Virus record (IMG/VR): IMGVR_UViG_3300017963_000105
Span: 1 to 44,374 of that record
Strand: one strand, 5' to 3'
Origin: a virus
DNA length: 44,374 bases
Within the stretch, counting starts at the first letter, position 1. Every line of letters begins with the position of its first letter. Below are positions 1 through 44,374 of the stretch, piece by piece. Position numbers and translations under genes: made by a program. The notes beneath the pieces were generated by a model that ran no database searches, had not been told where the DNA came from, and worked only from the letters and a program-made list of their open reading frames with translations.

Positions 1-89
1 ACACATCACACAAGCCTGTACACACAGAGGCATGTGCGAACATGAGGCAACTTGGCTCAATCGAAGCTAGACTCGCAGTCACGTTCTAG
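1..89 (+). CDS. 3' end of the small joint-spanning gene (partial)
   Basis: This is the C-terminal part of the 55-residue protein that starts at 44173. The frame is open from base 1 and stops at TAG 87-89. See the entry at 44173-44340 for the full gene. It appears here only because the circular sequence was opened inside the gene. Confidence 0.6.
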   Translation, partial: TSHKPVHTEACANMRQLGSIEARLAVTF

Positions 90-123
90 GCACACACAAG
101 CGTAGGTGGGTGTACGCTCACCT
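1..123. repeat. Left copy of 123-bp terminal redundancy
   Basis: These bases are identical to 44252-44374. A small gene begins at 44173 and reads into the right copy, and its last codons fall in positions 1-89 here. The simplest reading is that the molecule was assembled as a circle (circularly permuted or circular replicative form) and opened at an arbitrary point. A physical direct terminal repeat of 123 bp is possible but less likely, because the boundary cuts a gene and a hairpin. Confidence 0.95.
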
Positions 124-127
124 ACGC
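100..127 (+). other. 9-bp hairpin before the first complete gene
   Basis: GCGTAGGTG (100-108) pairs perfectly with CACCTACGC (119-127), with a 10-nt loop. No T-run follows, so it does not look like an intrinsic terminator. It ends 10 nt before the GGGAGGTGA ribosome site of the gene at 150. It may act as a processing or stabilising element, or as a DNA-level operator. The same GTGTACGC/TACGC words are common in the neighbouring leader and in 43920-44025. Confidence 0.5.
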
Positions 128-149
128 ATCACACATGGGAGGTGAAGCT

Positions 150-344
150 ATGCCGAAGTGTAATCACCATTGGATTATGCCCATCGGCGATGGTAAGTGT
201 ACAAGCGTACTCGCTACGTGTAAGCTCTGTGGCAAGCACAAGCCAATGATAACGAGTGTTAAGCGTGCGTACAGGATAGCAGGATTGCCAACGGATTCCC
301 AGTGTAGGCGTGAGGCACGTGAGGCAGGATATCCACGAAGCTAA
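150..344 (+). CDS. Small zinc-ribbon protein
   Basis: A 64-residue protein. The ATG at 150 is preferred over 135 because GGGAGGTGA (137-145) lies just upstream of it. Near the N-terminus it has CNHHW, and about 20 residues later CKLCGKHK, giving a C-x-H...C-x2-C zinc-ribbon pattern. Very short proteins of this shape are frequent in phages of uncultured bacteria and are usually of unknown role; DNA binding or host-protein binding are the usual guesses. The C-terminal half is basic. Function not established. Confidence 0.7.
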   Translation: MPKCNHHWIMPIGDGKCTSVLATCKLCGKHKPMITSVKRAYRIAGLPTDSQCRREAREAGYPRS

Positions 345-720
345 ATCCCTGCACGTGGAACGTAGGGATGCAGAGCGTGTACACATAAACGGCGTGAGTT
401 GTAGCTACGCACAGTGTGTTATACACGCATCATATACATATTACGTACATGGGAGGTACACAATAGCACATCGAATTGATAACGAACGTGAGTTTAGGAG
501 CGCCGTACAGGACGTATATGACAGGTACACTCGTGGAGAAACTACAAGTGAGATGGGATTGATACAGCTATACGCAATCACTCATAATGCATACGAGTAT
601 GAAGACTATCGTATCTGTCCTAGATGCGGAGCACAAGCTAATCCACACGATGACATAGATGCGTACATATGCTGTGGGCTGTACTACGTGATACACATAC
701 TCGCAGGGACAGACGGATAA
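310..720 (+). CDS. Hypothetical protein with C-terminal cysteine pairs
   Basis: A GTG-started frame of up to 136 residues that overlaps the previous gene by 35 bases. No strong ribosome site is visible, so translation may be coupled to the upstream gene; another GTG at 355 would give a shorter form. The C-terminal part has ICPRCGAQ and, about 16 residues later, ICCG, a probable zinc-binding pair. The middle is rich in Tyr and Arg. No family recognised. Confidence 0.55.
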   Translation: MRHVRQDIHEAKSLHVERRDAERVHINGVSCSYAQCVIHASYTYYVHGRYTIAHRIDNEREFRSAVQDVYDRYTRGETTSEMGLIQLYAITHNAYEYEDYRICPRCGAQANPHDDIDAYICCGLYYVIHILAGTDG

Positions 721-729
721 GGAGGTACG

Positions 730-936
730 ATGCGAATTGATAAGGTTTGCAAATACGCAGGGTTGGAAGTACACGATGACGTGTTCGCATGGGTGGACGC
801 TGGTAAGGTATCTATCTCAATCGTACTCGATTGGCATAGGTTCAGGTTTGTGGTGAGTCGCACGCATGTGTATGGACGTAAGTGTAGAGATTATTTTACG
901 CTACTAATACAGTGGTCAACGAGCATACGCAAATAA
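730..936 (+). CDS. Small hypothetical protein
   Basis: A 68-residue protein with a clear AGGAGG site (720-725) that begins in the stop codon of the upstream gene. The predicted composition is mixed beta (alternating V/I/S and aromatic residues). No known motif. It sits in the early operon of small genes. Confidence 0.7.
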   Translation: MRIDKVCKYAGLEVHDDVFAWVDAGKVSISIVLDWHRFRFVVSRTHVYGRKCRDYFTLLIQWSTSIRK

Positions 937-987
937 GGGTGCGTCTAGACACTCAAGCGAACGCTCGTAAGCATAAAGGAGGATGAG

Positions 988-1332
988 ATGGCAAAAAACA
1001 TGAGGCCAAGCCAGAACAACGATAGCATGACATACGCAGAGTTTACGCTTGCTTGCATACGTCATGCGAAGGAAACCACTGGCTACGCTGGTATGCACGT
1101 AGTGTGGAGTGGTTTCAACCGTGCCTTCAGGAAGCACTTCGGCAAGTCGAAGGAGGATACGATTCGTATCATCAACGAGCTTGCGGATAAGGGCGTGATA
1201 GGTATGATACCCTGGCAGGGTGGAATGAAACTGTACCTGCCAGAGGACACGCCTCAGAAGTCCGAAGCTAAGACAGACAAGCGTGCGGACTCCATGCTGG
1301 AAGCGGTGGTAGGCAAGGGCAAAAAGAAATAG
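988..1332 (+). CDS. Probable winged-helix DNA-binding protein
   Basis: A 114-residue protein with an AAAGGAGG site at 976-983. About residues 15-90 read as a winged helix: several amphipathic helices, then KEDTIRIINELADKGVI (recognition-helix-like), then a strand-turn-strand ending in GGMKLYLPED, like the wing. The last 25 residues are a Lys-rich tail. Its early position and small size fit a transcription regulator acting on phage or host promoters. Fold assignment is inference from pattern only; replication-initiator or architectural roles are alternatives. Confidence 0.65.
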   Translation: MAKNMRPSQNNDSMTYAEFTLACIRHAKETTGYAGMHVVWSGFNRAFRKHFGKSKEDTIRIINELADKGVIGMIPWQGGMKLYLPEDTPQKSEAKTDKRADSMLEAVVGKGKKK

Positions 1333-1341
1333 CTTCCCATC

Positions 1342-1373
1342 CTGTACACAAGTACACACTCGCTTGTGTACAG
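1342..1373 (+). promoter_or_regulatory. 11-bp perfect hairpin just upstream of a ribosome site
   Basis: CTGTACACAAG (1342-1352) pairs with CTTGTGTACAG (1363-1373) around a 10-nt loop, ending two bases before GGGAGG (1376-1381). No T-run follows. It may control access to the ribosome site of the next gene, stabilise the mRNA end, or serve as a dyad operator. It is the strongest dyad in the first 2 kb. Confidence 0.55.
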
Positions 1374-1387
1374 TAGGGAGGTGTACG

Positions 1388-1567
1388 ATGTCGAAACGAA
1401 CAAAGGCTAAGCTCAGGGTGTTTGGATATGCAGGTAAACTCGATGATAACGAGTACGCTTACCTGCATACATGGCTAAGTGGTAGACTGGAGAGGAAGGC
1501 CACACACAGGGAAGTAATAGAGTATGCCAACGGTACAAGAAACATACTAGAGGAGGTAGCGATATGA
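1388..1567 (+). CDS. Small hypothetical protein
   Basis: A 59-residue protein starting at the ATG that follows GGGAGGTG; an in-frame ATG at 1364 lies inside the hairpin and lacks a site. The protein is basic at the N-terminus (MSKRTKAK) and helical and charged thereafter. It overlaps the start of the next tiny gene by 4 bases. Function unknown. Confidence 0.65.
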   Translation: MSKRTKAKLRVFGYAGKLDDNEYAYLHTWLSGRLERKATHREVIEYANGTRNILEEVAI

Positions 1568-1659
1568 AAAGGTTACTGGCATTCTACGTGACGGTCATCG
1601 TACTAGTAGCGTGTGGATGTGTAGTAATGCTGTTCCTTAACTGGCTAGAAACGTTATGA
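1564..1659 (+). CDS. Tiny membrane peptide with lipobox-like motif
   Basis: A 31-residue reading frame beginning MKRLLAFYVTVIVLVACG, with AGGAGG at 1551-1556. After two basic residues it is one hydrophobic segment, and LVAC resembles a lipoprotein signal-peptidase site, so it may be a short inner-membrane peptide or lipoprotein. It overlaps both neighbours by 4 bases (ATGA style) and is the first of three consecutive tiny membrane frames. Possible roles include superinfection exclusion, lysis control or host-envelope takeover; none can be shown. Confidence 0.6.
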   Translation: MKRLLAFYVTVIVLVACGCVVMLFLNWLETL

Positions 1660-1739
1660 TATTCTACATATGCGTAGCTACAGTCGTACTGGCCTATCTT
1701 ATGGCCATAACAATCATACACATAAGGAGGAAACAGTGA
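1656..1739 (+). CDS. Tiny single-span membrane peptide
   Basis: A 27-residue frame, MIFYICVATVVLAYLMAITI followed by a basic tail (IHIRRKQ). It is a single transmembrane helix with positive charges at the C-terminus, predicting N-out/C-in. The start ATG overlaps the upstream stop (ATGA). There is no separate strong ribosome site, so coupling is likely. Too short for homology assignment. Confidence 0.5.
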   Translation: MIFYICVATVVLAYLMAITIIHIRRKQ

Positions 1740-1834
1740 GAGACTTAGCAGAGTTTTGCATCGCACTCGGCGCAATAGTTATAGCCACATGCTGTATAGT
1801 AGCTATCACAGTTTGGGCTATAAACACAATATAA
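1736..1834 (+). CDS. Tiny membrane peptide (GTG start)
   Basis: A 32-residue frame starting at GTG 1736 with AAGGAGG at 1723-1729. After MRDLAEF, almost all residues are hydrophobic (CIALGAIVIATCCIVAITV). It overlaps the previous frame by 4 bases. The strong ribosome site argues that it is translated. Third in the run of tiny membrane peptides; function unknown. Confidence 0.55.
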   Translation: MRDLAEFCIALGAIVIATCCIVAITVWAINTI

Positions 1835-1849
1835 CAATTAGGAGGCGTA

Positions 1850-2446
1850 ATGTCTGAGCAAACCTTGTACTGGATGCTAGATACTATGGTTCGTCGGTTA
1901 CGAGATAAAGTAAACCAAAGTACAGGCCATATGTCTCTATCCCCAGACTACTACCAATTCATTCCCATGCATAGTAGAGATGCCATAAAAAGACTAAGCA
2001 TAGTCATGGAGAAGCTTACTACAAAACAACCACTATTCCTGGATGTAGGGTGTGGTATAGGCAACATAATGTTATACGCTGAGAGCTTAGGTATGGAACC
2101 AAACGGTATTGAGTATGATTACCGTATACTTAATCAAGCTCTATACCCAAGTATATACACAGAACGTATATACATGGTAGGTTATGGAAAGTATACATAC
2201 CCAAAGACTCACACCATATACCATTGTGATGCATTCAAGTTCAAGGGGTATAGAGAATACGATGTGATATATATGTACTGTCCTGTGGGCAACGTACGTA
2301 GAGAGCAGAAGCTAGAGGAGAAGATAGAGAACGAGATGAAGGAGGAAGCGTATTACATATGTATGGGGAAGCAAAGCCGTAAAATTATGCGGGATGACAG
2401 ATTCGAACGTATAGATGACTGCGTATGGCAGAAGATAGGTGAATAA
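1850..2446 (+). CDS. Class I SAM-dependent methyltransferase
   Basis: A 198-residue protein with TTAGGAGG upstream. Residues 63-72 (FLDVGCGIGN) are motif I of Rossmann-fold methyltransferases, binding S-adenosylmethionine. The acidic E88 in GIEYD is at the end of strand 2 (ribose contact), and DVIYMYCPV (138-146) occupies the motif IV position. An N-terminal helical region of about 60 residues precedes the core. The substrate is not evident: motif IV is not the NPPY/DPPY of amino-DNA methylases, so RNA, protein or small molecules are as likely as DNA. It lies alone between small early genes; anti-restriction or host modification roles are conjecture. Confidence 0.8.
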   Translation: MSEQTLYWMLDTMVRRLRDKVNQSTGHMSLSPDYYQFIPMHSRDAIKRLSIVMEKLTTKQPLFLDVGCGIGNIMLYAESLGMEPNGIEYDYRILNQALYPSIYTERIYMVGYGKYTYPKTHTIYHCDAFKFKGYREYDVIYMYCPVGNVRREQKLEEKIENEMKEEAYYICMGKQSRKIMRDDRFERIDDCVWQKIGE

Positions 2447-2460
2447 CTAAAGGAGGAGAT

Positions 2461-2829
2461 ATGGAGCATATCAAACTACACGACCACAAGCAAACAAAGC
2501 TACATGTGAAGGGTGGCATGAATCCAGCCTACAATAGCTTCCTAAAATGGGACTCCATAAGAGACTGTCTAAGGGCTATTGGTGACGTATCACAAGAGCC
2601 ATGTGGCCTATGTTATAGAGACGTTGTAGGTACTGAGGACTATGAAGATATACGGTATGGTAGGTGCGCTACTAGTTGTGTTGCATGTCCATTGATATCA
2701 TGTACCATACCAAAGGCAGAGTGTATAGAACCATTCCTAAGGAAGTTCTATAACCTGTATAACGAGCTTTGTGACGAAGTAGGAAATATATGTAACACCT
2801 TGGATAAAATGTACGAGTCTACAAAATGA
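2461..2829 (+). CDS. Cysteine-rich hypothetical protein
   Basis: A 122-residue protein with a good AAAGGAGG site (2450-2457). The central part holds CGLC, then CATSCVACPLISC and a further Cys, about eight cysteines within 45 residues, probably a zinc or Fe-S cluster site. The C-terminal 35 residues form an amphipathic helix. It is the last gene before the terminator at 2842. Function unknown. Confidence 0.65.
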   Translation: MEHIKLHDHKQTKLHVKGGMNPAYNSFLKWDSIRDCLRAIGDVSQEPCGLCYRDVVGTEDYEDIRYGRCATSCVACPLISCTIPKAECIEPFLRKFYNLYNELCDEVGNICNTLDKMYESTK

Positions 2830-2841
2830 TGGTTGAAAGTC

Positions 2842-2877
2842 TAGCCCCTAGTGGCATTCACTAGGGGCTATTCTTTT
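2842..2877 (+). terminator. Intrinsic terminator of the early operon
   Basis: TAGCCCCTAGTG (2842-2853) pairs with CACTAGGGGCTA (2859-2870), a perfect 12-bp stem with a 5-nt loop, followed by TTCTTTT. This is a textbook rho-independent terminator 13 bases past the stop at 2829, and it separates the early small-gene operon from the next unit. Confidence 0.9.
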
Positions 2878-2936
2878 GCCTATCAAGGCATAGCACCCAT
2901 AGGCATTCAATAGATTGCTACTAGGTGCGTCTACCA

Positions 2937-3119
2937 TAGGCTTATATGCGGGGTAAGCCTACCACAGCTTGTTAACACAAGCAAGGCACACAAGGGGTAC
3001 ACCATGTACCCTAGCCCACATCGCATACGACTAGGGGTGTGTATACTACATATCTCTGGGAGATGTGGACTATTCATATCCCTAATCATAACGCACAATG
3101 AGGAGAAATAGATTCCTCA
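2937..3119 (+). other. Hairpin-rich intergenic stretch (candidate structured RNA or leader)
   Basis: The space from 2878 to 3132 has no convincing gene but holds four short perfect hairpins in a row: TAGGCTTA/TAAGCCTA (2937-2944, 2954-2961), GCTTGT/ACAAGC (2967-2972, 2977-2982), GGGTAC/GTACCC (2995-3000, 3006-3011) and TGAGGA/TCCTCA (3099-3104, 3114-3119). A longer-range pair GACTAGGG (3029-3036) with CCCTAGTC (3149-3156) is also possible. The last hairpin touches the ribosome site of the small frame at 3133. No clear promoter was seen upstream, so whether this is transcribed is open. Confidence 0.4.
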
Positions 3120-3132
3120 GGGAGGCATGGAA

Positions 3133-3276
3133 ATGGCATCATTCATAGCCCTAGTCAAGCATACAGAGCTACATTATGGTAGACGGGGTGTAACCACACT
3201 CCTCACAATCAGTGGAGCGAATGTATGTATGTGGAGGGTACTAAGAGACCAAGTAGGCCGAATACCTAGGCGTTAG
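3133..3276 (+). CDS. Possible small helix-turn-helix protein
   Basis: A 47-residue frame whose second ATG (3133) lies 7 bases after GGGAGG (3120-3125). The part GVTTLLTISGANVCMWRVLR looks like a helix-turn-helix (small residue, turn Gly, recognition helix), followed by a basic end. It ends 19 bases before the TTGAC dyad that overlaps the promoter at 3295-3331, a natural place for a Cro-like autoregulator. The shortness makes this tentative; it could be chance coding inside a structured RNA. Confidence 0.4.
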   Translation: MASFIALVKHTELHYGRRGVTTLLTISGANVCMWRVLRDQVGRIPRR

Positions 3277-3294
3277 AGGGTACACGCATAAACC

Positions 3295-3331
3295 TTGACC
3301 GTTTGACAAGTTTTTGAATTTGTGGTAATCT
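3295..3331 (+). promoter_or_regulatory. Promoter with overlapping TTGnC-N5-GnCAA dyad
   Basis: The -35 is TTGACA (3303-3308), the spacer is 17 bp, and the -10 is TAATCT (3326-3331) preceded by TGTGG (extended -10). Immediately upstream is a second TTGAC, so 3295-3309 reads as the imperfect dyad TTGACCGTTTGACAA overlapping the -35. The same ATAAACCTTGACC-N2-TTGACAA arrangement occurs at the promoter at 8843-8879. It drives the unit beginning with the gene at 3404. Confidence 0.8.
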
Positions 3332-3403
3332 GAATGCAGTTGTCGGTTTTATGCTATCGGGGTAGAAACAAGGTGTCCGTTAATCTAAATAGGAGGTGCC
3401 AAA

Positions 3404-3649
3404 ATGCCAAGAGCAAGACGAGCAACTGAATCAACGGAAGGTACCGAGTGGTCGTTGAATGGTATAGGGACAATAGAAGACTTTGAGATTCGAGACCATA
3501 ACGGTAACAGGGTGGCGGTAATACAGCGTAGAGATATAGATGGTGTGATTAAGACTAACATACAGATAGGGGAAAGAAGCTACGCTGATACCCATCTGAT
3601 GCAGTTCAAAAAGATAGCTGACATGTTGATAGCTCAGGATATGTTGTAA
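3404..3649 (+). CDS. Small hypothetical protein, first gene of the 3.3-kb unit
   Basis: An 81-residue protein with TAGGAGG at 3390-3396. The N-terminus is basic and Thr/Glu-rich. Residues 20-60 form alternating strands with charged turns (GTIEDFEIRDHNGNRVAVIQ), and the C-terminus is a helix. No recognised family. It starts about 65 bases after the promoter and overlaps the next start by one base. Confidence 0.65.
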   Translation: MPRARRATESTEGTEWSLNGIGTIEDFEIRDHNGNRVAVIQRRDIDGVIKTNIQIGERSYADTHLMQFKKIADMLIAQDML

Positions 3650-3849
3650 TGTGGGCATTTAGCCTGTTGGATTACAAACAACAGGATACAGAGATAAGCA
3701 TCACATCCGAAATGAGTAACCTACAGGCAGCCATATACGATGTAATGACTGTCCTTGACGAAACCTATGAGGTAGTTGTATACTTCATTAAGGAGGTAGA
3801 AAGAAGCCGTGAAAGATGGATGCAAGACCTTTCATGTGGTGTTGGATGA
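3649..3849 (+). CDS. Small hypothetical protein
   Basis: A 66-residue frame starting in the stop codon of the gene before it (TAATG). Mostly helical: EISITSEMSNLQAAIYDVMT, then a Val/Tyr strand and a basic helix. There is no independent ribosome site, so coupling is expected. Its last 40 bases are overlapped by another frame starting at 3809. Confidence 0.45.
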   Translation: MWAFSLLDYKQQDTEISITSEMSNLQAAIYDVMTVLDETYEVVVYFIKEVERSRERWMQDLSCGVG

Positions 3850-3964
3850 ACAGCAGATGTTGTTATTGACAACACTATTGGAATGGTGGTCTAACATTAA
3901 CCCAGAGGGTGCTTTATGTTTAACAAAACACTTTCAGAAGCTCTTAAAGGAAGCAACGCTATAG
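3809..3964 (+). CDS. Small hypothetical protein (GTG start)
   Basis: A 51-residue frame at GTG 3809, with AAGGAGG at 3790-3796 a little far upstream (12 bases). The peptide has FHVVLDEQQMLLLTTLLEWW followed by a helical basic end, a plausible small folded protein. It overlaps the 3649 gene by 41 bases and the 3916 gene by 49 bases, so at least one of the three may be spurious. Confidence 0.4.
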   Translation: MKDGCKTFHVVLDEQQMLLLTTLLEWWSNINPEGALCLTKHFQKLLKEATL

Positions 3965-4173
3965 TGTGGTGGTTTGAACTACGGCAAAGTAGACAATCTA
4001 CTTTGTATGTATGTGATAGCCACAGAGATTTGCAGGATGCAATCGCATACAAAGCCAGTGAGCTTGGAGTAAAGACTGAAGAATTTATAAGCAACGTTAC
4101 TAATGTTGAAATACTCAAGGGAGGTGTGGTAGATGAAGGTCGCTTATGTAAAGAAACGCCCAGATACGCTTAG
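3916..4173 (+). CDS. Small hypothetical protein
   Basis: An 85-residue frame with a weak GAGGG site (3905-3909). The sequence looks like a small alpha/beta protein (AIVWWFELRQ strand, then ELGVKTEEFISNVTNVEIL). It overlaps the start of the amidoligase gene by 41 bases, so the last 13 residues are out of frame with that gene. Function unknown. Confidence 0.5.
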   Translation: MFNKTLSEALKGSNAIVWWFELRQSRQSTLYVCDSHRDLQDAIAYKASELGVKTEEFISNVTNVEILKGGVVDEGRLCKETPRYA

Positions 4174-5902
4174 CCAGGAGCAGCTAGACGAATTCACCCA
4201 TAAGTTTCTTGTTAGTGGCTCATGTGGTATAGAGTTAGAAGGAACTTCACCAGAGTATGTTCCTTATGAAGAGGTGTGTAACTTTGATAGGGCTGCATGT
4301 GGAGTGTGTCATCCTTCTGTATGCCCAGAGTGTAGGGATTGTAACGTACATCGTGGAATGGATTGCCCACACTACCTATGTGAGAATTACTGTGAGTTAG
4401 TGCAGTATTTTTCTAACGCACACCCACTTGTAACCCTTGAGTATGAGGTTGTACAGAGATACTTCGCTGATATGAGTCGTGCCGATATCAGAGATATTTG
4501 TAGGTCTTGTGACGTCTGTAACCATTGTCACATAAGGAATTGTGCAGATTGTACTGTGTGCGACACATGTGAATCAGGGGCTAGGGGTCGTGGACAAACA
4601 AAACCAGTCTTAAAAGCAATAGCAGAGGAATTGGGTATAATCTGCGGTAAGATATATGATACCTCCAACCTAAAGTTTAACAGTAATTGGCTTTATGTTT
4701 ACAATGATGGTAGTGTTAACACAGAACTGGTGACTGCTCCTATTCAGTTATATAGGGTTGGTGACGTAGTAAAAGAAGGGTTGGATATCTTCAATCGGTA
4801 TGAAGTTAAAGCATACCCAGCACAAGATTGTAGGGCTGGGGCACATCAGACATTTAGCTTTGATGGAGTATTCCCAGACATAGTAGCACGTAATATCGTT
4901 CAATTGATTAGGTATTATCTACCAGCGTTACTGGCAATCGGTTGCTACCACTTTGGAACACATTTTCGTGGTAAATACCGCATCCTTCCAGAGAATCCAA
5001 GCTGGGGTGATAGATGTGAGGTATTCAATACCAAGTATGAGGCTTGCCACGTTAAAGGCCAACTAGCTCTTGAGTATAAGCCAAGACTAATTGAGTTTAG
5101 GTACCCTGACATGACACCAAGATGGAAGCAACACGAACTAGTTTGTTTAATAAACGCAGCACTATTGTTAGAAGCAGGAAAGCTCTCCAAATCAGGTGTT
5201 GTTAGTTTTCATAACTATCACTGGGAATATGTGCAAGAGACAACTCGTCAGATATATGAACTTGGAGCATTTGACGGTGGTTGTGGAGAGTTACGCAATG
5301 AGATGTTGACGTACCTAGCAGATTCAATAAAGCTAATGGTATCAAATGCTTCGGAGATATTAGATGTGGTATCCCATTGGTCTGTGCCACCTCTAGATTC
5401 GGTCGTAGATAGGTTACCTAAGATTGAGTGGATACATACTCAACCCTATGAGAGAGAAGATAAGGCCGAAGGGGTTTCGTTACCGTCAGTTGAATGGATA
5501 CCAGATAACGGCACAGCGGAAGCAGCACAAATAGAATTCTTACCGTTTGAGGCTCCTGTGAGGCACCCAAGTCAAGCCTACACTACAGAACCACAAGAAT
5601 CGGGATTTTCTGTATCGGTACAAGCAGATGAAGCCCTGCCTCTAAGTCACGGCTCAGAAAGTATTGTTTCATCGGTATCAGGTCAGTTTATTATACTACG
5701 TGAAGGGCTTGCATCTCACCATTGGCATTTGTTGATGGCTATGTTAGAGGATATGGGGGAACACGCAATAGACGATTCATACTATGGTATCTTTGCAGTT
5801 CGTAATGTTACAGAAACGGAAGGTTTTATAGCATTTGATTTACGGGCTGTTAGTCGTACAGCCAGACCATCGGCTGAATTTACATTATCATACAGGCTTT
5901 GA
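4133..5902 (+). CDS. Amidoligase-like enzyme (glutamine synthetase fold) with cysteine-rich insert
   Basis: 589 residues, GGGAGG at 4119-4124. The core carries the signatures of the putative amidoligase family: CGIELEG (31-37, metal/ATP acidic pair), NDGSVNTELVTAPI (191-204), GAHQTFSFDG (236-245) and RLIEFRYPD (318-326). These ligases join carboxylate and amine groups using ATP. Between the first and second motif lie two dense cysteine clusters (about residues 49-87 and 123-146, many CxxC), likely several zinc ions. In GAHQTF the second His common in the family (GxHxH) is Thr, so activity is not assured. Residues 420-589 are Ser/Glu-rich and end in a small folded domain. The next gene is a class II glutamine amidotransferase, the classic partner. 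Substrate unknown; a peptide or cell-wall modification is the family-based guess. Confidence 0.75.
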   Translation: MKVAYVKKRPDTLSQEQLDEFTHKFLVSGSCGIELEGTSPEYVPYEEVCNFDRAACGVCHPSVCPECRDCNVHRGMDCPHYLCENYCELVQYFSNAHPLVTLEYEVVQRYFADMSRADIRDICRSCDVCNHCHIRNCADCTVCDTCESGARGRGQTKPVLKAIAEELGIICGKIYDTSNLKFNSNWLYVYNDGSVNTELVTAPIQLYRVGDVVKEGLDIFNRYEVKAYPAQDCRAGAHQTFSFDGVFPDIVARNIVQLIRYYLPALLAIGCYHFGTHFRGKYRILPENPSWGDRCEVFNTKYEACHVKGQLALEYKPRLIEFRYPDMTPRWKQHELVCLINAALLLEAGKLSKSGVVSFHNYHWEYVQETTRQIYELGAFDGGCGELRNEMLTYLADSIKLMVSNASEILDVVSHWSVPPLDSVVDRLPKIEWIHTQPYEREDKAEGVSLPSVEWIPDNGTAEAAQIEFLPFEAPVRHPSQAYTTEPQESGFSVSVQADEALPLSHGSESIVSSVSGQFIILREGLASHHWHLLMAMLEDMGEHAIDDSYYGIFAVRNVTETEGFIAFDLRAVSRTARPSAEFTLSYRL

Positions 5903-5916
5903 TACAGGAGGTATTC

Positions 5917-6960
5917 ATGTGCGGTTTAATTGGTGGCTATGCTCTGCACCCACAGAGGGTAAAAGGTCACGTTTTGAATATATACGAAAAGCAGAAAACA
6001 CGTGGTACTCAGGGGTATGGGGTTGGTGTGCGTAAACGTGATGGCTCTATGTATCGTGTTAGAGGTAGAGTAAAGGAAGATGTGTTTAATTCTGATATAT
6101 GGAGCTATATAGAGAGTGGGGATTACTTTATCTTTCATCATAGATACCCAACTTCAACGCCCAATGAACCTGAGTGCAACCACCCCATTTGTAACGAAGA
6201 TGGAACTCTTATGTTAGCGCATAATGGTGTGTTATCTGATGCAAAAGAAGAACGTGATGACCACGTGTATGAGACAGAGATACTTAGCACCCATGTGATA
6301 CTGTCGTCTGATAGGAAAATAGGTTATACCTCTTGTGTAACTGATAGCGAGTTTGCTGTTCACTACCTAGAGGAGCTAGTAGATAACAATGAGTTTGAGG
6401 ATGCCCTGAAGAAACTTGGTGAAGCCTATGGTGCTTCTGCATATTTACTTCTGATGTCAGAATTTGATGGTTTGATTTATGTCGGTAAAAACCACCCGTT
6501 ATGGTTCTATAGATACGGTGGTAATTATTATATGAGTTCACTTAAAACCATCATTACCTCCGATAAATACCTCAAGGATAACTGTGTAGATTTAGACCCT
6601 GCTTATGGTTGGTTATGTGGGAGGGAATTACACAGAGTCCATAGACCCTGGGATGTTACGTACACCCCATCGAATCGTGTCTCAGACTCCTACACTGAGT
6701 GGAATAAAGCGAGAGAAAAAGGAGAGACAAACCAACCTTACACAGTGTGGCTCCAGGAACGTAATACCCAGGTTAAGCAGTTACCACCTGCGAACAATAA
6801 CGAGACATTTGTAAGGTTTTTACCTGATGATGTATCGCTACAAGACCACTTGAAGAAGTATCCCAATTGTCATGGGCGGTGTGACGATTGCCGTGAATAC
6901 CATTGTTATAATAACCCTGCATCTTGGGGTGCTGAAGAGTTTGGATTCTTTTCTTGTTAG
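5917..6960 (+). CDS. Class II glutamine amidotransferase (Ntn-hydrolase fold)
   Basis: 347 residues, starting at the ATG after AGGAGG (5906-5911); an earlier in-frame start at 5899 would bury the nucleophile. Cys2 in MCGLIGG is the N-terminal nucleophile after Met removal. TRGTQGYGVGV, HHRYPTSTPN and AHNGVL are the glutamine-pocket and oxyanion motifs of the GlmS/PurF-type domain, and TDSEFAVHYLEEL is the usual distal motif. No synthase domain follows; the C-terminus ends in a short cluster (CHGRCDDCREYHC) that may bind zinc. It would release ammonia from glutamine for a partner enzyme, most likely the amidoligase directly upstream, 14 bases away in the same operon. Confidence 0.85.
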   Translation: MCGLIGGYALHPQRVKGHVLNIYEKQKTRGTQGYGVGVRKRDGSMYRVRGRVKEDVFNSDIWSYIESGDYFIFHHRYPTSTPNEPECNHPICNEDGTLMLAHNGVLSDAKEERDDHVYETEILSTHVILSSDRKIGYTSCVTDSEFAVHYLEELVDNNEFEDALKKLGEAYGASAYLLLMSEFDGLIYVGKNHPLWFYRYGGNYYMSSLKTIITSDKYLKDNCVDLDPAYGWLCGRELHRVHRPWDVTYTPSNRVSDSYTEWNKAREKGETNQPYTVWLQERNTQVKQLPPANNNETFVRFLPDDVSLQDHLKKYPNCHGRCDDCREYHCYNNPASWGAEEFGFFSC

Positions 6961-6968
6961 GAGGAAAA

Positions 6969-7121
6969 GTGCGAATAACAACGACAGAGCGGGAGCTTCA
7001 ATTGACAGAGTTAGACGATATAATTGAAGCTATAGAACTAGTCCAAGAGGACATAGCAGAACATGGCTTGAAGCATTCAGACTATGCTGTTGGTCATATA
7101 ATAATAGAAGTGGAGGAATAA
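6969..7121 (+). CDS. Small helical protein (GTG start)
   Basis: A 50-residue frame at GTG 6969, with AGGAGG at 6959-6964 overlapping the upstream stop. The peptide is acidic and helical (ERELQLTELDDIIEAIELVQ) with a His-rich end. The strong ribosome site supports translation. No family recognised; it could be a small subunit or regulator for the enzyme pair upstream. Confidence 0.6.
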   Translation: MRITTTERELQLTELDDIIEAIELVQEDIAEHGLKHSDYAVGHIIIEVEE

Positions 7122-7122
7122 C

Positions 7123-7444
7123 ATGGAATTCATTGAGATAAACCCAGAGTGCTGCATCTGTGGTGCAGAGGTAGATTACAGGGAGGTCAAGTGGTTTATA
7201 CTGCAACTCATGTGTAGAGGCCATAAGACATTTAGAGAATATACTCGATTGTAATGCTGTTATAACCAACTATAACAACTTCGATTGTTGTGTATGTGGT
7301 GAGAACTACGATATGGAATCTCTTAAGTCAATGGTGGACGATTGTAATGGGAGACACTTTGTATGCGAAGATTGTAGTTTATACTTATGTGAACTACTGG
7401 AGCAAATGGGTGTTTCTTATGAGGTTAAAATAGGTGGAAGGTAA
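7123..7444 (+). pseudogene. Zinc-cluster protein interrupted by a frameshift
   Basis: ATG 7123 follows GGAGGAATAAC. Frame 1 gives MEFIEINPECCICGAEVDY and then drifts to a stop at 7252-7254. The next frame (+1), with no start of its own, carries the expected continuation: YCNSCVEAIRHLENILDCN, then a second CCVCG...FVCEDC unit, ending at TAA 7442-7444. Joined near 7185-7200 the two give a protein with two similar units of CCxCG-N(18-20)-CxxC followed by a helix. This is a recent frameshift mutation, a sequencing error, or programmed +1 frameshifting. The 3' end overlaps the next gene by 11 bases as an intact gene would. Confidence 0.65.
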
Positions 7445-8228
7445 TCTATTCACTGTAGAGGAACTCTTAGACTGGACACCACCTAAGCAAGACTGGATTA
7501 TACCAGACTTACTCATACCAGAGGGTAAGATGGCTGTGGTGGGTTCCAAGAAGAGCTTTAAGTCTATGTTGATTAGTGTAGACTTGGCATTCCGTATAGC
7601 TATGGGCGATAGATGGTTGGGTTTACAAACACATAAGAGTAGGGTGTTTGTACTACAGGTGGAGATACCACAGATGGCGTTACAAACTAGGGTACGTAAG
7701 TGGATTGTAGGGCATGGGCTACCTGAACCCCCACCTAACCTATACTATTGGACTACACGATGTAAACTAGACCGTAACCATGACTATCAAAAAGTATTAT
7801 CTCAATTGCAGAAGGTACAACCAGATGTACTCATATTAGATTGTCTATATAGGCTTATGAGTGGTAACGTTAATGATAACTCAGACATGGGTAGATTCCT
7901 AGACCACATAGAGCTACTACAGGAGAGCGTGAAGGGTTTAGCTGTTATACTAATTCACCATAAGGGTAAGACACTGTTCACTGAGGAGGGTATACCAATA
8001 GATAGAGGTACTGAGTCATCGCTTGGTGCATCTACACTCAACAACTGGTATGACAGTCATGTTGGAGTGGAGCGATTAAGCGAGAGGGAATTAGTGAGAG
8101 TGAGCTTTGAGGATTTAAGATTAGCACCTGATGACTTGGTACCCTTAGACCTAGTATATAACAAACACACCATCGACTTTAGTGTGTTAAATGAAGACCT
8201 AAAGGTAGGTACTATAGAGGAGGAATAA
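7434..8228 (+). CDS. RepA-like RecA-fold ATPase (replicative helicase candidate)
   Basis: 264 residues, GTG start after GAGGT (7421-7425). Walker A is VGSKKSFKS (residues 36-44), the KK-variant seen in the AAA_25/RepA group of hexameric helicases, and Walker B is DVLILDCLYRL (131-141). VILIHHKGK, shortly downstream, matches the sensor/HH region typical of these proteins. The N-terminus lacks a primase domain. With the nearby SSB-like gene and family A polymerase it probably serves as the replisome helicase or loader. A recombination ATPase is the alternative, but a better candidate for that lies at 12258. Confidence 0.8.
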   Translation: MEGNLFTVEELLDWTPPKQDWIIPDLLIPEGKMAVVGSKKSFKSMLISVDLAFRIAMGDRWLGLQTHKSRVFVLQVEIPQMALQTRVRKWIVGHGLPEPPPNLYYWTTRCKLDRNHDYQKVLSQLQKVQPDVLILDCLYRLMSGNVNDNSDMGRFLDHIELLQESVKGLAVILIHHKGKTLFTEEGIPIDRGTESSLGASTLNNWYDSHVGVERLSERELVRVSFEDLRLAPDDLVPLDLVYNKHTIDFSVLNEDLKVGTIEEE

Positions 8229-8581
8229 TGCGGGAAATAATAAAAACAACAAATAAGGTCGTATACTTGGAGGATTGTATATGCTGTGGTGAGGAGTTTA
8301 AAACGAGAAAGAACTCTAAAAAAGACATATGTGATAAGTGCCAGGAAACCCTAGAGTCGTGGAAAGTTGCCCAAGACGATATAGAGTTTGCTGACCACGC
8401 TTTAAAGGTACTGACAGGTGCCACTATAACGGAAATTAATGCTACGTGTAAGTTAAACCGTTGGGGGTACGATTCCGCTATTAATTATGTTTCCTTACTT
8501 GACACAGATGGAAACTTATGGAAGTTGGAAGTATGTACCGACTTAACAGAGCTTTGGCAACTCATGTATAAAGTTAAATGA
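8228..8581 (+). CDS. Small protein with N-terminal zinc ribbon
   Basis: 117 residues, GAGGAGG at 8217-8223; the start overlaps the helicase stop by one base. CICCGEEFKTRKNSKKDICDKC (about residues 17-38) is a C-x2-C...C-x2-C ribbon with a basic loop, followed by a helix and a beta-rich domain ending in GNLWKLEVCTDLTELW. Its position after the helicase suggests a replication accessory role, not proven. Confidence 0.65.
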   Translation: MREIIKTTNKVVYLEDCICCGEEFKTRKNSKKDICDKCQETLESWKVAQDDIEFADHALKVLTGATITEINATCKLNRWGYDSAINYVSLLDTDGNLWKLEVCTDLTELWQLMYKVK

Positions 8582-8621
8582 TGATTTTTCTTCATATTAT
8601 AAATATTATAATAATATAGAG
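8576..8621 (+). repeat. Duplicated AT-rich leader element, copy 1
   Basis: Aligned without gaps to 41521-41566, 34 of 46 bases match, including AATGATGA, CTT, ATATTAT and AATAATATAGAG. It contains the perfect palindrome ATATTAT-A-ATAATAT (8603-8617). In copy 2 the element begins inside a strong -10 box and forms the 5' leader; here the matching promoter looks degenerate (TTAAAT at 8574-8579). It precedes the small gene at 8649. Confidence 0.6.
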
Positions 8622-8648
8622 TTTTTTCATCAGTCAGGAGGTAGTAAG

Positions 8649-8831
8649 ATGTCTTGGTTCAAAAGCTACAAAACCTTGTATCTGTATATTGGGTTGGAGT
8701 GGCGAAAAATAGCGATAGGCTTAGGTGCGGAGTACAAATACGGATGGTTAGATATATGGGTAGACTTACCGTTCCTAAGTATACTATTTACACATGTAAA
8801 CCAAATAGATTTTACGCCGAATACGGGGTGA
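8649..8831 (+). CDS. Small hypothetical protein, aromatic-rich
   Basis: 60 residues, AGGAGG at 8636-8641, spacing 7. Rich in Trp, Tyr and Leu (MSWFKSYKTLYLYIGLEW), beta-prone rather than a clear membrane helix. An overlapping frame at 8654 lacks a well-placed site and is left out. It ends 12 bases before the TTGAC dyad and promoter at 8843, mirroring the small frame that precedes the 3295 promoter. Confidence 0.6.
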   Translation: MSWFKSYKTLYLYIGLEWRKIAIGLGAEYKYGWLDIWVDLPFLSILFTHVNQIDFTPNTG

Positions 8832-8842
8832 CTCAATAAACC

Positions 8843-8879
8843 TTGACCACTTGACAAATTTTCTCGATTGTGTTATAAT
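8843..8879 (+). promoter_or_regulatory. Strong promoter with overlapping TTGnC-N5-GnCAA dyad
   Basis: TTGACA (8851-8856), 17-bp spacer, TATAAT (8874-8879), with TGTGT just before the -10 (extended -10). TTGACCACTTGACAA (8843-8857) overlaps the -35 and matches the element at 3295-3309, including the upstream ATAAACC. It drives the long structured leader and the SSB-like gene at 9176, and probably the replication operon. Confidence 0.88.
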
Positions 8880-9175
8880 GGAGTCATCCAAAATTTGCTC
8901 ATATGAATATGAAGGGGTTGTAACTGGAGCAATCTGAGTGATGTAGGCCGAATGTGTAGCGCACAGATGGTAAGTCGCATACCTTTAGTACGCCCATGAT
9001 AATAAGATTGCAGATATACAGAGATAGGGTCGAGAGTATTTAATGGTATATCTCGTTACACCCCTTAGCGTAAATAAAGTATGGTATCCGCATCAAAATA
9101 GTGGGTATGCGGACAAACGGCATGATGGGGGTTAGGTGCCGTGCCTAGAATAACTCGTGGGAAAGGAGGTAATAT
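8880..9175 (+). ncRNA. 290-nt structured 5' leader, no gene inside
   Basis: From the predicted start of transcription near 8886 to the ATG at 9176 there is no reading frame with a ribosome site. Hairpins seen: TTGCTC/GAGCAA (8895-8900, 8927-8932), CGAGA/TCTCG (9031-9035, 9051-9055, extendable with a bulge), TCCGCAT/ATGCGGA (9087-9093, 9107-9113) and ACGGCA/TGCCGT (9117-9122, 9137-9142). AAAGGAGG of the next gene follows at 9161-9168. A leader this long and this folded suggests control of SSB-like gene expression or a functional RNA of its own. No known riboswitch core was recognised. Confidence 0.5.
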
Positions 9176-9874
9176 ATGTCTGACCCACGTGAAGATTTAC
9201 TAGCTGGAGGGCTAGAAGGTGACGGTGGTAGTGATATCCCAGTCATACATTTCACTGGAATTATGGCTGGATACGATATCGCTGAGGTCGAAGCCACTCA
9301 AGGTGGACGCAAATGGCAAAATGTCGTTCATCAAGTTACTGAACTTAAGGTACTGGAAACCAAAGAACCCTTTGACTTCGATAGCCTTGAGTTCCGAATC
9401 CCAGCAAGTAAGAAACAGAAATCTCTATGGGGGATATGGGTAGCATCTGTAGGCCGTGTTTTAGGCATTGACCTGAATGCTACAGGTGTAGACGGCTCTC
9501 CGATACGCTACGTAGACATCTTTAATGAGCACCTAGACGGTAAGGGTGTGGAGATACGTAGAACAGGTGGTCACATGCTTCGGCGCAAAGACGATGAAAC
9601 TGGTAAATGGGCTGAAAAAGCAGTAAACGCCTGGGAACTCGTATCGGTTGAGGGGGCAGGAAAACCTCCCATGACTCCAGAAGAGGAAGCCCTGAGACTG
9701 TTAGTCTCTAAGGGCACTGACATTGTTGGATTTACCCAAGCGGTAGCTACCAATGTCAACATCTGCTTGGACAGTGCTCTTGTTCAAGCAATCTCTGGTG
9801 GCACTTGGATACCTGCTATGGTTGAAGCAGGGAAATTGGTTGCCAACGGGGATGGAAGCTATAGCCTACCATAA
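9176..9874 (+). CDS. Probable single-stranded DNA-binding protein (divergent)
   Basis: 232 residues with a strong AAAGGAGG site. Residues 20-150 read as a beta-rich OB-like domain (FTGIMAGYDIAEVEATQGG, then NVVHQVTELKVLE, then a GIWVASVGRVLGID helix). The C-terminal 60 residues are a separate helical part. It lacks the acidic tail of bacterial SSB. The call rests on position, first gene after a strong promoter and between helicase and recombination genes, and on overall shape rather than on a diagnostic motif. Other DNA-binding replication proteins are possible. Confidence 0.5.
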   Translation: MSDPREDLLAGGLEGDGGSDIPVIHFTGIMAGYDIAEVEATQGGRKWQNVVHQVTELKVLETKEPFDFDSLEFRIPASKKQKSLWGIWVASVGRVLGIDLNATGVDGSPIRYVDIFNEHLDGKGVEIRRTGGHMLRRKDDETGKWAEKAVNAWELVSVEGAGKPPMTPEEEALRLLVSKGTDIVGFTQAVATNVNICLDSALVQAISGGTWIPAMVEAGKLVANGDGSYSLP

Positions 9875-9892
9875 CAACAAAGGAGGTAACAG

Positions 9893-10225
9893 ATGGACTG
9901 TCTGATGTGTAATGGTGATGGCGTCACAGAAGTAACTTGTCCCACGTGCGGAAACTCGGAAGAGGTCGTGGAGTGCCCCAGATGTGAGGGTGCTGGAGAA
10001 GAGAAGCGGTATGTAATCCCGCTTAAGACTGCCAAGTCGTATCTCCAAACTCACAAGGCTGATAGAGGTGAGTTCCTTAAGCTCGCTTGCATCGGTAAGT
10101 TTGACCCTGACTACAACCAGTTGGGAAGAAACTTTGCTAGCTACCTACAGCGTAACTGCCCCATCGCATACGTCCAGGGAGTGCTGGCAAAGTTGGAGAA
10201 GATGGCCATAGACGGTCGTCTTTAA
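9893..10225 (+). CDS. DnaJ-type zinc-finger protein
   Basis: 110 residues, AAAGGAGG at 9880-9887. The first 35 residues contain CLMCNGDG, CPTCGN and CPRCEGAG, that is CxxCxGxG repeats like the DnaJ zinc-finger domain. The remainder is helical and basic (KTAKSYLQTHKADRGEFLKL), without a J-domain. Such proteins bind zinc and may act on nucleic acid or as redox/chaperone adaptors. It directly precedes the structured RNA candidate. Confidence 0.75.
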   Translation: MDCLMCNGDGVTEVTCPTCGNSEEVVECPRCEGAGEEKRYVIPLKTAKSYLQTHKADRGEFLKLACIGKFDPDYNQLGRNFASYLQRNCPIAYVQGVLAKLEKMAIDGRL

Positions 10226-10239
10226 CCGAATACGCAGGA

Positions 10240-10400
10240 GGGCAGGAGCCTTTCTCCTGCCCAGCGTTCTGGATAGGATAACTTCGAAAAGCAAGCAGCG
10301 GTTGGGACGCATGGGCAACTTAGCCAATCGCCAGTCGAAGTAGAAGGGTAGTGAGTAGGAACCCATGTTTGGCGAAAGCTGCTATCCTATTCAGAACGCT
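10240..10400 (+). ncRNA. Structured RNA candidate with an 18-bp closing stem
   Basis: First a hairpin GGGCAGGAG/CTCCTGCCC (10240-10248, 10254-10262). Directly next, 10263-10280 pairs along all 18 bases with 10383-10400 (one G-U). Inside, ACTTCGA (10281-10287) pairs with TCGAAGT (10335-10341), stacking on the long stem, and GGTTGG/CCAATC (10300-10305, 10324-10329) is nested within. AGCAGC (10294-10299) can pair with GCTGCT (10378-10383), and TCGCCA (10328-10333) with TGGCGA (10370-10375), making pseudoknots. No reading frame occupies the space and no T-run follows, so it is not a terminator. No known RNA class recognised; it may be a functional phage RNA, a ribozyme, or a control element for the gene at 10429. 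Confidence 0.65.
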
Positions 10401-10428
10401 AACATCTTGCACCGAGTGGGAGGTAAAT

Positions 10429-10590
10429 ATGGAATGCATCTTTAATAACAATGGGTTGTGTACTTTCAAGGCAAACCCACAAGTTTGTAGCCTAAGGACT
10501 AATAAGGTTTGTCTTGTGTGGTTAACCCAACCGTACGAATGGACAGAAAAAGGATACGTACCTATTAGAGAGGAGAGAAAAGATGCTTAA
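10429..10590 (+). CDS. Small cysteine-containing protein
   Basis: 53 residues starting at the ATG after GGGAGG (10418-10423); the frame extends upstream into the structured RNA but has no site there. Three well-spaced cysteines (CIFNNNGLC, VCSLRTNKVC) suggest metal binding or, by pattern, a small CxnC knuckle. It overlaps the start of the nuclease gene by 8 bases, implying coupled translation. Confidence 0.6.
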   Translation: MECIFNNNGLCTFKANPQVCSLRTNKVCLVWLTQPYEWTEKGYVPIREERKDA

Positions 10591-11542
10591 GTGGTTTGTA
10601 TGCCCAGATGATGAACAGGTGCTAATAGAGGAATGCTTAAATAGGTGTAGAATGGGTGAGAGGTGTCTAACTCAACCAACACTAAGATACCTATCGAAGG
10701 AGCGGGAATGGAGTGGTGAGCCTTCGACTACCCAGTTACTAAACGGTACTATGTACGAGTTCTTGAAACTAACGAACGACTATGGTATACACCCAGAATC
10801 GAGAGCATTTGCTCTGTTAGGTAGTATCCACCATAAGACCTTAGAGGAACAAGCTAAGGAGCTAGGCTTACCCGCTGAAATATCACTCACTGATAACGAT
10901 AAGAATATATTTGATTTACTTGAGGTAGAATTCGATGAAGAGAACCTACCGATATACACTCTCACTGATTACAAGACATGGGGTAGTTTTAAGGTAGCAA
11001 AGACTCTAGGTATAAAGGTAGTGAGGGAAGTTGACGAGCCCTACACGAACAAACAGGGGAAGCAGTCAATACGTAAGAAGAAGATATTTGAAGAGGTAAG
11101 TGAAGAAGGTGACAATGGGGAAGTTACCTATCAACTAAATCGCTACCGTTACATCCTAGAGGATAAGTACGGTATCAATGTCAAAAACCTATTTATACAA
11201 ATAACAGTGAGAGATGGTGGTTTGCAGGTTGCCACTAGTCGTGGTGTTGATAAACTTATCTATAAGAGAAGCATAGCTGATGTACCACGCCATGTGATAG
11301 ACAACTACTTCGGTGAGAAGCATAGAAACCTGCTCAAAGCATTAGAAGATAACGAGTGGGATATGCCATGTACTCCAGAGGAGAGGTGGGGTGGAACCAG
11401 GTGTGAAAGGTTTTGTGAGGTAGCACCTCTGTGTAAGTTTAGCTCTATGGATAAACTTGGTCTTGTACAGGAAATACCTTCGGCCAATTGGAATATCCAG
11501 TATCCTGAAGGAACAGTGTTCGCATCAACTACTAGGGGGTGA
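10583..11542 (+). CDS. Cas4/RecB-like PD-(D/E)XK nuclease
   Basis: 319 residues with GAGAGGAGAG upstream. LGSIHHKTLEE (79-89) carries the H of motif I, TLTDYKT (126-132) gives the D-x-K of the catalytic core, and QLNRYRYIL (184-192) is the QxxxY motif of RecB-family nucleases. C263, C274, C278 and C284 near the C-terminus with an N-terminal Cys are the Fe-S cluster ligands of the Cas4/AddB type. It would resect double-stranded ends, pairing with the RecA-fold ATPase at 12258 for recombination or repair. No cas genes or repeat array are nearby, so a CRISPR role is unlikely. Confidence 0.8.
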   Translation: MLKWFVCPDDEQVLIEECLNRCRMGERCLTQPTLRYLSKEREWSGEPSTTQLLNGTMYEFLKLTNDYGIHPESRAFALLGSIHHKTLEEQAKELGLPAEISLTDNDKNIFDLLEVEFDEENLPIYTLTDYKTWGSFKVAKTLGIKVVREVDEPYTNKQGKQSIRKKKIFEEVSEEGDNGEVTYQLNRYRYILEDKYGINVKNLFIQITVRDGGLQVATSRGVDKLIYKRSIADVPRHVIDNYFGEKHRNLLKALEDNEWDMPCTPEERWGGTRCERFCEVAPLCKFSSMDKLGLVQEIPSANWNIQYPEGTVFASTTRG

Positions 11543-11547
11543 TAATA

Positions 11548-11913
11548 ATGGATTGCATGTTTCGGTATCTTAAACCAATTGGGGTTGGATATAACTGTCT
11601 TAATCCTGCCCTACGTGGTACTTGCAGTAAGTTTGATGAATCTGGGAACCAAATAGACTCGTGTGTAGGTATAGTTCCGTACCCCAGACCAGCTTGTGAC
11701 GAATTGAGAAACGGTATAATCCGTACAAGGAAGCACAATGGGGGTTCTTTATTAGACCTGAGGATAGATAGGCACCAAATATTAGAACGTATTATAATTG
11801 AACCAGAGTCGGAGTATCCAATAATCATAGAGGCTGTGGATGATATAAAAAGATTAAGGGATGGACTTAACTGGGCTTTATCCCTAGCAAGGAACGCTCA
11901 TGCCAGACATTAA
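11548..11913 (+). CDS. Hypothetical protein, paralogue of the next gene
   Basis: 121 residues starting at ATG 11548, 7 bases after AGGGGGTG; GTG 11539 in frame is too close to the site. The N-terminal half has six cysteines in a loose ribbon (GYNCLNP, GTCSKF, DSCVG, PACDE). The C-terminal half is strand-rich and ends in KRLRDGLNWALSLA. The layout Cys-rich part, RNGIIRTR, strands, terminal helix matches the following gene, so the two probably arose by duplication. Function unknown. Confidence 0.65.
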   Translation: MDCMFRYLKPIGVGYNCLNPALRGTCSKFDESGNQIDSCVGIVPYPRPACDELRNGIIRTRKHNGGSLLDLRIDRHQILERIIIEPESEYPIIIEAVDDIKRLRDGLNWALSLARNAHARH

Positions 11914-12280
11914 TGCTTATGATTGTGAGTTTTGTAGGCCAATAGAAGGTTCAGTTGGCACCCTACGATACTTATGTGCCATTAAGTCAACGCTATGTGT
12001 GTCTGGAGAAAATTGTCTGGAATATCGTAATGAGTCAACAAACCCACGTTATGATACTGTGTCAAACGGTGTGATGCGGTTTAGGGGTAAGAATGGTTTG
12101 GTTGTGGCAGACGTTAACATAGGACGTGGCAATGAATTCTTAAATATTGATTTGTATAGTAATGGCATAGAATCTCATTTTATCAGGTGGACATCGAAAC
12201 ACCACAGAAGTATAAGAGCTTTAAGAGATGCGTGTAATAAAGCGTTAGGAGTAATAAATGATAATCAGTCTCAAAGGTGA
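11900..12280 (+). CDS. Hypothetical protein, paralogue of the previous gene
   Basis: 126 residues, overlapping the previous gene by 14 bases. CEFC near the start, then YLCAI, LCVSGENC, then SNGVMRFRGKNGLVVADVNI, strands, and RALRDACNKALGV at the end. The order and spacing parallel the gene at 11548. No strong ribosome site, so coupling is likely. The pair sits between nuclease and ATPase genes of recombination and may supply accessory factors. Confidence 0.6.
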   Translation: MPDINAYDCEFCRPIEGSVGTLRYLCAIKSTLCVSGENCLEYRNESTNPRYDTVSNGVMRFRGKNGLVVADVNIGRGNEFLNIDLYSNGIESHFIRWTSKHHRSIRALRDACNKALGVINDNQSQR

Positions 12281-13073
12281 AAATTTCACGGGTAAGAGTG
12301 GGTTTGGTTTGTCATGCCCTAAAAAGATAGGTTGGCATGAGACAGACATGAATGGGTTTGAAAGGGCATTGCCTCACTTTGAACTCGCAGACCCAAAAAT
12401 ACGGTCTAAGATTAAACATTACACATACCCAGTACCAGATTCCTATATGCAAGGTGACTTGGGTGTAAGTGTATCCCCAAGACTATATGGCCTTAAGGAG
12501 CTATGGCAAGAGTTTGTTCATAACCTATTGGATGATATAGATAGTGTGGACATCTTATCCATAGTGATAGATACGTTCTCACAGATGTACCCCATATGTG
12601 CTGATTCTCTACTACAGGAGAAGCAGGAAGCACAAGAGGTAGATGGTAAGCTACCAAAGGGGGAACGGTACAGGGAGCAGCTAATTCAGATAGAATACAG
12701 AGCAGTCAACCAGAGAATGCACGCCATCTTTGACGTAGTTGCTAAGGCCAACAAGAATCTTATAATCATTCACCATATGACAGATATATGGGGGCAGGTT
12801 ATGAAGGATGGTCAGGTGAAGGATGGTGTGGTGGGACGTGATGCTAAAGGTTGGCACAACTGTGGACTAGCATCCTCTGACCTATCTGACATAGTGATAG
12901 AGATGGCACAAGGTGACCCACGTAAATCTTATGGGAATGGTAAGCAGGACGCCACAAAGTTCTATTCCACTCTGGTTAAGAGTGGAGAAGCAAGAAGCTT
13001 GAGAGGAATGGTGATAGAGGACTTAACATACGATGACCTCATAACTCGTTTGAATATGGCTAAGGGTGTATAG
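12258..13073 (+). CDS. RecA-fold ATPase (Sak4/AAA_24-like recombinase candidate)
   Basis: 271 residues, AGGAG at 12247-12251. Walker A GENFTGKS is at residues 7-14, very near the N-terminus as in Sak4-like proteins, Walker B ILSIVIDTFS is at 99-108, and NLIIIHHMTD follows. It has no N-terminal helicase or primase domain. Sak4-type ATPases act with phage SSB in single-strand annealing. With the Cas4-like nuclease 0.7 kb upstream and the SSB-like gene at 9176 it forms a plausible recombination set. It overlaps the upstream gene by 23 bases. Confidence 0.75.
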   Translation: MIISLKGENFTGKSGFGLSCPKKIGWHETDMNGFERALPHFELADPKIRSKIKHYTYPVPDSYMQGDLGVSVSPRLYGLKELWQEFVHNLLDDIDSVDILSIVIDTFSQMYPICADSLLQEKQEAQEVDGKLPKGERYREQLIQIEYRAVNQRMHAIFDVVAKANKNLIIIHHMTDIWGQVMKDGQVKDGVVGRDAKGWHNCGLASSDLSDIVIEMAQGDPRKSYGNGKQDATKFYSTLVKSGEARSLRGMVIEDLTYDDLITRLNMAKGV

Positions 13074-13081
13074 ATACCAGG

Positions 13082-13117
13082 GGGGTAGGTATAGGGTAAG
13101 AGTTAACCACCTACCCC
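13082..13117 (+). other. 9-bp intergenic hairpin
   Basis: GGGGTAGGT (13082-13090) pairs with ACCTACCCC (13109-13117). No T-run follows, so termination is doubtful. It is the only feature between the ATPase and the ERCC4-type nuclease, whose start has no good ribosome site. It could block or position ribosomes or stabilise a processed end. Confidence 0.45.
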
Positions 13118-13143
13118 ATAGCCTCAGTAGTGTGCAATAAGCG

Positions 13144-13914
13144 ATGATTTACTTAGATATATACGAATCGGATAATCTTGCCTCTTATCTCTCACGACAA
13201 CTAGAAGTCGTGAGACGACCACTCAACTCTATGGGGTTGGCAGATATATGGTGGGTGGATATCTATGCAGATACTCACCAGATAGAGCATAAGTCTGTCA
13301 ACGAGATACTAGATAACCAAGATGCCATAGAGGAGCAACTATCCAGACAATACCCCAATGCTAAGCACAACTATCTATTGGTTCGTGACTTAGCTGTACC
13401 TAACAAACGTGGGGGTACGTCTGTCTACACCCATACCAAAGGCTTTAAGACTAGGTGGCGTACGCCATCGTCTTACTACAAGTATTCTGCATGGCTAGAA
13501 GCCATACGTGCCACAGGGATAGACGTTATAGAGGTTCCTGATTTAGAGGCAGGGGCTATGAGGGTTATATCCCTGTTTAACGTGACTATGCACCCAGAGC
13601 ATAAAACCCTACGTAGACATATCAAACCTAAGATATGTATTCCCAACAAGAATCCCCATGTTATAGCCCTGATGTGCTTGTCATCTGCGTATGGCTTAGG
13701 TATAGGTGAGGATAAAGCTAAGAGACTAATAGATAAGTTTGGCACTCTATACAAGACTATAAAAGCTACTAAGGAGGAACTATGCCAGATAGAGGGCATA
13801 GGGAAGCTAATCGCACAGAAGTTGTTCACCCTCCCACGAGACAAGGAAGCCATAAAACCCAAAAAAGTATCGAATGGTGGCCTCTCTGTGGTCTTAGGAA
13901 AGGGTGGTGTGTAA
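13144..13914 (+). CDS. ERCC4-type structure-specific nuclease with HhH domain
   Basis: 256 residues. The N-terminal part has WWVDIYADTHQIEHKSVNEI (36-55), which lines up with the XPF/Mus81 core where the usual motif is ERKxxxD; here the central residues read EHK and the Asp position is Glu, so catalysis may be altered. Residues about 182-235 form a helix-hairpin-helix (YGLGIGEDKAKRLIDKFGTL, then LCQIEGIGKLIAQKL). Such enzymes cut branched DNA and would resolve recombination or replication intermediates before packaging. The start has no obvious Shine-Dalgarno site. Confidence 0.75.
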   Translation: MIYLDIYESDNLASYLSRQLEVVRRPLNSMGLADIWWVDIYADTHQIEHKSVNEILDNQDAIEEQLSRQYPNAKHNYLLVRDLAVPNKRGGTSVYTHTKGFKTRWRTPSSYYKYSAWLEAIRATGIDVIEVPDLEAGAMRVISLFNVTMHPEHKTLRRHIKPKICIPNKNPHVIALMCLSSAYGLGIGEDKAKRLIDKFGTLYKTIKATKEELCQIEGIGKLIAQKLFTLPRDKEAIKPKKVSNGGLSVVLGKGGV

Positions 13915-13986
13915 GCCCCAGACCATGCCCATTTGATGCAACAAAAGTCAGTGGAGCAGTACAATGTAAATATTATAGGAGTAAAT

Positions 13987-14166
13987 ATGTATATAGAAGA
14001 GATAAAGGCTAAGGTAGAAGAGAGCCTTGATATGGATGGTTTTTGGGTACGGGTGATGATACAACTAAATGGTCTTGACTATTGGTTGGTTATGGAAAGA
14101 TTCGTGGATAACTTCAACCCTCTAGGGTTAACAAAATTAAGGAGGTATGATGGAGACAGAACTTGA
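13987..14166 (+). CDS. Small hypothetical protein
   Basis: 59 residues, starting after AGGAG (13977-13981); the longer frame from 13933 has no site. A helical start (IEEIKAKVEESLDMDGF), then strands. Overlaps the next gene by 17 bases. Function unknown. Confidence 0.55.
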   Translation: MYIEEIKAKVEESLDMDGFWVRVMIQLNGLDYWLVMERFVDNFNPLGLTKLRRYDGDRT

Positions 14167-14353
14167 ACTTAACGAAGGTGAAATCCTACGGTGTGACGTA
14201 TGTAAGAATAACATAACATACCCTGGCAAAGCAATTTTAGCGTTCTCACCAGAGGAAGACTTTATTGTGGAATGTGTGGAGGAAGTTTATTGCAGAGATT
14301 GTGCTGAGAGGTTTAGATGTGAGCAAGAAGATACAAGGTTTACCTATGACTAA
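14150..14353 (+). CDS. Small zinc-ribbon protein
   Basis: 67 residues with AAGGAGG at 14139-14145; of the two adjacent ATGs the second has better spacing. CDVCKNNITY and YCRDCAERFRC make a C-x2-C...C-x2-C site enclosing an acidic strand-rich middle. It lies directly before the polymerase gene. Function unknown. Confidence 0.65.
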   Translation: METELELNEGEILRCDVCKNNITYPGKAILAFSPEEDFIVECVEEVYCRDCAERFRCEQEDTRFTYD

Positions 14354-14417
14354 GGAACAGGTGGAGAGACTAAAAGCGTTATCGGAGCGACTACGTGTAT
14401 TACTTCGGAAACCGTAA
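14346..14417 (+). CDS. Possible 23-residue peptide overlapping the polymerase start
   Basis: The frame MTKEQVERLKALSERLRVLL-RKP overlaps the end of the previous gene and the first 23 bases of the polymerase gene. It contains GGAG that serves the polymerase. It could be a coupling peptide. The ribosome site is weak, so it may not be a gene. Confidence 0.25.
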   Translation: MTKEQVERLKALSERLRVLLRKP

Positions 14418-15987
14418 GATAACTTCAGATACATTTGAAGAGGTCATGGCCGAGTCCCATGATATAGCCGTAGACATTGAGACTAAGAGCCTCAAAGACC
14501 CTACGATAGTGGGTATAGGTATAGCCCCGAACCCAGATGAAGCCTTCTACTTTGTAGACGGTGAGTTCCACCATGCTTACCAATATATTCAAGACCCTGA
14601 CTATCATAAGATATACCATAACTGTATGTTTGACCTCTATGAGTTGGACAATCCAGATACCAACTCAATAGGTGATACAGCATTCTTAGCTAGGTTATCT
14701 GGGTACCCAGCAGAGCTATCAAAACTATCCACTATACTTAAGATGAAAGGGTTAACTCACAACTACACCTTCTCAATGAAGGAAGTTATGGAGGTGTTTA
14801 ATGCGAAGACCACTGAAGGTATGCCTCAAGAGCGTGTTGCTGAGAAGTGTGCTCTTGATTGTAAGTCTACACTTGACGCTCACAACGCCTTATACCCAAC
14901 TCTTGACTTGGCATCAAAAGAAGCTTACCATCTTGATTGTAAAATGGTATCACCATTACTCAAAGCTTCAAAAAGAGGAATATTATTAGACCCTGAAAAA
15001 GTAGAGGCATTGGTAAACGAATACGAAGGTAAAGTTGACCACTACCTCAACCTGTGTCAGCAACTAGGCTGTAAAAATCCAGGTTCATCACAACAGGTAG
15101 CAAGGGCGTTGGCCAAACAAGGCTCTTTGTTTCCCAAGAAAGTTGGTGGTGACTGGAAGTATGATACTTCCAAGGATAACTTGAAGTACAAAGCTAACTT
15201 ATTGGCACAGGCGGTAGTTTTGTATAGGGGTGCGAACTATTTTCTAACCCATTATGCACGCCCATTAGTAGGAAAGGAGCGTCAGTATAGTAGATTCCAT
15301 TTGGATGCTTCGACCTCCCGCATGAGTAGTTATGACATGAACCTTATGAACATACCGAAAGGTTCAGCAAGGGAATGTTTTCTCCCAGATTCGGGTGTAA
15401 TGACTTGTGCGGACGCATCCCAGATGCAGTTGAGAATACTGGCGTACCTTTCCGAAGACCCTGTGATGATATCAGTATTTGATAACAATGGAGACATACA
15501 CCAAGAGACGGCTGACCACTTTGGTATGGAGCGTAGCGCCACAATTAAATCGGTTAATTTTGGTATGATATTTGGAGGTACAGATGAAACACTTATGGAG
15601 ACAGCCAATATCACAGATAGGAAAGTGGCTGCTGAACTTAGGAGGAAGTGGGGGCAAAAGTACAAGAGAGCTTGGGAATGGATACAGTATCAACAAGATG
15701 TGGGATTACGAGATGGGTACGTTTATACAGCTTTTGGACGGAAGCTATATATACCTATGGATAAAGGACGTGGACACGCTAGACGCTGTTCTGTCAACTT
15801 TCCTATCCAAGGAACAGAAGCAGAAGTTGTTAAGCGTTGGATACTGGCGTGCTCCCACTTAGACCTAATGTTAGTGGTACACGATGAAATGTTATTTGAT
15901 GGGCAGGTCGAACTACCAGATGGTTTAGATAAACTATGCCCTTGGGTGCAGCCTATAAACATAACTATTAAAGAGAGATGGTCATGA
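14395..15987 (+). CDS. polA: Family A DNA polymerase with 3'-5' exonuclease
   Basis: 530 residues, GTG start after GGAG. Exo I DIAVDIETK (23-31) with D27 and E29, and exo II YHNCMFDLYEL, indicate proofreading. Polymerase motif A is DASQMQLR (340-347), motif B spans R380 to G394 with K385, F389 and F393, and motif C is VVHDEM with H496-D497-E498. It lacks the 5'-3' nuclease domain. Motif A normally reads SQIELR; the Glu acting as the ribose steric gate is Gln345 here. F389 is the position whose Phe/Tyr/Leu identity has been linked to phage lifestyle; Phe is compatible with a lytic phage. This is the main replicative polymerase candidate. Confidence 0.92.
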   Translation: MYYFGNRKITSDTFEEVMAESHDIAVDIETKSLKDPTIVGIGIAPNPDEAFYFVDGEFHHAYQYIQDPDYHKIYHNCMFDLYELDNPDTNSIGDTAFLARLSGYPAELSKLSTILKMKGLTHNYTFSMKEVMEVFNAKTTEGMPQERVAEKCALDCKSTLDAHNALYPTLDLASKEAYHLDCKMVSPLLKASKRGILLDPEKVEALVNEYEGKVDHYLNLCQQLGCKNPGSSQQVARALAKQGSLFPKKVGGDWKYDTSKDNLKYKANLLAQAVVLYRGANYFLTHYARPLVGKERQYSRFHLDASTSRMSSYDMNLMNIPKGSARECFLPDSGVMTCADASQMQLRILAYLSEDPVMISVFDNNGDIHQETADHFGMERSATIKSVNFGMIFGGTDETLMETANITDRKVAAELRRKWGQKYKRAWEWIQYQQDVGLRDGYVYTAFGRKLYIPMDKGRGHARRCSVNFPIQGTEAEVVKRWILACSHLDLMLVVHDEMLFDGQVELPDGLDKLCPWVQPINITIKERWS

Positions 15988-16310
15988 GGACTTTCGGTAA
16001 GAATGGACGCATTTATGGCTCCCTTAACTTAGGTGTGTTTCGTAAGTTTGTAAACTCTCAACGCCATATGTTACTGTTACCCCCAGCATGGGCGATAGAC
16101 GCCGATGTGTGGGATGAAATAAAAGATACAACCCATGAGATACGTCTTATGGATAAAGTAACCCGAATAACTTATCGGGTGGATGCTGAAACCTTTAACC
16201 ACTATAAGTGGGAATTAGATAGAGGATACGGTAGACAGTACGCTCTACTATTAGAATACTGGAAAGGAGAAAGACATGAAGACAAACCTGAGAAGACAGA
16301 GGTTTCTTAA
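15984..16310 (+). CDS. Hypothetical protein
   Basis: 108 residues, starting in the polymerase stop (ATGA) with AGAGAG upstream; ATG 15978 is also in frame. Basic N-terminus, then LLLPPAWAIDADVWDEIKD, strands, and a basic helical end. No recognised family. Coupled to the polymerase gene, so possibly a replication accessory. Confidence 0.55.
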   Translation: MRTFGKNGRIYGSLNLGVFRKFVNSQRHMLLLPPAWAIDADVWDEIKDTTHEIRLMDKVTRITYRVDAETFNHYKWELDRGYGRQYALLLEYWKGERHEDKPEKTEVS

Positions 16311-16470
16311 CTGGGTAGCTAAGTGTGGCTGGTATCCTATAGATGTTAAAACCAGTGGAGAAACAGAGATACGTGTGTACCTTACCCCACGTGGTACATT
16401 TGTACGTATCAAGATGAACGCTGAGGAGGTGCTCAGTGTCGAACAGGTACAAGAGACCCCCAACAAGTAG
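16276..16470 (+). CDS. Small basic hypothetical protein
   Basis: 64 residues with AAGGAG (16263-16268). Basic start (MKTNLRRQRFLNWV), then alternating strands with VKTSGETEIRVYL. Overlaps the previous gene by 35 and the next by 35 bases. Possibly nucleic-acid-binding; unproven. Confidence 0.55.
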   Translation: MKTNLRRQRFLNWVAKCGWYPIDVKTSGETEIRVYLTPRGTFVRIKMNAEEVLSVEQVQETPNK

Positions 16471-16669
16471 ACCTATACTTTGCCGTAAATGCGGTCAGGC
16501 CAATATGACGCTAGTTAAGGTAGATGATGGGGTATACGAACACCTCAATAACTACCACTGTTTGATGGCTACCAGTATAGACTACGCCAAACAAGAGGAG
16601 ATTAGGAAGGAGTATGAAAGATATGTCCTTAGAAAAAGAATTAGGGAAGAGGTGTCCAAACGGACATAA
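16436..16669 (+). CDS. Small zinc-ribbon protein (GTG start)
   Basis: 77 residues at GTG 16436 after GAGGAGG (16422-16428). CRKCGQANMTLV followed by HLNNYHC gives a C-x2-C...H-x4-H-C type site; the remaining C-terminal half is a long basic helix. Overlaps the next gene by 47 bases. Function unknown. Confidence 0.6.
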   Translation: MSNRYKRPPTSRPILCRKCGQANMTLVKVDDGVYEHLNNYHCLMATSIDYAKQEEIRKEYERYVLRKRIREEVSKRT

Positions 16670-16973
16670 GAGGTTTAGAGAGATGGCTCTGGAAGAAATG
16701 GAGCTACACAGTCAGAAGAACCATGACTATGCTAAGGGTGGCGACCCTCTTGGTAACTTCTACAGAGTAGCGGATATCTTCCAACAATACCCAAACCTTA
16801 GCCCAGCAGACCCAAGAGTAGTTGCTATTATCTATATGATGAAGCAACTAGATTGCACTCTCTGGTTTATGAACGAAGGCTTTGAAGGTCAAGTAGAAGG
16901 CTTTGATGATAGAATGAGAGATGTGGGTGTGTATGCTAAGCTGATAAGGATTATACATGAAGAATTGGGATAA
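16623..16973 (+). CDS. Nucleotide-modification-associated domain protein (DUF1599-like)
   Basis: 116 residues. The ATG at 16623 has AAGGAG at a usable 10-base spacing; ATG 16614 is only one base from it. HSQKNHDYAKGGDPLGNFYR is the signature of a widespread all-helical phage family, with further acidic and Lys positions in MMKQLDCTLWF and GFDDRMRDVGVYAKL. Family members are thought to act on nucleotides. The next gene is a dCMP deaminase, which supports a nucleotide-pool role. Confidence 0.65.
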   Translation: MSLEKELGKRCPNGHKRFREMALEEMELHSQKNHDYAKGGDPLGNFYRVADIFQQYPNLSPADPRVVAIIYMMKQLDCTLWFMNEGFEGQVEGFDDRMRDVGVYAKLIRIIHEELG

Positions 16974-17430
16974 GTACTTTCTTGGATTGGCACAAGCTGT
17001 AGCAGACAATTCTAAGTGTTACAGTAGGCACATTGGTGCTGTTCTTGTAAGAGACAAATTCATAGTGTCTACTGGGTACAATGGAGCACCCATAGGTTAT
17101 CCACACTGTACTTATATGGAATCTGATATCCCAATAAGTGGGTGCCCAAGGAAATACCTTGGATATGAGTCTAGTAAGGGATTAGAGTTGTGTCCTGCTG
17201 CACACGCAGAGCGTAATGCTATTGATATAGCTGCTAGATTAGGCCACGCTACTGAAGGTTGTGTAATGTACTTAACCTGTGGGGTACCGTGTAAAGATTG
17301 TGCTATATCCATAGTGCAAGCTGGTATAGTAGAGGTGGTCTGTAACACTAACGTTATCTATGAGAAAACTGGTGTTACTGGTCTAGATATACTGACTGGT
17401 GGAGGTGTGAAGGTAAGGGCATATGAGTGA
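16957..17430 (+). CDS. Deoxycytidylate (dCMP) deaminase
   Basis: 157 residues, overlapping the previous gene by 17 bases. HAERNA (83-88) supplies the zinc His and catalytic Glu, and PCKDC (111-115) the two zinc cysteines; the extra C/H-rich stretch around residues 50-63 is typical of dCMP deaminases. TGYNGAP is the substrate loop. The enzyme converts dCMP to dUMP, the precursor of dTMP, adjusting pools for phage replication. No thymidylate synthase was found, so the host enzyme would complete the route. Confidence 0.9.
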   Translation: MKNWDKYFLGLAQAVADNSKCYSRHIGAVLVRDKFIVSTGYNGAPIGYPHCTYMESDIPISGCPRKYLGYESSKGLELCPAAHAERNAIDIAARLGHATEGCVMYLTCGVPCKDCAISIVQAGIVEVVCNTNVIYEKTGVTGLDILTGGGVKVRAYE

Positions 17431-17456
17431 GTTGATAGAACTAATTGGAGGTAACA

Positions 17457-18197
17457 ATGTTAAAACTAACGTATAACACCAAAGATACGGATTCCTATTT
17501 GGTGCCGATGGGAGACTTCCACATAGGAGATAATAACTTTGCAGAGGAAAAGCTGGTTGACTACGTTAACTGGATAAAGGCGCATGAAAATGCATATACA
17601 ATCCTTATGGGGGATATCTTTGAGACACCAGAGAAGCTTAGTAAAGCCAGTGACTTATGGGAACTGTGTATGAAGCCAGAAGACTGCGTAAATAAGGCTG
17701 TGGAGGTATTAACTCCCATAGCGTCACGTATTCTAGGCGTTGTGCATGGGAACCATGAAGACAGGATGTACAAGAAGTTTGGTACCACCCAGCTTAACGA
17801 ACTATTACCACGACTTGGGATAACCAACAAGATAATGAGCCATGACGCCTTGATATTAAACTGGCGTGTAGGTGAGATAACATATGTGGTATATGCTCTG
17901 CATGGATGGGGTGGAGCACGCCTCACTGGTGGTCAACTAAACAAGAGTGAGCAAATGGGCGATGTGGTACGTGATGCAGACGTATTCCTCACAGGCCATG
18001 AGCACACTCTATTCATGAGCAGGTGGGATAGCGACCTTATTAAAGATGACATGGAACTACGACAGGTTCATGTTGGGTGTGGTTGCTTCTGTAGGTACAC
18101 CAAGTTTCAAGAGGGAATAGCAAGGCGTAAACCTAATGTAGGTGCACCACGTATTCGATTTAATGGAAGTAGGAGGGATGTACATGTCTCTATTTAA
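17457..18197 (+). CDS. Calcineurin-like metallophosphoesterase
   Basis: 246 residues, starting after TTGGAGG. The complete metal-site set is present: GDFHIGD (D20, H22), MGDIFE (D53), VHGNHEDR (N99, H100, E101), ALHGWGG (H147) and TGHEHTL (H179, H181). This fits the superfamily of two-metal phosphodiesterases and phosphatases. The substrate could be nucleic acid ends, cyclic nucleotide signals or protein phosphates; the context of nucleotide genes does not decide. Breakdown of a defence second messenger is one attractive but untested idea. Confidence 0.85.
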   Translation: MLKLTYNTKDTDSYLVPMGDFHIGDNNFAEEKLVDYVNWIKAHENAYTILMGDIFETPEKLSKASDLWELCMKPEDCVNKAVEVLTPIASRILGVVHGNHEDRMYKKFGTTQLNELLPRLGITNKIMSHDALILNWRVGEITYVVYALHGWGGARLTGGQLNKSEQMGDVVRDADVFLTGHEHTLFMSRWDSDLIKDDMELRQVHVGCGCFCRYTKFQEGIARRKPNVGAPRIRFNGSRRDVHVSI

Positions 18198-18387
18198 GTG
18201 TGTGGAAGTAACATCACTAGGGATTCTTAACTTACAAGACCCAGTGATACTAGCTAGGGTCTACAGTAATGGTTGGATAGACCTAAAAGATGTTGTATGT
18301 CTAAACGACACAGAACAATTTAAACTATTCGCTGCCTCAATGCTCAAAGCTATCGAGTTGGCAGAAAAGCTGCGAGATATAGACTGA
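18184..18387 (+). CDS. Small hypothetical protein
   Basis: 67 residues, ATG 18184 with AGGAGG (18171-18176) at spacing 7. Beta-rich N-terminal part, then a helix (FAASMLKAIELAEKLRDID). Overlaps the phosphoesterase by 14 bases. Function unknown. Confidence 0.6.
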   Translation: MSLFKCVEVTSLGILNLQDPVILARVYSNGWIDLKDVVCLNDTEQFKLFAASMLKAIELAEKLRDID

Positions 18388-18392
18388 TTAAG

Positions 18393-18842
18393 ATGAACAT
18401 AAGCTTTGACTTACATGGTGTGCTAACAGAAGATGGAACTAAGTGGAAATACAAGCTGTTACGTTACCTTAACGTAGAGAATAGCTTCCTAGAGGAACTG
18501 GTAAATGACATATTTGACCACATGAAACCTAAGCTTAACCCTTACCTGTTCTTGGGTGATAGAGACACTGGGTATATTGTAACATCGTGTAAACCTTATG
18601 GACAGCATACAATGTTACAGTGGTTACAACGTCACGGTATCTTTCTACCCGTATTTTGGGTAGATGCTGATGATACCATTGATTGGGCGAACTTATCGTA
18701 TGAGGCTGCCTCAATCGAAGCAGCCAAACGTAAGTATGAGGTGATTAAAAATCAAATAATTATTGATGTTCACTTCGACAACAACCCAATCATAGTAGAG
18801 TACCTTAGAAGAGAGGGTATACCTACAATACTGGTATCGTAA
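18393..18842 (+). CDS. HAD-like protein with altered first motif
   Basis: 149 residues. FDLHGVLTED (5-14) aligns with HAD motif I (DxDGVLT), IVTSCKP supplies the Ser/Thr of motif II, and IIIDVHFDNNP is the motif IV strand. The usual second Asp of motif I, the general acid/base, is His8, so a classical phosphatase is doubtful; nucleotide binding or altered chemistry is possible. Several phage HAD proteins are deoxynucleotidases or end-healing phosphatases. No clear ribosome site; 5 bases after the previous stop. Confidence 0.6.
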   Translation: MNISFDLHGVLTEDGTKWKYKLLRYLNVENSFLEELVNDIFDHMKPKLNPYLFLGDRDTGYIVTSCKPYGQHTMLQWLQRHGIFLPVFWVDADDTIDWANLSYEAASIEAAKRKYEVIKNQIIIDVHFDNNPIIVEYLRREGIPTILVS

Positions 18843-18973
18843 TGGATTGGGACTGGAAGCGAGAAGACCCACTATGGCTTAACTTTGCTATGGTCTTCTG
18901 GTGGGTTTTCCTCCGTGTAATGTTTAATGAACTAACTGAGAGGACAATATGGAGGATACTCTTATGGCCTTAG
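18842..18973 (+). CDS. Small membrane protein
   Basis: 43 residues, starting in the preceding stop (TAATG). MDWDWKREDPLWLNFAMVFW then WVFLRVMF: one strongly hydrophobic, Trp-rich segment between charged ends. Overlaps the next frame by 25 bases. It sits at the end of the plus-strand operon. A holin or other envelope-active role is conceivable, not shown. Confidence 0.45.
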   Translation: MDWDWKREDPLWLNFAMVFWWVFLRVMFNELTERTIWRILLWP

Positions 18974-19038
18974 CGGTGGGGATGTGGTTTTCCATAATAA
19001 CAGGAATCACTTACTGGAACAAGTGGAGAACAAGGTAA
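18949..19038 (+). CDS. Tiny membrane peptide
   Basis: 29 residues with GAGAGG at 18938-18943. MEDTLMALAVGMWFSIITGI followed by TYWNKWRTR: short acidic start, one transmembrane segment, basic end (N-out/C-in by charge). Last gene before the convergent hairpin. Function unknown. Confidence 0.45.
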   Translation: MEDTLMALAVGMWFSIITGITYWNKWRTR

Positions 19039-19042
19039 GCAA

Positions 19043-19072
19043 GAGGGGGGAAGTGGTGGTGCTTCCCCCCTC
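19043..19072. terminator. Convergent-arm hairpin, probable bidirectional terminator
   Basis: GAGGGGGGAAG (19043-19053) pairs with CTTCCCCCCTC (19062-19072), an 11-bp GC-rich stem with an 8-base loop, located exactly between the ends of the two converging operons. It lacks a clear T-run on either strand, so it may act as a pausing or rho-assisted terminator or as an mRNA end-stabiliser. Confidence 0.7.
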
Positions 19073-19103
19073 ATAGTGACTCTAGCCACACATGGTGGTA
19101 GAG

Positions 19104-20936
19104 TTATATTGTGGATGTTGAGGTAGCATGACGATGGACTTTACCCTGTGCTCTACTGGCGAGTATCCCCCAGAACTCATTACGCCTTAGTATACCCATG
19201 TCACGGTATTTATCAGCAAGAGCAAAGTTACTTTGAGCTACTGCGATATAAGATTCTGCTTCTGCTATGTACCTATCCATCTGGTACAGGTAGAATGAAA
19301 CCTGCTCAGCATATCCCCTAGCAGTAGCGATACGAGCGTTAGCTTCCCCAACGATGGCTTCTATCTGTGCCAACCTCATTCTCGCTTCCTCAGCAGCCCC
19401 ACGTGCCACTGTGACATAAGCGTTAGACTCGTTTATCTTAGTGTTTATTTGGTCTAGTCGTTCTCTGGCTTCTTGGACGTACACGGAACCCTGATTAGAC
19501 CTTGCGTTGGCTTCCTCTATCTTCCTCTGGACTTGGGCTAACCTACCCATTGATTCGTTGTAGTAACCGTTGGCTAGGTTGGCACGTATCTGAGCTTGCT
19601 GTAGGTATAGCTCCCGCTCCCTTTGGAATTCATCTGCTATCCACTTAGAAGCCTGTGCGTACTGGATGTACATCTCAGCTACACGGTCACCAACATTCAC
19701 AGTGGTAATTGTATCATCCCCATCCTCAAGGTATTTCTTGATAGATGGAGCAGTAGCACCAGTTGTGTAGGTTTCTACATCGGTATGTGCTGTTTCACCT
19801 AAGTCTATATCTCCAGTGGTAGCGGTAGATGGTGTGTCTAGCTCTGTGTTGGCAGCGTCTAGTGCAGCATCAGCAAGAGCGTGGTAATCGGGTGACTGAC
19901 CATCGGCAACATTACCTAAAGGCGTAGAAGCTGCACCAATCTGGGTAGCAGCAGCATCTAAGGCTGTATCAGCTAGTGCATGATAGTCAGGGGAAGCTCC
20001 ATCAGCTACGTCACCAAGTGGTGTAGCCGTAGAATCTAGGTTGGAGTTAATGAGGGCTAAGGCTGTAGTAACAGCAGCATGTACCGTATCTCCTATAGCT
20101 CCTATGTCATCAAGAGCAGTGTTAGCCAACCCTAGTTCTGTTCCTATTGCAGTCAGAGCCGTACCCACGTTGGTATGGGAAATATTCCCAAGCTCTGTAC
20201 GAGCACTAGCTAAATCGGTAACTGCTTGATGCTCATACTGGGCTGCTTCTATGAGCCATGAGTAAGCCTCTGAACCTTTCACAACCACTTCATCCAAGAA
20301 CAGTGGGTGTGAACCCGCTGCACTATCTGTTGGGTTGGTATGGTATGCGTGGTAATATACCCTTAAATGCTTCCCACCGAATAAGTTAGTCTGGTCTCTT
20401 TCATCCCTCTGGGGGAAGAACGTAACCGTTAGCTTATCATCAAATACATCACAGTCTACCATCTGTCGTGGTAGTGTACCAACTGGATACTCAACACGGT
20501 CTACACGGATTAAGTCTGTGAGGCTGCTGATGTCTATGGTAGTCTGGTCAACAGTGTAATCAATGTAGTACTCGGTAGACACAGCCATGCTTCCACCACT
20601 GATAGTGGTTATCTTACCGTTCCAATAGTCTATGGTGTAGTCGGTATCTCTAGTATAGGTAGTGGTGCCAGCCGTGGTAGTGACGGTCTCACTATCCCAT
20701 TTGATGGGTTTATTGGCCAACGCCTTATACGTACCATGTGCAGACTCAGTAGTAACCGATTCATTACTGACTTCATCGAAGTCTAAAGTTAATTCATATA
20801 CCTGCTCACGTGGGATAAACCTAGATAGGTCGGCTATAGCATGGTAAATGCATCTGTCTAGCTCTGCATCTGACCACGTGGTACCGCTATCCTTAAGGTG
20901 TACCCGTAGAGCAGTCTCAAACTCTGTTAGTGTCAT
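19104..20936 (-). CDS. Head-tail connector/adaptor with long repeat and coiled-coil extension
   Basis: 610 residues, GAGGTGAG upstream. The first 50 residues (FETALRVHLKDSGTTWSDAE, helices) resemble small phage head-completion adaptors, and a strand-rich part follows to about residue 210. From about 240 to 400 there are degenerate repeats, including SPDYHALAD repeated after 33 residues with STPLGNVADG blocks. From about 455 to 580 a helical array repeats every 28 residues (four heptads), each ending like EANAR or ESNAY. Normal adaptors stop near 150-200 residues, so this is a fusion of a connector-like domain to a fibrous or coiled-coil region. It may be a neck whisker, collar fibre or tail-tube protein. 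Last gene of the minus arm. Confidence 0.55.
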   Translation of the reverse strand: MTLTEFETALRVHLKDSGTTWSDAELDRCIYHAIADLSRFIPREQVYELTLDFDEVSNESVTTESAHGTYKALANKPIKWDSETVTTTAGTTTYTRDTDYTIDYWNGKITTISGGSMAVSTEYYIDYTVDQTTIDISSLTDLIRVDRVEYPVGTLPRQMVDCDVFDDKLTVTFFPQRDERDQTNLFGGKHLRVYYHAYHTNPTDSAAGSHPLFLDEVVVKGSEAYSWLIEAAQYEHQAVTDLASARTELGNISHTNVGTALTAIGTELGLANTALDDIGAIGDTVHAAVTTALALINSNLDSTATPLGDVADGASPDYHALADTALDAAATQIGAASTPLGNVADGQSPDYHALADAALDAANTELDTPSTATTGDIDLGETAHTDVETYTTGATAPSIKKYLEDGDDTITTVNVGDRVAEMYIQYAQASKWIADEFQRERELYLQQAQIRANLANGYYNESMGRLAQVQRKIEEANARSNQGSVYVQEARERLDQINTKINESNAYVTVARGAAEEARMRLAQIEAIVGEANARIATARGYAEQVSFYLYQMDRYIAEAESYIAVAQSNFALADKYRDMGILRRNEFWGILASRAQGKVHRHATSTSTI

Positions 20937-21420
20937 CTCTCACCTCATATCCAAATATTTCAAAATCCTTCTTGTAACGATTATAAAGGTATTTCAAGTG
21001 GGTATCATTCAAGTTTGGTTGGGGGTAATCCCCCCTGCGTACCCAAGGCAACTCTACGTATGGTAAACCAATTACCCCACATAACCTCTCCCAATCAGAA
21101 TTAAGTGTTTCAAACCTCCCTAAGAAATCGACTTTGACAGTACCATCAAGGTCACAAATAAACTTCCACTGGGGTCTAAAGATTAAGTTCTCCCAGTACT
21201 TGGCGTACTCTGGGTTATCTATAAACTCCTCTGGAGTTAGCTCCCTATTACGTTTCCAATAGTGAAAGCCTGATACAAACCGTGTGACGGGGTGGCGTAC
21301 AAAAGCAAACTTAAACCTATGGTCATCTACCACATCTTCATGGTGTGCGTACACACCGAGAACTTTTGATATAGACGTACCCCCAGTCTTTGGTATGTGT
21401 ATATATTGATAGTCTACCAT
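20917..21420 (-). CDS. Sulfotransferase
   Basis: 167 residues. IHIPKTGGTS (7-16) is the 5'-phosphosulfate-binding loop, and FVRHPVTRFVSGF (40-52) the 3'-phosphate motif (RxPxxRxxS) for PAPS. Adjacent His residues (26-27) could provide the base. DFLGRFETL and the WERLC helix follow, as in type-2-like carbohydrate sulfotransferases; the protein is short for the family. It overlaps both neighbours (20 and 7 bases) inside the virion operon, between the fibre-side gene and the connector, so it is expressed late. Possible targets are phage fibre glycans or host surface sugars; unproven. No ribosome site is seen, so translation is probably coupled. Confidence 0.85.
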   Translation of the reverse strand: MVDYQYIHIPKTGGTSISKVLGVYAHHEDVVDDHRFKFAFVRHPVTRFVSGFHYWKRNRELTPEEFIDNPEYAKYWENLIFRPQWKFICDLDGTVKVDFLGRFETLNSDWERLCGVIGLPYVELPWVRRGDYPQPNLNDTHLKYLYNRYKKDFEIFGYEVRDDTNRV

Positions 21421-21929
21421 GTCTTGTTTATTTTATCCACCAGTATAGGCAAATTAACTTTTGTACCAAATGGTACCTCAGTGATATAACTTACTATTAC
21501 AAAATCATCAACCAATAACTTACCGCTTATCCATAATTGTGCTGCATTCTCGCCAACCAAACAATTCACATCGTAAGTCTCTCCATAGAATACCCTACGA
21601 ACCGTAGCGGGTTTGATTGCACTTAGATTAACGGCAATAAGTTTACCCACAAACTGAGAGTGCGGTAAGTTATCTGGAGTAAAATGCACCAAGTTAAGCT
21701 CACAAACCTCTCTAGGGATAATATCACCATCTAAATCACCCTCAGGTTCTATATACTGCTCAGGAACAGCAAACCAACCAGCTTTTGTTAAGTCGTTAAT
21801 AACTGGTTCAGGCTGACCTTCTATAAACGCTTGGCTTCCGCTCTCTTCCAACACCATCACATCTGGTATAGCCTGTAAGAAGGTACAGGTATTAATATCT
21901 GGCGAGTCCTTCAAGTATAATATTATCAT
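21414..21929 (-). CDS. Hypothetical protein between fibre and sulfotransferase
   Basis: 171 residues from the ATG that shares a base with the fibre stop (TAATG). It begins MIILYLKDSPDI, a strand-rich protein with a central Pro/Asp segment and a C-terminal beta-rich part. No recognised motif. Sandwiched between the fibre gene and the sulfotransferase, it may be a fibre accessory, a chaperone, or the sulfotransferase partner. Confidence 0.65.
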   Translation of the reverse strand: MIILYLKDSPDINTCTFLQAIPDVMVLEESGSQAFIEGQPEPVINDLTKAGWFAVPEQYIEPEGDLDGDIIPREVCELNLVHFTPDNLPHSQFVGKLIAVNLSAIKPATVRRVFYGETYDVNCLVGENAAQLWISGKLLVDDFVIVSYITEVPFGTKVNLPILVDKINKTW

Positions 21930-24445
21930 TACGTTACCCAAGCAGGGTCACTAGCTGCTGCGGGAGTCTTTGGTGTAGTAGCATTATTAGTAATCTTAGA
22001 AGTAAAAACGAATCCAGCCCTAAAAGCATAAATACCGTTAGTTGTTCCTGCATCTATAGTACACCTAGTAAAATCAACTGCACCCGACAACTGAACTATC
22101 ACCCCATAACTACAACCCTTTATAAAGCTATATCTTGGTATTGCCCCACTATTCCTATATACATCTATTCCATAAGTGCAACCCTCATACATACAATACC
22201 AAGGTGTCATATAACTTGATTGCTCAACGACGCAACCATACGACCCACTGAAATATATAAAATCAGACTCATCAAAACAACTATGCCCTTTTACTCTCAA
22301 ATCATAGTCGCAATTTTCAAATACCATATAATAGCTTATAAGTTTACGACAATTAAATGTATCAAATGCGTACATATCCGAATACGTCAAATAAAAACCT
22401 TGAACCGTAATATTATCTATTGACGTCAATAGAAAGCAATTATCCCGTGCCGTACCACCATCTGTACCATCGTCACTACCTGATATCTCAGTGCGGACTA
22501 TCCAGTAAATCCAACTGGTAGTGGGAGTTAACGAACCAGTAGTTCCTATCCTATCGGGTGCGTTTGAGATATCGTCTACAGTGCAGAGTTCACCTTGGAC
22601 TGCTCTACCGTCTGCACCAGAGAGGTCTAAGACTACTACTTTATCTCCAACTGCTACATCACCAAAGGCACCTGTATCCTTTATTTCTCCTGCACCACCT
22701 ACATTTGCTTCACAGTCTCCCTGCCAGTAGTATTCACCTCTAATGGTTACTGAGGCCATAACGTATCTCTCACTGATGTCTACATCTTCTCTGTACGGAG
22801 TTGCGTATATCACGTAGTCTTCATTGCCATTGTCGAAGATGTCAGTATCTAACGTCACATCACCTGTATCATTGTAAGCAGTAATAGTGGCAAAGTTCCC
22901 ATCAGTTACATTAAATACTGTCTTGCCAACGTCTCCTGCTGCGAACTGAGCGTTGGTGTCATCTTGAAGATGGTTAGCAACTCTTCCATCAGCAGTACCA
23001 GTCTTGCGCCCATTGTCTTCTACAATAATAGTAATATCATGTGCTATAATGTCTGGGAGAGAATCCCACGCACCTTGAATAGTTGCAAATGGGTCAGCTT
23101 GGGTACCTGGATTGGAGTCATTACCATTAGTGCCATCTACATAGTAGGTTGCAGAGGCAGTTGTGATGGTTGCCCTCTTACCCCAGTTTAGTCCTGTGGT
23201 CTCTCCACTATCAGCAATAAGACAGTATTCGTCAGTGCCTACTCCAAGTGCAGCTAACGTACCTGCACCAGTTCCACCCAACACATCACCTTTTGCGGTG
23301 AACTCACTCTCCTTCACGTATCCTGTATGTGGGTCTGCTGCTGCTTCGTGAGTCGTAATCTTCCCATCTGCGTACGCCTTGATGCTCTGTTGAGTGGCCA
23401 ACGCAGTAGCAGAATCCGAAACCAAATCGTCTTCATCTAAACAATCGGATATATCGGCAGTAGTGGGGAAGTCAATATTGTTACCATTTAGGTCAAGGTC
23501 ACCACCTAGTTGAGGGGTAGCATCGTCTACTAAGTCAGTCATGAAACCCAAATCTGTCTTTGCCTCAGCAGCCGTTCTACCTTCCAACCCACTCGCAGTC
23601 CAGCGGGCGTACTCGTCATCGTTAGGACTACCATCTACAGTGACTATGTGGTTATCTGTTATTGCTTGCTCAAGGCTGGTTATGTTATGGGAATCAGCAT
23701 TTAGGTCACCACCTAACTTTAATCCAGTGTGTTCACAGTCTGTCCAAACAACATCAGCTTCCGCTGCTCTACCTTGGAAAGTTACTCTCACGGTATCAGC
23801 GTAGTTTATTGCTTCCCCAGGGGTAGAGATTTTCACACTGTCGTCACTGTCAGTACGCTTACCCACAATGTCGAGAGTGTCATCAGTTAAACCCTTAATA
23901 GCCTCAACATTCTCCAGAATACACCCAACCCAATCAAAGGTAAACCCAGCCTCACCGCTAAGGTCAGCCATCACCTGAGATGCCTGTTGACCTTCTAAAC
24001 CATTAGCGGTGAATTTAGCGTAATCACCAGTGATAACGGTTGCATCATCAACCTCAAGTATATTATCATCGTTTACACCTATAGCTCTACCCTCTAGCCC
24101 GTTGGCTGTCCACAGAGCTACCTCACCTGAGTTGGGAGAGCCATCCACCTGAACCATGTTATCGTCGGATATTCCTATAGCAATACCATCTATGTTACCG
24201 CCAGTCAACCTACCGACTACCTCTTGCTCGTTCACAGTTAGAGCCACAGGGGTGTCATCAGTATCAGCCTTGAGTATGGTGTGGGCATCAAAGATGCTAT
24301 CATACATAGCATCTTCTATTGGGTCAGAGGAATTCTCACCGTGAGAGTGTGAGTGGGTTCTATTCAAAAGCCTGAGAAAAGCTTCATTCTTAGACAGGGC
24401 TTTAGCTACGCTCTCTATGAAACGCCATGTATCAGAAGTTACCAC
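21929..24445 (-). CDS. Tail fibre/spike with beta-helix domain (receptor-binding candidate)
   Basis: 838 residues, GTG start after GAGGAGG. A helical head (1-60) is followed by repeated modules of the type WTANGLEGR (near residues 112, 146 and 285), fibre repeats such as PQLGGDLDLNGNN, and a helical ADPHTGYVKESEF stretch. From about residue 431, TYYVDGTNGNDSNPGT opens a right-handed beta-helix of the pectate-lyase/parallel-helix kind running to about 820. This layout, particle-binding start, shaft repeats, then beta-helix, is typical of tail spikes that bind or cleave surface polysaccharide. No catalytic residues can be assigned by eye. Confidence 0.8.
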   Translation of the reverse strand: MVTSDTWRFIESVAKALSKNEAFLRLLNRTHSHSHGENSSDPIEDAMYDSIFDAHTILKADTDDTPVALTVNEQEVVGRLTGGNIDGIAIGISDDNMVQVDGSPNSGEVALWTANGLEGRAIGVNDDNILEVDDATVITGDYAKFTANGLEGQQASQVMADLSGEAGFTFDWVGCILENVEAIKGLTDDTLDIVGKRTDSDDSVKISTPGEAINYADTVRVTFQGRAAEADVVWTDCEHTGLKLGGDLNADSHNITSLEQAITDNHIVTVDGSPNDDEYARWTASGLEGRTAAEAKTDLGFMTDLVDDATPQLGGDLDLNGNNIDFPTTADISDCLDEDDLVSDSATALATQQSIKAYADGKITTHEAAADPHTGYVKESEFTAKGDVLGGTGAGTLAALGVGTDEYCLIADSGETTGLNWGKRATITTASATYYVDGTNGNDSNPGTQADPFATIQGAWDSLPDIIAHDITIIVEDNGRKTGTADGRVANHLQDDTNAQFAAGDVGKTVFNVTDGNFATITAYNDTGDVTLDTDIFDNGNEDYVIYATPYREDVDISERYVMASVTIRGEYYWQGDCEANVGGAGEIKDTGAFGDVAVGDKVVVLDLSGADGRAVQGELCTVDDISNAPDRIGTTGSLTPTTSWIYWIVRTEISGSDDGTDGGTARDNCFLLTSIDNITVQGFYLTYSDMYAFDTFNCRKLISYYMVFENCDYDLRVKGHSCFDESDFIYFSGSYGCVVEQSSYMTPWYCMYEGCTYGIDVYRNSGAIPRYSFIKGCSYGVIVQLSGAVDFTRCTIDAGTTNGIYAFRAGFVFTSKITNNATTPKTPAAASDPAWVT

Positions 24446-26232
24446 AAACTACCTCCTCTCCACCATTCATCACCACTAAAGGTTTCTGCTGTGACTTGCT
24501 CTGGGGATGGAGCTAGTGGTGTTACAGCCTCCTGAGCGGATACGCCTACGGTAGCGCCAGCCGTTATACCACCAACGGTTGCTACTCTAGCGGTAAGTTG
24601 AGCTAGTGATGGAGCCAGTGCTGGCATAAACAAACCAGCTAACATAGTCGTCATACCTAACAGAGTTGTAGCTGCATATTGCCAAGCTTGCCAGCGTGTT
24701 TTAGGCTGTCTAACCATACCAGCATAAGGTTCCACTCCTCTGACAGCTTCGTAAGCCTTTTGAGCTTCTATTGACTGAGCCAATTCCTCACTTATCTGTA
24801 TGCCCCGTGGTATTCGTACTCTACCTAACTCTACGCCCTCTGGGGGTATCATCACAGGAGCTTCCAATGGTGCTTCACCAAACCCAGGGATGCCTTCTGG
24901 TAGCGGAGCCATCTCTAAGGTTTCCACTGGGCGGTATTTCCACGCCTCTTCGTATTCCCTCCTTGAGTATGGAGTAAATGTCTCTGGAGGAGGAACTACG
25001 GGTGGTAGTTGTTGTCTTAAGTGGTCATCAGTCTTAGTTGGTGTAGGTTTAGTTGTATCAGTTTCCCCAGGCCAAGGGTGAGGTGGTTTGTCCCAAGTAA
25101 CAGGAGGAGGTGTTGGTGTTGGAGCAGGGAGGTCTAGCGGTGGAGGAGGAACCCATAGCCCACCAATAGTTAACTCTATGGTATAAACTCCTTCCCAAGC
25201 CTTAAATTCCCTAATTATACCACCAACTCTACCCTCAATAACATCGTCACCAGTCCATCCACCACGAGAATCCGTTACCTTAACTATATCATGCATCTCC
25301 TGACCACAATTCATAGGAGCTTTTATATACCCCCCGAATGCATCAGACTGAAAATGGGTTAACATAGCCGTTGCAGAAGCTTCTGCTTCTTCGTTACTGG
25401 TAACACTTGGGTCTTCAAAGACATAAGTAACAACACCGAAAATAGCTTGGTCATCGGTATCGTTTACAGTCCCGCTGTAAGTATGTTTGGTTTCGGAGTT
25501 ATCGGGTAGTTTATCCACACAAATAACACGATTAGCCTGTAATAAAGACTGGATACGATGGTGTTCATATATGTTATGGGTATTGGTTCCATCTAGCTCA
25601 TAAAGATAATGCTCGTCATCTATTGATGTGATAGACCCACATTTGTAGGATGCACCTTCGGCATCCTCACTGGTTTCCCATGTACCATTTATACTCTCTA
25701 TAACTATATAACCAGCACCACTAGCTACGTTCTGGTAGACAAACTTACCTGTGGCACCAGAGCTACTGCCCGTAACTGTCTCACCAGCAGTTAACTCTCC
25801 ATCTAGTGTACCAGTAAGTCGTTGCTGTTCCCCAGTGGTATCTGCTACCAAGAATAATTCATCCCCCCTAAGCTTGGCAAGGTTTGTAGTCAACTCAACT
25901 GAGTCCTGTATAACCTTTCTCTTGGATACCCATACCTCGTATTTTAACCCAGGTACCTTTGAGTCTTCTGTTCCATCAGCATCGTCATCGTTTACCTCAG
26001 CAGTCATATCGGCCATCAACATAGCGTCGTAAGTGTTACCCTCTATTATCTCTTGGACTGTATCTGTACCGAAGTCAAAGCCAGCAGCTATGGAGTCGCC
26101 CATGATTTTGTTCTTATCCATGCGACCCCAATCACCCATGCAGATAAGCTTGGTGTAGAGTTTACCGTTGATACTTATATCTTCTTGGGCAGCTACGTAT
26201 AAATCTGGTACGTTAGAATATTCGTCCGTCAT
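24439..26232 (-). CDS. Large tail/baseplate-type protein with Pro-rich linker and hydrophobic C-terminus
   Basis: 597 residues, starting in the ATGA overlap with the upstream gene. Residues 1-360 are strand-rich with a DDDADGTED loop and a tail-hub-like stretch ending in IIREFKAWEGVYTIELTIGG. A Pro/Thr-rich linker follows (about 365-440). A basic region leads to a hydrophobic C-terminal segment (ATTLLGMTTMLAGLFMPALA and VGGITAGATVGV). The last part could insert in a membrane during DNA entry. No sequence family was recognised with certainty; assignment rests on position next to the fibre and on layout. Confidence 0.5.
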   Translation of the reverse strand: MTDEYSNVPDLYVAAQEDISINGKLYTKLICMGDWGRMDKNKIMGDSIAAGFDFGTDTVQEIIEGNTYDAMLMADMTAEVNDDDADGTEDSKVPGLKYEVWVSKRKVIQDSVELTTNLAKLRGDELFLVADTTGEQQRLTGTLDGELTAGETVTGSSSGATGKFVYQNVASGAGYIVIESINGTWETSEDAEGASYKCGSITSIDDEHYLYELDGTNTHNIYEHHRIQSLLQANRVICVDKLPDNSETKHTYSGTVNDTDDQAIFGVVTYVFEDPSVTSNEEAEASATAMLTHFQSDAFGGYIKAPMNCGQEMHDIVKVTDSRGGWTGDDVIEGRVGGIIREFKAWEGVYTIELTIGGLWVPPPPLDLPAPTPTPPPVTWDKPPHPWPGETDTTKPTPTKTDDHLRQQLPPVVPPPETFTPYSRREYEEAWKYRPVETLEMAPLPEGIPGFGEAPLEAPVMIPPEGVELGRVRIPRGIQISEELAQSIEAQKAYEAVRGVEPYAGMVRQPKTRWQAWQYAATTLLGMTTMLAGLFMPALAPSLAQLTARVATVGGITAGATVGVSAQEAVTPLAPSPEQVTAETFSGDEWWRGGSLW

Positions 26233-26963
26233 GTTGTGAACCCAAAGCCTAAGTTAATTAAACACCCAACATAATCACGTGTTGAAAAGTGTTCATCGGA
26301 GTTATCTAAGAGTATCTCAGCACCATCTTCATATTCACCTTCCCATTGTTTAACCGCTAGTACACGGTCTGAGGTATCATAGACGACTTCATCATACTCA
26401 ACGGTTATATAAACATTACAAGAGCGTTCTATGTTTTCATAGACATCCCCAGTGACTATGGGGTCTGGAGGTGGGTATTGAGCAGCATTGTAGTAAGCGT
26501 ACGTTACACCGTTGTTGACAGCTTTGTAGGCTACTTCCATATAGGAAGCACTACATGTAACAAATATCCAGTAATCAGTACTGGCAGTTAAGGCTGGTCT
26601 ACTAGAGAATTCAAACTCATGCCATGAATCAGCTTGAATGTTTGAACCATCATATTCATCAGTTTGACCAACGAGAGAGCCGTCACTCTTAAGGTACACG
26701 TAAGCTCTAGCATTTATACCGTTTGGGGTATAACCCATATAAGCCCATATGGATTTACCGTAGCCACTACGTGTTGGTGTCACCAAATTACCCCTTAGTA
26801 CTTTAGTGATATTAGCCATATCATTCTCATACACAGGGGTCACCAAGCCATAGTTATCACTACCCCCTGCACCTTCACCTACGTCGGCTACTTCACATCT
26901 AACAAAAGGAGTCCCGCTTGCCCCCACCTGAGCAGCATAGAGACTCCTTGATAACTGTCTCAT
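26229..26963 (-). CDS. Virion protein, beta-sandwich type
   Basis: 244 residues, starting in the TAATG overlap. Residues about 40-160 look like a jelly-roll or carbohydrate-binding module (MANITKVLRGNLVTPTRSGY, then WAYMGYTPNG, then DYWIFVTC), followed by a strand-rich end (VYITVEYDEVVY). It overlaps the baseplate-type gene by 4 bases. Probably a tail or head decoration protein; exact role unknown. Confidence 0.55.
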   Translation of the reverse strand: MRQLSRSLYAAQVGASGTPFVRCEVADVGEGAGGSDNYGLVTPVYENDMANITKVLRGNLVTPTRSGYGKSIWAYMGYTPNGINARAYVYLKSDGSLVGQTDEYDGSNIQADSWHEFEFSSRPALTASTDYWIFVTCSASYMEVAYKAVNNGVTYAYYNAAQYPPPDPIVTGDVYENIERSCNVYITVEYDEVVYDTSDRVLAVKQWEGEYEDGAEILLDNSDEHFSTRDYVGCLINLGFGFTT

Positions 26964-27262
26964 TATTGGCTATAACAGAATGTAACTGCGGTGATATCAG
27001 TTAAGGTTTCTACATACACACCGCTGGTGAACGCAAAGCCGTCTTCACCGAAGTCTATGTGTGCACCGTTACCACTAACACACGAGTGTGTCCAAATAGT
27101 TGTACCACTAGCTGTACCGTCACTTATATCTAACACTGTAGTGGCAGCACTGGGGGCTATAGTCATCCACCAAACAATACAAGCTCCAGTGATGGCAGCA
27201 CCAGTAGCGGTAATGCGTGTAGTTGCTTTTGTAGCAATACTTCTACGTTGTCTCCTTGCCAT
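26963..27262 (-). CDS. Small virion protein
   Basis: 99 residues, AAAGGAT upstream. A basic N-terminus (MARRQRRSIATK) is followed by Thr/Ala-rich and strand-rich sequence, including WWMTIAPS. Its composition resembles small decoration or cement proteins. Overlaps the next gene by one base. Function inferred from operon position only. Confidence 0.55.
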   Translation of the reverse strand: MARRQRRSIATKATTRITATGAAITGACIVWWMTIAPSAATTVLDISDGTASGTTIWTHSCVSGNGAHIDFGEDGFAFTSGVYVETLTDITAVTFCYSQ

Positions 27263-27264
27263 GT

Positions 27265-27444
27265 TTATCCTTTCTTACCAAGAGACCTACCAGTCTTTTC
27301 TCTGGCCATGCCATAAGCTTGACCAGCAGCCTCTTGCTGAGTTTTACCTTCTCGCTGCATCAAATAACGAATAGTTTGAGCTATAGCGGTACGTATAGCG
27401 TCCATTGTAGACTGTCTGGTTAACTTCTCCACAGCTAATGGCAT
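27265..27444 (-). CDS. Small helical basic protein
   Basis: 59 residues (MPLAVEKLTRQSTMDAIRTA ... GRSLGKKG), starting in the TAATG overlap with the upstream gene. It is helical and basic, with a Gln/Arg-rich middle. The perfect start-stop overlap and three-base gap to the next gene support translation. Function unknown. Confidence 0.6.
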   Translation of the reverse strand: MPLAVEKLTRQSTMDAIRTAIAQTIRYLMQREGKTQQEAAGQAYGMAREKTGRSLGKKG

Positions 27445-27731
27445 TATTCTTCCTCAATCTCAGTAATAACCCCACCTGTAATGGTAAGCTTCACCTTACC
27501 ACCACCAAACCCAGCTAACTCAACCTGACCACTCACTCCAATATCACCACCCATACTAAGCGTACCCTCCAATACCAAGTTAGTAAGTGTACAGGATTCT
27601 TCATTAAAGACTTCTAACCATTCTGTGGCTGCGTCATTTAACGCATACCACTCTCTAGTGCTGGGTTTGAACCAATAGTATCTGTTATCTTTACTTGGAG
27701 CGGATTCAGACACAATAAGACCAGATGGCAT
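27444..27731 (-). CDS. Small virion protein
   Basis: 95 residues from the ATG after AAAGGAGTTAGAC; the frame also extends upstream without a site. It contains RYYWFKPSTREWYALNDAA, then repetitive Gly/Leu strands (LVLEGTLSMGGDIGVSGQVE), reminiscent of small fibre or decoration proteins. Function inferred from position. Confidence 0.6.
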   Translation of the reverse strand: MPSGLIVSESAPSKDNRYYWFKPSTREWYALNDAATEWLEVFNEESCTLTNLVLEGTLSMGGDIGVSGQVELAGFGGGKVKLTITGGVITEIEEE

Positions 27732-27757
27732 GTCTAACTCCTTTAATAAAATGTGTG

Positions 27758-27780
27758 GGGGGTGATTATGGCTCACCCCC
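27758..27780 (-). other. 8-bp hairpin in the virion operon
   Basis: GGGGGTGA (27758-27765) pairs with TCACCCCC (27773-27780); on the minus strand it is followed by ACACATTTTATT. It lies just after the 26-residue gene and before the ribosome site of the next one. It may be a partial terminator or processing signal that sets the ratio between capsid and tail transcripts. Confidence 0.5.
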
Positions 27781-27787
27781 GAAGCCG

Positions 27788-27868
27788 TTATCCCTTAACG
27801 GGTTTTGGTTTGTCTTTCTTCCCACTAGCTGGATGCTCAGGTGGGAAAACCTCTTTACCAGTTTTCAC
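27788..27868 (-). CDS. Tiny Lys/Pro-rich peptide
   Basis: 26 residues (GTG start; MKTGKEVFPPEHPASGKKDK then a basic end), with a perfect AGGAGG four bases upstream of the start. It lies between a head protein gene and the hairpin. Too short for assignment, but the ribosome site is among the best in the operon. Confidence 0.5.
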   Translation of the reverse strand: MKTGKEVFPPEHPASGKKDKPKPVKG

Positions 27869-27877
27869 CTTTCCTCC

Positions 27878-28726
27878 TTACTCCAGCATCAGCATGACCC
27901 AAAGGTCACCGTATCCGCTGATGGTATGGGACAGTAGGTAACCGATGCACTGATAACCCGAACTTGGGTCATATGATGCAGCAGTACCAATTGTACCGTC
28001 GCTAGGATTGTAGAAACACGCTCGCTCGTTAGCACTGTCACCGAAGTATGCAGTCGGGGTCACGATACAAGCACCCTTAGTCTGTAGCCAACTGTAGTAG
28101 GCAGACGTAAAGCCACTAGCCTGTGATACTCCGATTGCACTCTGATAGCCAGCCGTTCCCTCAGCACCAAAGGTTCTACAGTTGGAGAACCGACTGAGGT
28201 ATACAGTGATACCAGTGGACGTGGTGATTGCTGTCTTCAGACCACTAGGGTCATCCAACACCAACTCAGTGTACGTTCCACCAGAAGCATCATTACCAGC
28301 GATACGATAACTAGTGTAGTGTCCCGAAGGATACACTACCAGCATAGCGTCTTCGTATTCGTTTTTGGTTGATGCTGTATCAGCTATCTGCACTGTGGTG
28401 GCAGCAGCAGCAGCGTTAGCGTATGGTGCGCCTTCAAAACCGTCTTCATCAGCATGACCAGTTGCTCCAGGACAGTAGTTGGAGTTCATGACAAGACGTG
28501 CGATAGGTGCAGCCGTGGATGTAGCTCCATGCTTACAATACCTAAAGACACGGCCATCACAGAACTCAAGCTTACTACCCAGAGGGTAAAGCTGAGATGA
28601 ACTCTGCGTGTAGATGTCGGGCTCAGACAGAGACACCTTGTCAGCATCCATGCAGTTCGGGGGCATAAATAGCACCATACCACGCTCGTTAATGAGCTTT
28701 TGGGCGGGATGTAGTATTGTAGCCAT
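27878..28726 (-). CDS. Head protein following the capsid gene (decoration or minor capsid)
   Basis: 282 residues, AGAGGAG upstream. Begins MATILHPAQKLINERGMVLF, then strand-rich with an Ala-rich stretch (YANAAAAATTVQ) and Tyr/Ser-rich strands to the end. No motif recognised. Its location directly after the capsid gene and large size suggest a virion structural protein, for example decoration or fibre-like. Confidence 0.6.
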   Translation of the reverse strand: MATILHPAQKLINERGMVLFMPPNCMDADKVSLSEPDIYTQSSSQLYPLGSKLEFCDGRVFRYCKHGATSTAAPIARLVMNSNYCPGATGHADEDGFEGAPYANAAAAATTVQIADTASTKNEYEDAMLVVYPSGHYTSYRIAGNDASGGTYTELVLDDPSGLKTAITTSTGITVYLSRFSNCRTFGAEGTAGYQSAIGVSQASGFTSAYYSWLQTKGACIVTPTAYFGDSANERACFYNPSDGTIGTAASYDPSSGYQCIGYLLSHTISGYGDLWVMLMLE

Positions 28727-28737
28727 TATTATCTCCT

Positions 28738-29799
28738 CTAAGTGCTGATGATAACGTCGTCGTCGTCAACGTCAAACATCCTGCAAAGTCCGTACTTGCT
28801 GCCTAAAAGAACAGCACCATAGGAAACCACACGAATACCAGATGCATCGTAGTCTTCCAGCTTCTCAAAGTAGTCTACTCGATACATGTCGCCAGCCATA
28901 TCGGTTGCGCCAAACCCATACATGAGTCCAGGCTCACCCATATAGACGTTACCGAACTTAATACCGAATATACTGAACGTCGAGTCTGAAGAGTACTTTG
29001 CACGTGCATTCGTGGTCGAACCAGTTCCAGTCCCATCTTCCTCTGCTACGAGGTAATCTGTTGGTACGATGGGGATACCATCCCAGAACGCCACCCTCTT
29101 ACCTACGTCGTTTATACCGTAACTCAACTGGGAAATCTGTCCACGGGAAGTGAAGATGCCGGTTGCTTCTCCACCGACTTCTTGCAGCGAAGCACTAAGT
29201 CTGCGTGCAAGCTCAAACGGGAATAACAGGGCATCTACTTCTCGCTTCATGGTATCTATCATGGCTCGCATTTTGCTGAGGTTTAACCCAGCACTCTCAC
29301 CATCATAGTTTAACCCTGTGCCACTGGTAGCAGGTGTACCCTGCTCAGCAGCCCAAGCATGAAGTCCGTCGAACTCCTTGTTGCTAGTCGAGTAGGTAAG
29401 GTCGCCGTAGATAATGAGGTCGTTGATGTCAACATAAACACCCTTCTTACATTCCTGAAGTACAATAGCCTCGTAGTTGTTAATCGTACCGTAGACATCG
29501 GGGATGAAATTATCCACGATTCTCTGGACGTAACGTCTCTTGAGGGTTACTTCCTTCTGGTCGTAAGTGATGTTTGAAGACCAACTTAGCTGGTCGCCGA
29601 TATCAATACCAGCAGTTTGACCAACCATTGTGGCGTCTTCACGGTTATACTTTATTGTCTGTCCAGGCGTCCAAGCTACAGGTATACCTAAAGCCAGTGG
29701 AGGGTTACGGTAGATACTCTCTTCGATAACCCCTGGAATCAGGACTGACTGTGTGAGCTTTTGAGCCTCAGACAGCGTATCCCAGTGATGAACAACCAT
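28738..29799 (-). CDS. Major capsid protein (HK97-fold candidate)
   Basis: 353 residues, GAGGTGAG upstream. Size and position directly after the scaffold gene are characteristic. Sequence order fits: an N-terminal helical arm, strand-rich E-loop-like region (TIKYNREDATMVGQTAG), a central long helix (LNLSKMRAMIDTMKREVDAL, the spine helix), and a C-terminal strand-rich A-domain (GIRVVSYGAVLLGSKYGL). It would form the icosahedral shell. Identification is by context and fold pattern. Confidence 0.8.
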   Translation of the reverse strand: MVVHHWDTLSEAQKLTQSVLIPGVIEESIYRNPPLALGIPVAWTPGQTIKYNREDATMVGQTAGIDIGDQLSWSSNITYDQKEVTLKRRYVQRIVDNFIPDVYGTINNYEAIVLQECKKGVYVDINDLIIYGDLTYSTSNKEFDGLHAWAAEQGTPATSGTGLNYDGESAGLNLSKMRAMIDTMKREVDALLFPFELARRLSASLQEVGGEATGIFTSRGQISQLSYGINDVGKRVAFWDGIPIVPTDYLVAEEDGTGTGSTTNARAKYSSDSTFSIFGIKFGNVYMGEPGLMYGFGATDMAGDMYRVDYFEKLEDYDASGIRVVSYGAVLLGSKYGLCRMFDVDDDDVIIST

Positions 29800-29811
29800 C
29801 CTTACTCACCT

Positions 29812-30405
29812 CTATTTTCTATTGCCCTCTTTTAAATCCTTGAGGAATCTCATGTTAGCCTCCAGTGCGTTCTCCGACATTGAGCCACCGCCTCCACCTC
29901 CAGACCTATCAAGCGTGGGGTCTTTGGCTTTCTCTTGAGTGAGTTGAGTTATGGCTAACCATATATCAATCTCCTTCATGTCCTTGCCAGCTAACTCCTT
30001 CTTGTCAATCTTCAGAGTGTCAGCTAGAGCATCAATCTTACTAGAGTATTTTTCTAGCAGTAAGAGGTCACGCTCCTCGGCTATCTGATTGTATTCCTCC
30101 TGAGATTTTGAGGATTTGAGAGTTTCTTCTAACTCTACTCTGGACTTTTCCGCAGCTTCTCTTGCGGAGTCCGACTGGATTCTGTTCTGATTGATGTTGT
30201 AAGCTTGGGTTTTAAGCTTCTCTAGCTCTTGGCTAAGCGCCGTGTTAGCCTCCCTCAGCCCATTAACATCACGCTCCAGTCCTTCTTTTGCGCCTTTCAT
30301 CGCTATGATATCAGCTACAGTAAATTTATTACCATCCCCGATATCAACGGATGTAACTACGTTTCCTGACGTAGTTGGGGTTTCTGCCCCTGAGTCTTCA
30401 CCCAT
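29812..30405 (-). CDS. Capsid scaffolding protein
   Basis: 197 residues, AAGGAGGAAAC upstream. Nearly all charged coiled coil from about residue 45 to 150 (EANTALSQELEKLKTQ, VELEETLKSSKSQEEY), then a Gly-rich hinge (RSGGGGGGS) and a basic C-terminal helix (NMRFLKDLKEGNRK) that would bind the capsid protein. This is the classic layout of phage scaffolds, and the capsid gene follows directly. It is first after the promoter at 30417. Confidence 0.85.
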   Translation of the reverse strand: MGEDSGAETPTTSGNVVTSVDIGDGNKFTVADIIAMKGAKEGLERDVNGLREANTALSQELEKLKTQAYNINQNRIQSDSAREAAEKSRVELEETLKSSKSQEEYNQIAEERDLLLLEKYSSKIDALADTLKIDKKELAGKDMKEIDIWLAITQLTQEKAKDPTLDRSGGGGGGSMSENALEANMRFLKDLKEGNRK

Positions 30406-30416
30406 GTTTCCTCCTT

Positions 30417-30445
30417 ATTATAACACATTATAACACACGTGTCAA
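30417..30445 (-). promoter_or_regulatory. Late promoter before scaffold and capsid genes
   Basis: Minus strand: TTGACA (30440-30445), 17 bp, TATAAT (30417-30422). A second TATAAT lies 10 bp further upstream (30427-30432), each preceded by TGTGT, so two extended -10 boxes are in tandem. With the first pairing, transcription would start inside the AGGAGG of the scaffold gene; the second -10 would leave a normal leader. It provides extra transcription of scaffold and capsid genes. Confidence 0.8.
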
Positions 30446-30456
30446 TAGAATATGTC

Positions 30457-30552
30457 CTAACGTTTCACGTGTCTTGTGTTCTTAAGCCTACGTTCTAGTG
30501 ACTTATTTCTCTTTGCCGTCTGTCTTTCTTTACGGCTACGCTTCTTAGTCAT
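30457..30552 (-). CDS. Tiny highly basic peptide
   Basis: 31 residues (MTKKRSRKERQTAKRNKSLE then RRLKNTRHVKR), starting in the stop of the giant gene (ATGA) with AGGGG upstream. More than half of its residues are Lys or Arg. Likely nucleic-acid-binding or packaged with DNA; no family. It precedes the late promoter. Confidence 0.5.
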   Translation of the reverse strand: MTKKRSRKERQTAKRNKSLERRLKNTRHVKR

Positions 30553-33500
30553 CCTATCCCCTGGTAGGTACTTAGTAATCTTAAGTACATGGTTTCAGCT
30601 TCCTTGCTCCTGTTACTATCCACAATACCCCAGAACCTTAACCATGCGTCTAGCTCAGGGTCGTTAACACGCATGTTCTGGTGTATGTTCTTTAACTTGG
30701 TAGTAAAGTTGCTTATCAGCTTCAACCCTTCAGAATCAGTAACGTTTCTAATTTCTTCTCTTCTAGCGGAATTAGCCAGAGAGTATTCCTGTATGAGCTT
30801 ACGCTCCTCAACCGAATACGTATCTAAGAGGGCTACCCGTGTATTGTAATAGGGTCGTATATATTCTTTACTTATCCTCCAGCGAAGTCGCTTGGTATCA
30901 GTCCACTCGTATTGTAGGTTCTCTAAGAAACTTCTCTGGTTCTCTTCACTAAGTGCATTCATAATAGCATCAACACGAGCAAAGTAAGTTTCCCAATCAA
31001 TGCGCCATGTATCTAGCTCATAATCAAATGCCATCTCAGGCTTTATCTCTCTGTACTCCCAAAGGAGTTCTTGTGCTGGGTGCCATATGGGTACAGGTTC
31101 ATCTCTCTCTAAGTAGCGAGACACTCTCTCCTCACGTGTCTTAGGCACATCAGCAAACATATCGGTATCAGCTAAGGCGTTAACACGTTCAATCGTAGCC
31201 TCTACCAACTCCTCTAACATGGCATCGTATTGGGCTCCTGTGATACGACCAGCCCTAAACTCCTCTTCTAAGAACTCCTCACTTACTATGTCCTGCTTAC
31301 CAGAGTAGTCTGGAAATCCTTCTGTACGAGCCTGTTCATATATCTTACTCACTTCGTATTGATACATGATGATTCGTTCTTCCTCTTTGCGCTGCTCTGA
31401 GGGAAGTAGAGGTGCAACGAAGTTCTTATTCCACCGCTCAACTTCTTCAGCTTCAAACAGTATCTTCTGTTCCAAGGGGGATAGGGGGAACCTATCTGAA
31501 GTACGAACCCCTGTGATATCAGATAGCCTACTCTCTCGTTTCCATTGCTCTACGGGGATACCAGTGAGCTTCTCTTTAACTTCAAGAGCCATCTCATAAG
31601 CTTTATCTCTATCCTCTGGACGGAACCTAAACAGTCCCATCTGCACAAAGGGGATTTGGAGTAAAGACACTTTTCTCATGGCTTGGTCTACGAGCTTCTG
31701 TTCATCATCTGTTAGCTCTATACCCATTGACTTCTTAGCCATCACATAGTTACCATCTACCCCAAGGTCAGTGAGCTCTTGCTCTATCATGTACTCACGG
31801 AACCTATCAGACATCACTCGGTCACGTAGCCATCGAGAGGTCTCACTGGAAGGGTCTATACTCTGGTAGAAACTGAACAACGTGGTGAAAGCAGGTGGTA
31901 ATACCTCATACATCTGAGGGGCACCTACCTTAGAGCCAAAGAAAGCTAGGGGTGCAGCTATATGTACACCTGGGTAGAATCCACCCCGTGAAAACGCATC
32001 CATCACACCAGCGAATGTTCCCCACACAGGAGCATCATAGTATTCAGGATAGTCACGGATGAACATACGTCTGAATCCACCCATGAATACTGTACCACGG
32101 AAAGGATTTATGTCTATTGGCATCCCAGGTATATTAACGTACCCACCTTCTGTGTAGTCCATGAAGCGACCCATAGAGAGTGGAACACCTGGGGTGCGTA
32201 TACCAGTACGCCACAGGTACGGGTATCTACGGGATTCGTATATCCAGAATGGATAGATACCTTTCATAAAGGAATCCATCATATTCTGAGAGGTGTAGTC
32301 TGTGAAGGTAAGGTGGTATTCCTTGGTAGCAGCCTCAGCAGCAGCATCACGTTTAGCTGTCCACTCTGGGGTGGCCTCAAACCTTATCTCTGTACCTTCT
32401 CTTGGCTCCACCCATACCTCTCTCTTAGTGCGACCTGATTTCGGTAGCCAACCTTCATCTATAGCTCTCCGCTGCCAAGCTTCAAACAAACCTTCTGCAT
32501 CATCCATAAGGCTTGGGTTGACTTCTGCCAGTTCCCTTAACCTATCTGGCATGTTGGGGTAACGGTCAAATTGAGTGGATACTGTTTCATCCCCAGCAAG
32601 AACGAAGTCACTTCTCATTTCCATAGAAGGTTCAAAAGATACAGACTCAGTTTCAAGGTACTCTCTAATCCTGCTCTGTATCTTTTGCTCATATGTTAAG
32701 TCTTCCTCAACGATTCGAGGTTTCTTTAACAGATTTGTTTTGGACGGGTCTGTAATAAATTCTATTTCAACAGAAGCAAACTGCTCGTCGGGTTTTGGTG
32801 GTTTAAACTCACCCCCAAGTCTCTCCTTCACACGTATAATACCACGCCTCTCTAACTTCTCAATAAGCTGTCCTGAGAAGTTGTTCACATCCGCAACAAT
32901 CTTGTATCCTTCTGGGGTGTAGTCACGAATAATACTAAGAGCATCTCTTATAGCGGTTACTCTACTGTTTGGGTTTAACCCTAACCAACCCACGTCCATA
33001 ATCTTATAGTCGTGGAAAACGTGTAAGGAGATTTCACCTAGAGACCTCCCTGTATCATCTTTCAGGAAGAAGTGGTGGTTATCAACCTCACCCCAAACTT
33101 CTTTTATGTGTTCAGTAGTTACAGTGGTATCACCCACATCAGAGAATCTAACGTCATAGTGCTCACTCTGCTGAGCAAGCTCCATGTACTTCTTATGTTC
33201 CCTTTTGAATTCCTTACGGTTCATCTGCCAAGGGCGTTTGAACCTAAGCTCTTTCGTGTAGAATCCAGGTTGGGTTACAGGTACTTCATTCCTGAACATG
33301 GGCAGCTTCTTCATGTTATCGCTTACATCTGAGATATGCTTCTGAACACGGAAGTATTCATCTGGGTCTATTGCCTTTGTATTGTACAAACGTTCGTACT
33401 GGTTGGCAAAGTGGCGAAGCTCTTCAACAGCAGGAGTAAAGCGAGAAGCTACCTGTGGGTCTACCTGCATACCTCTCAAGATATCATCGTATACCTCACC

Positions 33501-36500
33501 AATGCGTTCCCATGAGAAACCTATCTCTGCTGGCATCTTACCCTGTTGTTTGGCTGCTTTCAAGGCTCTTTCGTATACGGTAGCCTGAAATTGGGGTTTA
33601 CCCATCATGGTGCGGGTTTCTGCAAATATAAGGTTATCCCGTATGGATTCCCCAGTGGCACCAAACAACTTTGCTATGTCATTCACTAACAATCGTTTAG
33701 TCTGAGATTGAACGTTAGGCACCACATCTTGAGCAAGGTTCAGAGCGTGCTCTGTTCGTGGTATTTGGGCTATTTGCCTCCAGTAATCATCCCAGATACG
33801 TTCACTAGCTTTGAGTGCTGCTCTCCATCCTTCCAATGTACGTGAACCTGGAGCTCTATGGGTGGATGTGTAAGCATCTATTGTAGCAAATACCCGTTCT
33901 CTCACGGTTCTCAGGTTGACAATGTATTCTTCCCAGTTGTTCATAAGGGCACGTGCTGAATCTCTCTTAGTCTTATCTGGGATTAACCTTAGACCTTGTT
34001 CTAATCTCTGTTTCATAGTGCGTGCTTGTGTCACAGCATCATCTATATACCCTAAAATTTCATCACGAGCCCCTGCATGTAACTTCTCCACTTTAGATAC
34101 TTTAACTATACGATGGCCTTTGCGGGTAACTGCTGACCAGTATTCAGTACAGGAGCGAGGTAAGATATCGTTTAATAGGGTGTCTACGTTACCAATCATC
34201 ACCATGAGTTCATCTGCTGACTGTGGCACGAAATCGTCTAATTGGGCGGTGGCCGACCTCATTAACTCCTTGTACATGTCTATCTTCATAATATAGTTGG
34301 TGTAATAGGCATCTACGGCTTCATCTACGAACTCTCTCACGTTACCACTGTTGACGTTACCAGCCCGTACCTCCTGTAATATGAAGTCTTTAATGTCTTG
34401 GTCTACAGCCCTAACTTGGTTAAGAAGCTCTTGGGTATCTTGGGTTAGCTTCTTACGTTCTAAGATACTTCTTTCCCAGTGGAGGTCATCAACATAGTTT
34501 GAACCAAGGGGTATACGGTTCTCTAATGACCTGTTAATACCATCTATATCTTTACGGGATAGAGTTTTGAAATCAGCATACTTTAGTGGCTGAGGTATAA
34601 CCTCTGCTATCATATTCATATCATCTGGGAACATTTCCCACATCTTACGCTTGTGCATTTGGATGTAGGTGTAAGCACGGTGCTGTTCACCCAAGCGGTT
34701 AAACCACTGGTTCCAGTCATACATGGATACTCTCTTACCACCTAAGAATGGTATCTCGTACTCACCTATCTTTCGTGGCACTGTGAGGGTTTTACCACCG
34801 AATGGTGCTGGGAGCCAACTTGGTAGATTAGCTGTGGTCATGAGAGGTAGTATGCCTTCACCACGAGCAGCAATACTTAACTCACCACGAGCGGGTAGCT
34901 CAAAGACTATGCTCTCAGCGAACTCATGGGGGGCATTCATTAGCTCTCTAGTGATAAGCTCTGCTTCCTCTACAATTTCTCTGCCAGCAGCAGCCTTACC
35001 CCATAAACCATATCCTGAGAAAGCGCTACGGAATAAAGACTCAAACATATTGAAGGTACCGTAGTTTGCTGTGAGTAACATCTGGCGAGCTACAGGGAGC
35101 ACGAGCCACTTCTCAATAGAGTTCCTCCAGAGTACGGTTACGGCTGAGTCTATAGAGTTTTGCATAGCAGCCATCATACCGTAACGAGAGCGGTGGGCTG
35201 CCACCTTAGAGCTCATGTTACTCACGTATGTTTCCCTCATGGTCTTGAGAAAATTTAACATTCCACTCTTGGTAGAATCAAATTCAAGGAGCTTCTCAAA
35301 TAGTGCGTATTCCCTATCTTGTACACCACGTAGGAATCTTCTTACCTGTTGCATGTTGCGCTCACTAAAATCTCCTAGGATTTGCAACATTGGCAAAACG
35401 GCATCATCTGGGGTAATAGATTTACCTACAATACCATCTATGAGTTCGTTAACCTCATGAGTTTTAGTCATGACGAACTCTTCCATCTCACGGGTGGTGT
35501 AATCTACCAATGGGTTCATATTAGATAAGAGTTCTTCTACCTCTTCCCTTGGAATGTATCTATGGATAGCATCATGTACATCCGCACCGAATTGATGCAG
35601 GTAGGTATGGCCACCCATCTGAGGCTTGTTTTGAAACGCAGAGTAGGCAGCAGTCATCGTCTCTTTTAACTGGTTTGGAGTAATACGAGCTAAATCCTGT
35701 AGGTTAGAGAACTTAGTGGTTGCTCTTAACATATTAACGGTTGCCTGTGAGGTGCGTTCCATTGCTCTCTGGAAGGTAGTTTTACCTACAGATTCCCAAC
35801 CTTTACGTAATGCTAAGAAGGGGATATCCATTGTTTCTATGAAGCCCTTCTCAGCAGCACCAACAGTTCTATGAAGCCACCCAATAGGTTTGGTTATCTT
35901 AGTGTATATATTAAATCCAAACCATGTTAGCGGGTCTCCTACTATCTCCAAGCCCAGTTTAGTTACCCAGTTTTGCTCCCAGTCATCAAAAGCATGGCCA
36001 GCAGCCATCCACCAGTTTAACCCCTCAGACATGTGTTCCCCTTGGAGTCGTTTTAGTTCTCCACTCCATGTGGTTTCACCGAATGGGCTCTTACCAGTTA
36101 ATGCTGCTACACCCCTATGAGGGTCTAAAACATTGGCTGCTATGAACGCAAAGGGTCTACCCCAGTACTCAAAATAGTTATCAAGTAATTCAACCATAGC
36201 AAGAGCAGGTTGTTTCCACGCTAACTTGAGTTGCTCCATAATAGACAGATTCAATACTTCGGGAGTTTTAAGTCCTAATCTGTAGGCTTCATAATTCTCC
36301 CGTATGTCTCGCCATTGTTCATCTAGAGTAGCCCAGTGACCACGAGCAGTTTGTATGTATTCGTCAAGATACTGGGTGTCTAAACCAGCCGTATCAAATA
36401 ACTCACGTAGTCCATCAGCACCTAAAGCCTGTAAACTACCAGTAAGCTCCAACTGTGGATAAGTAGATAAAGCTTTGAGTATCTCAGACGTTGTGGAGTC

Positions 36501-37094
36501 TTCTACGGACATTGGGTGTGCTGTTGGTCTCTCTTGGAGTAATTTAACAGCTTCGTCTAGTTGCCCAGCTTTCTTTCCAGCCACAGGAGCAAAGTTATTC
36601 CATATAGTTTGGGCAAACGTTCTAGAGGAGTCATCTAAACCCCAATACTGCATGAGTTCATCTACGTTCTCAAATATCCCAAGTTCCATGTACTGGGAGG
36701 CGTATGTTAAAGCTAAGTGACGAGCTAACGCCTGTTGTTCAGAGGCCACCGCTACATCTATTTGGGCAGCTAAGTCCTCTATTTCCTGTCGTTTCTGCTT
36801 ACGTGCTGGGTCACCCCAGTCTTTACCAAAAACGTAGGCAAATGGGTCTACATCTACACGAATTCGAAATTGAGATTGAGCAGTTCTGTACTTGTCCTCA
36901 ATAAGTTTACGGGTCTTAGTGGATTCCTGCAACTCACGATGGGTTATAGTCTTATCAATCTCAAACCCCTCGTAAGGGGAATAGGTCGTACCTGCACCCA
37001 TCAGTTCGATAGGGTGCATAAGCTTACGCCCAGCTTCTAACTCTGTTTTTACCTGTGCTCGTTCTTCAGGTGTACCTATATTAACCCCGTTCAT
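30549..37094 (-). CDS. Giant 2181-residue virion protein (internal/ejection candidate)
   Basis: The start is the ATG after TTGGAGGTGGTA; four further in-frame codons upstream carry the site itself. Encoded between portal and scaffold, where short-tailed phages often keep large internal or ejection proteins. Mostly helical, charged and Arg/Glu-rich. Around residues 1325-1430 a distinct strand-rich segment (NHHFFLKDDTGRSLGEISLH, DYKIMDVGWLGLNP, GYKIVADVNNFSGQ, LERRGII) resembles an acetyltransferase (GNAT-like) fold. The part near 1600-1730 is Gly/Pro and aromatic-rich (GGFRRMFIRDYPEYYDAP). It takes up 15 percent of the genome. Role: probably packaged in the head and delivered to the host; enzymatic activity unproven. 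Confidence 0.65.
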   Translation of the reverse strand: MNGVNIGTPEERAQVKTELEAGRKLMHPIELMGAGTTYSPYEGFEIDKTITHRELQESTKTRKLIEDKYRTAQSQFRIRVDVDPFAYVFGKDWGDPARKQKRQEIEDLAAQIDVAVASEQQALARHLALTYASQYMELGIFENVDELMQYWGLDDSSRTFAQTIWNNFAPVAGKKAGQLDEAVKLLQERPTAHPMSVEDSTTSEILKALSTYPQLELTGSLQALGADGLRELFDTAGLDTQYLDEYIQTARGHWATLDEQWRDIRENYEAYRLGLKTPEVLNLSIMEQLKLAWKQPALAMVELLDNYFEYWGRPFAFIAANVLDPHRGVAALTGKSPFGETTWSGELKRLQGEHMSEGLNWWMAAGHAFDDWEQNWVTKLGLEIVGDPLTWFGFNIYTKITKPIGWLHRTVGAAEKGFIETMDIPFLALRKGWESVGKTTFQRAMERTSQATVNMLRATTKFSNLQDLARITPNQLKETMTAAYSAFQNKPQMGGHTYLHQFGADVHDAIHRYIPREEVEELLSNMNPLVDYTTREMEEFVMTKTHEVNELIDGIVGKSITPDDAVLPMLQILGDFSERNMQQVRRFLRGVQDREYALFEKLLEFDSTKSGMLNFLKTMRETYVSNMSSKVAAHRSRYGMMAAMQNSIDSAVTVLWRNSIEKWLVLPVARQMLLTANYGTFNMFESLFRSAFSGYGLWGKAAAGREIVEEAELITRELMNAPHEFAESIVFELPARGELSIAARGEGILPLMTTANLPSWLPAPFGGKTLTVPRKIGEYEIPFLGGKRVSMYDWNQWFNRLGEQHRAYTYIQMHKRKMWEMFPDDMNMIAEVIPQPLKYADFKTLSRKDIDGINRSLENRIPLGSNYVDDLHWERSILERKKLTQDTQELLNQVRAVDQDIKDFILQEVRAGNVNSGNVREFVDEAVDAYYTNYIMKIDMYKELMRSATAQLDDFVPQSADELMVMIGNVDTLLNDILPRSCTEYWSAVTRKGHRIVKVSKVEKLHAGARDEILGYIDDAVTQARTMKQRLEQGLRLIPDKTKRDSARALMNNWEEYIVNLRTVRERVFATIDAYTSTHRAPGSRTLEGWRAALKASERIWDDYWRQIAQIPRTEHALNLAQDVVPNVQSQTKRLLVNDIAKLFGATGESIRDNLIFAETRTMMGKPQFQATVYERALKAAKQQGKMPAEIGFSWERIGEVYDDILRGMQVDPQVASRFTPAVEELRHFANQYERLYNTKAIDPDEYFRVQKHISDVSDNMKKLPMFRNEVPVTQPGFYTKELRFKRPWQMNRKEFKREHKKYMELAQQSEHYDVRFSDVGDTTVTTEHIKEVWGEVDNHHFFLKDDTGRSLGEISLHVFHDYKIMDVGWLGLNPNSRVTAIRDALSIIRDYTPEGYKIVADVNNFSGQLIEKLERRGIIRVKERLGGEFKPPKPDEQFASVEIEFITDPSKTNLLKKPRIVEEDLTYEQKIQSRIREYLETESVSFEPSMEMRSDFVLAGDETVSTQFDRYPNMPDRLRELAEVNPSLMDDAEGLFEAWQRRAIDEGWLPKSGRTKREVWVEPREGTEIRFEATPEWTAKRDAAAEAATKEYHLTFTDYTSQNMMDSFMKGIYPFWIYESRRYPYLWRTGIRTPGVPLSMGRFMDYTEGGYVNIPGMPIDINPFRGTVFMGGFRRMFIRDYPEYYDAPVWGTFAGVMDAFSRGGFYPGVHIAAPLAFFGSKVGAPQMYEVLPPAFTTLFSFYQSIDPSSETSRWLRDRVMSDRFREYMIEQELTDLGVDGNYVMAKKSMGIELTDDEQKLVDQAMRKVSLLQIPFVQMGLFRFRPEDRDKAYEMALEVKEKLTGIPVEQWKRESRLSDITGVRTSDRFPLSPLEQKILFEAEEVERWNKNFVAPLLPSEQRKEEERIIMYQYEVSKIYEQARTEGFPDYSGKQDIVSEEFLEEEFRAGRITGAQYDAMLEELVEATIERVNALADTDMFADVPKTREERVSRYLERDEPVPIWHPAQELLWEYREIKPEMAFDYELDTWRIDWETYFARVDAIMNALSEENQRSFLENLQYEWTDTKRLRWRISKEYIRPYYNTRVALLDTYSVEERKLIQEYSLANSARREEIRNVTDSEGLKLISNFTTKLKNIHQNMRVNDPELDAWLRFWGIVDSNRSKEAETMYLRLLSTYQGIG

Positions 37095-38730
37095 TACCAC
37101 CTCCAAGTGAAGGCATCATCGTAGGGTTTGGTCTTGTGCCTCTCTGTTTCTCTTCTTCGGTTACTGCTATGGCCTCTAACTGAGACAAAACAGCATCAGC
37201 AGCGATATCGTATAATTTAGCTGTCTCTTCATCGTTGCGTCTACGGGCTTCCTGTGCAGCAATACGATAGGCTCGTACTTGGTTAACGGATAGTCCAATG
37301 GCGTTGTTAAGAGCCTTAGCACTACGTACACGTCCTTGTTCTGCTAACGTGTTTTTCACCTCTGGGAAGAATAACTCCATTGTGGTCTCTGGGGATATCT
37401 CTACCGAAGGTGATATCATCTTAGCTGATGTGATGCGGTTGATTAGGTCACCTGGGATTGATATGGGGTAATCCACTACCATCTCTATATCATCAGGAAT
37501 ATTCTTAGGTAGAGTAACGCCCCTTGGTTTAATTCCCTTAGCTCTCATTTGATTCAACCACATGTTGTCTATCTCTGTTAAAACATTCATCACGGATTCA
37601 TGGTATGGTCTTAGAACCTGTTGGGCAGCCTGAGCCATCTGGGACAGGGTGTATGCAGCCACTTGGAATTGGATGTTACCAAACATCAGTGGCGAAAATG
37701 AGGCTTTCTGCTTATCTTGCTCATATGAGAAGATACGTTGTATCAACTCTGGGGGAATTGGAGGTGGCTGTAGGGCAGTGACCGAATCCCCAGGCTGCCC
37801 TCTAAAAATAGCACCAGAGTAAAAGTGCTCTGGTTTTAATATGGTAGTCCCTTGAGAGAGTTCTAACCACTTAGGTTCCGTTGATTCTTTTACGGCTTGC
37901 TGAAGGAAAGATGCCAACCTGTCAGAGTTTTTGTAGACATCTTCGTTAACGGCTACTAGAGCTTCCCCATAGTGTTCTTGCCATTTAGAGTCAACTTCAC
38001 CTAAGTCAGGTAAACCTCCTACGGCACCACATACCACAGGGATACGGTCAAACCTAGTGTCTTTGTATGGTTTTACTACAAACTTACCGTCTAAAACTAT
38101 GGTATGGGACACGTCACCGTCTTCATCAATAAACCAGTAATCGAATAACTTAACCTTCCCCACTTGCGGTAGATTAACGTTCCACTCTTGCACCTTGGCT
38201 TTCTTACGGGCTGCTGCTACAGACATTTCGTATATGTGGGCTACTTCAACAAGACCTATTTCTGGGTCTGGGGAATAGCTTTGGAATGTTTCGGCAGGGT
38301 GCCATATATCAGCATAGAAACCGCTGTTATCAGCGGTAACTTGAACGTTATACCAACCGAAGGCTAAGATTAAGCCAACTAAGTAACCAACCCAAGATTG
38401 TTTACCACTTCGTCTATAAGACTTTTCAAGTCGTTGCCAAGCTTCTTTCTCTATCTGTGCCTCCAGCTTAGAAGTAGCGTCAATCTCATTGGGTGTAAGT
38501 CCTTCTATCGGGAACTTATGCGGAATGATTGAAGGTGTTAATAAATGCTTGGCTAAGTTATAAAAGGTACGTGGGTCATTCGATACGTAGGTTTCTTTGT
38601 TCTTCTCTTCTAATTGGTCTACTAACCTTAGAACTTCGTACCATTCCTTAAACTTGCGGTTGCGGACATTCCATGACTTCTTTAGCTCTTGGCACTTAGA
38701 CATCACTTCTGAAGGTGTGAATTGTGCCAT
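37081..38730 (-). CDS. Portal protein
   Basis: 549 residues, GGGAGGAAGAAAT upstream, ATG sharing a base with the terminase stop (TAATG). Helical N-terminal part, then strand-rich wing region (GWYNVQVTADNSGFYADIW), a long stem-helix region (AAYTLSQMAQAAQQVLRPYH) and a Gln/Glu-rich C-terminus. Location directly after the large terminase and general layout fit the portal ring through which DNA enters. No diagnostic short motif exists, so the call is context plus architecture. Confidence 0.82.
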   Translation of the reverse strand: MAQFTPSEVMSKCQELKKSWNVRNRKFKEWYEVLRLVDQLEEKNKETYVSNDPRTFYNLAKHLLTPSIIPHKFPIEGLTPNEIDATSKLEAQIEKEAWQRLEKSYRRSGKQSWVGYLVGLILAFGWYNVQVTADNSGFYADIWHPAETFQSYSPDPEIGLVEVAHIYEMSVAAARKKAKVQEWNVNLPQVGKVKLFDYWFIDEDGDVSHTIVLDGKFVVKPYKDTRFDRIPVVCGAVGGLPDLGEVDSKWQEHYGEALVAVNEDVYKNSDRLASFLQQAVKESTEPKWLELSQGTTILKPEHFYSGAIFRGQPGDSVTALQPPPIPPELIQRIFSYEQDKQKASFSPLMFGNIQFQVAAYTLSQMAQAAQQVLRPYHESVMNVLTEIDNMWLNQMRAKGIKPRGVTLPKNIPDDIEMVVDYPISIPGDLINRITSAKMISPSVEISPETTMELFFPEVKNTLAEQGRVRSAKALNNAIGLSVNQVRAYRIAAQEARRRNDEETAKLYDIAADAVLSQLEAIAVTEEEKQRGTRPNPTMMPSLGGGNERG

Positions 38731-40340
38731 TATTTCTTCCTCCCGTAATTAAAGATAAGTCCAGTGGTCATAGGTCTGGACTGGCGAGTAATCATAGCAA
38801 TAGCAGCAGAATCATGAAGGTCATCAAAACCAGCAGACCTTACTCGCTCATTGTTATCATATCTCATGTTTCTTATTTCTTTGATAATGCGTTCATCATG
38901 GATTTCCATGTTAGGTAACATCATCATCAGTTCATTTACCATAATAGGTTTCGTTTTGGCTGTAGTTACCCAACCTATATCCAAACTAGGCTTTCCAGTC
39001 TGGAGGTCTCTACGCCTGTAGAGATTGGGGTAGCCTTTAAGGAGTATGGCGAGAGTCTCAATGTTTGCTTCTGTAGATATTGTTCCCCAGTTGTAGAATT
39101 TACCGAGATTACGTGCACAATCATTGGTTCGTTCTGCTCCATAAAGCCCCCAACAGGTGGCGCAATGTATTGCCTTCTCATCACCAGATTCATCGAATTC
39201 AAACCTCCACACAGTGATAGCTGTCATAGATTGTTTACCTACTCCTGGGTCTACAGATATCAGGTATTTTTGTCCTTCTTGGGGTAACTCCCAAATGTCA
39301 ACATTAAACATATGATGTGGAGCAGGGAAAGCGGTTTTGAGTTTTTCTGCGAGGATTTCCCCATCGTATACCATATCTCCAAAGGTAATAAAACAGGTTG
39401 TGTCATCCTCTGGAAACTCTTGAGAAAACAGAACACGGGTTTCCCCCATACGACGCAACTGTTCTACCTCAGCTATCTTATATCTTCTCCATCTTATTTG
39501 TTCTTCAGACGCTTGCCACACACCTTCCATTAGAGCATACTCTTCTGGGGTGATGTCTTCAAGAGGCGACACCCTATCTTTGGATAGTGTAAGAGTATCA
39601 TCAGGTGACAGAACGTATTCGGGATGTTGTAGCCATGTGTAGAAGTGTGGCGTGTAGACGTTCTCGTTTGTAAGCATCTTTTCACAGGCCGTCCTGTACA
39701 TTTCACAGAATTGGTTCTCTTCCCCATTTGGGGTGGATAATATGATGATTCTGCTATCTGGTGTTCTTCCACCTAATACCTCTACAAGTTTATCTGGGTA
39801 AGGCCAAAAAGCGAACTCGTCTGCAATAATGTTATGGTAGGCATCGCCACGAGCCATAACGAAAGAGCGAGCAGAAGCAATGTAAAGAGTGCTAGGTGGT
39901 GCAAACTGACTGCTCTTTGGGTTATTACGCTCCTCATAGTATCTAAAGGTTTTCTTGAATTCTGAATCATGGTATCTTGTGGGTAATCCATCCCATTCGT
40001 ACCCGTCTAATCTGTTGAAGAAGAAGTCTGCCTTTGACAGTAATCGTTTGGTTGTTTCTTCTTCATAAGCTATCAGTACCGAGTTTGTACCTGGAACTAT
40101 GACAGTCTCACATAGTACATCTGCAATAAAATATTCAGAAGCCCCCACTTGACGTGGCTTAACGTAGATGTCAGAGTTTGTACGGGTTGTAGCCATATCC
40201 GCTTGAATTGGGTTAAGCTTAAACGGTACAATGTTCCTCCCTTTGTCTTTTATTGTGAGGAATGTCTCAATAAACTCTCTCTTGTTCCTCTTGAGGGACT
40301 CTTTTAGATTCCCTGTACTTTTGTCTGAGTCTGTTAACAT
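38730..40340 (-). CDS. terL: Terminase large subunit (packaging ATPase and nuclease)
   Basis: 536 residues. Walker A is KPRQVGASE (61-69), Walker B IIADEFAFW (171-179) with D174-E175, and LSTPNG (201-206) is the coupling motif III. The RNase H-like nuclease follows: SVDPGVGK (D364), STEANIET (E424) and DDLHDSAA (D506-D510). The full motor and nuclease set is present. It cuts and pumps DNA through the portal encoded next. The start overlaps the upstream HTH gene by 73 bases; a later start is possible because the ribosome site is weak. Confidence 0.95.
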   Translation of the reverse strand: MLTDSDKSTGNLKESLKRNKREFIETFLTIKDKGRNIVPFKLNPIQADMATTRTNSDIYVKPRQVGASEYFIADVLCETVIVPGTNSVLIAYEEETTKRLLSKADFFFNRLDGYEWDGLPTRYHDSEFKKTFRYYEERNNPKSSQFAPPSTLYIASARSFVMARGDAYHNIIADEFAFWPYPDKLVEVLGGRTPDSRIIILSTPNGEENQFCEMYRTACEKMLTNENVYTPHFYTWLQHPEYVLSPDDTLTLSKDRVSPLEDITPEEYALMEGVWQASEEQIRWRRYKIAEVEQLRRMGETRVLFSQEFPEDDTTCFITFGDMVYDGEILAEKLKTAFPAPHHMFNVDIWELPQEGQKYLISVDPGVGKQSMTAITVWRFEFDESGDEKAIHCATCWGLYGAERTNDCARNLGKFYNWGTISTEANIETLAILLKGYPNLYRRRDLQTGKPSLDIGWVTTAKTKPIMVNELMMMLPNMEIHDERIIKEIRNMRYDNNERVRSAGFDDLHDSAAIAMITRQSRPMTTGLIFNYGRKK

Positions 40341-40521
40341 GACGAACTGAAATACCTAAGTAATCGGCTGCTTCTCTGGAGCTTATACTTAGCGTTTCTT
40401 CAATATCCTTCTCTCTACCTTCAAATATACAAGTGCTGAAAGGACAAGAGAGACAGCTATGATAAAGATAGCATCCTTTATCTTTGTCTCTCTGCATATT
40501 CCATCTATTTTCATACGACAT
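40267..40521 (-). CDS. Small helix-turn-helix protein with cysteine cluster
   Basis: 84 residues. CYLYHSCLSCPFSTC is a tight four-cysteine cluster near residues 17-31, and SREAADYLGISVRHVNRLRQ (48-67) is a clear helix-turn-helix. It may bind DNA near packaging or act as a late regulator; a small-terminase role is possible, but the gene at 40888 is a better candidate. It overlaps terL by 73 bases, which supports coupling. Confidence 0.6.
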   Translation of the reverse strand: MSYENRWNMQRDKDKGCYLYHSCLSCPFSTCIFEGREKDIEETLSISSREAADYLGISVRHVNRLRQKYRESKRVPQEEQERVY

Positions 40522-40639
40522 ATTTTCGCAACTGCCTAAGGTATCTACTCAGGCCACGAGGCATCAACGCTCTTGCAATATGCGCTTTCTGTACGTTACG
40601 TCTGCTGGCTGCTCTCTGTCTTGGTGACCTTGGCTTCAA
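40511..40639 (-). CDS. Possible 42-residue basic peptide (TTG start)
   Basis: Frame MKPRSPRQRAASRRNVQKAH then IARALMPRGLSRYLRQLRKYVV, starting at TTG overlapping the upstream stop (TTGA) after GGGGGTATT, and ending within the next gene's start. Arg-rich and helical. No clear homologue type. Could be a real coupled gene or chance. Confidence 0.35.
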   Translation of the reverse strand: MKPRSPRQRAASRRNVQKAHIARALMPRGLSRYLRQLRKYVV

Positions 40640-40863
40640 AATACCCCCATACCCGCTGGTATCCCTGTGCCCAAACCTAAGACCGTTAGGATACCAACTA
40701 TTGCCTCTAACCGTGCGATACGAGGTTTTACCTTGTTTGATTCATCTAAACGTCTTCGCACGTCTTTGATATCTTCTCTGAATTCTCTACAGTGTTCGGC
40801 AACAATAATGAGGAGGTCGTGGTCTGTAAGCTGGTGGTAGTCGCTACTATTTTGTATGGGCAT
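40636..40863 (-). CDS. Coiled coil plus membrane protein, XhlA/holin-accessory type
   Basis: 75 residues, starting after GGGAG. Residues 15-52 are a charged helix (HDLLIIVAEHCREFREDIKD, RRRLDESNKVKPRIARLEAI), and the C-terminal 20 are hydrophobic and Gly-rich (VGILTVLGLGTGIPAGMGVF). This helix-then-tail-anchor layout matches phage hemolysin XhlA-like proteins that assist lysis. It is the best lysis-type gene visible; no endolysin was identified. It overlaps the zinc-ribbon gene at 40746 by 118 bases in another frame. Confidence 0.6.
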   Translation of the reverse strand: MPIQNSSDYHQLTDHDLLIIVAEHCREFREDIKDVRRRLDESNKVKPRIARLEAIVGILTVLGLGTGIPAGMGVF

Positions 40864-40928
40864 GTTTTGCACTCCCACAGCTTTTCACTACGTTTGACCA
40901 AGGGGAGTTGACAAATGGGGCACTTCAT
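40746..40928 (-). CDS. Zinc-ribbon protein overlapping the XhlA-like gene
   Basis: 60 residues, GGGAGG upstream. MKCPICQLPLVKRSEKLWEC followed by KTCPYKI is a clear C-x2-C...C-x2-C ribbon in the first 30 residues. The second half, which lies over the XhlA-like gene, is Thr/Ser-rich and low in complexity, as expected of a frame constrained by another gene. Both starts have their own ribosome site, so both are probably translated. Confidence 0.55.
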   Translation of the reverse strand: MKCPICQLPLVKRSEKLWECKTCPYKIVATTTSLQTTTSSLLLPNTVENSEKISKTCEDV

Positions 40929-41439
40929 CGTTAACCTCCCTGAATACCCCATCTACAGTCTCACCCTTGCGTTTATCCATGTCTAAGAAAAACTGCACGA
41001 TAGATGTACCCTCCTTTTTGCCTTCCTTCACGTAGTTTTTAGCTGCTTGTTGTTGTGTTGGCATTGCGTATAGGTTACGAAGCTTATCTAATTGCTTCTG
41101 CTCCTCTTGCGTTAATACCACACCTTTGTTTATTTTAGCTGAAATTCTTCTTAAGAATACTTGGTCTATCTGCTCAACCATGTGGGCGTTGATAGCAAAC
41201 AGGTCTCCAACTAATTTCTCTCTAGATTCCTTTCTTAGTTGTTCTATACCGTCAGAATTCCAGTAGGCAAAATCTTTATCAAGCTGTTTCCACTTATAGA
41301 GGGCTCTTTCTTTGACGCCAACTAATAGCATGGCCTCTCTTTCGGTGTGACCAGCTATTCGGTAGTTTATGAACAACTGCTTACGTGGGTTAGACGGAAT
41401 ATAAGGGTAAGCTGGTGCCCAAGGTATAATTTCACCCAT
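40888..41439 (-). CDS. Small terminase subunit candidate
   Basis: 183 residues. Residues 25-55 form a helix-turn-helix (YRIAGHTEREAMLLVGVKER, ALYKWKQLD), followed by a long helical region with central coiled coil and a Gln-rich hinge (LYAMPTQQQAAKNYVKEG). This arrangement, DNA-binding head then oligomerising helices, and position at the head of the packaging operon fit TerS, which recognises the packaging site. The ATG is only 10 bases from the promoter -10, so the mRNA would be leaderless or nearly so. Confidence 0.65.
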   Translation of the reverse strand: MGEIIPWAPAYPYIPSNPRKQLFINYRIAGHTEREAMLLVGVKERALYKWKQLDKDFAYWNSDGIEQLRKESREKLVGDLFAINAHMVEQIDQVFLRRISAKINKGVVLTQEEQKQLDKLRNLYAMPTQQQAAKNYVKEGKKEGTSIVQFFLDMDKRKGETVDGVFREVNDEVPHLSTPLGQT

Positions 41440-41449
41440 TTTCCCTTAT

Positions 41450-41478
41450 ATTATAACACAAATTAGAACATTTGTCAA
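41450..41478 (-). promoter_or_regulatory. Promoter of the packaging/virion arm (divergent pair)
   Basis: Minus strand: TTGACA (41473-41478), 17 bp, TATAAT (41450-41455), preceded by TGTGT (extended -10). It faces away from the plus-strand promoter at 41496. Only 10 bases separate the -10 from the TerS candidate start. Confidence 0.88.
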
Positions 41479-41495
41479 GTTTTTGGTCTTAGGGG

Positions 41496-41524
41496 TTGAC
41501 AAATGAGTCGAAATGTGTTATAAT
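41496..41524 (+). promoter_or_regulatory. Promoter of the plus arm (divergent pair)
   Basis: TTGACA (41496-41501), 17 bp, TATAAT (41519-41524), preceded by TGTGT. It drives the small-gene operon beginning at 41574. The -35 boxes of the divergent pair are 17 bases apart, so RNA polymerases may interfere. Confidence 0.9.
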
Positions 41525-41566
41525 GATGACAAAACTTGATATTATTTTAATAATAATAATATAGAG
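41521..41566 (+). repeat. Duplicated AT-rich leader element, copy 2
   Basis: Matches 8576-8621 at 34 of 46 positions. It includes the inverted repeat ATATTATT/AATAATAT (41539-41546, 41555-41562) within the first 30 bases of the predicted transcript. See copy 1 at 8576. It may act as an RNA hairpin or DNA operator at the start of the operon. Confidence 0.6.
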
Positions 41567-41573
41567 AAAAATC

Positions 41574-41939
41574 ATGAACATTGTTTTTAAGTGGTGCAGC
41601 AGAAAAACCCCCTGTCAGTACTGTAGTGAGGTGATTTCCAAAGATGAACCTATGATTGTGTTCACTTTTGTGAAGCCTGGGTACAAGAGACCCTTCTATT
41701 TCCACCCTCAGTGTTGGTTAGATGAACGATTGAAGGTGTTATCGGAGTCAAAACCGCTCAATGGGGCTGGTGGAAGACCTCGTATGGAGCTAAATAAGAC
41801 CCAAAGGCACCGTCGTAAGGTGTTAATTAACCATTATAACCGTCTACGAGGGGATTTTTCACCTTCTGCTGACCGTAAAAGAGCTAAAGTAATCGTAGAG
41901 TTGGAGAATTTAGGTGGAAAACCAGCAAAATGGGGATAA
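41574..41939 (+). CDS. PARP-type-like zinc-finger protein
   Basis: 121 residues. CQYCSEVISKDEPMIVFTF then FYFHPQCW (about residues 14-48) gives CxxC...HxxC, as in PARP-type or LIM-like fingers that grip DNA or RNA ends. A basic, helical C-terminal half follows (RHRRKVLINHYNRLRGD). First gene after the divergent promoter; ribosome site weak (AGAGAAAA). Function unknown, nucleic-acid binding likely. Confidence 0.65.
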   Translation: MNIVFKWCSRKTPCQYCSEVISKDEPMIVFTFVKPGYKRPFYFHPQCWLDERLKVLSESKPLNGAGGRPRMELNKTQRHRRKVLINHYNRLRGDFSPSADRKRAKVIVELENLGGKPAKWG

Positions 41940-42099
41940 AACCCTAACAGAACCAGAGTTGCTGAATGAATTACGTTGTTTAAGGGACGCTTTTCTTGAG
42001 GGTAGAGCTATAGTCTTAGATAAAATTACGTTTGGTGAGGTTTTGTACAACATAGAGAAGGTAATAAATGAAATCAGAGATATTGTCGGTATTGAATAA
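41914..42099 (+). CDS. Small helical protein (GTG start)
   Basis: 61 residues, overlapping the previous gene by 26 bases. Acidic and helical throughout (LTEPELLNELRCLRDAFLEG, then IEKVINEIRDIVGIE). A protein-interaction or regulatory role is possible. No family recognised. Confidence 0.5.
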   Translation: MENQQNGDKTLTEPELLNELRCLRDAFLEGRAIVLDKITFGEVLYNIEKVINEIRDIVGIE

Positions 42100-42325
42100 A
42101 AGGTTTTTAATGCACTTCCCAGTGGGTGTAATAAATTCTTTTGTGTTAGTGGTGGTACCTTTAGGTGGGATTGCCTGTCTCTTGGCTTTTTTGGGTTATG
42201 AGTACATACAGGAGTGGAGGAAGGTTGACCACAGCTACAAAGATGTCTATGGTTTTGTCTCTGGATTTTATTTAGCTATGATAGGATGGTGTATAGCAGA
42301 TGTTTTATCCGTATGTGTGCCCTAA
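42068..42325 (+). CDS. Two-span membrane protein
   Basis: 85 residues. Residues 17-43 (FPVGVINSFVLVVVPLGGIA then LLAFLGY) and 62-82 (YGFVSGFYLAMIGWCIADVL) are hydrophobic, with a charged loop between (EYIQEWRKVDHSYKDV). By layout it could be a holin-like or membrane-scaffold protein. It overlaps the genes on both sides (32 and 26 bases). Confidence 0.6.
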   Translation: MKSEILSVLNKRFLMHFPVGVINSFVLVVVPLGGIACLLAFLGYEYIQEWRKVDHSYKDVYGFVSGFYLAMIGWCIADVLSVCVP

Positions 42326-42581
42326 TTGTCGTATGGAGGTGTTGATACAGAAACCGATGGCAGAAGCCAGTGACCCTCATTGGTGTGCTCACTGTGAATG
42401 TAAGCTCCAGAGGGTTTATACTGTGCCCAGTATCCATATGAATGAATGGATAGGAGAAGGGTGGAAGCGTACCAATGAACCCCCAGATGATTTAAAGCCT
42501 GACACCTACCATTGGGATACCGAGAAGCATATGACTAGTTACCCAGATAAAACGGTTAGACGAAAGGGGATGAAGAACTAA
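42300..42581 (+). CDS. FmdB-type zinc-ribbon protein
   Basis: 93 residues. YPYVCPNCRMEVLIQKPMAE then WCAHCECKLQRVY: an aromatic start, C-x2-C, conserved Pro/Asp loop and second C-x2-C, as in the small FmdB regulator-type ribbon family. The C-terminal half is His/Asp-rich. Family members are mostly of unknown function. Starts inside the membrane-protein gene. Confidence 0.65.
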   Translation: MFYPYVCPNCRMEVLIQKPMAEASDPHWCAHCECKLQRVYTVPSIHMNEWIGEGWKRTNEPPDDLKPDTYHWDTEKHMTSYPDKTVRRKGMKN

Positions 42582-42607
42582 TGAGACAGACAATAAGGAG
42601 TAAGTAG

Positions 42608-42796
42608 ATGGAGTGTCCGTGTTGTTTTACTCCCATGATACAGCCTAGTAATGGTGTATGGGAGTGTGAAGAATGTGGGTTAAGTTTCAGTTATAGTGAG
42701 TTTGACCCAGAGTTAGACTTAAGTGATATCTTAGGGTTTTATAATGTAGACGGCGAAGACATAACCGAAGACATTATAAATTCCACAGAAATTTAG
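42608..42796 (+). CDS. Small zinc-ribbon protein
   Basis: 62 residues, AAGGAGTAAG upstream. MECPCCFTPMIQPSNGVWEC then EECG: two CxxC pairs within the first 24 residues, then an acidic tail (FDPELDLSDILGFYNVDGED). Similar in plan to the ribbon gene at 40746. Function unknown. Confidence 0.65.
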   Translation: MECPCCFTPMIQPSNGVWECEECGLSFSYSEFDPELDLSDILGFYNVDGEDITEDIINSTEI

Positions 42797-42808
42797 GGCT
42801 AAAGACTA

Positions 42809-42837
42809 TTGACAAATACCTCTAAATGTGGTATAAT
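42809..42837 (+). promoter_or_regulatory. Promoter before the cysteine-rich gene at 42868
   Basis: TTGACA (42809-42814), 17 bp, TATAAT (42832-42837), preceded by TGTGG. About 23 bases of leader precede the GGAGG of the next gene. Confidence 0.88.
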
Positions 42838-42867
42838 GGATACCTATTCAACTTTTGGAGGTATGCT

Positions 42868-43032
42868 ATGGCTTGCGTTTGTAAATACTGTGGAAGACCC
42901 ACCGATTGTAAGGGAGATACATGTGAGATATGTGAGTGCCAGCCACTCCCATCACATTTAATCCATATAGAAAATGGGGAGGTAAATTATGCCATTACAA
43001 GCAAACAGCGTGATATTCACAACCTATCGTGA
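42868..43032 (+). CDS. Small cysteine-rich zinc-binding protein
   Basis: 54 residues from the ATG after TTGGAGG. MACVCKYCGRPTDCKGDTCE then ICEC: seven cysteines in the first 25 residues, likely two zinc ions or a tight treble-clef knuckle. Overlaps the next gene by 44 bases. First gene of a promoter unit, so well expressed. Confidence 0.65.
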   Translation: MACVCKYCGRPTDCKGDTCEICECQPLPSHLIHIENGEVNYAITSKQRDIHNLS

Positions 43033-43300
43033 TAGAGATTATTATCGACTACGGTGGGATTTTAGGGATGACCTAAACGAAACAGTTAAGATTTATCAGG
43101 AGTGTGATGCTAGATGGGGAACTCATGCTATGGAGTGCCTGAAACTAGCGACTCCTGACGAGATAGAATACTACTTTGCAACTTCTGGTGCTGCAAAGCC
43201 CTTTGGTACCCCACAAGACTTTTTTGTCTGTGCTGTGCAATACCATAAGAGGTATGAGTGGCCAGATAGTATGTTACCAGATACACCAGATGAAGAGTAA
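42989..43300 (+). CDS. Hypothetical protein
   Basis: 103 residues, GGGGAGG upstream. Mixed alpha/beta, with VIFTTYRDRDYYRLRWDFRD then helices and Pro/Asp-rich end (WPDSMLPDTPDEE). No recognised motif. Confidence 0.6.
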   Translation: MPLQANSVIFTTYRDRDYYRLRWDFRDDLNETVKIYQECDARWGTHAMECLKLATPDEIEYYFATSGAAKPFGTPQDFFVCAVQYHKRYEWPDSMLPDTPDEE

Positions 43301-43505
43301 GGCATTTATAGTTTTCACGGGGGATAAGAGAAAAACTTACCAGTATCCCTTATGGTTGGTAAAACTATGGTTCAGGAAGTTCCCTGAGTATGTGGATACC
43401 CCAACCGATGAAGAGATAACCGAATGCCTTGGTGTTTATGACTTGGAGCAAATATACGAGCAGAGAGTAAGAGAGATACGGTATGGATGGAAATCTTGCC
43501 GTTAG
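43290..43505 (+). CDS. Hypothetical protein
   Basis: 71 residues, ATG inside the end of the previous gene; no separate site, so coupled. KAFIVFTGDKRKTYQYPLWL, then an acidic helix (DTPTDEEITECLGVYDLEQI). Function unknown. Confidence 0.5.
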   Translation: MKSKAFIVFTGDKRKTYQYPLWLVKLWFRKFPEYVDTPTDEEITECLGVYDLEQIYEQRVREIRYGWKSCR

Positions 43506-43692
43506 GTTTAATAAGGATGTGATATGGGAACTAAATCCCCATGATAAGCCTGAACATAATGGAATTGTGTCTAAGTGGCACCACCATGATTACTACAACG
43601 ACATGGTAGCCTTTAAGTCAGGTTGGTGGAACGGTATCCAATACACAATACGATTAACACGAAAACCCACCCCGCAGGAGGTTGGAGGATAA
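43483..43692 (+). CDS. Hypothetical protein
   Basis: 69 residues, starting inside the previous gene after GAGAGA. His/Trp-rich (GIVSKWHHHDYYNDMVAFKS then GWWNGIQYTIRLTR). It is the last gene before the gene-free control region. Function unknown. Confidence 0.5.
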   Translation: MDGNLAVRFNKDVIWELNPHDKPEHNGIVSKWHHHDYYNDMVAFKSGWWNGIQYTIRLTRKPTPQEVGG

Positions 43693-43758
43693 GCGGGTTG
43701 GTCGCCCTACCAGTTACGATTGGTTAGGGTGTCTGGCATCCTCCACCGTTTGGTGGAG
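43684..43758 (+). promoter_or_regulatory. Mutually exclusive hairpins (attenuator-like)
   Basis: GGAGGAT (43684-43690) pairs with ATCCTCC (43738-43744), enclosing a bulged hairpin CCCTACCA/TGGTTAGGG (43705-43712, 43721-43729). CTCCACC/GGTGGAG (43741-43747, 43752-43758) uses four of the same bases (43741-43744), so both cannot form together. The outer stem includes the last codons of the upstream gene, so a ribosome reading its end would favour the second hairpin. This could tune read-through into the terminator next to it. Confidence 0.4.
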
Positions 43759-43760
43759 CG

Positions 43761-43798
43761 CAAACCCCCGAAGTCGCTAGGCTCTTTGGGGGTTTTGC
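43761..43798 (+). terminator. Intrinsic terminator of the 42.8-kb unit
   Basis: CAAACCCCC (43761-43769) pairs with GGGGGTTTTG (43788-43797, one bulge), a stable GC-rich hairpin with the T-run inside its 3' arm (GGTTTTGC). Stem, loop (19 bases) and T-rich end fit an intrinsic terminator. It follows the gene at 43483. Bases 43799-43919 hold no gene and only short dyads. Confidence 0.75.
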
Positions 43799-43919
43799 TC
43801 GTATAAGAGCTCTAATAAGCCCTCGGTGATACATTTGCGAGAGCCAAACTCAAAAAGAAAATCGCTCACAAAACGAAGCTACCCGTAGCTAGTCCTCGTG
43901 GAAGAGCTTAGCCTCCCCC

Positions 43920-44025
43920 GCACGCCTATACGCACGCCCCTGCACGTACACACATACGCTCACATACGCCCCTGCGTACACACGCTCACACATACGCATC
44001 ATGCGTACGCACGTACACGCATGGG
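43920..44025. repeat. Alternating purine-pyrimidine AC/GC-rich tract, origin candidate
   Basis: The tract is built from words such as CACATACGC (three copies), CGCCCCTGC (two copies) and GTACACAC, with long stretches alternating purine and pyrimidine (potential Z-form). CATGCGT (44000-44006) pairs with ACGCATG (44017-44023). No reading frame with a ribosome site uses it. Together with the adjacent 9-bp repeats it is the best place for a replication origin, packaging site or regulator cluster, though no known origin box was recognised. Confidence 0.55.
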
Positions 44026-44053
44026 GGGAACTAGAACATCCGTTCTGGTGTGG

Positions 44054-44099
44054 CAGTCCAAGTCCGAGCAGTCCGAACAGTCCGAGCAGTCCGCCAGTC
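44054..44099. repeat. CAGTCCGAR 9-bp direct repeats (iterons)
   Basis: CAGTCCGAA (44069-44077), CAGTCCGAG (44078-44086) and CAGTCCGCC (44087-44095) are adjacent, preceded by a variant unit CAGTCCAAGTCCGAG (44054-44068) and followed by AGTC. The same words occur inverted inside the spacer of the promoter at 44115-44143. This layout is typical of a protein-binding array that controls a promoter or starts replication. Spacers are absent, so it is not a CRISPR array. Confidence 0.75.
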
Positions 44100-44114
44100 T
44101 CAAAAATTGTGGGG

Positions 44115-44143
44115 TTGACAGGACTTCGGGACTGTGTTAGACT
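44115..44143 (+). promoter_or_regulatory. Early promoter next to the iterons
   Basis: TTGACA (44115-44120), 17 bp, TAGACT (44138-44143), preceded by TGTGT. The spacer GGACTTCGGGACTGTGT is, on the other strand, ACAGTCCCGAAGTCC, that is, iteron-like words in reverse orientation. A protein bound there would block RNA polymerase. It drives the gene at 44173 and, past the joint, the early operon. Confidence 0.8.
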
Positions 44144-44172
44144 GTAGTCAAATTCGCTCAGGAGGTGCACAG

Positions 44173-44340
44173 ATGGCAGCACACATCACCCACCCCTGTA
44201 AGGGGTGCAGACCGACAGCAGGGAAGCGGAAGCATACGGTCAAGTGCCCACACACATCACACAAGCCTGTACACACAGAGGCATGTGCGAACATGAGGCA
44301 ACTTGGCTCAATCGAAGCTAGACTCGCAGTCACGTTCTAG
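44173..44340 (+). CDS. Small protein spanning the joint
   Basis: 55 residues, AGGAGG at 44160-44165, about 22 bases after the predicted transcription start. MAAHITHPCKGCRPTAGKRK then CPHTSH and CANMRQL: four cysteines and several His, a likely zinc-binding knuckle with a basic N-terminal half. As first gene of the early unit beside the iterons it could be the iteron-binding regulator, but this is only proximity. Its 3' part is repeated at bases 1-89. Confidence 0.7.
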   Translation: MAAHITHPCKGCRPTAGKRKHTVKCPHTSHKPVHTEACANMRQLGSIEARLAVTF

Positions 44341-44374
44341 GCACACACAAGCGTAGGTGGGTGTACGCTCACCT
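44252..44374. repeat. Right copy of 123-bp terminal redundancy
   Basis: Identical to bases 1-123. It overlaps the 3' part of the gene at 44173 and the left arm of the hairpin at 100-127, and marks the point where the circular assembly closes. Confidence 0.95.

Follow-up and report, generated by a model that had tools for sequence, protein, structure and literature searches.

It was concluded that two adjacent genes of an uncultured phage probably specify the two halves of an amide-forming enzyme that depends on glutamine and is driven by ATP, the ligase half belonging to an unmodelled branch of the phage amidoligases. The motifs, the profile relationship, the operon pairing and the absence of the other genes of the known cassettes were determined by computation.

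Genome and gene setting

The whole stretch of DNA analysed, referred to here as the window, was 44,374 nt long (IMG/VR record IMGVR_UViG_3300017963_000105, positions 1 to 44,374). The genome was complete and closed, as judged by a 123-bp direct terminal repeat.

1-123, no strand: left copy of the direct terminal repeat, the genome being assembled from end to end
44252-44374, no strand: direct terminal repeat, right copy

The sole relative of the phage itself was a near-identical 25.7 kb contig from the IMG metagenome 3300017971. The gene pair was placed in the early/replication block, with helicase-like, exonuclease, polymerase and dCMP deaminase genes as its neighbours. No six-frame HMM match to an ATP-grasp enzyme, a COOH-NH2 ligase or a gamma-glutamyl cyclotransferase was obtained anywhere in the closed window genome, and the window lacked the combination of these three in one genome that marks a phiEco32-type cassette.

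The ligase gene

The following features were assigned to the upstream gene.

4133-5902, plus strand: predicted GS-fold amidoligase of the Cys-insert branch, 589 aa (motif order, profile bridge, operon partner)
4119-4125, plus strand: Shine-Dalgarno GGGAGGT before the ATG at 4133, read directly
4226-4243, plus strand: strand-1 motif GIELEG, residues 32-37, aligned with GxExE of amidoligases and KxExE of the bridge proteins
4277-4570, plus strand: Cys-rich insert, residues 49-146, 17 Cys and 9 CxxC pairs; Cys-rich at the same place in L109, L121, L128, L129 and L131
4703-4741, plus strand: NDGSVNTELVTAP hairpin, residues 191-203, with D192, S194 and E198
4838-4852, plus strand: GAHQT, residues 236-240; H238 kept, second His of GxHxH changed to T240
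4919-4933, plus strand: LPALL, residues 263-267, common to the five bridge proteins
5090-5110, plus strand: IEFRYPD, residues 320-326, with a local match to the phiEco32 amidoligase at the motif

The motifs were located at residues 31-37 (CGIELEG), 191-204 (NDGSVNTELVTAPI), 236-245 (GAHQTFSFDG) and 319-326 (LIEFRYPD). The coordinates, lengths, motifs and 14-base gap between the ligase stop at 5902 and the next start, as given in an earlier note on this DNA, were all exact. Its roughly two dozen cysteines were counted as 25, and they did lie between motifs as it had claimed, with 17 of them within residues 49-146, i.e. between motif 1 and motif 2.

Residues G32, E34, E36, D192, S194 and E198 aligned with invariant or nearly invariant columns of PF12224, and the C-terminal strand (I/V)E(F/Y/I)R of this family was present as IEFR (320-323). 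E34 and E36 of GIELEG are predicted to be metal ligands and E321 and R323 of IEFRYPD to be catalytic, and the insert (49-146) is predicted to bind zinc. The GxHxH motif of PF12224, with both histidines found in 112 of 112 distinct canonical amidoligases, was represented in the window by GAHQT. Half of the ligase protein fell outside the core, and the core was very divergent.

The four motifs, ordered and with family spacing, did not occur in any of 200,000 shuffled versions of the protein or of 593 other ORFs, using a pattern drawn up after the window had been seen. A three-motif pattern derived from five independent proteins was present in the window and in all 5 training proteins, and in none of 200,000 shuffled sequences or 2,945 ORFs. 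The count of invariant residues in a MAFFT alignment was dropped as evidence, the window value (9 of 16) being inside the shuffle range of 3-12.

Homology searches and the bridge proteins

The placement of an amidoligase beside the amidotransferase, as the earlier note had it, was upheld by profile comparison through a bridging clade but not by direct homology search. The 4133-5902 protein matched no model in Pfam, PHROG or NCBIfam, and no relatives were found by tblastn in 50,697 phage records or by a peptide-pattern scan of IMG/VR. PF12224 (Amidoligase_2), which has a curated cut-off of 22 bits and is matched by relatives L015-L031 with 41-103 bits, gave no match to the window ligase at E up to 1, nor any in the genome search. 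HMMs of about 110 ordinary amidoligases scored about 3 bits or less, the score of an amidoligase subgroup HMM was equalled by about 7% of shuffles, and the full-length sequence HMM scores were not significant. First hhalign comparisons, in which the window protein by itself was set against 8 amidoligases or 5 COOH-NH2 ligases, gave no signal. A DNA pattern for IEFRYPD matched one protein, which was unrelated. The loss of a universally conserved His, the lack of a family model reaching the ligase and the non-significant full-length HMMs count against the main reading.

A search seeded with the window amidotransferase yielded five metagenomic phages with a GATase behind a window-like gene. The products of these genes, unannotated phage proteins, served as the bridge.

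L109, 2316-4001: bridge protein
L121, 2512-3972: bridge protein
L128, 2645-3979: bridge protein
L129, 2718-3986: bridge protein
L131, 2686-3984: bridge protein

Each carried KxExE in strand 1, a CxxC insert rich in Cys, D-x-S/T-V-x-x-E, AG-x-H lacking the second His, and LPA, and was followed by a class II GATase at -1 to 67 bases. When the five were compared with 43 amidoligases, hhalign gave 93% and an E of 3.2e-7 over 141 columns. Against the window they scored 43.0 over 140 collinear columns, the maxima being 25.0 for 169 shuffles and 33.8 for 151 decoys. The ordinary amidoligase profile alone scored 27.5 (maxima of 25.0 for 200 shuffles and 24.6 for 200 decoys). Further, a core HMM built from the bridge proteins gave 8.8 bits for the window core, a score that none of 5,000 shuffles and none of 655 decoys attained. 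No match was obtained between the bridge set and COOH-NH2 ligases. At the level of sequence profiles, the window ligase was related to the GS-fold amidoligase superfamily in the broad sense, via the five bridge proteins and with shuffle and decoy controls.

On the best reading, the window ligase is a member of a new amidoligase branch characterized by the Cys insert, the missing second histidine in GxHxH and LPA(L/M). The window had the Cys segment between strand 1 and DxS, LPA(L/M), a class II GATase directly downstream and no second His. This His was absent from all six branch members, and the five bridge proteins had S or A in its place. All six retained both Glu of strand 1, D-x-S/T, the Glu of the hairpin, the first His of the motif and E-x-R. 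The ligase had been called unusual for its Cys-rich insert and lost His, and both traits proved common to the five other phage proteins. The bridge proteins were about 20% identical to the window ligase. Their inserts were of the DnaJ CxxCxGxG type, whereas that of the window was plain CxxC, and the C-terminal part was longer in the window ligase. The branch has no model in Pfam, PHROGs or NCBIfam, and its motif can be used to find more members.

A GS-like fold of the 4133-5902 protein is predicted. AlphaFold supplied with family sequences gave the core strands in the expected order at a pLDDT of about 75-89, in a model that leaned on the supplied alignment, and the pLDDT was 33 without an alignment. 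Foldseek returned no match below 1e-3 from the PDB, where glutamine synthetase ranked no better than E 0.67, and no nameable significant match from BFVD, where the top entry (E 7e-4) was unnamed. The reliance of the model on the alignment and the lack of a PDB match also weigh against the main reading.

The glutamine amidotransferase and its pairing

The downstream gene was described by the following features.

5917-6960, plus strand: class II glutamine amidotransferase of 347 aa, an N-terminal-nucleophile glutaminase in which no synthase domain was detected
5906-5911, plus strand: Shine-Dalgarno AGGAGG before the ATG at 5917, read directly
6136-6156, plus strand: HHRYPTS, typical for the amidoligase-linked GATase group
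6220-6228, plus strand: HNG, oxyanion hole of the glutaminase, invariant in alignments
6340-6351, plus strand: TDSE with the glutamine-binding Asp; D143, S144 and E145 invariant
6868-6906, plus strand: Cys cluster CHGRCDDCREYHC in the C-terminal tail, a possible zinc site, read directly

The motifs comprised Cys2, RG-x-x-G (29-33), HHRYPTS (74-80), HNG (102-104) and TDSE (142-145). The window GATase had the Met-Cys start, RG, the H-x-R region, HNG and DSE, each of them invariant in a set of eight GATases, which bears out the description of a class II enzyme with N-terminal Cys, HNG and TDSE and without a synthase domain. Profile matches were obtained to PRK00331 (6e-10, glutaminase domain only) and purF (8e-8), and Pfam GATase_6 matched at 7.8e-5 with 23.1 bits, under its cut-off of 27. 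Cys-rich C-terminal tails were also found in the L031, L035 and L063 GATases. The window occupied a very long branch of the GATase tree and was not grouped with the bridge GATases, a further point against the main reading. Two matches from the 'phages' collection, L001 and L002, were rejected as PurF-/GlmS-like proteins amid bacterial housekeeping genes.

A pairing scan was seeded by the GATase only, and cases were decidable when upstream sequence was present. In all 30 decidable cases the GATase stood directly behind a predicted GS-fold ligase gene, at a spacing of -13 to 67 bases, and the ligases ahead of it included the COOH-NH2 type. The co-occurrence that the earlier note had proposed as a check was thereby found, and its statement that such pairs are known holds for phiEco32 and for the LUZ24-like phages. 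An amidoligase relative was present in over 300 of 50,697 phage records, and amidoligase-glutaminase pairs are present in hundreds of phages. A class II GATase was nearby for 19 of 25 Cys-rich amidoligases and 9 of 42 Cys-poor ones (Fisher P 2.4e-5), which ties the Cys module to the glutaminase partner and raises the testable idea that the Cys-rich modules of these ligases accompany such a partner. No publication was found that shows the product of the phage pairs.

Proposed mechanism and alternatives

For the fold, the catalysis, ammonia as the nucleophile, the zinc and the docking, we infer the following scheme. The 5917-6960 protein would use its freed Cys2 as the N-terminal nucleophile, converting glutamine to glutamate and ammonia. 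By analogy with glutamine synthetase, the 4133-5902 protein would form an activated carboxylate with ATP and the metal ligands E34, E36, E198, H238 and E321, and attack of ammonia on this carboxylate would give a carboxamide. The Cys-rich insert between strands 1 and 2 is probably a zinc-stabilised module that may dock the glutaminase or guide the substrate. The likeliest guess for the amidation target, made with low confidence, is a cell-wall peptide or a peptide tag. The suggestion of the earlier note that an amide-linked compound is built or altered during infection on the host envelope, a phage protein or nucleotides is speculative.

It is possible, if doubtful, that the six proteins form a separate family, with a zinc module inserted in the first hairpin that would dock a stand-alone class II glutaminase or channel its ammonia, a nucleotide site reworked without the second His, and an amidated product made by two proteins.

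It was considered unlikely that what the ligase attaches to a carboxylate is the amino group of an amino acid, a peptide or a sugar rather than free ammonia, with the GATase serving a separate step or providing ammonia for a metabolite precursor. A cassette of this kind, modifying peptides or the cell wall, has been proposed for phiEco32 and for RIO-1/HP1-like podoviruses. The known cassettes unite the pair with ATP-grasp, COOH-NH2 ligases and gamma-glutamyl cyclotransferase, an ATP-grasp gene lies downstream in L109 and L121 of the window's own ligase branch, and the term peptidoglycan modification cassette, with a proposed role against superinfection, has been used (PMC5498523). However, none of the three additional enzymes was detectable in the closed window genome. 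Direct ammonia delivery was favoured because the GATase directly followed a single predicted ligase in every decidable case, the COOH-NH2 type included.

There is a small chance that the ligase-like protein is no longer an enzyme but binds zinc and serves the glutaminase as a scaffold or regulator, and that the pair does no more than increase free ammonia or glutamate in the infected cell. The missing second His, the extent of the protein beyond the core and the divergence of the core would fit this, but a dead enzyme is unlikely because the key residues were kept in all six branch members.

Slighter still is the chance that the 4133-5902 product is an unrelated Cys-rich phage protein with fortuitous amidoligase-like motifs. 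Absent direct significant homology and an invariant-residue count no better than that of shuffled sequence would agree with it, but the profile bridge with its empirical controls, the ordered motifs and the place directly upstream of an amidoligase-linked type of GATase argue against it. Least probable was an amide-bearing nucleotide or DNA base made by the pair as an anti-restriction modification, which the neighbouring replication genes and dCMP deaminase would suit, but no TET/JBP, hydroxymethylase or deazaguanine synthesis was seen among the scanned part of the genes and a literature search found nothing that directly connects amidoligases with DNA hypermodification.

For the preferred reading, a paired glutaminase and ATP-dependent ligase, the complete 44-kb genome with the two genes only is a minimal case, and the product can be searched for without ATP-grasp, COOH-NH2 ligase and cyclotransferase steps.

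Comparison with known systems

The phage amidoligases of PF12224 (phiEco32 gp84, LUZ24 gp18, UFV-P2 ORF23) have the order GxExE, DxS, E, GxH and E-x-R, as does the window ligase. They likewise lie beside or near a class II GATase, and many relatives have Cys-rich segments. In contrast to them, the window ligase is below the family score and lacks the second His and the central-helix Glu, with LPA there, and its Cys-rich segment lies between strands 1 and 2 rather than before strand 1.

Like the window, the phiEco32, LUZ24-like and RIO-1-like cassette has, in the early region, a class II GATase without a synthase domain paired with a predicted ligase of the GS fold, whereas the window has the pair only, the other three enzymes not being found.

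A further comparison is with MurT, a relative of the Mur ligases, and GatD, a class I-type amidotransferase. In Staphylococcus these amidate peptidoglycan (PMC3267633), with the glutaminase and the ATP-dependent ligase as separate subunits. Homology is not claimed, and the window pair resembles MurT/GatD in its similar outline of working.

Gene pair and genome

The window (44,374 bases), which makes up a full virus record in IMG/VR, carries a perfect direct terminal repeat of 123 bases at its ends, and its genome is therefore probably complete. Two genes were the subject of the analysis:

4133-5902, plus strand: predicted GS-fold amidoligase of 589 residues (the ligase)
5917-6960, plus strand: class II glutamine amidotransferase of 347 residues (the GATase)

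Both ORFs were found where the earlier note had placed them, 14 bases apart, each preceded by a strong Shine-Dalgarno sequence, and all of the motifs that it listed were present in the translations. The cysteines that it described between the ligase motifs were also confirmed: 17 of the 25 lie in residues 49-146, between GIELEG and NDGSVNTELVTAP, and form nine CxxC pairs.

Small Cys-rich, zinc-finger-like ORFs also occur in the early region of the window (2461-2829, 8228-8581, 9893-10225 and 14147-14353). A 198-residue protein (1850-2446) shows a SAM-methyltransferase-like motif, LFLDVGCGIGNIMLYAESLG, with weak DOT1 and Methyltransf_31 matches, and the structural block includes a 2185-residue protein (30549-37106, minus strand). 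The 25.7-kb contig IMGVR_UViG_3300017971_002929 (loci L003 and L004), whose terminase and major head protein are 99-100% identical to those of the window, is probably a second assembly of the same virus.

Amidotransferase

Cys2, RG-x-x-G, HHRYPTS, HNG and TDSE were all retained in the GATase. Matches were obtained to GlmS/PurF models over their glutaminase domain (PRK00331, 6e-10; purF, 8e-8), to phrog_13807 and, slightly below the model cut-off, to GATase_6 (7.8e-5); a synthase domain was absent. The protein falls in the group with the signature HHR(Y/F)PTSTPN, and a CHGRCDDCREYHC cluster lies at the end of its tail.

Ligase sequence

The ligase was not recognised by the Pfam, PHROG and NCBIfam profile libraries, and no relative was found by tblastn on 50,697 phage records or by a peptide scan of IMG/VR. 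HMMs of 49-111 ordinary amidoligases scored about 3 bits or less. In MAFFT alignments, the ligase motifs fell on invariant columns of 68-71 amidoligases; the count of such columns was dropped as evidence because shuffled sequences gained similar counts. The ordered motifs at family spacing were matched by 0/200,000 shuffles and 0/593 other ORFs, with a pattern written post hoc, the window having already been seen.

Survey of related loci

A first survey, in which IMG/VR was scanned with a DNA pattern for HHR(Y/F)PTSTPN, yielded five phages, in each of which an amidoligase gene immediately precedes that of the GATase; the four upstream proteins scanned (L015, L016, L018 and L019) belonged to PF12224. 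A wider scan with GATase seeds only gave 29 loci with 31 GATase genes, 30 of them with upstream sequence. Co-occurrence, raised in the earlier note as a point for survey, was borne out in 30/30 decidable cases, a predicted GS-fold ligase gene directly preceding the GATase, with a spacing that ranges from an overlap of 13 bases to a gap of 67 bases; since the same virus recurs in some loci, these pairs are not all independent events. Two of the 30 were COOH-NH2 ligases (PF14395; L120:2381-3985 and L125:2443-3963) in the amidoligase's place.

The upstream proteins of five metagenomic phage loci (L109, L121, L128, L129 and L131; the bridge five) were missed by the amidoligase HMM and by Pfam. Their layout is that of the window ligase: KxExE, a Cys-rich insert, D-x-S/T-V-x-x-E, AG(M/F)H and directly after it I/L-S/A, LPA(L/M) or MPA(L/M), and L/I-E-F/Y-R. 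In the bridge five, weak Pfam matches assign the insert to the DnaJ CxxCxGxG type.

Several other arrangements were observed. Tandem arrays of a large, N-terminally Cys-rich amidoligase, a GATase II and a second Cys-rich amidoligase occur in L031, L034, L036, L051 and L063, and double ligase-GATase pairs in L015/L020 and L024. The GATases read from L031, L063 and L035 have a Cys-rich C-terminal domain, and the amidoligases L032:1152-2870 and L033:2526-4244 carry an extra domain of ~170 residues before the Cys-rich segment. The phage-collection records L001 (MT835488.1) and L002 (OR846890.1) resemble bacterial chromosome, with phosphoglycerate mutase, purF-, purB- and enolase-like genes, and with glmS- and glmM-like genes.

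Placement of the ligase

By hhalign, the bridge five matched 43 amidoligases over 141 columns that span DGS to E-x-R (93%, E 3.2e-7); no match to COOH-NH2 ligases was obtained by profile comparison. Against the window ligase they scored 43.0 over 140 collinear columns; the best of 169 shuffles reached 25.0 and the best of 151 decoys 33.8. The highest-scoring decoys were Cys-rich GATases of the tandem loci. Ordinary amidoligases scored 27.5 against the ligase (maximum 25.0 in 200 shuffles, 24.6 in 200 decoys). A core HMM of the bridge five gave 8.8 bits on the window core, reached by 0/5,000 shuffles and 0/655 decoys, and a pattern learned solely from the bridge five fitted the window, 0/200,000 shuffles and 0/2,945 ORFs.

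In glutamine synthetase, ATP is contacted by the second His. Both His of GxHxH were kept in 112/112 distinct canonical amidoligases. The His change pointed out in the earlier note is real, the second position being T in the window ligase; it is S or A in the bridge five, and judged from these sequences the loss thus marks a branch and is no private oddity of the window. The ligase fell below the PF12224 model cut-off and lacked the second His; the most suitable place for it is a new branch within the amidoligase superfamily in the wider sense.

Structure prediction

AlphaFold, run with 68 relatives as alignment, gave a ligase model of mean pLDDT 54 and pTM 0.51. Strands 30-37, 187-190, 197-201, 237-242, 305-308 and 319-323 formed, with helices, a core in amidoligase order; pLDDT was 75-89 in the best core blocks and below 50 in the Cys insert. 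Run without relatives, the model was useless (pLDDT 33). Foldseek against the PDB returned nothing significant, with a glutamine synthetase at rank 7 (E 0.67). A GS-like fold is therefore only plausible, since the confident core needs the relatives' alignment and the PDB search gave no significant match. Residues 515-575 were predicted as a C-terminal strand-helix-strand-strand unit separate from the core, and many weak PDB matches, of about 55 columns, were protein kinases (E about 0.5).

Cysteine modules and proposed reaction

Among non-redundant amidoligases found by an amidoligase query (within L020-L103), a GATase II lay within 4.5 kb of 19/25 with 12 or more Cys against 9/42 with fewer (Fisher P 2.4e-5). 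Most Cys-rich amidoligases have their Cys-rich part ahead of strand 1; among the proteins read, it was internal only in the window ligase and the bridge five. These observations suggest that the putative zinc module may engage the glutaminase.

Iyer et al. 2009 reportedly made the founding prediction for these enzymes. In the present analysis it is proposed for the window that the glutaminase (5917-6960) would release ammonia, and that the ligase, with ATP and metal, would activate a carboxylate and then amidate it. By analogy with glutamine synthetase, the predicted metal ligands are E34, E36, E198, H238 and E321. ATP-driven, glutamine-dependent amidation is the likely biochemical class of the pair; a cell-wall peptide or peptide tag as the target is a guess. 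The window is a two-gene case of the class.

Comparison with known cassettes

Besides a GATase II, a COOH-NH2 ligase and an amidoligase, the cassettes of phiEco32, UFV-P2, PA11, CVT22, HP1, HSd1 and tf contain an ATP-grasp or RimK-like enzyme, and many also contain a cyclotransferase. Their role was hypothesised to be peptidoglycan modification against superinfection (PMC5498523), as restated in PMC10580990. A six-frame HMM search of the window found no ATP-grasp, COOH-NH2 ligase or cyclotransferase. Unlike the window, two loci from the branch of its ligase, L109 and L121, have kept an ATP-grasp gene.
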